The translations under genes and the position numbers were made by a program. The notes under the pieces are model-generated. The model made no database searches. It saw only the letters and a program-made list of their open reading frames with translations, and was not told where the DNA came from. A DNA stretch of 64,000 nt from Hygrocybe punicea (taxonomy: Eukaryota > Basidiomycota > Agaricomycetes > Agaricales > Hygrophoraceae), in the NCBI GenBank assembly GCA_963556145.1, contig OY744473.1, forward strand, positions 4,216,001 to 4,280,000, read 5' to 3'. Of this stretch, positions 1 through 64,000 are shown in pieces (the first letter of the stretch is position 1; each line of letters starts with the position of its first letter).

Positions 1-1773
1 CTCAAAGGCTTACCACTAAGATCTTACCATTCGCCTTTTTGAAGGTCCACCATCTGAATGAACACACCATGACGAGCGCACTGAGCTGCCACCACCCCTG
101 TAATCACAGCACCTTTGTATCTAGTCACATTCTGCATTTCAACGGCTTTGAGGCGTGTGCAGGTTGATTTCTAGGGAGTAATCACATCAGATCAATAACT
201 TTGATCATGACCAGAACACTCACATCAGGGGAATCGCCCACATTTGAAAGATAGGTAAGATACTCGGTGTTTTCAACAAAAATGCCATTGCCATTAGCCA
301 GAGCTACATTATCTGGGTCTTCCTTGGTTGTCTTTAGGCATATTGCTTTGAAGTTCCCATCAAGACTGATAGTCATCATGTATTTATGTCTGGTGTTTAC
401 ACGAGATCAGTTGCTCGCCAAAAAATTATACAACAGATAACTTACTTGTCCTTAGGCGATGCCAATGCCAAAGTTTGCTCATTGATGTTGACACCAACTT
501 TGGGGCATGCCGGACAACAAAAAGTGAGGGAGCCAGGGCGCCGAAGGGTGAGAATGGAGTCAATACCATGAGCCTGCCCTGAACGATGGATGGCTGCAAG
601 ATGGTGCCAAATACGGCTGACATAGATAAATTGACGGTAGTGATCCTGGTCAACAGTTAGCTTAGGATTCCACATGATTGGTCTCATATGTACTGGGCAG
701 TTGTGAGCAAAAAGATTGTTGGTATGTTTCCGAAGGGCCTGAAAATGATCGTATGCTGACTTTTTGGAGGCAAGGGTGTGGAAGTGGAAGTCGTTGAGCA
801 CAGAAAATGTGAAGACAGTTTCGGGCTGATCGATCGTGGCTGGGAAAAGTCCGCTGTGTGCCAATTGCAGTGGTTCACTCACTAAATTGCAGGAGCAATA
901 CACCATATGTTGAACATGGATTCCATTTGTGTGGATAATTGTCGTTCGACGGCCTTCAGTTGATGAAAGAGCGTTTGGGCAATGGCGAGTGCAATGGCCA
1001 AGAAAGAGTGCATGTCCAAGCTCACCCAGATCACACTTAATGAAATGCCCACCCACCCACTCCTGGACACAGTGAAATGGCTGTTGTTGATGCTCAGCAA
1101 GGAGACACGATTGGCAGCATGGTTCCAGATCAAAACATTCATGACAGTGGAAACGAGAGACGTCCAAGCTGCATGCACAATGTTTGCCAGTATGCGGGTC
1201 AGAACTGCATTCCAAAATAGCGTCCTGCAGCTCCTCGAGTCGGCCAGAGAATATCTTCATCATCATGGAGGCACCCTAAGAAAAATTTACTGAGTTTTTT
1301 ATTTCTAAGTGATAAGAGAAATGTACCTGTTTATGCTTCTTCTCATCCAGAGGAGATTGTGACACGATTGGTTGAGGGGTTGATGGAGCGACATGCGGAG
1401 CAGCATCCACTGGTGGAACAGCTTTGTGTCGCTTAGTATAACTTGAAAATGCCTCATACGACATGGTGGCACGCCCAGACAATCCATCAACACAAAATCC
1501 TGTTTCAAGCTCATCATCCGAGTCAGGATCTGCAGTCCCATGGACACCTCGCATATGTTTATTTGCTTGGATTCCAGGATGTATGTCCACTTTCAAGGCA
1601 GTAGAGTGAGAGGAATCACTGGTGGGCAACAGGTCAATGCCCTCATCAGAGTCGCTGTCGACCTTGCCGGTGGCGCCTGTGATGTTGCCTTGCCTGCATC
1701 GGTGGTTAAAAGTGTAGAGAGAGAGATGGGAGGGTATGGAAACTTTGGAGGACATTGTATTGCAGACAAGCAT
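1..1773 (-). CDS. KDZ-type transposase, N-terminal half, continues off the left edge
   Basis: The minus strand reads as one protein across at least four exons joined by short GT-AG introns (1276-1326, 390-445 and about 176-223), with a further donor at 27 leading off the window. The N-terminus (from about 1773) is acidic and Ser-rich. The next exon holds a cysteine/histidine cluster (CACS, CHEC, CCQSC, then LGH) typical of the CxC domain preceding KDZ transposases, and ends with CCPACP. The third exon contains SLDGNFKA and the fourth ECs such as QCARHG and DLQKGE, which are core KDZ signatures (first catalytic Asp in LDGNF). I see no stop or frameshift, so this copy could be intact. KDZ proteins are DDE-superfamily transposases of Kyakuja-Dileera-Zisupton DNA transposons. 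The element termini are not visible; the start could be at 1755 (MSSKV) rather than 1773. Confidence 0.85.
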
Positions 1774-2017
1774 TGGAGGAGTGCATGCAACCTATTGTTG
1801 AAGAGTGGTCAGAGCAATGTGGCCAACTGCCGAGCCACCTAGTGGTGCATCACCAACATACTGTTGTCCGGGCTGGTGCTTTGACCATAACACCCATTAT
1901 GAGATAATGGCAGGACTCCCCGAACATTTGCTTTTGTGTTTTGTAGAAAATGTAGTAGCAAATATTAACGATTCTAAAATATTTTATGGAGGTCGCACAA
2001 TGTAGTAACCTAGTTAT

Positions 2018-3238
2018 TTAAAACATAGTGAGTGTGTACTTTCCAATGCTCCAAGTCGGTGACACCGTGAATCCTGCCTTTTTGATAGGATATGGGGTAA
2101 CCTTTACGCTTCGTGTACGCCTCGAGAAGATGTCCACACTCCAAGCCTTGCTCCCCAAGAAGTAGCTTGAAATCGCCAAGCACGAGGTGACCAGTAAGGC
2201 GGGGGTATATGTTGGCTTGGATTGGGGAACAGCCATCCTCAAAATTTGGTTAGTTTTGTTGAGCTACGAGGTTGAAGACACAGTCTCACCTGAAGCCATG
2301 CCATCAATAGAACAGGACATTCTAGATTGATGGAGTGGGTGCATTGAGTCAACGTGGAGATGGAGGGTCTAATTGTGGAGCTTGAAGATGAGGCTGCTTT
2401 GGAAGATGAGGTTGCTTGGGATGTAGAAGCTGTTGTGGCGGTGGAGAAAGGGATATTGTGTCGAAGCGATGGCTTAGCAAGCTCCTGGCGAATCCTCATA
2501 TAATGTCCAATTTCGGTGTGGTGAACGCGGCCTGGGTAGGCACAGATTCGGGGTGTGCGAGATCATTGTCACTGGGGTCAAAACCCAAAACTCAACTTGT
2601 TTGTAACTATGTACACAAGCCACTATATAGGTACTGTATAGTATCTATAAATGGACTGTGGTGAAGAAATGGTGAAGTGGGATTGTAAAGAAGATAAGGT
2701 AAACTGTAACAATGGAAAATAAGAGAATACGCACACAGAGAGATATCAATCTCTACATCGGAATCACCAAACAAGAGATTGGGGTTGAGCGGGGGACTGA
2801 TATAGTGAGAATAACAACCTGCTTCAAAAGGTGTGCACTGCAGAAGATGAATGAAGGAGGAAAATAGAATAAAGAAAGTGTAATGCTTACCTGCTGATAC
2901 CAGGAACCAGCCCTGGCAGGCGTCTCTGTACCCCATGACAATTTGGGGATCCCAACCCAATGGCCATTGTGATGAGGGTGCTGACCAGCCCTTGAAGGAG
3001 ATGGAGCGGCAATAGCCTCCAATGCCACTCGAAGTCATTTCTCGTTCTGCTCCCGCATCTCAACAATTCCACCTGAAAGGTCAGGATCCATGATGGCAAA
3101 GTGGATGCCAAATGGGGTTGAGTTTGTGAGGAGAAGAGTGAGTGGGGGTAACAGACACTCTATTGTGAACATGGCAAGAAGCCGGGGATGAAGAAGGTTG
3201 TTTTGGCATGATTTATGAGATGTAGAATGAGCCCACAC
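2018..3238 (-). pseudogene. Decayed unknown gene
   Basis: Several minus-strand segments look like remains of one spliced gene. One frame runs from about 3238 through an in-frame TGA near 3033 (context REQNEK-stop-LRVALEA, where TGG is likely ancestral) to WYQQ followed by a GTAAGC donor near 2895. A later segment contains NPNLLFGDSDVEID, and another near 2050-2235 reads LVLGDFKLLLGEQGLECGH in a frame without a start. I do not recognise the family. The position between a KDZ transposase and another decayed repeat-associated gene suggests transposon cargo or relic. Exon joins are uncertain, and the region may hold more than one relic. Confidence 0.3.
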
Positions 3239-3579
3239 CTATGTTATATGTTTATCTCTTGATGCCAAAGCGGAAAACCTGGAACAAAAGATAGCCAGCT
3301 GAGAACAACCTGAAAGCTTTGACCCACAGAATGTTAACCACATCGCAGCCAGAGAGGGCAACTCAAAGATAAAAATGGATCAAAGGCAAAGTGACACATA
3401 CGGATTGATGATGCTTATCCGCATACTATTTCATGTTAAAGCCACTGACTCTTGCGATGTGATCATGCTCGCTGTCGTTGTCCACAGGCCACAGCACCCA
3501 GGTATGCCTTTGTTTCTGCTGGTCATTATCATGGCGCAATCTGTGGCACTTGCACTTGCTAACCCCCCACCATACTGTC

Positions 3580-4948
3580 ATGTCCAGCAACACTATCAGC
3601 ACTCTGTCAACCTCTTCAGTACTGCCTGCAAATTCTGGGACCCGCCCCCCACATCATACATTCAATAAGGAGGAGATTAGGTTCTTGTCTGAATTTCTCC
3701 CTGACTGCCTTGCTCTCCCATCCAAGAAGGGATCCAGGTCTGAATGGTCCGACAAAGTATCCTTTGTTGCATTTGTAGCACTTCAAATGTGACTGAGATG
3801 ATGGGCCAAATTTAGAGGACCTCAAGAAAGTGAGTGTTCATTTGAATTGATTGTGAGGTTTGAGGTGGCTCACATTTTTATAGAAAATTTATCGTTGGTT
3901 TTGCAACAATGCCAGGGCTGCATCCGCCGCACGCACCATCCAAGCCCCCATACCCACCAAGAAACCTTGTGCCACCAATGCGATGGACCTCTTTGCCAGC
4001 ACTCACAAGGATGAGGTTCGCACTGAACTTAAAGCACGGCTCATGTCAGAAGGTGTTGGACCTCAAGGGGGCAATGTCAAGCATCATTGGGCCATCAAAA
4101 ATGAATTGTTTGAGCAATTACCATCCGCTGAGAAAGAGAATTTCGAGTGCCTCACTGCGGACTATAATGAGAAGATCAAGAAACTCCCACCTATTGAACA
4201 TATTTATGAGTGCACCATATTATTCCTCAGTTGCCTCGCAAGCTAAAGTGACGTCTTGCCCAGAAATCAGGCTTTGATTATCAACGGCATTGGTACCACC
4301 CTAGCGTCATTCAATGGATTCGACTGGGGCCAATATGGAGACGTCGCCCTCTTCCTTCAAGGTGCTTACAGGAATGGTGATGGTGCTGTTAAGACATTCC
4401 AGTACGCATTCTTATTTGCAATGCAAGTTTGTTATTGTATGACATGGCAATATAGTGTACAGTACACCAATGGTCTGGACAAGAAGTTCGAGCACACTGT
4501 GAAGGACTGGCCGGTACTCTGAACGGAATTCAAACAGTGGGCAAGAGATGCGCTTCGAGATCCCCAACAAGTCAAAGATGAAATAACTCTTCCTGCCGCC
4601 CCCACTACTGCCATTCCCTCTACGCCTCCGATCCATCACAGTGGACATAACGCTGATGAGATTCAGACCGGATTGGACTCAAATGAGATGGAGGACCCAG
4701 AGTGTGACGATGATACCAACAGGCCAGCAGTGGAAATTGAGCCGGTGGCACAAGCTCCGACCAGGTATGTGGCTCCCAGTGATATTGATTCTGTATCGAA
4801 CATTGTCTTTTCTAGGAAATCTTCTAAAGCAGCTCGCAAGACACCCAAACACAAGCTCAATGAGGCTGAAAATCTCACTAACACAGTGAAGCCAAGGAAA
4901 CACTCAAAGGTTGAAGTTTTAGTGTCTCCTGTTGGGCTGAAAACATGA
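3580..4948 (+). pseudogene. Broken copy of an uncharacterised repeat-associated Agaricomycete protein family
   Basis: The frame starts at ATG 3580 (MSSNTISTL) and carries FNKEEIRFLSEF. It then loses frame and meets a TGA near 3791 just before DDGPNLEDLKK and a GTGAGT donor. A second exon from about 3914 contains MDLFASTHKDEVR, then GFDWGQYGDVALFLQGAYR and a Thr/Pro/Lys-rich tail. In-frame stops at 4244-4246 and 4520-4522 interrupt it. The pattern (an RxFL helix, a DLFAxxxKDE block, a GQFGDV-like block) matches a multicopy protein family I know only as uncharacterised from mushroom genomes. The stops fit C-to-T or G-to-A changes. Function unknown. Confidence 0.5.
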
Positions 4949-5094
4949 CGAGCATATGCATGAGATGGGGAGAAGCCCAGAGAGCATCATCATTAGGTAT
5001 CTAGAATAATGCTACTTGTTTCATCATATTTCTGGTATGACCTCAGATAGGGTGAGATGGGTTATGGAATAGATTGAGTTTGTGTTAGGTTGAA
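4949..5094. other. Short intergenic stretch, nothing recognised
   Basis: AT-rich spacer between the decayed gene and the microsatellite. No ORF or repeat structure supported. Confidence 0.4.
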
Positions 5095-5225
5095 ATGTGA
5101 TGAGATAAGATGGGATGGGATGGGATGGGATGGGATGGGATACGATAGGATGGGATATGATAGGATTTAAATACTGGAGATGGGCAAGTCTGGTGATTTT
5201 GGATAGGATAGGATAGGATACTAGT
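5095..5225. repeat. GGGAT/GGATA pentanucleotide microsatellite
   Basis: At least five consecutive GGGAT units occur near 5108-5140, followed by degenerate GATAGGAT units and a second run of GGATA near 5202-5220. No coding sense. Confidence 0.85.
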
Positions 5226-5329
5226 AGGATAAGATACATGGACTAGTAGGCTACTAGTACAGTATGAGGTAGGGATAATCTTAGTGTACCTCATTTTAAG
5301 CAGTAAGATAATCTGACAAACTGAAGTGC

Positions 5330-5628
5330 CTGAGCTCAAACCCCCTGAAGGAGAGTGGCAGGATTTAACAGGGAGTTGTTAGCTAGAACAAGACAAAAGT
5401 GATCATGTTTCTTCCAAAAATTAGGCAAAATTATATCACATTTGTTGAAGTTTAGGTTCAGGTTCAAACTGGTTCAAACCAGGTTCACAGAATTTCCCCC
5501 CTGCCTGAACCTTGAACTGAACCTCAGGTTTGGTTCAGGCTTCAGCTTGAACCTGAACCTTATTTCAGGTTCAGTTCAGTTCAGTTCAGGTCCGAACCTC
5601 GGTTCAGAACCAAACCTATCCATCACTA
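5330..5628. repeat. Truncated relative of the nested hAT-like MITE at 54962-55721 (inverted)
   Basis: This segment, including a run of GGTTCAG-type oligomers (5452-5605), is the reverse complement of about 54962-55260. Shared stretches include the flanking unique sequence with AAATTATATCACATTTGTT. Its right end CCATCACTA at 5628 matches the reverse complement of the start of that MITE. The opposite end is not found, so the copy appears truncated or replaced by the microsatellite. Confidence 0.7.
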
Positions 5629-5990
5629 CTCTCACTACTTGCCCTTTTCTCCTTAAGAAGCCACCATTAAGCCATCTCCTCTTCTGTTACATTTTTCAAC
5701 TCCACAACTCCGATTCCGACTCCGCTACCCACGATGACGATTCCACTTTACCATACCTTCCTTTTTCGTTCCCCTTTACCTTTTGTCTTCTTTTGGACAT
5801 CATTGTTTATTCTTGTTCTTGTTCTCTTTTCATCCTTTCTTCTTCTAGAACAATCCAGACCGACCATGGACACATCCCCACGTTACCTTGCTGTACCCGA
5901 ATAGTCTCCTTGCCGACGGACATCATCGCTATTGTCTTTTCCCTCGCCCTGACATATTGTTGACTTCATCCCACGACAAACTGATTCACA

Positions 5991-6675
5991 ATGGCTGTAC
6001 TCCCGACACAGCTCATTACCGTAATTGTTATTGGCAGCATTGCCATCACCTTCCTGATCGGTTTCTACCTTGTTATGATCTATCTTTGGCATCGGCACCG
6101 AAACCCTTCCGCCATTGATACTTCTGACTTCCACCTCGACAATATATCGACACATAATTGACAATTGCCATTCCCGGATATTTGGTTTCCATATTCGTAC
6201 CCTGTGCCCACCATTATCCTCCCTGACAATCCGACGACATTCCTCACCTGCATGCGAACTCTGAACAATCCCCAATCACAAGACATTTCACTGTTCTCTC
6301 CAATCCGACCATCGCCAGAGCATACTCTTTTGGACTTCGACCACAGACCATACGACTTCCCAAACAGTGAACCAACCCCTATCGTATATTGTTCGCACGA
6401 CACCGCTTCAATGCAGTACCCGACGACTTGTTCCCACAGCTTGTCACTCATGCCATGACTCGAAACTTGGACCCACATTCATTTATCCTTTTCCATCCAT
6501 GATCTTGATACCTCCCACACTCGTTTACAATGATACCCTTTCTTGGACAAATACCGACATCAGGTGGACCACATTGTTCCACACACAGGACAAGACACCG
6601 CCCCTCGATATGTCATTGACACAGACATCGTCATCCGGTACAGCTTATGCTGTTCACATGTCTGACCTCGACTAG
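5991..6675 (+). pseudogene. Possible single-pass membrane protein gene, broken
   Basis: An ATG at 5991 opens a frame whose first 30 residues form one strongly hydrophobic segment (LITVIVIGSIAITFLIGFYL) followed by a basic stop-transfer (HRHR). The frame hits TGA at about 6159-6161 and then continues open in the same frame to 6458 with Pro/Asp/Thr-rich sequence. A +1 frame continues to 6675 and ends MSDLD-stop. A pyrimidine-rich leader precedes the ATG. The reading could be a gene with a nonsense mutation and a frameshift, or one with unrecognised introns. I do not recognise the family, and the composition alone could produce such ORFs. Confidence 0.3.
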
Positions 6676-7357
6676 CCCACTGTCCTAGTTGGTTTTTTCC
6701 TCTATACATTCCTTCATTTTCTTTCATACCAACCTTGCCACTATATCCACGCTACCTCAAGACACTCTCATCACCAACCCCACATTGGATGATACCCATC
6801 TTCGACCCGACCGTGCAATGCACTTGCCAAACTGCACACTTGCCTGTTACAGCAAGTGTAGACCCCGAATTGGCAATTCTGCATGTCACATGATCCGATG
6901 ACAAATCATCCGAGTCATCCGGACCTCTTCTATCCTCAACGACACCCGGGCCTCCAGTTGGATCGCGAGAACATCGACATGAGGACACCTCATGTACGCC
7001 TCATGGTGAACACATGGTAGAGTTGGACATGTTGTGGCTTCATGGTTGTATTTCTATTTACCTCCCCTCAAGACCAGTCACTATATATACTGTCCTTGTT
7101 GTTGGTTCGGACTTTTTCTTCTTTTCCTTTCTTTACGTTTAGTCTGGTTCTTGGGGCAGACTCATCTTGTTTTGGGTAACCCCCACGGCTCGCAATGACA
7201 CTAGACCTTGACCCCCCCTGTTAGCAGTGTTGTCTTAGCTGTAAGCAACAATGAAAGCTGCTGTTCTCCCCTCTGGAAGCCGATCCCCTGTTAAGTTGAT
7301 TGTTGCCGGAGCCCGCTGCAGAAGCGATCCGTAACATCTTCCAAATTCCCCTAAAAA
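6676..7357 (+). promoter_or_regulatory. Leader of DIRS-like element 1 with TATA-like box
   Basis: No gene is visible. CTATATATAC at 7081-7090 is followed by a pyrimidine-rich stretch (TTCTTCTTTTCC) and about 270 bases without long ORFs up to the gag ATG at 7358. This arrangement is compatible with a TATA box, initiator and 5' leader of the retroelement. The terminal repeat of the element could lie here, but I could not match it to the 3' side. Confidence 0.35.
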
Positions 7358-8810
7358 ATGCCTTGGATCGAATCTGACCCTAATCTCCAGATATGCCCCG
7401 ACTTCAGCTCAGATGATTTCCTCAACATCCGCGATACCATTGCTGTAGCCACGCTTATCACCCCCGAACAAGCTGCCCTCAACCTTGTGGCCTCCTGGTC
7501 AGCACAGAACAACACACAAAAGGCGGCTTGGGCAGCCCACGTTGAGGCCGACCTGCTCCTCAAGGACATAGCCGCTCAGGCAGCTGCGCAGGCCCTACGA
7601 GACAAAGAAGCTGCAGACGAGCTCAAGGAGGCAGAAAAGAAGAAACCGAAGATGCACACCTTTGACCTAACAAAATCAATTGGCACCAACATCTCCCAAC
7701 GCCCTTCAGCCTATGCCCTTGAAAGGCTCCGCAAATTCGAATACATCGAGCTCTGGTATTTCACTCCAGAGGGCTGCAACGATGCTGCCATGACCCAACG
7801 CTCCGCCACAGATGACACGTTTGGTATCACCAAAACCAACTCTGACCTCATGGTCCTCAAACCAGTTGCCACTGTCTGTGCCTCTCGCAAGGCCATAAGA
7901 GATGAAGATCTCACCTGAGACCAGATGGAAATTGGCAGCACCCTCATGCTCCACAACCAATGCCAACTACACTGGCCTGAAATCGCCACAGATGCCCTCT
8001 TGATCTTCTGGTACAAACTCTATGCCCACGAACTCCGTTCCCAACCAGACCTGGGCCTGCCGGGAATGGCATGCTGCCCTTGAGCGGAAGGATGCCGGCT
8101 TCAACATCAGCCTCATCTCCTCACCAAGATCACTCATGAAGCCTTTTACCTGGACCACCAAGCATCCCTTCATGAGGTCAGTCTCCCTCTCTTTCTGCAC
8201 CTCACATTGCACCACTTTGCACCTGCACTGCACTGCACCACTCCCTGCACCATACTGCACCTGCACCGCACCCTACCCATGCACCGCTTCCCTGCTTCGT
8301 GCTTCGCTTCGCACCTGCTTCACACCTTGCTGACCCCTCCCCTCCCAGATGAGATCACAGCCCCGCTCCCCACTCCCCAGAGGTGGCCGAAACAGTGCTG
8401 CCCATGGTCAGAACAGCCGCTCTCGCTCCAGGTCACCACCCAAGTTCTGCCAATGGTCCCCCCACTTCCGGTCCCCCCCTCCCAAGAAAAGCCTAGCCTC
8501 CCAGCAGGTTTTTCAAGGGGGTGCACCCAACCTGGGGCCTTCGGTCTGCACCCTCTGCCTCGGCCGCTTCTGTCACAACACAGCCCGCTGCAGGGCCACT
8601 GTCCTGTGAGACCATTCCCAACTCCACTCCCACTGAAATGACCTGGGCCACCTTGTCAACCCATCTGGCTTGGCCCTCTGCTCTGACTGGCAACTCCCCC
8701 GCGGCTGCCACAGCTCCTCCCACACCGATCACCACAAGTGCTCTGGCTGTGGCAACAAGTCTCATGGGGCCCAGAGCTGCCCTCGCGGCCAGAAAAACTA
8801 AACCAAAAAC
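7358..8810 (+). pseudogene. gag-like protein of DIRS-like element 1
   Basis: The start MPWIESDPNL opens a 186-codon frame ending at TGA 7916-7918. The same frame continues sensibly after the stop (WPEIATDALL), suggesting TGG was lost. About 8045 the homologous reading shifts frame: TWACREWHAAL resembles the RREWHxAL block of related gags. A likely intron lies near 8175-8345. The C-terminal part contains CTLCLGRFCHNTARC and then a CSDW, HSSSH, CSGCG, HGAQSC series, a cysteine/histidine pattern shared with gag of element 2 (CINW, HYHS, CGNGGHH). Two further TGA codons separate these motifs. The protein would form the nucleocapsid; this copy cannot do so as written. Confidence 0.7.
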
Positions 8811-9189
8811 CCCATACATTGCCAGCACTTAGCTTTGCCTCCTCACAGAGGCAAACCTGCTACATAGATACCCCAGCCTCCCCAGCCTCATTCATTCCAG
8901 TTTTGATGCCAGTATCCCCCCCATCCTCAGCACCTTCGCCCCCGCCAACAGCCCCACCATTGCTCTGCATTCCGCCAAGTTTGCAGCCATCATCACCAAG
9001 GAATATACCTGAGAACGACACTTCAGCCCTTTTACCCGCTGTAGTAGTGGGTAGTGCCCCACTACTACTAGTAGATCATGTGACTGTTCCCACGTTCTGT
9101 AGGATTACCTTTTGTGTAGATAGCTTATGAGACTTCAGCTTGTCACACCACCCGAGACCACTGAGGCACCCAGTAGGGACCCTAGTCCC

Positions 9190-10915
9190 TACTACACCAT
9201 GCTGAAGTTGAGGATCTCATTGGCCCTTTCCAGAGCTCCCCACTCTCCCTTACCCCAAAACCTGGCAACAAAGAGTCCTTTCGGATGGTACAAAACCTCT
9301 CCTTCCCCTCAAAACCCTCCAGCAACAGATCTTCAATCAACTCCGCAATCAACTCCGACCTATACCCGTGCACCTGGGGCACCTTCTCAACGATCTGCCT
9401 TCTTATCAGCCGCCTCCCTCCTGGCTCGCAGGCGGCAGTTCAGGATGTTGCGGAAGCACATTGGACCGTCCCAATCTCGCCCTCCCAATGGCCGGGCCTC
9501 ATTCTCCACCTTCCCGGCCCAGATGCCTTCAACATCAACACCTGCAGCTGCTTCAGCCTCTCCTCCTCCTCAGGAAACCACGGCAAACTGGGTGATGCAG
9601 GCGCTGACCTCATGCAGGCACGTGGGATCGGGCCTCTCTCAAAATGGAGTGATGACCACATATTCTTCCACATCTGCCTCGAACACATTGCCAAATACAA
9701 TGCCCACCACTTGGGCTGGAATGCAGCCATCATGCAAAATGGGGGCCGAATACACTCTGGTGGCCGTTACTGGTACTGCGGTGACACAATGCCTGACAAT
9801 TCCCCTGAAGAGTTTGATGAGGACACCTCTCTCCCCATCCAAGATCTCTCAGGTTCCTCCCCTCGTCTTACCTCCAACGTGGCCTTCTCATATTGCACGG
9901 CAGACATTGATGCCCTCTCGCAGGAGCTGGGCATCCCTTGGGAGACATCCAAGGACATCCCCTTTTGCTTGCAGGTCCCTTCATCGGCTTCACCTGGGAC
10001 CTGGATCTTCGGACGGTTGCCATTCCTCCCAAAAAGAAAGAGAAGTACCTGGCCGCAATCACTCAGTGGGAAATGGCACCCACCCATGTTCTCAATGACA
10101 TTCAAAAGCTCTTTGGCAAGCTTCTCCATGCCAGCCTTGTCGTTCCAATGGGACATGCTTACCTCTCCAGACTGGAGGCCATGCTGGGGATCTTCCACGA
10201 CAATCCTTTCAAACCATGCACCCCTCCCTGTGGCACTGCAGAAGATCTTCGCTGGTGGAAACACCTCCTATCCAAACCCGATGTCTCACACCCAATCCCC
10301 ACCCCCATTCCTGTTATCGACTCCAGCTTGTTCTCTGATGCAAGCTCCAGTTTTGGCATTGCAGTCACAATTGGGCCACTCTGGCATGCCTGGCGCCTCC
10401 TCCCAGGATGGCAGCGTGACAACAGGGACATTGGATGGGCAGAAGCAGTTGGGTTTGAATTCTTGGTCCACTATGCTATCGCCCACAATCCTCCAGGCTC
10501 TCACCTCAAGGTCTTTGGGGACAACAATGGAGTCGTCCAGGGCTGGTGGAGAGGCTGGAGCTGCAACTCCCAGATCAACAATGTCTTCAAGAGGATCCAC
10601 ACCCTCACGGCCCCCTCCTCCTATGTCATCCACACAAGATTTGTCCCCAGCGAACACAACCCAGCCGACGGCCCATCTAGAGGCATATGCCCCCCTCTCT
10701 CCCTCCTACTTCCCCCCATCGAAATCCCTGCTGACCTCTCTCACTTCATCGTCAACTTTGACTCCCGTGTTCCAGGATCTGAGCCCTGCTCTCCTGTCCA
10801 CCCTGCTCCAGCACCCCCCAAGACAAAACCATGTCAGGATGCCACTGCCCTCCCCGACTGCTACATCCCCTTCACACTCAAACAGCAGGCAATGGACTGG
10901 AGCAACAGCGGGTAG
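9190..10915 (+). pseudogene. Reverse transcriptase-RNase H of DIRS-like element 1 (one frameshift)
   Basis: RT blocks are readable in one frame from about 9190: EVEDLIGPF, INSAINSDLYPCTWG, RLPPGSQAAVQDV, NTCSCFSLSSSSG and the catalytic WSDDHIFF (paired Asp). At about 9980 the homologous reading moves to another frame, where FIGFTWDLD begins the thumb and RNase H part, ending at 10915. RNase H acidic residues are present in SDASSSFG, WAEAVGFE, FGDNNGVVQG and NPADGPSR. A single missing T in the run between the two frames would explain the shift; a programmed shift is possible but less likely. The original RT frame stays open through the RNase H region and runs into the recombinase. Confidence 0.8.
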
Positions 10916-11029
10916 GCCAGCAAAGGCCCTGGCATGGAACTCCCCCCTGCCCTTCCAAGGTCCCTGTCCCCATGCCCCCGCCCCCTACCACCAGGGCCTA
11001 GCACCCTCTCTGTCCCTCCTCCACCCCCA

Positions 11030-12125
11030 CTGCCTTGCTCAGGACCGCCTCCGGATCTGGTGCCCCCTGCAGGCTCGCACCACCCTAGATGAACAAGGGA
11101 TCCCAACAAACCTGTCACCAGAGGATCTCACGCGCATCACGGATGTACTTGAACACACCTGGGCGGAGAACACACGGGAGACCTATGGTACTGGTCTCCA
11201 CCTCTTTCATATCTTCTGTGACAAAAAGAACCTTCTGGAATCCCAACGGGCCCCGGCCAGCAGTGTCGTGCTGTCCGCCTTCACTGCCACCCTCACAGGC
11301 TCCTATGCTGCCAAGTCCATTGGCAACTACCTTTACGGGGTCCAGGCTTGGCATATCATCCATGGCATCCCTTGGCACCCAAACAACCTCAAGACGCAAG
11401 GTATCCTGAAGGCCACTAATGCCCTCCACCTGGCCTCATCCAAAAGGAAACCCCATCTCCCCTTCACCGTCAACTACATCGTGGCGCTTCGGTCCCAGCT
11501 CCACCTATCGGCCCCCCTCAATGCTGCCATCTTCGGCTGCCTCACCACAACCTTCTACTCAGCAGCCTGCCTTGGCGAGTTCACAGTAAAAAACCTGAAG
11601 CCAGGGACCTTTCACAGCTCAACCCATGTCACGCCAGCCCACGTCACCTCAGTCCGTGACTGCAACAACCTGGAAATGACCTCCTTCCACCTCCCCCACA
11701 CGAAAACCTCCTCCTCTGGGGAAGATGTTTCCTGGGCAAGACAACTTGGCAGCTCAGACCCCGAAGCAGCCCTGAATAATCACCTCCAGTTAAACCAACC
11801 CCCTGCAGATGGCCCTCTCTTCGCTTACCGCCATGGCAAGGGCTTCCAAGCCCTCACCAAATCCAAAATGTTGGAGTGCCTAGCCAAGGCCGCATGCAGG
11901 TTGAACGTAGACCCCCTCCAAGGCCACGGCATCCGCATAGGCTCGACTTTGGAATACCTTCTTCGAGGCATCCCCTTTGAGGTCATGAAGGTCAAGGGGT
12001 GCTGGGCCAGCGACTCATTCCTCCTATACCTAAGAAAATACACACAGATCATGGCCCCCTACATGCAAGCCGTCCCTGCCCTGCATGATAGCATCATCCG
12101 TCTCACTATGCCTCCAGTCTGTTAA
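11030..12125 (+). CDS. Tyrosine recombinase of DIRS-like element 1
   Basis: This is the C-terminal part of a continuous 946-codon frame (9285-12125). The recombinase begins with AQDRLRIW, a SAM-like N-terminal domain (AENTRETYGTGLHLFHIFCD, NYLYGVQAWHIIHG), then the catalytic domain. GHGIRIGSTLEYLLRG holds the HxxR motif, and SFLLYLRKY supplies the presumed nucleophilic Tyr. The first catalytic Arg is expected in an ARxGEF block, but here the sequence is ACLGEF (TGC), so a CGC-to-TGC change probably inactivated it. The protein would circularise or integrate the cDNA. It ends at TAA 12123-12125 after MPPVC. Confidence 0.82.
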
Positions 12126-12413
12126 AATGTTTCGTGAGTCCCTTTCTCAGCTGTCTCCTAAAAAATGGGAACCGATGCTCGCTCGATGTGTCATCATCCT
12201 CCTACCAAGGCACTGGGATTCACTGCTCACATTGGTTCCTTCCCACAGACAGAACCATCCTTCTCAGGGCTGGGAAGCCCTCTGGCTTTCACCCAACCCT
12301 CTCTTCACTCACTCTCTCCTTCTCCCAATTCTTACAAGTAGCTACATGCCTTGCACCTTCCTACATCTCTTCTACCTTGCAATCTAAGCTTCACCATAAC
12401 AGACTCTCAAAGA
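12126..12413. other. 3' flank of DIRS-like element 1
   Basis: Pyrimidine-rich sequence without supported genes. It may include the element 3' UTR or terminal repeat, but no match to the 5' leader was recognised. Confidence 0.4.
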
Positions 12414-13059
12414 ACATAATCAAAAAATTTGATGTTTTCAACATTTCAATTTTAACTCCTTCAGTTTTGATCAGAATTAGATGTATAGATAGGCAAAATT
12501 GCAGTACATTCTGATTCCCAGATGCTGGTAATACAAATGAAATAATTTGTTCAGTATATACCTAGTTTGGCTTATAAATGACTAAAATCAACATGTGGAT
12601 TTTTGTGGATTTGGTACTGCTGTGAGAGTGGATATAGATGTTTTGGGTAGTCAATACAATATATGTTGAGATGCTAGGATATGTTTTATAACAATCTAAT
12701 AAACTGTATGTATTCTTTAAGCAATTTATATTATGGTCTATCACTACAGCAGCTTCAATACATGATAGAGGTCCTGGAATGTTATAAAATCAATTGTAGC
12801 ATCTCAAGACATGTACTATTGACTATCCAAAACATCTATTTCTGCTCCCACAGCAGTAACAAATCCACAAAAATCCACATGTTGATTTTAGTCATTTATA
12901 AGCCAAACTAGGTGTATACTGAACAAATTATTTCATTTGTGTTACCAGCATCTGGGAATCAGAATGTACTGCAATTTTGCCTATCTATACATCTAATTCT
13001 GATCAAAACTGAAGGAGTTAAAATTGAAATGTTGAAAACATCAAATTTTTTGATTATGT
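12414..13059. mobile_element. 646-bp foldback element
   Basis: The first ~250 bases (ACATAATCAAAAAATTTGAT...) are the near-exact reverse complement of the last ~250 (...ATCAAATTTTTTGATTATGT). The arms are imperfect toward the centre near 12735. No coding sequence. I did not find a convincing target-site duplication, so the superfamily is open. Confidence 0.85.
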
Positions 13060-13122
13060 CACATGTGCCAAAATAACTGCAAACAGCAATAATGATCGAG
13101 GAGCAGCTCAATCACCTGCGAT

Positions 13123-13706
13123 GTGTTGAAGCGCAAGAAACATCCTCAAAAGCTGCTGCTATCCTCTGACTGTGGTGCAAGTACTGTCCAAAGCCTCAGT
13201 GATCCTTTTCAATATGTTTTTCCTGTCAATTCCGCTTCAGAAACTAACTTGTCGAGCAATATATCACCTCTTAGTTCAACACCTTCCGAGTCCCCTCTAT
13301 TCTCAACTCCTGTCGAATTCAGCTTCATTCACACTTTTGGATGGAAGGAATGACTTTGCGAGTGACTTCAGACAATGCAGTAAAATCCATGGCAGAAATT
13401 GAAGACCAAGCGGATTGTGCCAGAACTTGAAGAATAAGAGGTCGACCAGCATTGTCCACACCAGACAAGTCCACTAATGTTGCCAGGAAGTTGACAGACA
13501 TTCTGTCAATGGAAGCTATGGAGCAGATAAGATATGCTGAGTTTAAATGTGCTATGGCAGGCTATGGCAAAGCTACAAACAACTTTGAAAAGCTTCCTTT
13601 TCTGGATAGTTTTCGTGCGTCCACACAATTTAAACACAGATCGACAGGTCCTGTTGTCGCAGAGCTTGCTCATCAGCAAAGGCAGGATCAGTTACAGGTC
13701 TACTAA
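13123..13706 (+). other. Two short unassigned ORFs
   Basis: Frames at 13123-13353 (Ser/Pro-rich, MLKRKKHPQKLL) and 13452-13706 (TDILSMEAMEQIRYAEFKCAM, with helical, non-repetitive character) could be fragments of a decayed gene, possibly gag-like. The second is cut by the inverted repeat beginning at 13703. I do not recognise either. Confidence 0.2.
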
Positions 13707-13818
13707 TTAGTTTGATAGTTAGTAATCTCGCACACTGCCAATAATTCCTCAAATATATGCCTTTTAGAGTACAAGTTATTTAGATACTTATCTAAGTCGC
13801 AGATGTTACATCAGACGT

Positions 13819-13973
13819 TGGAGAGGTGCCGATGGGCTAGCAGGGAGTCCTCTAGCTCAATCGCTAAGCTCGAGTCACTAAGATCAATCCTAATCCTACT
13901 CACTACCAAACAGAGCTATCTACTGAATCCAACCGTGGGAAGATCACGTGATCTACCAGATCTCCCTACCACA
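13819..13973 (-). repeat. Solo or 3' LTR-like sequence of about 155 bp
   Basis: Read on the minus strand it starts TGTGGTAG and ends in TCCA. It shares motifs with the 158-bp LTRs of the small LTR elements at 19321 and 58210: the plus-strand start TGGAGxGGT, ACCGTGGGAA, GATCACGTGA and the end CTACxACA. A purine tract on the minus strand (GGAGGAGGGG) lies directly inside it, as a polypurine tract should. Its partner LTR was not found. Confidence 0.55.
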
Positions 13974-14144
13974 TGTCCCCTCCTCCAAAATGGCAGCGTC
14001 CCCGCTGCCAGCAAAAGAGAAAAGAGGAAGACAGAAGGACAAGAAGGATGATGGAAAGGAATAAAGAAAATGGAAAAGAAATGGAAGAGTCATAGGGGAA
14101 GCAATGGGAAAAAAGAAGAAAGGATATTAAATAAACAAAAATGC

Positions 14145-15905
14145 CTATCTTGGCTTCTTCCAACCTAGGGCCTGGAGAGCCCTACTCAAGTCTGAGAGAT
14201 GAGGGTCCTGGTCCCAGTCAAGATAGGTAGATCTCGGGGCAGTCGGGTATGTCGTGTGGAAAGGCTTCATGAAGGTGGGTCGGCCAGGTGCAATGCCAGA
14301 TGGGTGGGATCGCGTGAATGTTGGACCAGGTGGTCTTGTGTATATGCAGCGAGGTCGAGGGTGTGCGTGGCGTTGTCGAATACGACGTTGAAGGGTGGCG
14401 AAGGGCCGTCGGTTGTTGGAGAAGAGTCCTGAAAGGTCGCGAGGTGGGTATTTGGCTGGGAAAACGGGGCGAAGTGGGATCGTCGCGGCGTCTTCAGCCC
14501 AGTCGAACCGCGTAGGTTGTGCTGGCGTAGACGTTGGGGCGGGGTTGGGCACACGAACGGAGCCGTCCACGGTCTCCTCTTGGTCCGTCTCGTCGTCGCC
14601 TCGGCGCATGCCCCCGTTCGTCTTTGGGGCGGCCTCGCTCGTCTCGCCTCCTCTTGGTGTCGTTGTCTCCTCTTTCTTCGTGCTGTCTCCTTCCCTCTCA
14701 TTCCTTTCGTTCGTGTACACGCCGGCTCGTGTTTCGACGTCGCTTGGCTTTGGGGGTCGCATTGGCGATGTCTGGACGGCGACGTCGTGTCTTTGGGCTT
14801 GCGTGGGCGTGGACTGACTGGGCACTGGTGCCGGCGTGGTGGATTCACGGTCTGAGACGCGTATGGACGCGTTTTGTAGCGGGGGTGTTGATTCTTGAGC
14901 GGGTGGGCTTGTTGGGACACGCCGGGACGCGTTTCTGTGCGTGAACGGGGCCGTTTGGGTGGGCATTGGGACATGGAAGGCGTCGCGTTCAGTGTTGGGC
15001 GACACGGGGGGTGTTGGGACGCGCGGGGTCGTCCTCGACGCGTGTAGGTGGGCTGATACCGCGATGCATGGCGGGTTTGGTGACGTGGCATGTTCCGGTG
15101 CGGTGGACGTCGTTTTTGGCGAGGGTGGGTGAGCTGGAGCTTGCTGAGACGCGTTGCCGCGTGCGCGTGGGGCCGTTTGAGCGTTCTTATGTGTGCTGAG
15201 TGCTGGTGAATGCGTTTGCGGTTCGTCTGTCTGTACTGACATGAACGTGAAGGTGTGTGAGGCCGTTTGGGCTGCCTTTGGCGCGTGGCGCGTCATTTTC
15301 GTTGGAAATGGGTAGGTGGGGGCCGGCAATGCTTGTATGGCCGTTGATGTGTAGATTTGCGGCGTCGTTTGCGTGGATACTGGGGTGCTGGTACATGGTT
15401 CCGTTTGGGTTGCGATGGGCGCCATCTCTGGCGTCGAATTCGTCTGTGTTGACACAGAAACGCCGGCGGGCGGCATCGTTTGGTTGGACGCGGATGTGTA
15501 AGCGGGCTGCTGTTGGTCAGCGAGGTAGCTGGCATCATATCCGGCGAAATACCCTTCGTCGTAGCCTGAGGCCTGGCCATCTTCGAAGCCTTTTTTGTAC
15601 CCTATTAAGAGTCCTTCTTTTTTGCCTGCTTCATAGGCGCCACGTTGAGCCTCGGTGTTTGGTGTAGTGTCCATAGACAGTTGCTCATATGCCGCCCGTC
15701 GTCCTAGTTCAATTGCAATATCGAAAAATCCTTCGAGTGCCTTGTATTTGTCGTCTGTAGTGTTGAATTCGGCGATCGCGACTTGGCACATGCTATGATT
15801 ATATTCTTCCGTGTATTTTGTCACGGCTGATGCTGGTGGCTTTGCGGCGTACGAAGCCTTTTTTGCATGTTTGTGGGCCTTTTTTCCATTGCTGGGGCCG
15901 GGCAT
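14145..15905 (-). CDS. 586-aa repeat-associated protein, gag-like, function unknown
   Basis: The ORF is open from 15929, but the first eight codons lie in the foldback element that abuts it, so the native start is taken as MPGPSNGKK at 15905. Residues 1-80 are basic then helical. A Gly-rich repeat follows (GAYEAGKKEG, GYKKGFEDGQ, GYDEGYFAGYDASY), then a long Thr/Pro/Gln-rich low-complexity region with VSTQT-type units, and a conserved-looking C-terminus (RFDWAEDAAT, YLDWDQDPHLSDLSRALQALGW). I recognise this layout as a multicopy ORF in mushroom genomes without known function. It lies just upstream of a polypurine tract and LTR-like sequence, so it may be the coding ORF of a short-LTR retroelement family. 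Promoter and 5' UTR are missing. Confidence 0.65.
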   Translation of the reverse strand: MPGPSNGKKAHKHAKKASYAAKPPASAVTKYTEEYNHSMCQVAIAEFNTTDDKYKALEGFFDIAIELGRRAAYEQLSMDTTPNTEAQRGAYEAGKKEGLLIGYKKGFEDGQASGYDEGYFAGYDASYLADQQQPAYTSASNQTMPPAGVSVSTQTNSTPEMAPIATQTEPCTSTPVSTQTTPQIYTSTAIQALPAPTYPFPTKMTRHAPKAAQTASHTFTFMSVQTDEPQTHSPALSTHKNAQTAPRARGNASQQAPAHPPSPKTTSTAPEHATSPNPPCIAVSAHLHASRTTPRVPTPPVSPNTERDAFHVPMPTQTAPFTHRNASRRVPTSPPAQESTPPLQNASIRVSDRESTTPAPVPSQSTPTQAQRHDVAVQTSPMRPPKPSDVETRAGVYTNERNEREGDSTKKEETTTPRGGETSEAAPKTNGGMRRGDDETDQEETVDGSVRVPNPAPTSTPAQPTRFDWAEDAATIPLRPVFPAKYPPRDLSGLFSNNRRPFATLQRRIRQRHAHPRPRCIYTRPPGPTFTRSHPSGIAPGRPTFMKPFHTTYPTAPRSTYLDWDQDPHLSDLSRALQALGWKKPR

Positions 15906-16403
15906 GTGAAAAAATATTTGAGGCATCAATCACAGAGGAGCCAGTGCTATGCATGAATGAATGGTGTTATTGGCATGAGTTAGGGTCATATGGACATTCA
16001 ATGGGGACTCGGGACACCTGGGATGAATTTGCAGGGCTGGAAAAATCCCATGATGTATTAAAGTGTATACAAAGAGTTGGTACAACTACAGGAGGAGTGT
16101 GTCTAACAAGTGAGTGAGAATAGTGCTGAGAATGACAGTTGAGTCATGCTTCAGATGAGACCCAATGGATCCATATTTTCGACAGTCTTATTGCACTCCT
16201 GCTGGGCACACTCCTCCTGTAGTTGTACCAACTCTTTGTATACACTTTAATACATCATGGGATTTTTCCAGCCCTGCAAATTCATCCCAGGTGTCCCGAG
16301 TCCCCATTGAATGTCCATATGACCCTAACTCATGCCAATAACACCATTCATTCATGCATAGCACTGGCTCCTCTGTGATTGATGCCTCAAATATTTTTTC
16401 ACA
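15905..16403. mobile_element. ~500-bp foldback element at the 5' end of the 586-aa ORF
   Basis: Arms of about 195 bp (TGTGAAAAAATATTTGAGGC... and its reverse complement ending at 16403) flank a ~105-bp spacer. The left arm begins at the first base of the ATG of the minus-strand ORF. No coding sequence and no clear target duplication. Confidence 0.85.
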
Positions 16404-17199
16404 AGGTCCCTATATCTAGGTAAAGGTCTTGTGAATTTTCTATAATTTATAAACAGCTGTAGGGCACAGTAGAAATTTATTTGCATCGGAAGTTGCGTGA
16501 ATTCACATGTTTTGAAGAATAACTTGATCTACAGGTTTGAAAAATTAATCATTTGGCTTGGTTGTTTTTTTGAAGGCAGTCAAACATATATAGATCATAG
16601 TAGACTATGTATTGTAGACTCTAGGGAAGTAGCTAATGGCCTACAGCCCAGAATTTTGCTCCCAAGCGTGTCAGCCACAGCATTCGGCAGAATCCAAATA
16701 GCGGTTCAACATCCGCTTTTGGAAGTTTACATGCCAGCACTCAACCTTGTCATCAACAACATGCCATGCTCCATCTGTGCATCCCTGTGCACAGTCATAC
16801 CAAGGTATGTGTTTGTAACTTATTTTATTGCTATTGTATGAGCTCACAACATGATTTGTCCAGGGAACTGTGCCCACCCCATCAAATGTCAACACCCATA
16901 CCACACCCACACAAATCCATGTGCCCCACCAACGCCCTGCTGGCTAACAGTGGGATCCAGGGACTGTGACGAATACAGGATACAGCAGGGGGTGGTGTGC
17001 CCACCCTCGCTGCCAATGTATGTATGTTTTTTTATTCTTTTTTTCATGTCTTTTACTTACTAACCATGGTCGTGCACACCTGCCCACGGCTCCATGCCAC
17101 AATGGTGCCCACACACACATGCCAGGCCACTGTAGGGCACAATGGGACAAGATGCCAGTGGCCACAGCAGGAGCAGGATCAGCTAAAAAAAGGATGGCG
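16404..17199. other. Non-coding stretch with a shared GGGTGGTG module
   Basis: AT-rich at first (16404-16650). No supported gene. GGGTGGTGTGCCCACC at 16990-17005 recurs in two hAT-like elements (22681 and 56431), also beside CAG/CAA or CAC-rich sequence, which suggests a shared non-autonomous element module. Confidence 0.4.
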
Positions 17200-17203
17200 G
17201 AAG

Positions 17204-17236
<33 letters not shown>

Positions 17237-17530
17237 TAGCTGCTGTTGCAGCAGGGCCCAACAGTTGCGATGGCAGTGGCAGCGGCAACAACAGCAACAG
17301 TGGCAATGACAGCAGCAGTGGCAACAATAGCAGCAGTAGCAGCAGCAGCAGCAGCAGAAACAGCCCCAACAACAGCAGCAACAGCAGTGGCAGTGGGAAC
17401 AGCAGCAGTTGGCGGTGGGAATGACAGCGACAGCACCAGCAGCAGTGACACAACAGCAATGGCAGCAACAGCAGCAATGTTGACAGCGACAGCAGCAGCA
17501 GTGGTGATGGCAATGGCAGTGGCATAGCAG
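17200..17530. repeat. CAG/CAA-rich trinucleotide repeat
   Basis: Degenerate (CAG/CAA/TGG)n over about 330 bp. It opens long artefactual frames on both strands (poly-Gln, Ala, Ser or Leu). A comparable tract lies at 56070-56310. Confidence 0.85.
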
Positions 17531-17896
17531 TGGCAACGTGCCACTTCATTGAGCATGCGGTGGCGGCGGGGATGATATTATATACTTGTTGTAAGGTAGC
17601 TTAACACATTTCTACCCTGTATGCAAAAAGTGTGCCCCGAAAACATGAAAATTTCATTGACAAATGGTACAAGTTTGAGCTCATCGTGGGTGGCAATGCC
17701 GATGCGCATCAGGATTGTGAGTGCCGGTGATAGCCGCCATTGGTGGTGTTGTCAATGAACCTTCACGTGCAACGTCAGAAACGTCCGATATAACATCTGC
17801 GACTTAGATAAGTATCTAAATAACTTGTACTCTAAAAGATATATATTTGAGGAATTATTGGCAGTGTGCGAGATTACTAACTATCAAACTAATTAG

Positions 17897-18151
17897 CTGG
17901 TGGCTTGACACTGATGGAGCTTGCGATGACAGATAGAGCTCAGGCTTTGTACATGAGCGTGATTAATTCCGTAATCAGGTGATTTGATCACAAGGTGACA
18001 CGTATTACAATAACCGTGTTGACAACCTTTTTCCTTGCCTCCTTTTTCCTCCCTCCTTCCATTCCATCCCTCCTCCATGGTCATGTAACTTGGCCAAAGT
18101 TTTTACGATTTCTTTCTTCTCTTCCTACAATCCTTATAATCCCATTTTTCA
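17897..18151 (+). other. Presumed leader of DIRS-like element 2
   Basis: Pyrimidine-rich sequence (CCTTTTTCCTCCCTCC) precedes the gag ATG at 18152. No gene visible. Confidence 0.35.
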
Positions 18152-19320
18152 ATGACTGCTTCCATTCCCCTGCCTGGTACTGGCAACAAAGATACTTCTG
18201 ACTTCGCTACCGACAATGCCAATGTTCATGAACACATCCTGAGGGACAACAATGCAAGAGAAGTGAGAAATGCAGTCTGTCAGTCTCAACATGAGGACCC
18301 CGAATACATGGCAGTGGTCGATCCAGACAAACTGCTTCTCAATGTGAATCCAAATCAGACAAATGACAATGAGCTTGAGCGATTCTCTAATCCTCCTCCT
18401 AATAATGATCTTGACAATATTCTCTCCACGATCATGAGACTTACTCCACGCTCTAAAAAAGCCATTGTTCTTCTCTGTGGAGACAAGATAGATAAACCAG
18501 ACATCGGATCAGGATCAACTGCTCCAAAAATTTTCTTCTCCTCTGAGAATGCTTGTCCCAATCCCTCTTGCACTGCTAGATCATATAAAGTTCATCCGCT
18601 TCTCATTCAACTCACCGAAATGAATTTCCACATCCCTCTCACTCTTTTCACCTCAGAGTCGACCAACCACCTATGGAAGAACTCAGCCATTCTCTCTATG
18701 AAGCAGATAATGCTACTTTCAGGCTCGAAGGCAACAATTGTCAACCCCACTCAATTCCCTGATGAAGATCTTGTTTCCATAGCAGAATTCCACGAAGCAT
18801 ACCAAAACCTACTCGAATTCTAGAAACAATTTGGAGACGATAAGTTTTTTCAACGATCCCTTAATCACTATCAATTCCTTGGCTTAACTTCGCACTTTGC
18901 ACAGAATTTCCGAGCCATCAGAAAATTTGATAAAGATATTCGCCAGGAACTTGCTTTCAATCTGAAGGAATTCAACAAGGAGATTTATTTGATGAAGTTC
19001 GAGAGAACCAAGTCAGAAATCTTCCGTGATGAGCAGCGGGAAGAGAACGATCGTCTTTGCCGAGAACTTGGCAGTGGCCCTGATCATTCATTTTCTGACA
19101 AGGCCAGAGACCGATCCCATCCCTATGCTGATCACTCTTCTAGTGGTAGAGCCAACGCCTCGAAAGACAAACCCTTTCTTGTGGGCAAGAATGGTACACC
19201 CGCCACCATCACTTGCCTTATCTGTGGACAGCTGGGTCACAGATTTACTAATTGCACTTACACAACCACTGAGAAAGGCCTACAAGTCTGGTCAACATGG
19301 TTTGAAAAATCCTTCACCGC

Positions 19321-19478
19321 TGGAGTGGTACCGAGGTACCACTCCGGGGGCTCACGCAGGACTCGAGGGAAAGGTCGACTGGATAGGAAGGATGGACTGA
19401 CTACTACATCTGGAAGGCTACTAACTAGGTCAAACCGTGGGAACCTGATCACGTGACTGACCAGGCACAACTACTACA
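19321..19478 (-). repeat. LTR of copy A (3' LTR in minus orientation)
   Basis: 158 bp, direct repeat of 20888-21045. One end contains the palindrome TGGTACCGAGGTACCA; GATCACGTGA lies near the other end. Confidence 0.88.
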
Positions 19479-20887
19479 AGTGCCCCTCCTCCTCATGGTG
19501 ACGTCCTCGTCACCATACCGCTACTAAAAGAAAACAAAAAGCAAAACAAAACTGACCAAGAAAAAAACTCTCCAGTCACGACTCCCAGTCCCTCACGATG
19601 CCCCGGGCCTTACACGTGAGGCGGGACCGTATCGTCCTCCAAGATCGTTGGGGGTGGTAGATGACCAAACTGTAACTCTGCTCTGCTTCTCCATCCTCGA
19701 ATGCCTCTGGGACTCACATCGCAGGGTAGGATAAAAACGTTCAAAACCATAAGTTCTTGTAGCCCAGGGTGTGAGTTCTTGTGATCCGAAAATAGTCTGG
19801 GTGGTTCGTGCGAAAGTAAATAGGTACGGTGCTGTCGAGCAGTGATGGTTCATAGATAGGTTGAATATCCAATAAATGTCGAGGGTGGGGAAAGGGGATA
19901 GGACGGGACAAGGTACGGTGTAAACGGGGGAAAGGGAAAGCATACGGGTGCATTGGGTCATGCGGTGGCATCGGGGATTCTCGATATGAGGGGACTAGCG
20001 CTGGGGTGCTAAGTGGTCGCGGCGGTGACTCGTTTGGGTCCCTACGGGTCGGGGAAGTCGCCAGGGTCGAGAACGAGGTTGCGGGGAGCTGAACGAGGGC
20101 TCGAGGAGCCGGGTATGGTGCAAGAATCCGGCCGAGAGATGGTGACGTGGCGGAACGCGGTGGGGGTCTGGGAACGGTGGGCACGGTGGTATTGGATCGA
20201 GGTGGGGTGCTCCGGGATGGTGAACGAGTGGGCCGCGAGCTTCGTGAGTCGATCCGGGGCTGGGTATGTTGGCAGAATGGGGCCACGCGATGGTGACGTG
20301 GCGCGTGGCCCGGGTGTCTGAAATCGACGGCGGGGGCTCGTTTGGCGCAATGGAGGGGGACGGGAGGTCCTGGCCGGTGGAACGAGGGCACGGGAGGTCG
20401 AATGGGTCCGTGTGATGCTGGGGTACACGAAAGAACGGGGGTCCAACGGGGGGGCGCGACGGATCCGTGGTGTGGCCAAAAAGGTCTGCGACCGTGAATT
20501 CGAGGTGGCGTAGGCGAGCGCGGAGCTCCGGTACGTCGAACGAGGGTCCGTAGGGTCGGATGAGCCTGCCTGGGGCTAGAAATGACGAAAGAAAACAAAA
20601 GAAATGATGAAAAACGGGGGGGTTGAAAATGTGACGTGGCCTGCCGCTTGGGTGTTCAAAGGGGTCGCGGCCGGGTTTTTGGGTCAACGGGGGGCGACGC
20701 GGGGCCCTATTGGGCTGAACACGAATGCCGGGGGGTAACTGGAGTGTTGTACGGCCGTGAATGAAGGGAAAATCCGCAGTTGCGCAGCGGTGGGTGGTGA
20801 GGCCGAAAAAAGTCGTTTCGCGAGAAAAAAGAGGAAGACGCAGAGAAGAAGAGATCCGTGGGTCGAAGGTCACTCTCATCACCACGT

Positions 20888-21045
20888 TGGAGTGGTACCG
20901 AGGTACCACTCCGGGGGCTCACGCAGGACTCGAGGGAAAGGTCGACTGGATAGGAAGGATGGACTGACTACTACATCTGGAAGGCTACTAACTAGGTCAA
21001 ACCGTGGGAACCTGATCACGTGACTGACCAGGCACAACTACTACA
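20888..21045 (-). repeat. LTR of copy A (5' LTR in minus orientation)
   Basis: 158 bp, direct repeat of 19321-19478, followed by the CCGC target duplication. Confidence 0.88.
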
Positions 21046-21169
21046 CCGCGCGTACTTCTGGCAATCCCATCTGCATCAATTGGAACATATTCAGCAAATG
21101 CACCAAACCTCACCCCAATTACCACTCTTTTTCCATCTGCGGCAATGGCGGTCACCATGCCAGTTCCTG

Positions 21170-23850
21170 AGCCTGTCTTTGAATCCCTAAAGGATCAAAT
21201 TACCACTCCTTATAATGCTGATGTGTTTGAATGCGCTCTTAATGACACCAACTTACTCTCTTGTTATCCTGACCTACCACATAAACTCAGATTCAGATTT
21301 CCCATTGGCAACTTAGAACCTCTCACCGAAACATATGCACCTCCAAATCATGTTTCCATTAACAATCATTTAGATGACATCCTCAGTTATTTTACTTATG
21401 AAATTGCATTACAATGTATGTCTGGTCCCTTCACCAGATCCGAATTTGAGAACGTCCTAGGTGGTCCTTTCCATTCCTCACCGATTCAAGTCGCCATAGT
21501 TCTGGGCAAACTTGGCAAACCAGACAAAAAACGCATATGCCACAATTTATCGTTCAAAAGGCATGCCCAAGATATCAGTCAACAATGCTCTCAATTCAGA
21601 TGATTTCCCCACTTGATGGGGTACTGCTCATGAAATGGCAGAAATTGTGAGTCTTTCAATCCTTTCCACCCCCTTGCACCCTTTCGCCTGGCCGCTCCAT
21701 TCATCTGTTGAAGAGTGGCATGTTATTTACTCATGGTCCATGTGCATGGCACATAACGACCAGCACATCCTCGTGCACTTCTGGCAGTCCAGTCCAGTCC
21801 TTACCTTCCTTATCCTTCCCACTTATGTGTTAAGTGTCCTTACAAATTTCCATTGTAATGACAGATCATAAATGCTCTGCTGGAAGCTCAGGCAGCCACC
21901 CTAAACATTGAGGGCGCCTACCATACCATTCCTGTATGGCCACCACACAAATGCTTCCTTATTGTGAGTCTCCTTGACAAGTTCTACATGGATCATGACA
22001 TGATCTTTGGCTTGACCATGGCAGGTGGTCACCAAGGTGAAGTCACCAATGCCATGGTTAACATATGCAAGAGCAGGGCCATCAGTCCTATGATCAAATG
22101 GGTAGACGACTTTAATCTGTTTCGCTTCCCCTTGGCTGGGGATGGCATATCTACCCCGTTGGTATACGCATATGACCTCTCTTCCATGAAGGAACGCATT
22201 TCAGACTTGAACATCCTGTGGCACCCAACCAAGGGCCAGAACTTTAAAGATACCATTGTCTATGTTGGTTTTCTGTGGGATATACCTGCCCGATCTGTTT
22301 CACTGACTGAAGATAAACATTTAAAGTTCAAGTGATGTGTCAACAGCTTTCTACTCAATTACAAGTCCAATCATGTCCTCGAGAAGGAAGTCCTGAAGCT
22401 GAGTGGCTCGCTTTCACACATTGCCTTCATATATAGGGATGACCACGGGTTTGGGTCAACCCACGGTATTACCAAAACGGGTTGCGCGGGTATGGGTAGG
22501 GTGTTTGGTTTCATCACCCGTGACCATACCGTGACCCATACCCGTGGTTTGGCGGTGTGTCACGGGTTCATCACACAACCACCACAACCACCTCGACGGC
22601 TACGACCAAGGGCGAGCAAGCGCGCGGCGACCAGACGACCGACCGGAACAGTCAAAGGAAGGAGCAGGGAAGTGGCCGGGGGGTGGTGCTCCCACTTCCC
22701 AGCCTAGGTAAGTCTCAATTTCTGATCAAGTAATGGACTGTAGCTAACTACGCTATGACAACAACAACAACAGCATGGGGCAACAGCATGCAACGACAAC
22801 GACGCGTCGCCCTCTCATCCACCTCGCGGACATGCAACAACAACAACGCGTCCCCCTTCGTCCACCTCACGGACACGCAACAGCGACGAGGGCGACGCGT
22901 CCCCCTCTCGTCCCCCTCTTGTCCACCTCGCAGACGCGCTACAATGCGTCTGACGGCACATGCCCCCCTTGTTCCCCATGTTGATCACCTCGCGGACAAG
23001 CACGTCGCATCAATTGACGCCGGCGCTGCATCTGCGAGGTTGCAGAGTGGAACGGGGGCTGTGGTGGATGGCGGGATGCGACGGTACACCACAGGTAAGG
23101 TGTACCGTCGTGACCCGTGGATGTTCGGGTGTGGTGCGGGTCAAAACCGCCCCGGGTAAGGTGTTCACGGGTACAGGTGCGGTGTCAGCCAAGCCGACCC
23201 GTTCAAGACCCGTGGTCATCCCTATTCATATACACATCTGGACGCTCATACCTCTCCTCCATTTACACCTTTTCAGCATCATTTACTGATAAGTTTCGTC
23301 CTCGCTGGGTTCCTGCTTCCATCACCTCGGATCTCGCTCATTGGAGCAAGTTGCTTGATCACCCATTCTCCCGTGTGTTGGCTCCCAAGCGTTCGACGAC
23401 CAATCTTGGCATCTGGGTAGATGCCTCCTCTAGCTGGGGCATTGGCATCCTCATAGACAGTCTCTGGGATGCCTGGAAACTTGTGGAGGGCTGGCGTGCC
23501 CTGAGCCACCATATTGGTTGGTTAGAAGCCCTTGCAGTTGAACTAATGACACTGACATTGGAGGCAATGGGCATGTGGGATGCAGATTTCCTTGTGCATA
23601 GTGACAACATTGGTGTCATTGGCGCCTTTGGCAGAGGCTGCAGGCAGAACTTCATGATCAACCTGTCGATCTGAAGGACCAATCTGCTTCTGGTAGACAA
23701 CAACATCTCCCTTTCCCTGCAATACGTTGAATCAAAGGACAATTTGGTGGACCCCATTTCACACAGTGTCTTGGGCCCCAGATCGTCTCAATCTCCCTAC
23801 ATTATAGCTCTCCCCGAGGAGCTCTCCCCATTCCTGGTCCATGCCTAGCA
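21170..23850 (+). pseudogene. Reverse transcriptase-RNase H of DIRS-like element 2, interrupted
   Basis: RT blocks: LPHKLRFRFPIG, SGPFTRSEFENVLGG, then after a frameshift ISVNNALNSDDFPT with TGA at 21614-21616. An intron with a GTGAGT donor follows AEI (about 21650-21868), then LNIEGAYHTIPV and the catalytic KWVDDFNLFR. TGA 22333-22335 follows KHLKFK. The hAT-like element occupies 22434-23224. RNase H continues from 23233 with WVDASSSWGIG, IGWLEALAVE, VHSDNIGVIG and ESKDNLVDPISH, so the acidic residues remain, but TGA 23672-23674 interrupts it. Confidence 0.75.
22434..23224. mobile_element. 791-bp hAT-like MITE
   Basis: Perfect 17-bp terminal inverted repeats TAGGGATGACCACGGGT and a perfect 8-bp target duplication TTCATATA (22426-22433, 23225-23232) identify a hAT-type insertion. 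Subterminal regions are rich in ACCCGTG/CACGGGT oligomers; the middle has CAA- and CGCGG-type low complexity. No transposase. Confidence 0.92.
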
Positions 23851-24139
23851 CACCCCATCGCAATCCATCATTGACATGTGTCAATGAGATCCCGATGTCT
23901 TCACCTTTCCACACTGCTTTGGTCAGCAGTATTTGGAATGGTGTGTTGTGAGCATCTGGTGGTCAAATTGAGAAAAGACCTAGAAAACACAAAAAAGGCT
24001 GTGAATACACTCCCTCTGTTCTATGTCCCTTCATCTGCGCTAGTGATCGCCTCTTGGCTTGGCACACTCCCTTTTCATCACCTTTCCATTCCACCCTTCA
24101 TGCCAAGCTTACAGTTCCTGTAATATCATGTTTATTCAA

Positions 24140-25130
24140 GGTTCTCCTCCTGTCTCTTGATAAGAACACCAGATCCATTTATGGGGCCAGTCTCCTATGA
24201 TTCCATGAATTCTGTGATAGCATGAAGGTCCCCAAGCACAAGCAGATGCCTGCCTCAGAGATTCTGTTGGCTGCCTTTGCTGCTACTGCAGCTGCAAAGG
24301 TATCTCGCTCTTGTCTTGACTCTTGGTTAGCCGGCATTCATTTCTGGCACATCTTTAATGGCGCTCCTTGGCTCAGGGCCAATTCTAAATTGCTGTCTAA
24401 GATTAAAACCGGTGTTTCCAAGATGGTTCCAGATTCCTCTCACCGAGCCAAGTGACCTCCGGTCACCATCGAGCACATGCACATCCTTCGTGAAAGTCTT
24501 GACCTTACCAACTCCTTCGACTCAGCCATTTGGGCTTGTGCAACAGCTGCCTTTTGGGGATGTTGCCGATTGGGCAAATTGATCATTCCCAGCCCCAATA
24601 CATTCAATCCCATGAAGAATATCACTCGCAATACCTCCATTCATTTTGGCTGCATCCGTGGTGGTCCAGCACATGTGACATTCCACATACCTTGGATGAA
24701 GACAACGAGGGAGGAAGGGGCCAACATTACCCTCACTTCAATACCAGAACTCACCAACCCCTTCTCCGCTCTCCAAAATCACCATAGGGCCAATGCCATC
24801 ATTCCCGGTGATGCTCTGCACTTTGCCTTTGAGACCGTCAGTGGCGGTTGGGCTCCCTTGAAAAAGTCATGGTTCTTTGGTCGTGTCAATGGTATATGGC
24901 AGGAACATGACATGCTCGACATGTTTGGTCATGGTTTTCAAATCAGTGGGGCCATTGAATTATTATTGCGAGGCATTCCTCCTGATGTAGTTGCTGCTCA
25001 AGGTTGATGGAAATTGAGGGCCTTTCTCAAATACTGGTGCAAAATCAAGTCCATTCTACCCACCTTCATTTCTCAATCATTTTTCGTTTCTCACTTTGCA
25101 TTGTTGTCATCCTCCATGACAAGTTTCAGA
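24140..25130 (+). pseudogene. Tyrosine recombinase of DIRS-like element 2
   Basis: N-terminal domain: NTRSIYGASLL-stop-FHEFCD, then SWLAGIHFWHIFNGAPW. Catalytic domain: PPVTIEHMHILRE, FWGCCRLGKL (first Arg kept, following Glu replaced by Lys) and GHGFQISGAIELLLRG, where the HxxR Arg is Gln. AFLKYW would hold the Tyr. TGA codons at 24198-24200, 24453-24455 and 25005-25007 stand where the family has Arg or another sense codon. No functional protein is possible. Confidence 0.78.
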
Positions 25131-25794
25131 AAGAAGTATCGACTCTTGTAGCTTGTTCTGCACATATGCATTTAGTCCAGTATTGAAATTACACTTGCTT
25201 TGCTCTGTTTGGGGAGTCAGCTTGTTGAAGTCAACTAGTTGTGAGCTATGCTTGTTTATGGTATTTGTCCACTTCAACTTCATTTTTTCGACTCCTCCAG
25301 ACAATTAGACCATTTCCGCCCACTCAAAGGCTCTCGAATACTCATTCTAGGCATGAATCCCCAACACAACTCTCTGAAGCTCTTAGAAATGCTCTGATCA
25401 TGGATTCTTTGCCAAGAAATTCCTTCGTCTTTTATTCTGGTTTCTCTCTCTCAAATAAAAGACTGATTATTCAAGTTTCGAGACCCTTTCCCCAAACAAA
25501 CTAAAATCTTGTCAAGCACAAAGTCTCGTCTTTGGACAATGAAACATCCACATGATTATTGATTTACAATAGAATTAAGAATTCAGACTCTCTATACTTT
25601 GGGCTCATTTCCCTCTCTTGTATTAATCCTTAGTGAGCATTCTACAAAGCTTGCCATATTGGGGGGTAATGGCAAGCTAATTAGCTTGGTTTCATGTGAG
25701 GTCGAGGTGTTCAGGCTTGGAATTGTTGTGCCTATTGGACAAAGCTCGGATATAAGCCCATTGGGCACACACGTGACAGTGCATAGTTCTGTTC
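25131..25794. other. Intergenic; contains a dispersed repeat fragment at 25711-25794
   Basis: No gene supported. 25711-25794 (CAGGCTTGGAATTGTTGTGC through AGTTCTGTTC) recurs at 50567-50655. Confidence 0.5.
25711..25794 (+). repeat. Dispersed repeat fragment, copy 1
   Basis: About 80 bp nearly identical to 50567-50655 in the same orientation, including GGATATAAGCCCATTGGG. Possibly an LTR or SINE-like remnant. Confidence 0.75.
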
Positions 25795-26307
25795 ATGGCA
25801 TTTGACTCTGAGTTTCAAATCTTTGCAGCACACATTTTCAACATATTAGGAAAATATAAGGACTTGACAGAATTTTATGTTATCTCATGACATACTGAAT
25901 AGATTTGGATGGTTGTAGAAGGAAAACCTATCTACTCAATCAGAGCTAGCTGCTCATGTAATTATATCCTAAAAATGATTAGTACTAAGACAGTTACAGA
26001 TGAAATACCAATATTTCATCAGCCAAACCCATATGGTGAATAATGACACAACAAGAGCTCAGGTTAACATGATTGTGGGAAGTAAATTGGTCTGATTTTT
26101 AACAGTTCAAAATACTTGGGATTGTTCTTGTTAATTTTTGATAGTACTGTACCAATCCGGTCAATTTGCCTGTCACGCATCACACAGGTTTCCAAAATGG
26201 CAAAATGTCACACTTGTCACACGTCACCTAGGATATCGGCGAATTCGCCAGACCATTTTCATTTATGGTATATATGTCTAAATATAGTAATTATGGTAAT
26301 GATCGAT

Positions 26308-28968
26308 TCAATCAACATTGGATGTCTCGTTGTCCCAGCGCTGCGTGAAGTCTGAGAAACGATACAGCCTGTTTTCAACTTTCTTGCACTTCCCTCTGCC
26401 CACCTTCACCTCCTTTTCACTCCCCTCCTTTTCACATTCCTCCAAATCCTCCCCCACTCTTTCGGCGGATATTGGTAACACATCCATGTCTTCTGCTTCC
26501 GCTGTCACCATCAAGCCACCATTCTCATGTGTGCCAATGCATTGACGACGTCGGGTGTGCAGGGGCCTTTGGTGAGTAGTAGCCACAACGTCTTTGAGGC
26601 TAACATTGCTGTCATCTAATTCCTCTTCTTCTTTGGGTTCCAGGATCAAGTCTTCAACGACCAAGGCCCCCATCACTGGCCGAATATAACAGGCGTTCAC
26701 CTGATTCAATTCAATCCAAAAAGAATCATTTTTCATATGTAAGTCCCTCAATCTTTTTTGCATTTCATGCGATATCAGTGAACTGTGGGACATATTGCAG
26801 TCCTTGATGACACAGAGCTCAAATGCCTGTTTCACAGCATTGGTAAGTCTTTGGTTCTGCTGCTAAAGTTCTGGTTTCTTACCTTCACCACAATCTCTGG
26901 CTTATTCAAGGTCTCAAATGCTTTCCATAACCACCTCATACTCACATTCCGGAGTGTCGGCAGCCTGTCATCAATGGTGACTCCTTTGCTGGCATCAATT
27001 TGCATGAGTGTGTTTTCCACGATGTCTTCTAAAAAACACTGATTTGTAATGTGCTTGAAGGGTCATTGTATTCCGACATCACAAGGTTGTACCATACCGG
27101 TACAGCCTCCTGGCATGAAGTCAATGAGGATTGTTGGGTGCATTTCATGCATCCAGTCCGAGAATTCTTCTGACTGATGCACAGCCCATACATCAATTGT
27201 CCATAACAATCGCTGCTCTTCTGGATAGCCCAATCTAGCTTTGGTCTCATTGAAGTAAGGTGCGAGAATTCTGTTGACAAAATTTTTCATGGTTCACTGA
27301 TTGGCCCAATATGTCTTGGTTCCAGAAAACTCAAATCAAAAGCCCACAGCGATTGCAGCATCATAGCATGGGGCCTTCAAATCTGGGCACAATCAATCCG
27401 TCTTTTCTTGATAGACAGCTTGGAATGGAAGAAGGATGCCAGCACTCATTACTGTAACCATTATGGTGAAGGCCCTTTCCTCATCTCCACCTATAACTGA
27501 CACCTGCTTTGCGCCGGTTTTCGCATACGTTAACTTGTTGCCTGTGGCATATAATTGTTGGGTCTGGTCTGAGTTTGCATACAACTCTGCCAGAATATTG
27601 TATTCTTTCAAAAGGTAGGCTTTCCTGAGAGCTGATTTTTTGCATTGATCTTCCCAGTCATCAGGAAGTTTGTGGGCAGCACAAGTGGCCTTAAAATGGC
27701 TCCAACCCATGGTCTCATGCAACCACCTTCTCACAAAGGTGTCAGAAGCATGGAAAGTTGATCCATCATGAAATCAATACTGCAAGATAGCAGGTTCCTC
27801 TCAGATAATTGTTGCAATCATGACACCTCAAGCTGTGATTACTGACACCACAACCTCATTGTTGCAGAGCTCAGACAAATGCTCCTTTATTTTCATGACA
27901 ACAACTGGGTAGTTGGACTGGATTCTGTGAGTTAATTTGTCTGTTAACCACCAAGATGCAGCTCACCAGTATCCTGTGAGGTCCTCCATTCAGGTGGCCA
28001 GGCATATTCCCAGCCTTGATCTTGAGCAATGTTGAGTCTGACCACCATGGTTGTGGACCTGATCAATCAATCCACTCTCTGACAGTCTCCTGTGCCAGAC
28101 CCTCGAAAATAATCGGATACCGTGCCTTGGCAATTTTGACTATCTGTGTTGCACTCATTTTCCATCCCACAGCTTTAGCAGCTTCTTTTATCATCCTCCA
28201 GCACACTGGGCTAAACCAATTGTGATACTTGGCCTGACATGGCATGTGTTTTGCTTTGTGACCCTGAGGTTTCCATTTTTTTTCCTTGATTTTTCTTTCC
28301 AATAGTCATGCTGGACATGTTTCCTCAGCCAGTTCCATGCAGCGTCTCTTCAACAAGCCAGAATCTACTAACTCAGCTGGAACAAGTTTGCGCTTGGTTC
28401 CACCAGGGCTCCAAATTCCAGCAATTATTTCCTGCTCATTCTGTTTGTGGCGGTGTTTGCATTGTCGCAGCTTGGCTTTCAATTGCTTCCCTAGCAACTG
28501 CTGTTCTTTGGCAACCCGTGCGAGTGTCTCATCACCCTCCCTGTCATGGATGACCTCCTGTTCCCTTGCAAGATTCGCATCATATTCTTTGGGTGTGCAG
28601 GGCTTGAAGAACTTTAACAGCAGGGCGTTCTTGGCTCCAAGTGCTGTTCACAGAGAGGATTCGATCTTGATACGTGACTGTGCTCACAATCTGATTTCAG
28701 ATCGCATTGAATCCTGGGGTAGATTGGCAGGGAGAAGATCTTGGGAGGCCAGCATGCTCTTGTCATCAGATGAGTATTTGGATGAGGATGACTCATCATT
28801 TGTGTTGCGTGGATGTTCGGTGGACCCAGCTAATTTGTCAGGGTCTGTCTGGACCGACATCACTTCAAAGTCTGAGTCCGATTCCTCATCCAAAGACAAG
28901 GTGTTCAGGATAGGTAACTGGATGTTGTATTCATATGCAACATTGCATGAATGGCCACCCTGTGTCAC
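26308..28968 (-). pseudogene. DDE_1 (pogo/Jerky-like) transposase, decayed
   Basis: Reading down the minus strand: acidic N-terminus (28968-28684), a basic helical part (LGKQLKAKLRQCKHRHKQ), and an HTH-like region (CWRMIKEAAKAVGWKMSATQI, ETVREWID-stop). The DDE domain follows, with ELYANSDQTQ (first Asp), TIDVWAVH (second Asp) and MVQPCDVGIQ (third acidic residue). The C-terminal part (SMRWLWKAFETLN, intron near 26836, AFELCVIKDCNMSHSSL) ends at 26308 after an acidic tail and GRGKCKKVENRLY. Several in-frame stops (for example after WID near 28063 and after VGIQ near 27063) inactivate it. All three catalytic positions survive. Confidence 0.8.
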
Positions 28969-29012
28969 AAATGTTAATTAATCCAGTGCCATTTGATGAA
29001 AACTGACCTCCA

Positions 29013-30114
29013 TTGGTGTTGTTCACAGACACGTAACAAGACCTGGAGCCTGGCTACAGTGACATCCGAAGGAGCTATTAGTGGGTGTTGGATGGGCAGA
29101 AAATAATGAGAGGGCATTCCCTGGGAAAAGACCGCACGAGAAGCTGTTACTTTGGTAAGTGACCGGCATCTTCTTGTATGTGAATGTCACTGATGTGTAC
29201 TCTTCTAATCACCAGCCAAGGGCCGCTTCGATGTTTGTATCAAGCTTCCAATGTAGGGAATCACCATACCAAATGACACCACAAAGGAAGTCCAACACCA
29301 TGGCAATCCAGTGAGTCTTGCAGGTATTCGCAATAGTCCCCAACTGAGTCAGAACTCCAGAGGCTAGTGATTCTCCAATGACACAGAAAGCCCTCAGGTG
29401 GGTGTTTTTCTGTCGCCAGCGCTGGTGGTGCCAGCGATTAAAGGCACGGAGGATTGCATCAATGAAGTCTGCATCCTGAATGGTGATTTTATTGGGTGCC
29501 ATGTGGTGTTTATTGATGTTGTGCTGTAGCAGGTCCAGCATCTGATTCTCGTGAGCTGCCGTCAGCCAGTTTGAGGTGGCATATTGATGTAAGTAAATCA
29601 TATCACAAGTCTCATGGAAGCCATGGACTGATCCAAACCACGGTAACCAGCTGAACGTGGTGTAGACCCTGTCCACAAGCTCCCAGGTGCTGGCTCCCTG
29701 CTTATGAAGGTTTTGTAGGGTCCGATTAGCTAAAATCCAGCATTGGTGGTCCTTGTGGAGGCGATGGATCTCATTCCAGTATGTGATGATCCAGAGGGGA
29801 AGATATTTTATCCCAGCTGAATCTAGATTGTGGGCTACAGATCTTGGAATCGAGGTCATCGTGGAACTTGACCTGAGGCAGTCGAAGAGGTCTTTGACCA
29901 CAGAGAGTAACAGAACTGGAGCTGAAAGAATGTTATAGATATCTTCTGTATGGGTATTGGGTGGTTTGGCCGCAATGACAATATGTGAAGCTTGATGCTC
30001 GGGAGATGTATTATTTAGTGGTGGGATCTTGAAGGCAACAAAGACATTGATGGACAAATTTTGATTCGGGAGGGTGCGCTGGAGAATTTCAGATGGAATA
30101 TTGAGCTCAAGCAT
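29013..30114 (-). pseudogene. Ulp1-like (C48) cysteine protease, decayed
   Basis: A 301-codon minus-strand frame starts at 30114. Its C-terminal part has THWIAMVLDF followed by VIWYGDSL, the His and Asp regions of a Ulp1-type protease. After TGA at 29209-29211 the catalytic-Cys block is readable in another frame as SNSFSCGLF, then a further frameshift leads to HYFLPIQHPLIA and ARLQVLLRVCEQH near 29015. Ulp1-like proteases remove SUMO-like modifiers and are recurrent passengers of large eukaryotic DNA transposons. It lies upstream of and in the same direction as the DDE_1 gene, within the same inverted repeats. Confidence 0.72.
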
Positions 30115-30396
30115 CCTCAGAGAAAGAAATTTGGATATATTGCATCCATCTAAGTACTTAGGAGGCGAAATTTTCCCCTGTCACCCATCATGACCGTTTG
30201 TGGCAAATTGGCAGATTCACCTTTCATGTCATGCATCACATGGCCTGGTGAATTGACCGGATTGGTACAGTATTTACTTCAACTAGACACAATCCTAATA
30301 CACACCTAAGAATTCCACAAAAAGTTAACATGAGCAAAATCCAAAGTATTTTGAACTCTTAAAAATCAGACCAATTTACTTCCCACAATCATGTTA
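30115..30396. other. Inner part of the right inverted repeat
   Basis: About 30240-30396 is the reverse complement of 26010-26180, including CCGGATTGGTAC and GACCAATTTACTTCCC. No gene. Confidence 0.6.
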
Positions 30397-31161
30397 CAGC
30401 CATTTTCTTAATTCTTGACACTTTTTGAATTTTTTAACTGTTTAGGCAAATGATGACTTAGAAAATTTTACCATGTGAAGTTATGTATCTTGTGAAATAC
30501 TGAATGGATTTGAATGGTTATATAGGCAAAATTTATCTATTTCATAAGGGCTTTTCAGCTGTACCATCATATCCAAGAAATACTAAGTGTGTGCAGAGAT
30601 ATAGATGACATAAGATGGAATAGCTACTGAACCTTATGTGAAGTGTAACTTGACGAATACAGCACCAATTTAAGAGATTGTAAGGAATGAAATGTTCCGT
30701 TTTTCAAGGAGAATACACTCCAATACCGGGATTTTTGATAAACTCAGATTTTTACTTGATAATTGTAATATTCTAGTTTTATGGGAATATTACAATTATC
30801 AAGTAAAAATCTGAGTTTATCAAAAATCCCGGTATTGGAGTGTATTCTCCTTGAAAAACGGAACATTTCATTCCTTACAATCTCTTAAATTGGTGCTGTA
30901 TTCGTCAAGTTACACTTCACATAAGGTTCAGTAGCTATTCCATCTTATGTCATCTATATCTCTGCACACACTTAGTATTTCTTGGATATGATGGTACAGC
31001 TGAAAAGCCCTTATGAAATAGATAAATTTTGCCTATATAACCATTCAAATCCATTCAGTATTTCACAAGATACATAACTTCACATGGTAAATTTTTCTAA
31101 GTCATCATTTTCTTAAACAGTTAAAAAATTCAAAAAGTGTCAAGAATTAAGAAAACGGCTG
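30397..31161. mobile_element. 765-bp near-perfect palindromic MITE, Tc1/mariner-type target
   Basis: Arms 30397-30771 and 30785-31161 (about 375 bp each) are almost exact reverse complements around a 13-base loop. Ends read CAGCC(A/G)TTTTC. TA dinucleotides flank both ends (30395-30396, 31162-31163), and the flanking sequence rejoins to match the intact left arm of the host element. Confidence 0.88.
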
Positions 31162-31342
31162 TAATCTGAGCTCTTGTTGTGTCATTATTCACCATGCTGA
31201 TGAAATATTGGTATTTCATCTGTAACTGTCTTAGTACTAATCATTTTTAGGATATAATTACATGAGCAGCTAGCTCTGATTGAATAGATAGGTTTTCCTT
31301 CTACAACCATCCAAATCTATTCAGTATGTCATGAGATAACAC

Positions 31343-32342
31343 TAGTGTTGCCACTGCTTGGCTCGAAAGCGGCTAGCTGATCAAGCTGAGCTGAAATTGA
31401 GCAGAGCTGAGCCAACTTTTTAGCAGCCTGCTTGGAGCTGCTGGCCACAGCTTGAGCCAATGGAAAAAGGAAACACTACTCCAAACTTGTGTTCTTGTGT
31501 AGACATGTTGTAAATCTCATACATAGACTTTGGGCATTGTATAGATAAAATTTCTAGCACTATTTTCAATGTTGAGCATTTTCTGAGTGCAAGTTAGAAA
31601 TATTGCTAAATTTGAATGAGATCAAGAGTATGGATTTAGAATCTATAAGTATTGAAAATCCCGGTATTTGAGCAGATTCACATTGAAAAAATGAACATTT
31701 TACTCCATACAAGTATCTCAATCCAAGAGGTATTGACAGAGCTCTTTATCATTCAATGTTCAGCTGCTACTCTATCTTATTATGCTTATAACTCAGCATA
31801 CACTAGACACAGCTCAAATGTAATAACACAGCTGAAAAGGCCTTGAAGAATAGATAAAATTTGCCTCTACAGTGATCTCAATCCATTCAGTATTTCATGA
31901 GATACACGACTTCACACTTGAAATTTCACTAAGTCTTTGTTTTTCTTATAAACAAAAAAAATGTGGCAACTGTCATGCTTTATGCAAACGGCTGTAAGCA
32001 TGATTGGGCTTGCAGGACTTCTCTCGACACCTGATCAAGAAATGGTCACAGGATCACAAATGGTCACAGGTGTGACAGGTCTATGAACACATCTGCCTCA
32101 GCCACACCTTATATCTGAGGACAGGCTGGTTTAAAATAAGCTGGAAAGCCACTAATAGTTATAAGGAACCTAGTTAAACTATATTCTATGAGCCTTTGAA
32201 GGGTCCCTGCATAAAATCTTGAAATGTGGCTGAAAGCTGTGGCTTGAGTGGTTTTGAGCGGTTCAATGTGGCTTGGCTTGATGGATTTGGCAAAAGCCAC
32301 AGAAGCCAAGCGGGAGCCGAGCTGAGCGGAGTGGCAACACTA
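31343..32342. mobile_element. 1,000-bp hAT-like MITE
   Basis: Ends TAGTGTTGCCACT inverted at both sides; perfect 8-bp duplication GATAACAC at 31335-31342 and 32343-32350. Subterminal GGCT/AGCC-rich oligomers. It contains a half-copy of the palindromic MITE family at about 31655-31997. No transposase. Confidence 0.9.
31655..31997. repeat. Diverged half-copy of the palindromic MITE
   Basis: Resembles 30815-31163 (ATCCCGGTATT ... ACGGCTGTAA) with many substitutions; the opposite arm is missing. Confidence 0.65.
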
Positions 32343-32523
32343 GATAACACATAAAATTCTGTCAAGTCCTTATATTTTCCTAATACGTCAAAAATCTGTG
32401 CTGCAAAGATTTGAAACTCAGAGTCAAATGCCATGCACAAAACTACCTGCAAGCAATGAACCGCCACACTTGACTTTTTTCTCAGTTTCCACATGTCTAT
32501 GAAAACAGCTGTAATAAATTATG

Positions 32524-33242
32524 GCGCTTTTCAAAACTAATGACATTTCAAAAAACAAATTTGTTACTGTAAGTTTGGGGACCTAAGCAAATATTGTAAC
32601 TCATGAAATACTGCACAGATTTACATGATTGTAGGATGAAGTTTCATCCAAATTTCAAGGGCTAGCCACTCCTGTATTTAAATTTAGGAAATATTCAGAT
32701 TATTGATAGTTACAGGTGCATTTCTGCATTTCAGTGGCTAATACTTGTACAATGAATAACTTTACAAGGAATGCTCAGATTTACAAGATTGTAGGGAGAA
32801 AACCATTCCATTTTTGAAGGGCTAGAAGCTCACATACTGGCATTTTGTATACTTTTGGGCATTAAGACCATATTTATCCCAACAAGGCACATACTTATTA
32901 CTTGAGAAAAACCTCAAATTAAGCAAAATGCCAGTATGTGAGCTTCTAGCCCTTCAAAAATGGAATGGTTTTCTTTCTACAATCTTGTAAATCTGAGCAT
33001 TCCTTGTAAAGTTATTCATTGTACAAGTATTAGTCACTGAAATGCAGAAATGCACCTGTAACTATCAATAATCTGAATATTTCCTAAATTTAAATACAGG
33101 AGTGGCTAGCCCTTGAAATTTGGATGAAACTTCATCCTACAATCATGTAAATCTGTGCAGTATTTCATGAGTTACAATATTTGCTTAGGTCCCCAAACTT
33201 AACAAATTTGTTTTTTGAAATGTCATTAGTTTTGAAAAGCGC
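32524..33242. mobile_element. 719-bp foldback element
   Basis: Arms of about 325 bp run from GCGCTTTTCAAAACTAATGA at 32524 and its reverse complement ending at 33242, with a ~65-bp centre near 32890. No ORF. Target duplication not resolved. Confidence 0.85.
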
Positions 33243-33255
33243 AATAAAAGAATTC

Positions 33256-33283
33256 GTTATTTATTTATTTATTTATTTATTCC
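33256..33283. repeat. (TTTA)n microsatellite
   Basis: Six or more TTTA units directly beside the foldback element. Confidence 0.9.
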
Positions 33284-33373
33284 CTACTATCAGCATCTCG
33301 CCCGAATTCATGAATTACAGACCGATTACTAGTACTAGTGTGTTCAGGGTGGAATATACGTGTCTTTGGAACA

Positions 33374-36138
33374 TCAGCCCTTCTCTTTGGCCTCAGGAAC
33401 CATGTTAGAATCATCAGACTTTGATTGCCCAGCTCGTTTCGAGTCCCGTTTGCGAAACATTCCTTTCAAATTGACGATGAGCCGCTCCAGCCATCGGAAA
33501 AGAACAGAAGAAGCTCCCGTCTGCGATAGTTCCTTTCCCTGGACGACCAACTCCACTTGCAGCTTGAGAGGCTGCCGATTATCAAACTGGAACATATCAA
33601 TGATTTTCCAAGCTGACTTGTGCGAGGAATCGAAACGAGCCATCCGGCATCCACGAGACAGCATTGGCTGCCAGAAATTTGTACGCAGCTGATTCTCGCG
33701 CCTTAGCCCAGCCTCTTCAGTGACATCATCCCACAGGGTCGTTGTAAGGATGACGTTTTGAAGCGCATTCACACCACACAACTCCTGGAACATTGCAAAA
33801 TTATTCTGGGGAGTTCCGCGCATTCGGCTTTCCGAGATAGAGTGGAAGAGGAGGATGCCCGTCAAGGTAATGCGCTGTTTATAGCTGGATCAGGCGACGT
33901 ATCAATACTTCGTCACGTTGCCTCTTGAGAGATAGTATTTACGTTGTTTTTAACCATTCAGCGATGGCTTTGAGGGTGTGATAATCCGTCCTCTCGCTGT
34001 CGTCAAAGCCAGGAGTGTCGACGAATACGATACTGCGACCACGATCATCAGGGTGAGAACAGCGAACGGCGTGAACGTCTTGGGTGCACGAATCTAAGTC
34101 GTGGCCGACGGCAGTGGAGTGTTTGCCCGTCGCTATATTGATGAACTGCTCCCATGGGCCTTGTCTAAGCATGCATTTTGTCAAGGGTCGGGATTGCACT
34201 CACAGAACTTTTGCCGGTCCCAGTAGGACCCAGTAAGCTAGGAAAGTAGCCTCAGAAAGATTGACAAATTCCTAAACATGCCAACCTACATGATTATGAT
34301 GTCCTGTCCATTAATTGGGCAGTCATCTTTGCTGTGAGAGCTGTTGCGGATGAAAGCGCCTAGCTTTGAGGCAACCGACGCTGCTGTCGGTCTGCTAGCT
34401 GGTTCTTGAAGCCAGCAATCTTCAATCAGGTTCCACAACTCGTCGTTAAGGCCACGGTCGATAATAGTCTGTTCTTGGGGTTTAGGAAGACGTATTCCGA
34501 AATCCACTACCGCGTTGCGCAACGATGTCCAAGAACTGACATTTTCAAATGGGGCGTCTCCAGTAAACATCTGGGGGAGAAATATGTCAAGTGAGATGGC
34601 GAAAGTAATAACGAAGCAAACCTCGCAGATCGTTACGCCAAAACTGTAAATGTCAGACTTCTCATTGGTGATTCCACGTTTCATTTGCTCCGGCGACATG
34701 TACTGCAGAGTGCCAGCGGCAGGCGGTTCATTATTCGGGTATACTGACGATGATAATACGGTCTGGTATGTACGTATTCTTGATAGTCCGAAATCACATA
34801 AGCAGGCCATGCCGTTTCCATCAACAAGTATGTTCGACTAACCTCATAGCATCAGTGCAATTCTTAGCCGGGAAACAAGTTGTTTACCGGTTTGAGATCG
34901 CCATGTATGACGCCGCTTTTGTGAAGATAGACCAATCCCAAACTAGCATCATGGGACTATATTCCAAAGATGATCAGAGAAACAACAGGAGGAATAGTCC
35001 GAGTCAAACTCACAAGTTTACGACGGTCTGCATCTGGATTCTGCGAAAGAAAGTTGTTCACATCCCCACCGGGCTTGAAAGCGCAGACCAAGAATGGTCC
35101 TCCAGGATTCTGACATGCTCCGAAGATTTGAAGGACATTATCATGTTGGAGTCGTTTCAGGATGTTGATCTCGTTGTCAATAAGCTAGGCCGGCGTGAAA
35201 AGTTGTTTGAAGGAAATGGCGTGCTTCAGCTCACCGCCTGAGGGACCTTAAGGAGTACTTTGACAGCAACTTTAACACCTTGCCAGCGGCCTTCAAACAC
35301 TTCACCACAACCCCCCCTTCCCAGCATTTTGCAACGATTGACGATAATATGAAATGGACTTATCATAAAGCCATCAGAAGGCGAAACTAGACGTCGACGT
35401 TGCAAGGCATGCTGGCATGCATCGAGAAACTGGCGTTCATTGCCATTGTCGCTGGGCTTCTTGATACGCTTGCATCGACCATCAGAACGAACAGAGCAAG
35501 TTGTTTCTAGGAATGATACCTGACGGATAGCTAATTCGGCTTGAGAAAACTGAATACTTGGCACACCGAGTATCTGAAGAGTGCAACGATGCATGTCCAG
35601 AACGTGCCGTGAACGTTAGATGACCCACCTTAAGGATGTCTTGCTCGTCCTGCAGGCCTTGGATCCTTTCGTGAAAGTGAACTGTGTCAAGCCTCCGTGC
35701 CGCCTTGCTCTCTGTTTGAAATCGTTGGAGATCTAACGAAATTGCTTTCGGGAACTCCTGGTAAACCGATGAGATGATATTGCTAATATCATCTCTCCAA
35801 AGAATGTTCTTCAGTGGTGGCCGCTCGCCAATGTCAACCAGGATGTTGTTCAAGTCCGTCAGAGCCCTGCAATTTGCGCAGCCCCGTGCTCGTCACTCAG
35901 TAGCGGGAATCAGCAGGCGAGGTGGTGAAGCGGACGCAACTCACTCCGACAACCTCTGCAGTTCATCCAACAATTCCAGTGGATGGTCCCTCTCCTCAAT
36001 CGATGTAGTGACAACCTCGACGTGATCCAGAAGCTGAGAACATTCCTGGCTGTTGTGTTTCACTTGGACCGTAGACTTTTGAAGACTTTCGACGGCTTTA
36101 GCAAGCTGGGTCGAGGGCTTCATGTCGTCTGATGGCAT
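33374..36138 (-). CDS. MLKL-NTD-like helical region + protein kinase + AIG1-like GTPase fusion
   Basis: Ten minus-strand exons join in frame: (36138)-35945, 35866-35629, 35573-35235, 35184-35014, 34956-34888, 34837-34622, 34570-34290, 34237-34204, 34145-33943, 33884-33374. The N-terminus (KHNSQECSQLLDHVEVV, then further helices) resembles MLKL_NTD/HeLo-like four-helix bundles. The kinase shows GRGGCGEV, VAVKVL, HGDLKPSNILV, DFG, MSPEQ and SRPTA, so catalytic Lys and both Asp are present. The kinase runs directly into GPTGTGKSS (P-loop, on a 34-bp exon), then VDTPGFDD and TTLWDD, where the usual TKxD Lys is Leu. No stop is met. The start is uncertain: 36138 is the first in-frame ATG, but an exon using part of 36272-36586 could precede it. 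Expected role: membrane-acting or death-type signalling regulated by nucleotide and phosphorylation (inference). Confidence 0.8.
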
Positions 36139-36926
36139 GGTTTGGTGACTCGTTCCCAAATCCAAAGGGGTACTCTGACTCTAGGGTATGAGGAGCGCCG
36201 ACCTGTAATACGAGGGAACCGCGTGTACTGCCCGTATCCTCGCCTTTCATTTCCTCACTGTCAAGGTTTGATCATGGCATGGACCTCCTAGAGGGATCAG
36301 TCACAATCTGGTTTCGCCCACTGCGGTTGGCCAGGTGGTCTCCTCGTGCAACATATTCATGACCTATCACAGTAAAACCAGGTTGGATCCGCACGCAAGA
36401 TGAAACCGCCCTCAATCCGAGACGTCGAACGAGTCCGAATATTCCCGAACCAGCGTTACTGAGAGTGAATTTTCGGTAAGCAGACACGGAGATCTGCATG
36501 GTGACGATGTTGGAAACGTTTCCTACACCTTTGTCGAAGCTGCGCAGCTCGATGCCGTTAAAAAACGATTCCGTGGGGGCATTCACGTCCTCGATTCAAT
36601 TGCATTATGGCTCCCAGTCACAAGGATACATACGTGAAGGCCTTCTCCACCCTTCAGTTAGGACTTCCAATGTATGAACCCTGTGTCGTATGGAAACCGA
36701 GACTGACCTGCTCAAAAACCGTGACACAATGTGTGATAGCCGAAGGTGATAGTGTATGGACCCCGTGTACTTTTTCTTTATCAATGTACATAATGTCTAT
36801 TACTACATTCACAAGTCTCTTTTTGTAGTTGCAAGGTCATGATTCTAATATACATGGTGAAATTCTCAAAAGCATTGTGAGTAGTTTAACTACATTGGCG
36901 CATAAGTTTATATGTGCTACTTTTAA

Positions 36927-37147
36927 CACTGCAAATATGAAGGGATTTGTAAATTTGACATAATCCAATAATTGTTAAGAAAGTTGGCAAACTCCAAAAA
37001 TTCATTCCAAATAAAGCAATGATTGCCATTTATAAAAATAAAGGGTTCAATATTTTATGAATTTGTTGAGTATCTTACAAATTATTAATATGTTTATAGA
37101 TTATTTTAGCATATGTCAAATTTACAAATCCCTTGATGTTTGCAGTG
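36927..37147. mobile_element. 221-bp MITE nested in the left arm of copy 1
   Basis: Ends CACTGCAAA are inverted and flanked by TAA on both sides (36924-36926, 37148-37150), a 3-bp duplication like PIF/Harbinger elements. The flanks rejoin to match the right arm of the host element. Present at the same place in copy 2 (46950-47170). Confidence 0.8.
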
Positions 37148-37359
37148 TAAGTAATTAGGATATGATAAAAGAATGAGGAAAGGGCCAGAAGGCACAGGAA
37201 TGGCTAAGAAAGGGTTGGAAGGGGCAGGAAAGGTTATGGAGGGTGCAAGAGGGAGTCAGGGAGGTTTAGAGGGGCCAGGGAGGGCCAAAGTGCAGGGAAG
37301 GGCAGGGGCAGGCTCAGGTGAGCTCAGGGGGAGGCCATGCAAGGGTGTGAGAGGCCAGG

Positions 37360-37638
37360 TAGTGTATTGCATGGGTATGGGTAAACCTGCAGGTTTTGCC
37401 ACACGTATAGCCTCAGGTACAGGCACAGGCACAGATTCTTGGACCCACCAGCTCTTTTTGAAGCCCTGGATCATCCACAATGGTCAAGTATTGAGCTAGA
37501 TATGCTTAAAATACTTTATTCTTGTATTTTAAGCATATCCAGGGCTTAAAATGACAGGTGAACCTGCAGGTATTGTACCAACAGGTGCAGGTATGGGTAC
37601 AGCTAAAAATACCTGGGGGTTACCCATGCAATACACTA
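37360..37638. mobile_element. 279-bp hAT-like MITE nested in copy 1
   Basis: Inverted ends TAGTGTATTGCATGGGTA. Flanks AGGCCAGG and AGGACAGA match at six of eight positions, compatible with an old 8-bp duplication. Rich in ACCTGCAGGT oligomers. It contains the hairpin TATGCTTAAAATAC near 37501-37540. Present in copy 2 at 47383-47661. Confidence 0.7.
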
Positions 37639-40600
37639 AGGACAGAGGGGTTGTGAGATGTTCAGGGGGTTGGATGGCGCAGGGAAGCACTGGTGCTGCA
37701 GTTCTGGTGCCTCTTTGTTACCCTCATTGCCATCACCTTGAAAGCACATTTGATGTGTTCTGTATTCATGAGGTAATCTTGAGCGGTATCTGGGGGGGAG
37801 GTGAGAGATCTATGTTGAAGAAAAATAAAATGTACCTGGGTTGGAGTGCAGGCACACCACACCTCCAACCTTTTTGCCATTGTACTGTAACTGTCGTTGG
37901 TGTGGTCACCATTGCAGTCATTGTGGTTGTGGTTGTGGTTTGGTTGTGGTCATGGCAGTTGCAGTCATCACCCTCAATGCCTGTTTGGTTTGGTTTGCAC
38001 TGCTTTCTTCTTGGTGGTTGTGACCTGTTACCATCATCATAAGGGTGTGGTGTGGCAGTGGGTGGCCAGTTGGTGACCCTGACCTGCACCTGTGGAACCC
38101 GTTATGTAATTACCAAGTCGTTGTGATGGCAAGTGTCAGTGTAGACCTGGATAGGAATCTACAGTAAGGGTGACTAGCTAGAAAGTGATCTGAGGAGTCT
38201 TAGGTCTTGTATAGGTTGTCGTAATTAATCCAACCAAGATCTGGGGGTTCTGGAACAGAGGGGAAATGTAGGGGGAAGATGAAGAGGAATATGGGAGATA
38301 CAATGAGGGTACTAAATGGTAGATCTGAAGTGTGGTAATAAGCTATATTTTGTAGTGTAAAAGCACAACTTCTATACTACTAGAGAGAATCTTGTGCTGT
38401 ATACTATAAGCAAAGGAAGTAACTGATAGTGGTGAAGTGAGGAGGTAGATAGGAGAAGAGACCTATGTACTGAGAGATGGGAAATGAAGATATGTGATGT
38501 ACAAGCATATATATACTGATTCTAAGTCATTAGGAACATCACATCATGGGTAGGAACAATTTCAGAGGTGGAATCCAGAGTGGAATCGGTGGAAAGGAGT
38601 GGAATCAATGATATTGGAGTGGAAGTGGATGGGAACAATGTGGGACATGAAGAGGATATGATTCCAGACAGTCCAGAGCCTCTACATCATGATAAATGCT
38701 AGAAAGGGTGGGGAGACACCAATGTGTTGGCAACCTGCAGGTGACCCACACACCACCCCATACCTATGCAAGGGTACACCCATTGCACCCAACCCCTCAC
38801 TGACCTGCAGGTCATTCAGGTGTCAGCATACCCATGATAGTCCTTGTGAGGGAGGGTGCAAGGGGTATGGGAGTGCATGGGAAGGGTGTGTGTGAGGACA
38901 CAAGGCATAGAGAAGGGAAGGGCAGGGTAGGGTAGTGGAGTTGCAAACAATCTGTGGGGAGCTCATTAGTTACTGAGGCTGCAAAAACAGGTGTGAAAGG
39001 TAAACTTGCAGCTTGCACTTTCATAATACTTCTCATGAATAATGAATGGTCAGGTCCATTGTGAACGACAGCTGATTTGAGGGGTGGGGAAAGTATAGCT
39101 GTAAAGTGTATGAGCAAGGCATACATTCCAGGAAAGAAGTGCAGGAGGTGTTGGAAAGCATAATGTACAAGTAGTGGAGGTTGAAACTGGTGAGAAAGTG
39201 GCATAGGACAATGAAATCCAGACTGTCAAATTGTCAAATGTGGAACACACTGTGATGTGACTTGTTGCCCTCTTCAAGTGGTTCTCCTCACTCTTGACAA
39301 TACTCTCCTCATGATCATCACATCATGTGATGTGGATGTGTAAGGCAAACAGTGGAGGGATAGAGTAATGTGTGCATAATAGTATTTGCTGACAAACATC
39401 CTGCACCACTCCAGTCACCCATCCCAACTCACCTGAGCCCACCTCCTGCTCTTCCCTACACTCTGGCCTCCTCCAGGTCCTCCCTGTCCTCCCCTGAGCC
39501 CTCTAAACCTCCCCAAGTCCTCTCACACTCTCCTGCACCTTTCACACCCTAACCAAGTTCTTCTTAACCTCCCTGACTCCCTCTTACACCCTCCCATAAC
39601 CTTTCCTGCCCCTTACAACCCTTTCTTAGCCATTCCTGTGCCTTCTGGCCCTTTCCCCATTCTTTCATCATATCCCAATTACTGAAAAGTAGCACATCCA
39701 TAAACTTATGTGCCAATGCAGTTAAACTATTCACAATGCTCTTGAGAATTTCACCATGTATATTAGAATCATGACCTTGCAACTACAAAAAGAGACTTGT
39801 GAATGTAGTAATAGACATTATGTACATTGATAAAGAAAAAGTACACGGGGTCCATACACTATCACCTTCGGCTATCACACATTGTGTCACGGTTTTTGAG
39901 CAGGTCAGTCCCGGTTTCCATAGTGTCGAAGCACACCTTGGCGACGTCGGCTTTGTTGCCGCAAACGATGGCGTCTTTCAGAAACTCTACAATGTCAGCA
40001 ATCCCCCTACCGATAGGCCAGGCTGTCCTCCTCCTTTCGAGCTTGTGAAGGGTGTGCCTCGGAAGGAGCACCTGGACGCGATCCATGTCAATTATTTTGT
40101 GTTCTCCTTTGCCCTGAAAGCTCTGATCCCTTCAATTCTTATAGTTAACAACGCGTACGGCCCAGGGAGCCACTGGCCGGGTAAACATGTTAGCCCACAG
40201 GGGAATGGGTTTGTGCCGCAATTCACTCATACACTTGTTTGTCAGTCCGCTCGGCCCAACTGGAGCTACTTCCGCACTGGAGTTTGAATTCGCACATGTC
40301 CGTGGTCGGGAATGCATCTTAATTCCTGGGACATTTATTGTGAAAGACCGTCTAGAAGAACTTGGTGGACTCAAAGAGTACATGAACAACCACCATCGAT
40401 GGATAGAAAAAGAATATGCTAAAAGGTCATGAATTTCACGATACAAATGCCATCTATCTTCCTCACGTGTTTCAACAGGCACAATTTCAAGTTGAAACAG
40501 GTCATACTCGTTGTGGGCACTCTGAAGACCGACCGGTGGGCGATCGCGGTCACTTCTGAAAACGAAGTCGTCGAGCAGTTGTCGTTCAATATTTCATCGG

Positions 40601-41148
40601 GAGCCAGCGCCGGGTATTGGGGACATTGGTCGAAGGGCGTGTCCGTGTCCCGCAGTGGTCCTTATTCAAGTAGGCCTACGAATATATATCATCTTATTTC
40701 TGCGATTCTTACACTCACTTTACCAGAGGACGGGGCATCAAGCTCGACCCCAAACCAGACACTCTTCATTCGCCGTATTTCACTACGCTCTGACATTCCC
40801 TTTGGCCAGAAGAAATGGGCCCCTTCCTTTCCCACACGCACGCTGATGCAACGACTCTACGCCACAATCGTTGACGCTGACGCACATGAGAGTCAGAAGT
40901 GAGAGGTATATCGAACGGTATTAAATATAGATCCAACAATGCCGTCTCCCATAAGCTTCGGGTGACATCAAAGATCCATCTACTGTCAAGAAGATATTGA
41001 AGAGTGGGTGCGTATGTAATAATATAAAGGCCACGGCTGCAGGAGTGCAATATAGCCAACGAGGCCAACATATCGATGTACCTTCGTGCTATAGTAAGCC
41101 ATGCTGGTGCGATAAACGGATGGAGGCGCTTACCCACATTTCCTCTCG

Positions 41149-42216
41149 TTAAAGATGGAAGAATAACTTGACTCTGGTGCCGAAAGAGACTTTCAGCTGT
41201 TCGATCTGATCGGAGGTCGAGCGAACTTGTCTGCTGACATCTTCGTATCTCTCCCGCAAATTTTCATCTGTCTGCGATCCCTCTTTCAGTTGTGCGGCAA
41301 TTTCTTCCTGCTCCTTGAGTAGCTCTTGCAATGCGTTACGCAGGGCGCTGCCTGCTTTGGTCGTGGGAATGCGTTTCTGATCGTCGACCAGTTCGCGTTG
41401 AATTAGGAGGGAACCGATCGAATTCCCCTGGAGAATGCAATTGACGATTTCACGAGCAGATTCCGATGAATTCATGAATCGAATCATCTTTGAACCTTTG
41501 CTAATCATGTTCCTCCAATGTGTTTCGGCGAGTTGTCGCTCGCGGCGGTGTCCCACAGCTTCCGCAATATCGTCCCACTTCGTAGTTGCGAGAAGTATAT
41601 TCTTACCCGCTTTGTCGCCGCACAGTCTGTTGAACATCACAAAGTTTCTACGGGCAGTCCCAAGCATGCGAGTTTGAGTTATCTCATGCAAATAGATGAC
41701 CCCCGCAAGTTTCACATCGTCGTTGTACCTTTCATGCGATGAGCAAAAAATAATGGATTGCGGCGTAAGATTCTCACGAATGCGAGAGCCAAACAGCAAT
41801 GCGCCTCAAGATCTCTGTATCGGGCATGTAGGTGTCATCGAAGCCAGGGGTATCAAGGAGGATGATGCGACGGTCTTCGTGTGGTATAAAAACAGGTTGA
41901 AGCTGTGACGTGCAAGATTCAAGATCATGGCTGACGCGTGCAACGGGACTTCCAGCGACATGGTTGATAAACTATTTGCTATGTTTTTAGCCGTTGAGAA
42001 TCGTTGAGTATAAACTATGCTCCTACGGTACTTTTCCCGACCCCGGTTGGACCCATTACGCTAGGGATTCGATTAGAGGCAGAAGCTCTATAACGACGAT
42101 GAAACCTACGGAATGATAACATCGGTGTCTCTTGGGTCTTCGATTCTCGCGATGTTATCGCTCTGCTTAGCGTCCTTCAATATTTTTCGAAATCGTTTCG
42201 CCTTTGTGTTGGGCAT
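41149..42216 (-). CDS. AIG1-like GTPase 2
   Basis: Four exons: 42216-42110, 42060-42027, 41971-41778, 41728-41149, about 305 residues. The start MPNTKAKRFRK is followed by RDTDVI. P-loop GPTGVGKST lies on a 34-bp exon. DTPGFDD gives the G3 motif and ATTKWDD the TKxD-like G4. VIYLHEITQTRMLG is a family block, and the C-terminus is a charged coiled coil (LQELLKEQEEIAAQLKEG). All nucleotide-binding motifs are intact. The family is the fungal AIG1/septin-like P-loop group (TRAFAC GTPases), often multicopy; in plants and animals AIG1/GIMAP proteins act in defence or lymphocyte survival. It is an inverted paralogue of the gene at 43976, similar even in introns. Confidence 0.85.
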
Positions 42217-42603
42217 TACAGATCGAGAGGATTTGCGTGTAGGGAAGACTCTGGAAAATGCAAGTAGGGCATTCAAGTAGGGCACTGCTGGTCGCTAACC
42301 GGTAACCTCGTGCTTGACAAGATGCCTACAGGAGGCCACACTCAGAGCAAGTTGCGGATGCGAATGTCCATCTGTGCCCGGAATCATGGTAAGTGAACGT
42401 GAACCCCCGGACAATATTATTATAATGTTGATGCTCGGACTCGGAGATCATGGTCAGAAGTGCTGCAGGTGCGTTGTACAGCTGTGCAGTTGGACGGTCA
42501 CTTGGACCAGGCAGTGGCCATGATGCATGGTGCTTTACGGGTCTCCTACGTACTGTAAAAGCTCCACCTCCTGCCTCAACAACTCTCTATCTTCCTTTTC
42601 GCG

Positions 42604-43556
42604 ATGCCCGCTCGCAAGAACAGACAAACGAACAATCACCCCCAAGATTATGAAGATATCAAAGTGCTAGATCCTAAGGCAACTGACATAGTCATTCCGT
42701 ACGTTCCCTACCCCAGTTTCAGGGAATGGCTCCTCACCGTCTTTCTCAGCATCCTCGGCGCAACTGGGGCCGGAAAAAGCACAGTGAACCTTTTTCCATC
42801 CTGAATCTCTTAACTGCTCAACGCTCAGGCTTTATAATAATAGTTCATAAACACTGCTGCTGGGGAATATGCTACAGATGTCAACCATGACTTGGACTCT
42901 CGCACGAAAACAATTCGACCCGTCATCCTCCCTTGCCCTGGTGACCCCCAACGTCGTCTCATCTTTGTCGATACCCCCGGCTTCAATGACACATGGGTTG
43001 AAAATAAAAAGATATTGAGGCGTATTGTGGAATGGCTAGAAGACTCGTGAGTATGTTGTGCTGAACACTTGCCATACATTCATCTTTTGAGTTTAGATGC
43101 GAATCGGGCATGGCAGTTGCTGGAGTAATCTATCTGCACGAGATAACGCAAGCTCGCGTAAAAAAAGATGATGAACTCGATATGTTTCGACGTTTATGTC
43201 TTGGCGTTTCTGGTTCAAAGCACGTCGTTCTCGCTACGACAAAGTGGGGGCAGCCAGCGAAGGCCGCCGAGAAGCGACGCGAGGATCAACTTTCTGGAAA
43301 GTTTTTGGACGGACCAGGTGTAGTTCGATTCTTGCATACGCACGAATCTGCTTGGGCCATCATCAACCCTATTATCGAGAAACCTCCACTTGACACCACG
43401 CAATTTCTGGTCGCCCTGCGCAAACTTCAGGGGAATCTCACGAAGACCAAACCTAGCACTCCTTGGAAAAGCATTGTATCCCTTTTCCGACAATATTTCC
43501 TGGTGAGTTTTCTTCAAACATGCTACGTCGATATCGCTCACCCCGGCTTGCAGTAA
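42604..43556 (+). CDS. AIG1-like GTPase 3
   Basis: Exons 42604-42698, 42750-42783 (34 bp, P-loop GATGAGKST), 42844-43046 and 43097-43556. The start MPARKNRQTNN gives a similar N-terminal spacing (DPKATDIVIP). G3 is DTPGFND. The family block reads VIYLHEITQARVKK. The G4 position is TTKWG, where paralogues have TTKWD, so base recognition may be altered. A GTGAGT donor and CAG acceptor just before the TAA could remove the last ~17 codons and give a C-terminus ending RQYFL. No coiled-coil tail is present, unlike GTPases 2 and 4. It is divergent from its two neighbours. Confidence 0.8.
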
Positions 43557-43975
43557 CATCCGGAGATCTCGTCGACGTTATCTATGTTAAAATATGCCTG
43601 GGGCGGTTATCTAAGACATGCGAATGATGAATGAAGTTCGAGTATACATCTATATTCATTGCATTTCGAATTCTACTTATTTGGGAAATTTGTGTGAGTG
43701 TTTTGTTGTTCAAGGCGTTTTGCTGTGCAACGTGACATTCATCCTTCATGTAGTGTCATGAATGCCGCATGGGAACGGAACGTCTGTCCTCGTGTACTCA
43801 GAATTTGCGGGAACCTACTCCGCTTAGTAGCCTCATGTCTTACGAGATGACTACAGGAGGCCATACGCACACGAAGTAGTTGCATGCCCCTTCTTGCTTC
43901 AGACGCAAATCCCCATACCTGCACGACTCAAATCCCCATACCTGCACACGCAAATCCTCCCAACCTCCAATCCCT

Positions 43976-45049
43976 ATGCCGAAGGTAGGAAACGGTAAGG
44001 CGAAGCAGTCTCGGAAATTGAAGGACGCCAAGCAAAGCGACAACATTACGAGAATAAAAGACCCAAGAGACACCGATATTATCATTCCGTAGGTTCCACC
44101 GTCGCATTAGAGATTCGGCCTCTAATCGAATTCCTAGCATCATGGGTCCAACCGGAGTCGGGAAAAGCACCGTAGGAGCATAGTTTATACTCAACGGTTC
44201 GCAACGGCTAAAGCATAGCAAATAGTTTATCAACCATATTGCCGGGAGTCCTGTTACACGCATCAGCCATGATCTTGAATCTTGCACGACAGAACTTCAA
44301 CCTGTTTGTATACAACACGAAGACCGTCGCATCATTCTCGTTGACACTCCTGGTTTCGATGGCACGCGGATTCCTGACACAGAGGTCTTGAGGCGCATTG
44401 CTGTCTGGCTGGCACATTCGTGAGCTGGTGCTTTCGAACCTCTATTCATCGATAGTCATTCTACGATAGGTATAACGATGGCACGAAGCTTGCCGGAGTC
44501 ATCTATTTGCACGAGATAGCCCAAACTCGCTTACTTGGGGCAGGGCGTCGGAACTTTACCATGTTCAACAGATTGTGTGGCGACGACGCAACTAAGAATA
44601 TAATTCTCGCAACTACGAAGTGGAGCGATGTTGCGGAGGCCGTGGGACGGCGCCGCGAGCAACAGCTATCCAAAACCCACTGGAAAAATATGCTCGATCA
44701 AGGATCAAGGGTCGTCCGGTTCATGAATTCGCCTGAATCTGCTCGGGAAATCATCAATTGCATTCTCAGCCGAAATGCTGTTGGTTCCCTCCTAATTCAA
44801 TGCGAACTGGTCGATGGTCAGAAACGCGTACCCACGACTGAAGCGGGCAGCTCGTTGCGCAACGCGTTACAAGAGTTGCTCAGGGAGCAAAAGGAAGTTG
44901 CTGCACAACTGAAAGAGGAGTCACAGACAGATGAAAACTCGCGAGAGAGATACGAAGATGCCAGGAACCGATTACATTTGACGCTCGGTCAGATCCAAGA
45001 GCTGAAAATTCCTCTTCGCACGCGAATCAAGTCGTTTTTTTCGCTATAG
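43976..45049 (+). CDS. AIG1-like GTPase 4
   Basis: Exons 43976-44088, 44138-44171 (34 bp), 44226-44419 and 44470-45049, with no stops. Start MPKVGNGKAKQSRKLKDAK. P-loop GPTGVGKST, G3 DTPGFDG, G4 ATTKWSD, block VIYLHEIAQTRLLG, and a coiled-coil C-terminus (LQELLREQKEVAAQLKEE). It is nearly the same gene as 41149-42216 in opposite orientation. Intron sequences (GTAGGAGCATAGTTTATACT) and part of the upstream region (CTACAGGAGGCCA) are shared, so the pair arose by an inverted duplication. Confidence 0.85.
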
Positions 45050-45849
45050 TAGAAGATGTTGCAGTGAGCTCTTCCCGTCAATTTTTTGGATTGATATCAC
45101 TCACTTCGGTCTTAGTGAACAGCGTCATTAGTGAAAGCCATGGAATGATTACTTCATCGCATACCTACCTAATACTTACTGCTGTCTTCTTGACGAATTA
45201 TTGTAATGTGCCTCTAGGGAAATACTTCCGTGCCATGGATCCAGCGATGGTCTGGAGCTCCATAACACTAGTGATAACCAAAGTCACTGCTGCGAACAAC
45301 TCACCTTCCCTCTTCCGCAAGCAGGAAACTTTAGAAATTATTGAGGAGGCTAGGGGTGTGTCCTGACGACCCTCAACCGGCTGTCGACACCTATAGCATA
45401 TTGATCAGTATTGCTCTTCGGCCGATGGGAACGCGTTCACCCTTTCTTCCCGTTGTCATGGGTGATGGCACGGGCGGGGCCGTGGGTGTAGGCGTTGGCA
45501 TTGGCGTGGGCGTGGACGTTCGCGTTCGCTCATGTTCACCGCGTCATTCACATTAGGCATTGGTGTGGGGATTTTCGTTGGAGGCATCGGCGTTGGTCAT
45601 CGGGGCCATGAGATGTTCAAGTTTTTAACAAAAAGCTTACTTTTGGCAGCCAGGGTGGGTGCGCCAGCCCCCGCCGGCCTGGGTTTCGTTTCGCGTCTGG
45701 TGTTCTCTCCCTGCTGCACCCTTACGGCCATTGAGTCCGTGGGTGTCATTGCTGGCGTTGGCGCTGGCGTTGTCGCCGGCGTTGTGGTATCATCCATATC
45801 GAAGCCGCTGAGGTACAAGCAAACTCGGCATTTGCCGCAACGATTACTC
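45050..45849. other. Intergenic region with GGCGTT-type repeats
   Basis: No supported gene. Degenerate hexamers GGCGTT/GGCATT/GGCGTG occur at 45470-45535 and 45740-45785. A minus-strand frame 45597-45932 (Thr/Pro-rich) and a plus-strand Gly/Val-rich frame are probably products of this repeat. Confidence 0.45.
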
Positions 45850-48800
45850 ATGGCGACAATCTCTGCAGGTTCAGTCGCCCCACGGAGCGACGCTGACGAA
45901 CAGCAGCCTTTGTTACCGTCATCGAAACCCACGGTTCATTCCGAAGCGGTCCTGGACATCCCGGAAACAGAGAACTTGGTTCTTTTGCAAGCCACAGATT
46001 CCAAACTGGTGCTGGGTCCATGGAATATAGCCTTTTACGTTTTCTCAGCACTGTCGTGCACATTTTTGCTCGCAATCATCATCAAAGGGGTTCTTGATTC
46101 CGAAGATGTGGATGTACAGTCACCGATTTGTTCCAGGTCACTTCCAGGTCATAACCATTTTTACAGTTCGATCTCGGAAAAGCCCTGAAAAGTGCTTTGG
46201 GCGGAGGATTGAGCGGTGCTGCGGGTATGTGGGTCTATCTCGTCGATGCTACCCAGTTAAATACTATTAAATTCCAGCGATGGTTTTACAAGTCTTAATT
46301 CTCATGGTACGAATCTCCCTGCCAATTCATATCACTGCCATTTGAACGGAATCTCTAGCCACTTCGCACAGTGATGAATTATCAATATCGCTATGGAACT
46401 ACGACTTCGCAAGCCATCCGTATTCTGTACGCCGATGGTGGCTGGACGCGCTACTATCAAGGCCTGTCGGCTGCATTGATCCAAGCTCCAGTATCCCGTT
46501 TCGGCGACACGGCCGCCAATGCTGGAATATTAGCATTCCTGCAATCGAATTCATTCATGAAGAAGCTACCAACGTTCATCAAAACCGTGTTCGCCTCCGT
46601 GGCTGCTGCGGCATTCAGAATTATCCTGACTCCCATAGATACGGTGAAGACAACATTGCAAACTCAAGGCAGGCGCGGTTTAGGAATTTTGAGAGCAAGG
46701 GTATGTGTTTGTATGGAAACCGAGACTGACCTGCTCAAAAACCGTGACACAATGTGTGATAGCCGAAGGTGATAGTGTATGGACCCCGTGTACTTTTTCT
46801 TTATCAATGTACATAATGTCTATTACTACATTCACAAGTCTCTTTTTGTAGTTGCAAGGTCATGATTCTAATATACATGGTGAAATTCTCAAAAGCATTG
46901 TGAGTAGTTTAACTACATTGGCGCATAAGTTTATATGTGCTACTTTTAACACTGCAAATATGAAGGGATTTGTAAATTTGACATAATCCAATAATTGTTA
47001 AGAAAGTTGGCAAACTCCAAAAATTCATTCCAAATAAAGCAATGATTGCCATTTATAAAAATAAAGGGTTCAATATTTTATGAATTTGTTGAGTATCTTA
47101 CAAATTATTAATATGTTTATAGATTATTTTAGCATATGTCAAATTTACAAATCCCTTGATGTTTGCAGTGTAAGTAATTAGGATATGATAAAAGAATGAG
47201 GAAAGGGCCAGAAGGCACAGGAATGGCTAAGAAAGGGTTGGAAGGGGCAGGAAAGGTTATGGAGGGTGCAAGAGGGAGTCAGGGAGGTTTAGAGGGGCCA
47301 GGGAGGGCCAAAGTGCAGGGAAGGGCAGGGGCAGGCTCAGGTGAGCTCAGGGGGAGGCCATGCAAGGGTGTGAGAGGCCAGGTAGTGTATTGCATGGGTA
47401 TGGGTAAACCTGCAGGTTTTGCCACACGTATAGCCTCAGGTACAGGCACAGGCACAGATTCTTGGACCCACCAGCTCTTTTTGAAGCCCTGGATCATCCA
47501 CAATGGTCAAGTATTGAGCTAGATATGCTTAAAATACTTTATTCTTGTATTTTAAGCATATCCAGGGCTTAAAATGACAGGTGAACCTGCAGGTATTGTA
47601 CCAACAGGTGCAGGTATGGGTACAGCTAAAAATACCTGGGGGTTACCCATGCAATACACTAAGGACAGAGGGGTTGTGAGATGTTCAGGGGGTTGGATGG
47701 TGCAGGGAAGCACTGGTGCTGCAGTTCTGGTGCCTCTTTGTTACCCTCATTGCCATCACCTTGAAAGCACATTTGATGTGTTCTGTATTCATGAGGTAAT
47801 CTTGAGCGGTATCTGGGGGGGAGGTGAGAGATCTATGTTGAAGAAAAATAAAATGTACCTGGGTTGGAGTGCAGGCACACCACACCTCCAACCTTTTTGC
47901 CATTGTACTGTAACTGTCGTTGGTGTGGTCACCATTGCAGTCATTGTGGTTGTGGTTGTGGTTTGGTTGTGGTCATGGCAGTTGCAGTCATCACCCTCAA
48001 TGCCTGTTTGGTTTGGTTTGCACTGCTTTCTTCTTGGTGGTTGTGACCTGTTACCATCATCATAAGGGTGTGGTGTGGCAGTGGGTGGCCAGTTGGTGAC
48101 CCTGACCTGCACCTGTGGAACCCGTTATGTAATTACCAAGTCGTTGTGATGGCAAGTGTCAGTGTAGACCTGGATAGGAATCTACAGTAAGGGTGACTAG
48201 CTAGAAAGTGATCTGAGGAGTCTTAGGTCTTGTATAGGTTGTCGTAATTAATCCAACCAAGATCTGGGGGTTCTGGAACAGAGGGGAAATGTAGGGGGAA
48301 GATGAAGAGGAATATGGGAGATACAATGAGGGTACTAAATGGTAGATCTGAAGTGTGGTAATAAGCTATATTTTGTAGTGTAAAAGCACAACTTCTATAC
48401 TACTAGAGAGAATCTTGTGCTGTATACTATAAGCAAAGGAAGTAACTGATAGTGGTGAAGTGAGGAGGTAGATAGGAGAAGAGACCTATGTACTGAGAGA
48501 TGGGAAATGAAGATATGTGATGTACAAGCATATATATACTGATTCTAAGTCATTAGGAACATCACATCATGGGTAGGAACAATTTCAGAGGTGGAATCCA
48601 GAGTGGAATCGGTGGAAAGGAGTGGAATCAATGATATTGGAGTGGAAGTGGATGGGAACAATGTGGGACATGAAGAGGATATGATTCCAGACAGTCCAGA
48701 GCCTCTACATCATGATAAATGCTAGAAAGGGTGGGGAGACACCAATGTGTTGGCAACCTGCAGGTGACCCACACACCACCCCATACCTATGCAAGGGTAC

Positions 48801-50488
48801 ACCCATTGCACCCAACCCCTCACTGACCTGCAGGTCATTCAGGTGTCAGCATACCCATGATAGTCCTTGTGAGGGAGGGTGCAAGGGGTATGGGAGTGCA
48901 TGGGAAGGGTGTGTGTGAGGACACAAGGCATAGAGAAGGGAAGGGCAGGGTAGGGTAGTGGAGTTGCAAACAATCTGTGGGGAGCTCATTAGTTACTGAG
49001 GCTGCAAAAACAGGTGTGAAAGGTAAACTTGCAGCTTGCACTTTCATAATACTTCTCATGAATAATGAATGGTCAGGTCCATTGTGAACGACAGCTGATT
49101 TGAGGGGTGGGGAAAGTATAGCTGTAAAGTGTATGAGCAAGGCATACATTCCAGGAAAGAAGTGCAGGAGGTGTTGGAAAGCATAATGTACAAGTAGTGG
49201 AGGTTGAAACTGGTGAGAAAGTGGCATAGGACAATGAAATCCAGACTGTCAAATTGTCAAATGTGGAACACACTGTGATGTGACTTGTTGCCCTCTTCAA
49301 GTGGTTCTCCTCACTCTTGACAATACTCTCCTCATGATCATCACATCATGTGATGTGGATGTGTAAGGCAAACAGTGGAGGGATAGAGTAATGTGTGCAT
49401 AATAGTATTTGCTGACAAACATCCTGCACCACTCCAGTCACCCATCCCAACTCACCTGAGCCCACCTCCTGCTCTTCCCTACACTCTGGCCTCCTCCAGG
49501 TCCTCCCTGTCCTCCCCTGAGCCCTCTAAACCTCCCCAAGTCCTCTCACACTCTCCTGCACCTTTCACACCCTAACCAAGTTCTTCTTAACCTCCCTGAC
49601 TCCCTCTTACACCCTCCCATAACCTTTCCTGCCCCTTACAACCCTTTCTTAGCCATTCCTGTGCCTTCTGGCCCTTTCCCCATTCTTTCATCATATCCCA
49701 ATTACTGAAAAGTAGCACATCCATAAACTTATGTGCCAATGCAGTTAAACTATTCACAATGCTCTTGAGAATTTCACCATGTATATTAGAATCATGACCT
49801 TGCAACTACAAAAAGAGACTTGTGAATGTAGTAATAGACATTATGTACATTGATAAAGAAAAAGTACACGGGGTCCATACACTATCACCTTCGGCTATCA
49901 CACATTGTGTCACGGTTTTTGAGCAGGTCAGTCCCGGTTTCCATATGTTTGATCCTGCAGCCACATTGACGATGAATCGTTGGTTGTCATCAGATCAAAG
50001 TGTATGGCATTGGCTCAATGTGGTATGGTGCTCTCGCCACTGCTGCAGCAACGTTTGTTGGGCATTATCCTGTCAGGCACCTTATCTTTTCACCGAAACA
50101 GACCAACTAATTTCATGCTATTTCTGGCTCACAGTGGTTTGTCACTTACAACACACTCTCTGAAAATCTTCCTTTGCCACAAACACTCGTCCAAAAACTC
50201 CTCCGCCAAGCATTCATAGGGTTTACTGCGTCCGTTGTTTCGGACACCATCTCAAACTCGCTCCGCGTCGTGAAGACCTATCGCCAGGTTAACGAGACGC
50301 GGATCGGATACCTTGAGGCAGCCAGGGACGTAGTAAGAGTGGACGGCGTGTTGGGCTTGCTAGGACGGGGACTTAAAACTCGAATTATTGCGAATGGGTT
50401 CCAGGGTCTCTTGTTCAGCGTGTTGTGGAAGCTTTTCCAAGATATGTTCGTGTGTTTCGATATTAGCCATCGCAAATCATTGTGTTGA
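45850..50488 (+). CDS. Mitochondrial-carrier-like protein with a transposon in one intron
   Basis: Six exons: 45850-46118, 46167-46224, 46278-46306, 46359-46700, 49994-50071, 50135-50488. The N-terminus is acidic (DEQQPLLP) with a hydrophobic segment near residue 70-90. Carrier-like parts follow: PLRTVMNYQYRYG, GGWTRYYQGLSAALIQAPVSRFGDTAAN, TPIDTVKTTLQTQG (Px[DE]xxK), TAAATFVGHYPW, FIGFTASVVSDTISNSLRVVKTYRQ and GRGLKTRIIANGFQG. The fourth intron carries a whole 3,234-bp transposon; without it the intron would be 53 bp. All joins keep frame, so the gene may still work if the 3.3-kb intron is spliced. Substrate unknown; the last codons may include another intron. Confidence 0.82.
46950..47170. 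mobile_element. 221-bp nested MITE in copy 2
   Basis: Counterpart of 36927-37147, TAA-flanked. Confidence 0.8.
47383..47661. mobile_element. 279-bp nested hAT-like MITE in copy 2
   Basis: Counterpart of 37360-37638. Confidence 0.7.
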
Positions 50489-50853
50489 CATCATTTTAGG
50501 TGGGATGAGAGAACTTAGATATGATTGTACTTGTGACTGTTCTCGTGAGAGTTGAAGCTTTGAAGTTTCAGGCTTGGAATTGTTGTGCCTATTGGACAAA
50601 GCTCGGATATAAGCCCATTGGGTAAACACATGGCAGTGCATACCCAAGTTCTGTTCGGGGTGGCCAGAGTTACTTAGTAGGGGATTTCAATCGATAAGGA
50701 TAAAGCCAGATGGTTCATGAACCACGGTCCGTATTTCACGGACGGACCGTGACAAGCCGCCGGAAAGGCCAAGATCCAAATTTCCTGAAGTCAGTCACAG
50801 AAAGGTGATTGAATTTACCATTACACGGTTTCATGCCTCGATATTAGTACAGG
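50489..50853. other. Intergenic between two convergent host genes
   Basis: Holds the repeat fragment 50567-50655 and the small inverted motif ACGGTCCGTATTTCACGGACGG near 50724, shortened here to its arms ACGGTCCGT and ACGGACGG. Nothing else seen. Confidence 0.45.
50567..50655 (+). repeat. Dispersed repeat fragment, copy 2
   Basis: Near-identical to 25711-25794, sharing TATTGGACAAAGCTCGGAT and GCCCATTGGG. Confidence 0.75.
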
Positions 50854-52629
50854 CTAATCCCTATCAACCAACGTCACGTCTTCTCCGTACTTCTCGAGCC
50901 ACGCTTTGATACCACCCTCAAGGATATATGCCTTGGACGAAGTGACACCCTTCTCGTTGAGGTAGTCTTGGTACCTTTGACACGTCCGAGTTATCAATAA
51001 TGAATGACCATCAAATCAGCTCCAGATATCGGCTTACCACCCGGCACATCTCGGGCCTCTCCCGTTCGAACTGCTGCAGTAAAAAATCACTTTGGCGGTT
51101 TTCGCAAAGTTATTGAAGAAGTCAGGCAAGTCATCGTAAAATGTTTGTGCAGGGCACTGGATACTGTTCCGAACATGACCCCCCTGAAACGCGATTCTTT
51201 TTTTTCAGTAAAATGATGAAAAAGCCTCATGATCGCGAGACGAACCACATGATCATTCCTCCTAACATCAATAACAACATAATCCCTTTGATCTGCCGAT
51301 TTGTTTTTGATTAGGGATGCAACTTCGTCGTTCGAAATGCGCTCCGAAGATGTCTTGCACGAAGGATAGGCGTCCCACCATCTCAAAAGAGCATCCACGG
51401 CTTCAACAGGAGCGACGGACGATGCTGGTTTCAAGGCATAAATTTGATACGATGCTTTCGACTAAAATCAGGGTCTCAATTCATTCTGCAACCATACCAA
51501 CTTACCAACCCATTCGTTAGCATCAAAAGTCGTGCTCAAAAGTTGGGGAGCGTCTGAAGCAACAATTCCGCAGCTCGCTTTTGCATTATCGTCAGATGGC
51601 GGCGCGGAACAGCATTCGGGGGTCGAAGGCTTTCCCGAAGTATAGTAAATATTGATATCGCCCTGTGTGTTCACGAATACCACGTCTAATGGGGTATCAA
51701 TATGTAGGCCCCATCAAACTTTGGAAAATTATTCACCAGTTAGTCCGGCTTCAATAAGGAGACGCTCGTATGCAGCTAGTTCGATTGCACCGGCAATGCA
51801 GCCAACATAGGAGGCAAGGTCACTGCGGATATTATCTGGAAGAATCCTCTTGGCGACAATCTACATGCAGGTACGAGCTCCAGCTACCTCACAGTATAAA
51901 AATATCTACTTACATCATCCAGCACGATTCGACCTCCAGGCTTTAAAACCCTGAAAATCTCCTTGAATAATTCAGCCTTACCTAAGGGAGGCAACAAGTT
52001 GATGACGCAGTTGGACAAAATGCAGTCGATGGAATCGGAAGAAATGGGGAGGGGACCGGTCAAGGAAGCATTGACGAAAGCTACTTGCGGTGGACGAAGA
52101 TTTTGCTTCTTTGCATTACGCCGAGCAAGTAATACCATCTCCTATTCACGGTTGAGTTTCTTTGAGCCCAAAATTCCCATCATGATTCGCTCACAGAAGA
52201 CATATCGAGGCCTATAGCTTGGCCTGTCACCCCGACCTTGGACGCCGCAAGCAAGATATCAATACCACCTCCAGACCCCAGATCAAGAATATTCTCCCCC
52301 TTGTTAATCGTGGAAGGATCAATATCGTCTCCCTAATGGCTGCATGAACTGTACCTGTTTGATGCTAGCTGCAGCAACTGGATTGCCACAGCTCAAACCC
52401 ATGTTGGACTCTGCTGGGATGGCCTGGAGTTGTTCGGGGGTGTATCCAAAAGCTTGAGCCACATTTCTCGCATCTTTTCAATTGAAATTAACTTCATCAG
52501 CAAACCAGATAGTGACGATAAGGGACCAATCGCACAAGAATCATCAGCACCCAACTTTGCTTTTGCGCTATAAGCATCATGCACCGCTTGTACAAGAGTC
52601 TCTTCTGTTTGGAAGGCCGCTGAGCTCAT
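50854..52629 (-). CDS. Arsenite methyltransferase fused to an arsenate-reductase-like rhodanese domain
   Basis: The spliced minus-strand reading starts [10 protein letters not shown] (52629), and after a small intron continues [15 protein letters not shown] and [16 protein letters not shown]. The SAM motif is [15 protein letters not shown], then [31 protein letters not shown] and [11 protein letters not shown], all typical of As(III) methyltransferases; CGN and SNCVINL hold the As-binding cysteines. [11 protein letters not shown] and a C-terminal pair (ECCSAP) follow. After a linker (YQIYALKP) comes a rhodanese/Cdc25-like domain: [28 protein letters not shown], and the CX5R loop [13 protein letters not shown], ending at 50854. 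No stops. Both halves together would reduce As(V) and methylate As(III). An upstream in-frame ATG at 52734 exists. Confidence 0.85.
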
Positions 52630-52753
52630 TTGACGCTGAAGTGTCTTAGTGGAAAGTGGATTTAGGTTTGACAAAGAGCAAGAGTTTATATCGAAACAGC
52701 GAATTTGACCATATTCAAAATGACAAAATGACACGTGCTGTAACCTACCGTAC

Positions 52754-52890
52754 GGCCAAATTTAAATTGGCCTCGGAATGAATTTACGGCTCGGTCCGGC
52801 TCGGCTCAGCTACGGCTAACAACGGCTAACCCATATATGGGTTGTTAGCCGGACCGGACCGTTGTGGCAACGGCTAAACCGCGGCTAGCT
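52754..52890. repeat. Palindrome plus CGGCT-rich MITE-like end
   Basis: The palindrome GGCCAAATTTAAATTGGCC (52754-52772) precedes a run of CGGCT/CCGGAC oligomers (52786-52890) with the hairpin AACCCATATATGGGTT. It resembles hAT-like MITE subtermini elsewhere in the window; no opposite end found. Confidence 0.55.
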
Positions 52891-53224
52891 GTCCAAAAAA
52901 GGAAATGAACAACAGACTGCCTAACGACCACTGTCAAGGTCGAATCTTACCACCAATCTCACCACACCATGCCTGATGCCAACAGCCACGGCCACACCAG
53001 CTCGCGACAATGCCGGCCAACCCCAAACAAAGGCCACAGCACCCCAACGGCAACCAGCAGAGAAAGAGTGGTAAGTCACATCAAATCACAAGGAATTGCA
53101 AAATATATCAAACCAGAGCTCAGGATGGCTGAGTGTATTAGCAGTGTACAAGGGCTGGGCATATGTATCAAAATAGTCAGTGACAAAAACAAAAGAATAA
53201 ACCAATGCAGTGGGGCATACTAGC
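52891..53224. other. Low-information stretch, probable MITE interior
   Basis: CCACGG/CACACC-rich, then AT-rich with a GTAAGT-like site. A short frame at 52969-53223 is not convincing. No gene supported. Confidence 0.4.
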
Positions 53225-53660
53225 TCCCACTGCTCTCATTGTTGGTGGAGTTGCCCCCTTGATCACCATTGGGGTATTGTTTGGCACCATGGACTGCTGG
53301 ATGTTGAGCATTCTCAGGCATTGGGCATTGGGCCTTGAGCATTGAGTGCTGGGCATTGGGGCTGGGTGCTTCTGTTGTTGTTGCATCTTCACCCCTGCTG
53401 CATCTGTTGTCACCAGCCTGGTCATCTCCTTTGCCATTGGTGTCCCACATCACCATGGCAGCTTTGGCCCTTGTTTATTGTGGGTGTGGTGACATTGGGC
53501 TTGGTCTGTATCAGGGTAGTCAGTCAAAGCATATAAAAAAAAAGTCCAGTGGGGCACATACTAGCCCCTACTGCTCCTGTCATTGCTGGGCTCATCTGGA
53601 ATTGATCTGCAGCATTGGACATTGGACATTGGGCATTAGACTGGTGACCGTCCGTTCTGT
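53225..53660. repeat. Degenerate minisatellite
   Basis: Units built on GGGCATTGGG/GAGCATTG and on CAGTGGGGCA...TACTAGC(C)CC occur twice (53205-53340 and 53550-53640). No coding sense. Confidence 0.6.
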
Positions 53661-53668
53661 GTTGGTGA

Positions 53669-54451
53669 TGTAGAGGGCTCTCCACCCTCTGAGGCCGGAA
53701 ACCCGACATATCACAAATCCGCTCCAACCCGATGACTCTAACGATCCCCGCTCGAACCCGACGTAACCCGGTGCATACCAACTAGCACGGCCACTCCAGT
53801 ACGGGATCGGACCGGCTCCCATACTCGCGGAGTATCAAATATCATAGACGGATCTCATCGGACTGGAATCCCGACATTGGACTTACCCAGTTAGCGCATA
53901 CTGTCTCCCTTATGGAGATATATGAAAGTATTTTACATCTTTTTCACTGATTTTACATCTCCCCTCCATTTTCCTGTCATCGTTGCCTCGCAACCTTTCT
54001 CCTATTTCTCCATTTCCTTTCTCCTTTGTTCTCTCTCATCGGCCAAGGACTCTCGTCCGAATTTAGATAGGGATTTTTGTAGTATAAAAAGGTGCCCAAA
54101 GCGCCATATCAAAATAAGAAACCAGTCCCCGTTTTCCCCCTTCTCTTAGAGTCCCCCTCAGTAGCACATATCGCTCATACACTTTCCCCGGTCTCTCGAC
54201 CCTCTCCCCATCGTTCCACCGTCCTTATTATCATACCGCTCGTCACCCGACTCCCGACCCACTGTACCCGACATCGTCAGCTTCGTCGGCTTAGGTCGGT
54301 CTCCTCAATAGTCATAGTACTTAGTCGGCGGCTCCTCTTTCTATCCCTTACCCTTATACTGAAGCTAGTTAGACTATTCCACCGTCACTTCTACGCTGAC
54401 ACCCACAGGCTAGGATTACTGTTCCGCAGCCACCCCGACCTCGCCACTACA
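53669..54451 (+). repeat. 783-bp long repeat, left copy (inverted partner at 62113-62896)
   Basis: Starts TGTAGAGGG and ends CACTACA. It shows clear, imperfect reverse-complement similarity to 62113-62896 over its length, including CCCAAAGCGCC versus CCCAAGCGCC and GACCCACTGTACCCGACATC-like blocks. A TATA-like ATAAAAAG occurs near 54083. It looks like an LTR by its ends, but the pair is inverted and lacks a target duplication. Confidence 0.75.
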
Positions 54452-54842
54452 GCGAAACAAGTTCTTCACAGAAGGACTGGTATAATTGAGTTTGAATTAG
54501 TAGGCAACACGGAAACTGTCCTAATGCGGACAGAACATGACTTTTTAAGCCAGCCCTAAACTGATAAAATGGATACCTCGATTGAAATAATAACTTTATA
54601 GAATTATTGAGTTAGCTATATTCAAGGTTACATTAATATTGACTTATCGCAACAAGGCATTCAACTCGAATCAGCAAATGAAGTTAGGCAACCCATTCAC
54701 CCATATCCAAAAGCCCAAATCTTCCATCAATATCCTATGAGATGCCTTTCCACCCACTGGGATACAACCTCTGAACTTTGTGAACACGTTCAATCCGAAC
54801 ATCTCGCCTGTTGACAACCCCAAACCTCCATCAACGTCTCTA
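54452..54842 (+). other. Possible 5' part of the DUF6589 gene
   Basis: A frame near 54780-54842 (FVNTFNPNISPVDNPKPP) leads into the hAT insertion site and continues after it as SMPFINYH. Upstream, stops are frequent. Probably the 5' end or leader of the DUF6589 gene. Confidence 0.4.
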
Positions 54843-54961
54843 TCTATGCCTAGTGATGCCGAAGTTCGGTTCGGAACCGATCTGAACCCGGTTTGAACCA
54901 CAAACTGAACCGGAAGTTTGGTTCTGGTTCAGTTTGCGGTTCTGGCACTGAAAGGCGGTTC

Positions 54962-55721
54962 TAGTAATGGATAGGTTTGGTTCTGAACCAAGGTTCGGAC
55001 CTGAACCAAACTGAACTGAACCTGAATTAGGGTTCAGGTTCAAGCTTCAGCCTGAACCGAACCTGAGGTTCAGTTCAAGGTTCAGGCAGGGGGGAAATTC
55101 TGTGAATCTGGTTCGAACTGGTTCGAACCAGAACCTAAACTTTAACAAATGTGATATAATTTTGCCTAATTTTCAGAAGAAACATGATCACTTTTCTCTT
55201 GTTGTAGCTAACAACTTCCTGTTAAACCCTGCCACTCTTCCTCAGGGGGTTTGAGCCCTGGATTTGTCAGGGATAAGTTGGTATAAGTTGTATAATATCT
55301 GAGGATTGTGCCAAGGTAAGCCTCATGTATGTGTGATGTATTATATTATCATTATTTTTAAGTACTACAGCTGCAATATTGAAGCTGATAAGGTTAATTT
55401 CTTGATCATTTTATCTTTAAGTGATACAAATGTACAGTAATACAGACAATTTGCTGCTAAAGAAACCTTTTTTCATGCTATATAACTACAAGGCATAAAA
55501 CAAAGGCCTTTATACTGAATAAAAATGTAATCTAGCCCTATGATACACTTACAGGTTTGGTTCAGGGTTCAGATCAGGGTGAACCTGAACTGAACCTGTT
55601 TGAACCTGAACCTAAGGTTCAGTTCAAGGTTCAGTGTATCGACTGAACTGAACCTTAGGTTCGGTTCAAGGTTCGGATTTTTTTGGCCTGAACCGGACCA
55701 AACCGAACCTGTCCATCACTA
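54962..55721. mobile_element. 760-bp hAT-like MITE nested inside 54851-56956
   Basis: Ends TAGT(A/G)ATGGA(T/C)AGGTT are inverted; flanks GGCGGTTC (54954-54961) and GGTGGTTC (55722-55729) differ at one base, an 8-bp duplication. Subtermini are built from GGTTCAG/CTGAACC oligomers. Its left ~300 bp recur inverted at 5330-5628. Confidence 0.85.
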
Positions 55722-56069
55722 GGTGGTTCAAACTGCGTTCAAACACGGTTCAAACCGCGAACCGTAATGTATAGTTACCTACGTAGATACTCATTTAGAT
55801 ACTTAATTTTTCACATTTTTTTCTATGCAGTCACGTGAACATAGGTCATGTGACCTTAAACATACTCGCGTGACACCCTAATTTCGACTCAACACTAACG
55901 TTACTCAACAACCACGGTAAGTAAAGGCTTCATACTATATTTTACTGACATTTTATTACATAGAACAGCCCCCCGTGGCCCACCTTGACCGCATAAAGAA
56001 GGCGCCCACGGTCAACTCCACCCAACAACCTCCCTTGCGTTCCAATGCGAGCCGGAGTGAATCGAGGGC

Positions 56070-56310
56070 AGCAGCGGCAGCAGCAGCAATGGCAGTGGCA
56101 ACACCACCAATGCCACCACCCCGATGATGGCCAAATGGCCCCAACCGACAGCAACTGCAACAGCAGCAGCAGCAACCGCAACTGTAACTGCAACTGCAAC
56201 CACAACTGCAGCAGCAGCAGCAGCAACCGCAACTGCAACTGCAGCAGCAGCAGCAGCAGCAACAGCAACGCTGGCAGCAGCAGCAGAGCAACACCGGCGG
56301 CAGCAGCCAC
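56070..56310. repeat. CAG/CAA-rich trinucleotide repeat
   Basis: Inside the hAT-like element; similar to 17200-17530. Opens artefactual frames on both strands. Confidence 0.85.
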
Positions 56311-56485
56311 CTGCTGCGTCAAACGCGGATGATCGCGACCATTGTCGCCTCCACCACCACTTACAACACCAACACCAACACGACGACGATGATGACGATG
56401 ATGACGATGACGGGGAGTTGAAGGCTGGGAGGGTGGTGCGCCCACCTACTGGCCCAGGTACGTCCCTCATGAACACACCCTAGCC

Positions 56486-56800
56486 GCGTCAATTGACATG
56501 TGGACGCCCATAGGAAGTCCCCAGCCCCATCCAACCTCGCAAAAACAGATGGAGTGCGTCAATTGATGTGCCCCGTTCTTCGCGAGGTCGTCAGCATGCG
56601 CGGACGCCCATGGAAAGTCCCCGGCCCCATCCAACCTCGCGGAAACTGATGGAGCATGTCAATTGACGCGTCCCCGTTCTTCGCAAGGTAGGTAGCACGC
56701 ACGGACGCCCATGGGAAGTACCTGGCCCCAACCCAACCTCGCAGAAACAGACGGAGTGCACCCCCATCTACCTCGTGAGGGTGACAGCTGCGTCAATTTA
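56486..56800. repeat. ~100-bp degenerate tandem repeat, about three units
   Basis: Units share GCGTCAATTGA, GGACGCCCAT, GAAGTCCCC and CCATCCAACCTCGC. Inside the hAT-like element. Confidence 0.7.
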
Positions 56801-58209
56801 TGTGTGTCTGGCCCGCGCGAGGTATTTGGAGGTTGGTTTGTGGTTTGAACTGCGTTTGAATGCAGACCGAACGCTGTGGAACCGTTCGACACAGTTCCAG
56901 TTCTGGTTTTTCAAAAATAGCGAAAAACCGGACCGAACCGATCTTCGGCAACACTATCTATGCCATTCATCAACTACCACACTCCATTGAATATCTCTCC
57001 CACTGAATCTTTGTTCACCACTTTGCCAAGCGATTCTTCATTCATTAGCTCTCCCAATGAAATTTGGAATTTAGGTCGGCCTGGTATTTCCCCTGAGCAT
57101 CAATACTGTCATGCATTAGAAATATTGCGTGAAGGAAAACTCGGACCGGCTGATCTCCTCTTATTCATCCTCAACCCCGACATACCGAAGAACAACTGCC
57201 TCAGGTCTGGGATATACAAGAGAGGTGGGAAACTAGGACAAATTCTCGATATGGTAGCGGATTCTTACCACAGAAAAGAGTCATTGAAGGAGTGGATTCA
57301 GAATTGAGGGGCCGACATTATTGGAGACTTCGTCAGCAACGAGATGGACCTTGTCAAAAAAGCATTCTTTTTAAATTTGAATGAAATTACACCAAATTTC
57401 ATCCAAAATTGGACACTGGAATCAACCATTGAAATGGTTACGAAACGAGATGCGCCCATCCTCACATTGATTTTATTGCGAGCTGCTCAGACGAAAAACG
57501 CACTGGCTAAGAATAAGGTGAAGCACCCTGAAATGGTATGTCTCAAGCCATTCTCATTATTAATTTATCCGCTCACTGTCGTAGTTGTGTTATATCATCA
57601 TTGTGCAGCTAGTGCATTCTTGATCATCTCGTAGCCTGAGTTTTCCATCGATATTCTCCTTATTTCAGTGGACTACAGGGTGCCAACGTCAAACAATGGA
57701 CGTTCTGTCATGATGTGGACTCGGTATCTCTTACAACTCGATTCTCAAACTTGTTGGAAGTCTTGGACAACGCTGCATCGATTTAGTGTCGGATGTTGTT
57801 GGAGAACCTCACGCACTTTGCTGGGATAATATTAATGTTTCTACCTCCATTTTCGTTGAGCAGCGAACGGATGCACCTGCAAAAGTACAATCCGGAACAT
57901 TCGCTGTGCTCTACAAACTCCCTCGTGCAGATCCTAGCAAGATGATCCTCGCACCGATAATCGCACATGCAATTACCACTCCCGATCTAAACTTCGACAG
58001 TCATATCAGGCCAACAAAAACACAGCTCGAGTCGACACTTTCCAGATGCAAATAATTGTTGTCCACGTCCTCACATCCTATTCTGATTAATTTCACCATT
58101 ATTCCACTGCCCTTGAATTGCAGCACAAGCCACGTTGCACCATGGCACCCACAAAAACAGAGACCTTTCCTTTGCGGGTCACGACTATCAATGAAGTGAC
58201 TGTGCCCGG

Positions 58210-58367
58210 TGGAGTGGTACCGAGGTACCACTCCAGGGGCTCACGCAGGACTCGAGGGAAAGGTCGACTGGATAGGAAGGATGGACTGACTACTACATCT
58301 GGAAGGCTACTAACTAGGTCAAACCGTGGGAACCTGATCACGTGACTGACCAGGCACAACTACTACA
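58210..58367 (-). repeat. LTR of copy B (3' LTR in minus orientation)
   Basis: Direct repeat of 59881-60038; a G-to-A difference from copy A lies in CTCC(A/G)GGGGC near 58233. A purine tract (GGAGGAGGGG on the minus strand) adjoins it. Confidence 0.88.
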
Positions 58368-59880
58368 AGTGCCCCTCCTCCTCATGGTGACGTCCTCGTC
58401 ACCATACCGCTACTAAAAGAAAACAAAAAGCAAAACAAAACTGACCAAGAAAAAAACTCTCCAGTCACGACTCCCAGTCCCTCACGATGCCCCGGGCCTT
58501 ACACGTGAGGCGGGACCGTATCGTCCTCCAAGATCGTTGGGGGTGGTAGATGACCAAACTGTAACTCTGCTCTGCTCCTCCATCCTCGAATGCCTCTGGG
58601 ACTCACATCGCAGGGTAGGATAAAAACGTTCAAAACCATAAGTTCTTGTAGCCCAGGGTGTGAGTTCTTGTGATCCGAAAATAGACTGGGTGGTTCGTGC
58701 GAAAGTAAATAGGTACGGTGCTGTCGAGCAGTGATGGTTCGTAGATAGGTCGAATATCCAATAAATGTCGAGGGTGGGGAAAGGGGATAGGACGGGACAA
58801 GGTACGGTGTAAACGGGGGAAAGGGAAAGCATACGGGTGCATTGGGCCATGCGGTGGCATCGGGGATTCTCGATATGAGGGGACTAGCGCTGGGGTGCTA
58901 AGTGGTCGCGGCGGTGACTCGTTTGGGTCCCTACGGGTCGGGGAAGTCGCCAGGGTCGAGAACGAGGTTGCGGGGAGCTGAACGAGGGCTCGAGGAGCCG
59001 GGTATGGCGCGTGGCCCGGGTGTCTGAAAACAACGGCGGGGGCTCGTTTGGCGCAATGGAGGTGAACGGGGTGTCCTGGCCGGTGGAACGAGGGCACGGG
59101 TGGTCGAATGGGTCCGTGTGGGGCTGGGGTACACGAAAGAACGGGGGGGCGCGACGGATCCGTGGTGTGACCAAAAACGGCGGTGGGGGCTCGTTCGGGG
59201 CGTTAGCGAGACGCAGGGTGCTCTGGGGGGTGGGCCGCGAGATTGGTGAGCTGGTCTGGGGCTGGTTGTGCTGGCAGAACGGGGCCGCGCGATGGTGACG
59301 TGGCGCGTGGCTCGGGTGTCCGAAAACGACGGTGGGGGTTCGTTTGGCACAATGGAGGGAAACGGGGGGTCCTGGCCGGTGGGACGAGTGTGCGGGGAGT
59401 CGAATGGGTCCGTGTAGGGGTGGGGGTGACGAGAAACGGGGTCCGTGCGGCGGCGCTGCGATTTTCATTGGGTTGTCCTAAACTCGCAGTAGCGGGCTAC
59501 GTGGGATCCTGATGGGGAACGCGGGGCTCCGGAACGTCGAACGAAGTTGCGGGGGGTTGTCTGGACATGGCTGGGTCTAAAGAAAGTGGAAATTCGGGGG
59601 GTCGAAAAAAGTGACGTGGCCTGCCGCTTGGGTGCTGAGAAGGGTCGCGGGCGTGTTTTTTGGGTCAACGGGGGGCGACGCGGGGCCCTATTGGGTTGAA
59701 CATGTGCACCAGGGGGTAATTTGAGTGTTGTACGGCCGTGAGTGAAGAGAAAATGCGCGGTTGCGCAGCAGTGGGTGGTGAGGCCGAAAAAAGGTCGTCT
59801 CGTGAGAAAGTCGTAAGGAGTGGGAACCCGAGAGAAAAAAGAGAGAGGCATGGAGTCGAAGAACACTCTCATCACCACGT

Positions 59881-60038
59881 TGGAGTGGTACCGAGGTACC
59901 ACTCCGGGGGCTCACGCAGGACTTGAGGGAAAGGTCGACTGGATAGGAAGGATGGACTGACTACTACATCTGGAAGGCTACTAACTAGGTCAAACCGTGG
60001 GAACCTGATCACGTGACTGACCAGGCACAACTACTACA
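59881..60038 (-). repeat. LTR of copy B (5' LTR in minus orientation)
   Basis: Direct repeat of 58210-58367, followed by CCGG target duplication. Confidence 0.88.
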
Positions 60039-61639
60039 CCGGCACGATCAAAATCTGGCAGAACATATACGAAGAGCAGCTCAAACGGACTCACCAACAA
60101 ATGGAAAATATCGCCGTCCCAAGTTTTAACAATCAACTTACCAATGCTCGTATACGTGGTGCAAAAGTCATGCGTATCAGGGATGTAAACCCATTTCTTT
60201 GACTCGACAACATCCAACTAGGTTACGGATTATTTCACAAATGTCTTAACCTGGTTTGGGCTGTCGTGAAGATCCACCAAGGCACCGTTGATCAGCTGGG
60301 GAGCCTCAAGTATTTTTTTGCCCTACTCGAGAAGACCTGCTTAGCAGGAGATAAGTCGGATTATCATACCCTTCTCTCAGCTCTTATTCAAATACTCAAT
60401 GGTATCATTCTCCAAGCATGGCGTGAAGAGTGTGGCTTCGCCACCTTCAAACTCTTCGCCACTTCCAATCCAACTCCGGACAAGCTTCTCTCTATTGCGC
60501 TACAAATTATTTCAAAGTATGCTACTCCTATGGATGAGCGACTCCAGCCTAAGCAAACGAGGAAAAATACCAAAGCATCAAATCAAGCCCATGAGAGCTG
60601 TGACAATGACTTAGACTCTACCGCTTCGGACAACGGGGATGTTTTACCCACCCCAATACCCCTAGATGATCTGCAACAAGACCGCGCCCACCGTAATATT
60701 TGCCTCCTCACACAGGATCTTCTCTATGTCGCGGAACTCATCAAGTCTATCTCAGATGGTGACTGGGGCCGCATCGAAGATATCCTCGGTCAATTGACCA
60801 TGATGTTCCGTGGAGCTGGGTCAAACAACTATAGCACGGAGCTCCTCCATTTTATTCGCAACCTCAAACTCGTTTGGGGTGATGACTTCGGGTAATTTGT
60901 CTTCAACTTTGATATTAATAATTACAATGGCTATATTTTTAGGAACATTATGCGTGACTGTATGCTCGTTAATCCGTCCGGCCTTGGGGGTCATTGGATG
61001 GGCATAGATATGAACATCGAGCACCTTATTGGATATCTCAAGGTATGACATCCATCTTTTGCTCGCATGTTCCGCGGCTAACAAACAATGGAAACCAAGT
61101 TTTTATTCTCTTCGAAAGGGCTGCGCGCAAGTTGGGAGCATCTTGGAAACATTTCTGCTGCTATTGACTATCTTCAGAGAATCAAGAAACAGGTTGGCCT
61201 CGCTTTGGGCAGCTACCAAGGTCGAACCCACACAAAACCTGATGTGTCAGACCTTGTATGGAAGGTAGCCAACAACGTGCGAGAATTTGAGCTCCTTAAA
61301 TTCAAGCTGGACCGCCAGAATCACCCAAACAAACTTGCAAAATCCGTCCTCAACATTCTTGACGAAGGGGAGAAGAAACTCAAATCATCCTCGCTCAAGA
61401 CTTTTAACAACAAGATTCGGGCCCTTCTGCATGGGCGATCAGTCGATGAGGAAGGGCAGTCAATTTTTGAGGAACAGGATGACATAGCACCGGCTGATTT
61501 TGAAGCATTGCTGGTAAACGACGAGGACAATTAAGGAGTTCCAGTTCCATTTCACTCAGACTGTACAGTAAACATTGTGAATGCGAACAAAAATCAAATG
61601 TGAAAACAATGTGAATGACAACAATGCGAATACTTTAAC

Positions 61640-62110
61640 CTATTTTTCCCTCTGTCTGAGTACTCGGCCGCCAACTTCAAAATTAGCTTTATCTTGTAGT
61701 GGTAGGCGAGATGGGAGCCGGATGATGAGATGGGGGGTGGAATCTGCAGGGAGGGAAGCACTCAGAATAGGATTTGCAGGAGTAAGAGAAGTGCTTGTGG
61801 TAGGACCATCCTTCCTCTTTCTGGAAATGTTTGTCATTGGTGGGGGTAGGTCATATCTTTGTATAACATTGAAGAGGGATTCTGCCCACTGAATGGATCA
61901 TTCATGGGTCTCGCCAAGAGCTTGAGTGACATCAGACGGACTATGAAGACTTGAGGGAAGAATGGCCGCTAAGGTCTTGATTTTTGCATCATCAATAATC
62001 CAGTTTGCCGGGCAAAGAGCGTGAAGAGGGTTGTTGATATGTGCATTAGACCACCAGGTGTGAATCAGAATCTCGAGGGGCCCACGCATCTTTACAGGAC
62101 ATTTTTTCAC
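61640..62110 (-). pseudogene. Unassigned gene fragment, one nonsense codon
   Basis: One minus-strand frame runs from near 62110 (KKCPVKMRGPLEILIHTWWS, NPLHALCPANWIIDD) to TGA at 61898-61900 (GETHE-stop-SIQWAESLF; TGG likely). It continues in the same frame through VIQRYDLPPP to a basic, Pro/Ser-rich tail ending at 61640. I have seen similar stretches in repeat-associated mushroom genes but cannot name the family. It converges on the DUF6589 gene, and its 5' end is cut by the long repeat at 62113. Confidence 0.4.
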
Positions 62111-62112
62111 GC

Positions 62113-62896
62113 TGTAAAGGCGAGGTCGGGGTGGCTGCGGAATAATAATCCTAAGCCTGTGGGGTCAGCGTAGAAGTGACTAGGAATAGTCTAACAAGCT
62201 TCAGTAAGATAATAGGATATAAAAAGTAAGAAGCCGCCGAGTAAACTACTGAAATCTATCGAGACCGATTGAAGCCGACGATGTCGGGTACGGCGGGTCG
62301 GGTGACGGGTGACGAGAAACGTAGAGATAAAGGCGGTAGAACGACGGGGAGGGCGTCGAGGAATCCGACGAGCAATGTGTGCGATGGAATTTACTGAGAG
62401 ACTAATTCTCAGAGAGAGGAAATGGGGGAACTGGTTTCTTTTTTTGAGACGGCGCTTGGGCACCGTTTTTATACTACAAAGTTCTGTACCTAGATTCGGA
62501 CGAGAGTCCTCGGCCGATGAGAGGAAACAAAGGAGAATAAAAATGGGGAAGTAGGAAGAGCGTTGCGAGGCGACGATGACAGGGAAAATGGGTGGAAGAT
62601 ATAAAAACCGTAAAAGATGCAAAATACTTTACTATATCCCCATAAGGGAGACGCTAGGCGTGAATAAGGCAAGTCCGATGTCGGGATCCCAGTCCGATGA
62701 GATCTATCTTTGATATTTGAAGTTCCGCGAGTTTAGGAGATAGACCGACCAGGTACGTGAGCGGCCGTGCTAGTCGGTATGCATCGGGTTGCGTCGGGTT
62801 GCATTGGGTTCGAACGTAGATTGCTAGAGACGTCGGGTTCGAGCGGATTCGCTAGATATCGATGTTACGGCCTCAGAGGGTCGAGGACCCTCTACA
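62113..62896 (-). repeat. 784-bp long repeat, right copy (inverted partner at 53669-54451)
   Basis: Reverse complement of 53669-54451 with substitutions and small indels; minus-strand start TGTAGAGGG, end CTTTACA. Bases adjoining the inner ends (GCG) are also shared. Confidence 0.75.
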
Positions 62897-63069
62897 TCTC
62901 CTTGGGTCTTCTAATAGAGACCATCCGTGGTCGAGAATATGGGGTCTCCGAATGCGGGTCGCGAATGTGGCCAATCACGTGAGCGGCCAAACAACGGCAA
63001 AGTAAAATAAAAAATAAAAAAATTCTCGTTGTTGATCCGACCTTTCCTCTACACCATCACACGTTCACA

Positions 63070-64000
63070 ATGTCCCAAGTCTATGACAACTTCCTCGCTT
63101 TCGTCGAAAGCATCGAACCCGATGTCTGGGCGGACTACGAAGAGGCCGTCAACGCAGTCACCGTGTTTCATAGCGACGACCTTGTAACGATGGTGGACAG
63201 CAACGAGGGGATGGCCCAACAATGGTTGAGCGGCCGCAAGAAGGTGCTGGTGAGTTTCCTTATTGACTACGCGTGTCCTAAGATAGCTCATGTCGTCCCG
63301 CCAGCGTGCTTATAATGGAATCGTCGCGGAACTCCGAGCTGGTGGTACGAGGCCAGTACCGCCACCGTTATGGGCCGACCGCCAATCGTACGCCAACGAT
63401 GTCGAAGAGTGGCTGAAAGAAGCGGCAGACCAGGAGAGGCAGGAACAGGAAGAAGCCAGACGGCAGGCGGATGAAGAAGCAGCTACGCGGGAAGAGGAGG
63501 CCAGACGGATGGCAGAGGCAAATGCACGAGCGGAGGCGGAGAAAAGGCGAAAGGCGGCAGAGGAAAGGCGGGAGCGGCTTAGAATAGAACAACACGAGCA
63601 GCACTGGAATCAAGAAGCGGACTGGGTTGAAAGGGATGGAGCCGCGTATCGGCGGCGGCTCAGTGAAGAATGGCGAGCTGAAGCAAACGCATCGGTCGTG
63701 GGTGAACCAAGGACTGAGTTGATTCCGGAGGGCGAAGCCACAGTTGAGCCAGAGGAAGGCCCCGTCGACCCAGCACCAGAGACACCGGCCGATGTAGAAG
63801 ATGTAGATATGCCGGGCGTAGAGACCGGAGACTTGGCTGGTACGATGGTGAGTTCTTGTGTCGGTTCATTTGTTCTTTAGTCACTGATCCTGGTAACAGT
63901 TCACCGGGCTGTTTCCCCTACAACCCTGCACCAACTGCGTCAAGGCGCAAGAGGTGTGTCGAGGCGTCACGGGCTACGTGTGCGAACGATGCCGGAGGCT
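63070..64000 (+). CDS. Coiled-coil protein with C-terminal cysteine cluster, cut at right edge
   Basis: ATG 63070 (MSQVYDNFLAFVE) follows an AT-rich leader. Exon 1 ends near 63249 with a GTGAGT donor. Exon 2 (about 63286-63846) reads SRQRAYNGIVAELRAGG, a long Glu/Arg/Ala-rich coiled coil (QERQEQEEARRQADEE) and an acidic Pro-rich part. A third exon from about 63901 begins FTGLFPLQPCTNCVKAQEVC and continues CERCRRL, a run of paired cysteines that could bind zinc. The gene runs off the window. I cannot assign the family; the Cys pattern recalls small zinc-binding tails of repeat-associated fungal ORFs. No stops within the exons. Confidence 0.6.

What the first reader, a model, noticed from the sequence alone, without database searches (positions are those of the whole stretch)
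33374..36138. One gene joins an MLKL-NTD-like bundle, an intact-looking kinase and an AIG1-like GTPase
In-frame splicing across ten exons puts a HeLo/MLKL-NTD-like helical N-terminus, a kinase with GRGGCGEV, VAVK, HGDLKPSN and DFG, and a GTPase with GPTGTGKSS and DTPG in one protein. Fungal HeLo/MLKL-like domains are known cell-death effectors, kinases can gate them, and AIG1-type GTPases are defence-associated in other kingdoms. A single polypeptide with all three would be an unusual sensor-switch-effector. The domain names are pattern-based and the immunity role is inference.
Basis: partly seen in the sequence, partly recalled or inferred. Interest (0 to 1): 0.8.

Follow-up and report, generated by a model that had tools for sequence, protein, structure and literature searches.

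The report
MLKL-like bundle, kinase and GTPase fused
A mushroom-type fungal gene encodes one protein that joins a relative of the membrane-attacking domain of the necroptosis protein MLKL to a kinase with intact catalytic motifs and to a septin/AIG1-like GTPase, so it may be a one-molecule self-destruct switch, though that role is untested.

Summary
A minus-strand gene (36138–33374) with GT–AG introns encodes an MLKL-like helical N-terminus, a kinase with intact motifs and an AIG1/septin-like GTPase. Correction: homologues and a paralogue support an extra 51-nt in-frame intron (35519–35469): 11 exons, 734 aa. One exon (34570–34290) encodes the kinase end and the first GTPase strand, so the two are one frame. 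All seven front introns match a paralogue elsewhere (MLKL-like + kinase + Sel1); all three GTPase introns match three stand-alone GTPases in the window. The MLKL link is indirect: Pfam MLKL_N misses this protein, but a profile of it and four relatives finds MLKL in the PDB (5e-8), and it scores 84.7 bits against relatives (best of 1,000 shuffles: 10.1). Kinase–GTPase fusions occur in six other mushroom genera, with another kinase clade and no MLKL-like front detected. Trees and AU tests show a chimera: an MLKL-type kinase front joined to a "kinase-fused"-lineage GTPase. No other protein with this order was among the 146 returned. Cell death and immunity remain inference; helix 1 is less hydrophobic than in relatives, and 7–8 residues near helix 4 are missing.

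The parts
33374..36138 (-). Whole gene, ATG 36138 to stop 33374; best model 11 exons, 734 aa: 36138-35945, 35866-35629, 35573-35520, 35468-35235, 35184-35014, 34956-34888, 34837-34622, 34570-34290, 34237-34204, 34145-33943, 33884-33374
   Evidence: Open frame after removal of GT..AG introns; intron positions and phases shared with homologues
35394..36138 (-). MLKL-like N-terminal helical region, aa 1-187 (bundle plus brace-like helices)
   Evidence: Profile A2, of which it is one of five rows, hits MLKL chains at 4.7e-8 to 1.4e-6; target scores 84.7 bits against an HMM of relatives without it, best of 1000 shuffles 10.1; Pfam MLKL_N hits 3 of 5 rows but not the target row
35469..35519 (-). 51-nt in-frame intron missed by the ten-exon model
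   Evidence: About 17 residues absent in four homologues; same position and phase as an intron of the C39 paralogue
34361..35333 (-). Protein kinase domain, about aa 208-462 of 734; VAVK lysine, alpha-C glutamate, HGD aspartate, asparagine and DFG all present
   Evidence: Pfam PF00069 / PF07714 E 2e-43; these columns invariant in the five rows of alignment A1
34290..34570 (-). Junction exon: kinase C-lobe, short linker and first GTPase strand (DIIII) in one uninterrupted exon
   Evidence: Continuous reading frame
33377..34307 (-). AIG1/septin-like GTPase domain and C-terminal tail, aa 480-734; P-loop GPTGTGKSS at 34230-34204; DTPG; G4 position TLWD
   Evidence: Pfam AIG1 35.1 bits and MMR_HSR1 35.2 bits; 51-64% identical to the GTPases of the 15 kinase-fused proteins, best P0122
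33449..33520 (-). C-terminal cationic amphipathic stretch, about aa 687-710
   Evidence: Hydrophobic moment up to 1.84, charge +4, in aa 693-710; no shuffled control was run; membrane contact is inference

Best explanation
It is one intact gene of a mushroom-type fungus made of two halves with different histories. The front half is an MLKL-like helical bundle plus a tyrosine-kinase-like kinase whose catalytic motifs are all present, a module that in relatives carries other C-termini (Sel1 repeat, WD40). The back half is an AIG1/septin-like GTPase from the lineage found fused to other kinases in mushrooms. Likely mechanism: GTP-dependent pairing of the GTPase brings two kinases together, they phosphorylate each other and/or the brace between kinase and bundle, and the bundle is released to oligomerise and act on membranes. 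It would work like RIPK3 and MLKL in one chain, with a GTPase as trigger. Shown: the gene, its domains, motifs and mosaic origin. Inferred: GTPase pairing, trans-phosphorylation, bundle release, membrane action, and any role in self/non-self recognition or defence.
For: Gene model and motifs. 7 of 7 front introns shared with the C39 paralogue, and 3 of 3 GTPase introns identical in position and phase with three stand-alone GTPases. MLKL link by profile. Kinase in a clade with P0001, P0002 and the C39 paralogue (97/96*), apart from 14 other fusion kinases (100/99*). GTPase inside the kinase-fused clade (100/99*). AU tests reject grouping the kinase with the 14 fusion kinases (p 0.001) and the GTPase with its nearest own-genome relative (p 0.002) or with all 15 own-genome rows (p 1.3e-6) (the groups were named after the trees were seen). 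A related GTPase in Pleurotus djamor (P0135) carries an MLKL-like bundle at its C-terminus (20.3 bits, best of 2000 shuffles 10.0). Fungal HeLo/MLKL-like bundles are known or proposed cell-death domains (passages of PMC10197012, PMC9815663, PMC12881547).
Against: No expression or functional data. Pfam MLKL_N does not hit the target itself, and its matches to P0001, P0002 and P0011 are all below the curated cut-off. Searching the N-terminus alone gave 0 hits at E 0.001 among 1099 candidates. Helix 1 is not hydrophobic (best 18-residue mean -0.10, versus 0.85 to 1.68 in four fungal relatives and 0.56 in the N-terminally partial P0004; MLKL as printed is -0.00). 7-8 residues are missing near helix 4 where the paralogue has an intron. 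The G4 motif is TLWD rather than TKxD. Predicted structures of relatives were low-confidence at the N-terminus, and the 50 Foldseek matches listed for each were kinases only.
Confidence: 0.42

Rival explanations
1. An ordinary signalling kinase: the bundle is only a docking or autoinhibitory module, and the GTPase tunes kinase activity or location; nothing is killed.
For: Catalytic motifs intact; helix 1 poorly hydrophobic and 7-8 residues missing near helix 4; kinase-GTPase fusions without a detectable MLKL-like front are common (15 of 26; 0 of 15 with the bundle, though 9 of the 15 models start in or just before the kinase); TKL kinases are greatly expanded in the mushroom Laccaria (passages of PMC2838846).
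Against: The bundle-kinase order is that of MLKL and is kept in relatives from Phlebia, Neolentinus, Piloderma, Mycena and Cyclocybe; related bundles are cell-death domains in the cited literature; MLKL's own helix 1 is no more hydrophobic by this measure.
Confidence: 0.38
2. Not one gene: a kinase gene and a neighbouring GTPase gene were joined by the reader's splicing.
For: Stand-alone GTPase genes lie 5-9 kb away in the window; no RNA data.
Against: Kinase C-lobe and GTPase strand 1 share one uninterrupted exon (34570-34290); annotated kinase-GTPase fusions in six other genera; the target GTPase groups with kinase-fused GTPases, not with the local ones.
Confidence: 0.03
3. A decaying or TE-disturbed gene, open by chance, with no function.
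For: Transposon-rich surroundings: an inverted-repeat element starts 551 bp upstream of the ATG and long hairpins lie just downstream; longer end branch than its kinase relatives (0.75 versus 0.40-0.61).
Against: No stop or frame break in 734 codons, ten introns with GT..AG ends, kinase and G1/G3 motifs intact.
Confidence: 0.1
4. The N-terminus is a generic coiled coil and the MLKL resemblance is chance.
For: No direct Pfam MLKL_N hit; weak sub-threshold hits to other helical families such as Med9.
Against: 84.7 bits against the relatives' profile versus 10.1 for the best of 1000 shuffles; the first seven of 19 PDB sequences found by the profile are all MLKL, the next match is at 0.013.
Confidence: 0.07

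Closest known systems
MLKL and RIPK3 (animal necroptosis)
   Same: Helical bundle, brace-like helices, then a kinase fold; the profile aligns with MLKL from helix 1 into the brace region
   Different: Kinase motifs intact, whereas MLKL is a pseudokinase; fused C-terminal GTPase; a RHIM was not searched for
Basidiomycete MLKL-like domains (BaMLKL) of fungal NLRs, PMC9815663 (passages read)
   Same: MLKL-like bundle in Basidiomycota
   Different: Those described in the passages sit on NLRs or alone; here the partner is a kinase and a GTPase, with no NACHT or NB-ARC hit
Kinase-GTPase fusion proteins of Leucogyrophana, Hygrophoropsis, Suillus, Hypsizygus, Cyathus and Mycena
   Same: GTPase of the same clade (100/99*), kinase before GTPase
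   Different: Kinase of another clade for the 14 placed in the tree (AU p 0.001); no MLKL-like front detected (0 of 15; 9 of 15 models start in or just before the kinase)
C39 paralogue of the same genome (L038:4722-8632)
   Same: MLKL-like front, same kinase clade, all seven front introns of the target
   Different: C-terminus is a long linker plus a Sel1 repeat, no GTPase
MLKL-like region + kinase + WD40 proteins, P0004 Piloderma and P0006 Cyclocybe
   Same: Bundle-kinase module
   Different: WD40 instead of GTPase; P0006 also has an acetyltransferase domain in front
AIG1/GIMAP and septin-like GTPases
   Same: AIG1 Pfam above cut-off; P-loop and DTPG
   Different: G4 reads TLWD; fused to a kinase

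Membership tests
MLKL family | N-terminal four-helix bundle of MLKL type | tested here: met
   By sequence profile of relatives; direct Pfam MLKL_N hit absent; the model of relative P0001 is all-helical there but low-confidence, so the fold itself is not shown
MLKL family | C-terminal kinase fold that is catalytically dead (pseudokinase) | tested here: not met
   Lysine, glutamate, HGD, asparagine and DFG all present
MLKL family | Bundle permeabilises membranes on release | not testable with these tools
   Needs expression; helix 1 hydrophobicity low (-0.10)
Basidiomycete MLKL-like (BaMLKL) domains | Additional N-terminal helix before helix 1 (PMC9815663, passage) | not tested
   No confident structure of the N-terminus was obtained
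AIG1 / GIMAP GTPases | AIG1 profile above the curated cut-off with intact P-loop and DxxG | tested here: met
   35.1 bits versus 27; GPTGTGKSS, DTPG
AIG1 / GIMAP GTPases | G4 specificity motif TKxD | tested here: not met
   TLWD here; TKWD in neighbour G1, TKWS in G3, TKWG in G2; TMWD in 12 of the 15 other fusions, read by eye. Motif definition recalled
Agaricomycete kinase-GTPase fusions (unnamed) | GTPase in the kinase-fused clade | tested here: met
   100/99*
Agaricomycete kinase-GTPase fusions (unnamed) | Kinase in the same clade as the other fusions | tested here: not met
   AU p 0.001, 14 of the 15 fusions in the tree
Fungal NLR | NACHT or NB-ARC domain | tested here: not met
   No such Pfam match in the 751-aa scan

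The most novel reading that the evidence does not exclude
Mushroom fungi hold an NLR-independent class of kinase-centred death receptors: an MLKL-type bundle joined to a catalytically competent kinase ('RIPK3 and MLKL in one chain') with exchangeable C-terminal input modules (GTPase here, Sel1 in the paralogue, WD40 in others). In this member a self-pairing GTPase replaces the NLR or necrosome as trigger.
Probability: 0.22. Interest if true: 0.8.

Novelty: new variant of a known kind. Interest (0 to 1): 0.55.

Why it matters
In animals the kinase that activates the necroptosis executioner is a separate protein and the executioner's kinase domain is dead. Here an MLKL-like bundle sits on a kinase with intact motifs, with a GTPase at the other end, and a paralogue in the same genome has a Sel1 repeat in that place. 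If functional, it gives a single-gene system in which trigger, kinase and executioner can be tested by point mutations, and a lead on how basidiomycetes, whose somatic incompatibility is poorly understood (start of the abstract of PMC8229728, seen in the listing), might run regulated cell death without NLRs.

Tried and rejected
Search with the N-terminus alone: 1099 candidates, none at E 0.001, so homology had to be shown through longer relatives. PDB phmmer of the N-terminus alone: 0 hits at E 1. AlphaFold of relatives P0001 (4 sequences, mean pLDDT 52) and P0122 (15 sequences, 65) was too uncertain at the N-terminus; the 50 Foldseek matches listed for each (of 1962 and 1994) were kinases (MLKL pseudokinase domains are among those of P0122), so no structural support for the bundle is claimed. 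The target itself was not folded because a spliced protein is not letter-for-letter in the DNA. The idea that the GTPase came from this genome's own GTPase clusters was rejected by trees and AU tests. The idea of a widespread family of three-domain proteins was not supported: 0 of 15 other fusions carry the bundle, but 9 of those 15 models begin in or just before the kinase. Literature searches listed no paper on this combination; only listings and passages were read, and the library lacks most subscription journals. Whether this genome also holds a P0122-type kinase-GTPase fusion did not complete (searches failed).

Full report
WHAT IS THERE. The window is part of an unnamed 92.2 Mb genome in 42 contigs (G000, contig C41). 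Short introns and the closest fungal proteins (Phlebia, Neolentinus, Leucogyrophana) point to a mushroom-forming fungus; the species was not identified. On the minus strand, 36138 to 33374, removal of nine GT..AG introns of 50-78 nt gives one frame of 751 aa. Pfam finds a kinase (1.8e-43), AIG1 (35.1 bits, cut-off 27) and MMR_HSR1 (35.2 bits, cut-off 21.9), and nothing above cut-off for the first 209 residues.

ONE CORRECTION. In an alignment with P0001 (Phlebia), P0002 (Neolentinus), P0004 (Piloderma) and P0011 (Mycena), this protein alone carries about 17 extra residues. They correspond to a 51-nt in-frame GT..AG stretch at 35519-35469. A paralogue on contig C39 (L038:4722-8632) has an intron at exactly that position and phase. 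The better model is 11 exons and 734 aa.

IT IS ONE GENE. All seven introns of the bundle-plus-kinase part coincide in position and phase with introns of the C39 paralogue, which has one more in this part. All three introns of the GTPase part coincide with those of each of three stand-alone GTPase genes in this window: G1 42216-41149 (-), G2 42604-43556 (+), G3 43976-45049 (+). The exon 34570-34290 encodes both the end of the kinase and the first GTPase strand without interruption. Annotated kinase-GTPase fusions exist elsewhere: 15 of the 26 proteins found with the GTPase region carry kinase domains by their precomputed Pfam, from Leucogyrophana, Hygrophoropsis, Suillus, Hypsizygus, Cyathus and Mycena; the 10 of these 15 that I scanned all confirmed it.

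THE N-TERMINUS. MLKL_N of Pfam is missed by the target but is hit, below its cut-off of 27 bits, by relatives: P0001 25.8, P0002 19.2, P0011 17.3 bits; of the five N-termini of alignment A2 scanned alone, three match at E 1 or better, best 5.4e-7. A profile of A2 (target plus P0001, P0002, P0004, P0011) finds MLKL as the first seven of 19 PDB sequences, E 4.7e-8 to 1.4e-6, the best match running into the brace region; the next match is at 0.013. An HMM of these four relatives and the C39 paralogue, without the target, gives the target 84.7 bits; the best of 1000 shuffles gives 10.1. So the bundle is MLKL-like by descent. Results against a working effector: its helix 1 has a best 18-residue mean hydrophobicity of -0.10, against 0.85 to 1.68 in four fungal relatives and 0.56 in the N-terminally partial P0004, although MLKL as printed reaches only -0.00; and the target lacks 7-8 residues around the place where the paralogue has an intron near helix 4. 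The whole-database search with the N-terminus alone found nothing at E 0.001, and models of relatives were too uncertain to help.

KINASE AND GTPASE. The glycine loop, VAVK lysine, alpha-C glutamate, HGD aspartate, asparagine and DFG are all present, unlike in MLKL, a pseudokinase. The GTPase has GPTGTGKSS and DTPG; its G4 position reads TLWD, against TKWD, TKWS and TKWG in neighbours G1, G3 and G2 and TMWD in 12 of the 15 other fusions (read by eye). A cationic amphipathic stretch lies near the C-terminus.

A CHIMERA OF TWO HISTORIES. In a tree of 25 kinases (23 of the 146 returned proteins, the paralogue and the target), the target groups with P0001, P0002 and the C39 paralogue (97/96*), apart from 14 kinases of the other fusions (100/99*; the 15th, P0125, was left out as a kinase fragment). 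In a tree of 47 GTPases, the target lies inside the clade of kinase-fused GTPases (18 rows: 15 fusions, 2 others, the target; 100/99*), at its base (89/86, not starred). AU tests reject a joint clade of the target kinase with the 14 fusion kinases (p 0.001), of its GTPase with one near own-genome GTPase (p 0.002) and with all 15 own-genome rows (p 1.3e-6); the groups were named after the trees had been seen, and long branches are present. Either the same GTPase lineage was fused twice to different kinases, or an older fusion had its front half replaced by a bundle-kinase module. In this genome the kinase search with the target's kinase (61 matches at E 1e-5; 141 of 201 candidates scored) and the GTPase search (25 matches) gave neighbouring matches only at the target; these are exon-wise lower bounds, and a search with a P0122-type fusion did not complete.

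EXCHANGEABLE PARTNERS. The C39 paralogue ends in a Sel1 repeat (49.0 bits). P0004 and P0006 end in WD40 repeats. P0135 of Pleurotus djamor has a related GTPase followed by an MLKL-like bundle (20.3 bits, best of 2000 shuffles 10.0). Of 148 sequences scanned at E 1 with the six-row N-terminal profile (146 returned proteins, target, paralogue), the hits were the six training rows, P0006 and P0135; 0 of 15 kinase-GTPase fusions had it, but 9 of those 15 models begin in or just before the kinase. The 146 are what was listed: one search listed 120 of 2937 and scored 7992 candidates. PMC8778642 (passages) reports MLKL homologues with Sel1 repeats in Glomeromycotina, so bundle plus Sel1 is not itself new.

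LIKELY MECHANISM. The best-supported idea is nucleotide-dependent pairing of GTPase domains, trans-phosphorylation by the paired kinases, release of the bundle and membrane action. Only the parts are shown; every step is inference from MLKL/RIPK3 and from septin-like GTPases (the latter recalled). Literature context: HeLo/HELL bundles related to MLKL include a death effector of fungal allorecognition (passages of PMC10197012 and PMC12881547); MLKL-like bundles are common on basidiomycete NLRs (passages of PMC9815663); an AIG1 G-protein gene is upregulated when two Rhizophagus isolates share a root (passages of PMC7490403; read there as a putative mating response). A plain signalling kinase with a regulatory bundle is nearly as likely.

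VERDICT. Real, correctly read apart from one missed small intron; a new domain combination of known modules, with a surprising mosaic history. Function is untested.

Noticed in passing
window 41149-45049: Three stand-alone AIG1/septin-like GTPase genes (G1 minus, G2 and G3 plus); G1 and G3 are close relatives in inverted orientation. Another cluster of at least six lies at G000:C1:2378541-2387782.
   Followed up: partly
window 36689-39922: Inverted-repeat element (223-nt arms, 98% complementary) whose flanks share a 6-bp direct repeat GTGTCG (read by eye), inserted 551 bp upstream of the gene's ATG.
   Followed up: partly
window 32570-33201 and 30389-31169: Two long near-perfect hairpins (286- and 385-nt arms, 98% complementary) just downstream of the gene; possible foldback elements or small-RNA sources.
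   Followed up: no
window 445-1275 and 60203-60892: CxC2 cluster associated with KDZ transposases, and a DUF6589 domain.
   Followed up: no
window 9186-12122: 979-aa open frame on the plus strand without any Pfam match at E 0.001.
   Followed up: no
P0143 (Mycena galericulata): Annotated lipoxygenase with a related GTPase domain at its N-terminus, another unusual GTPase fusion.
   Followed up: no
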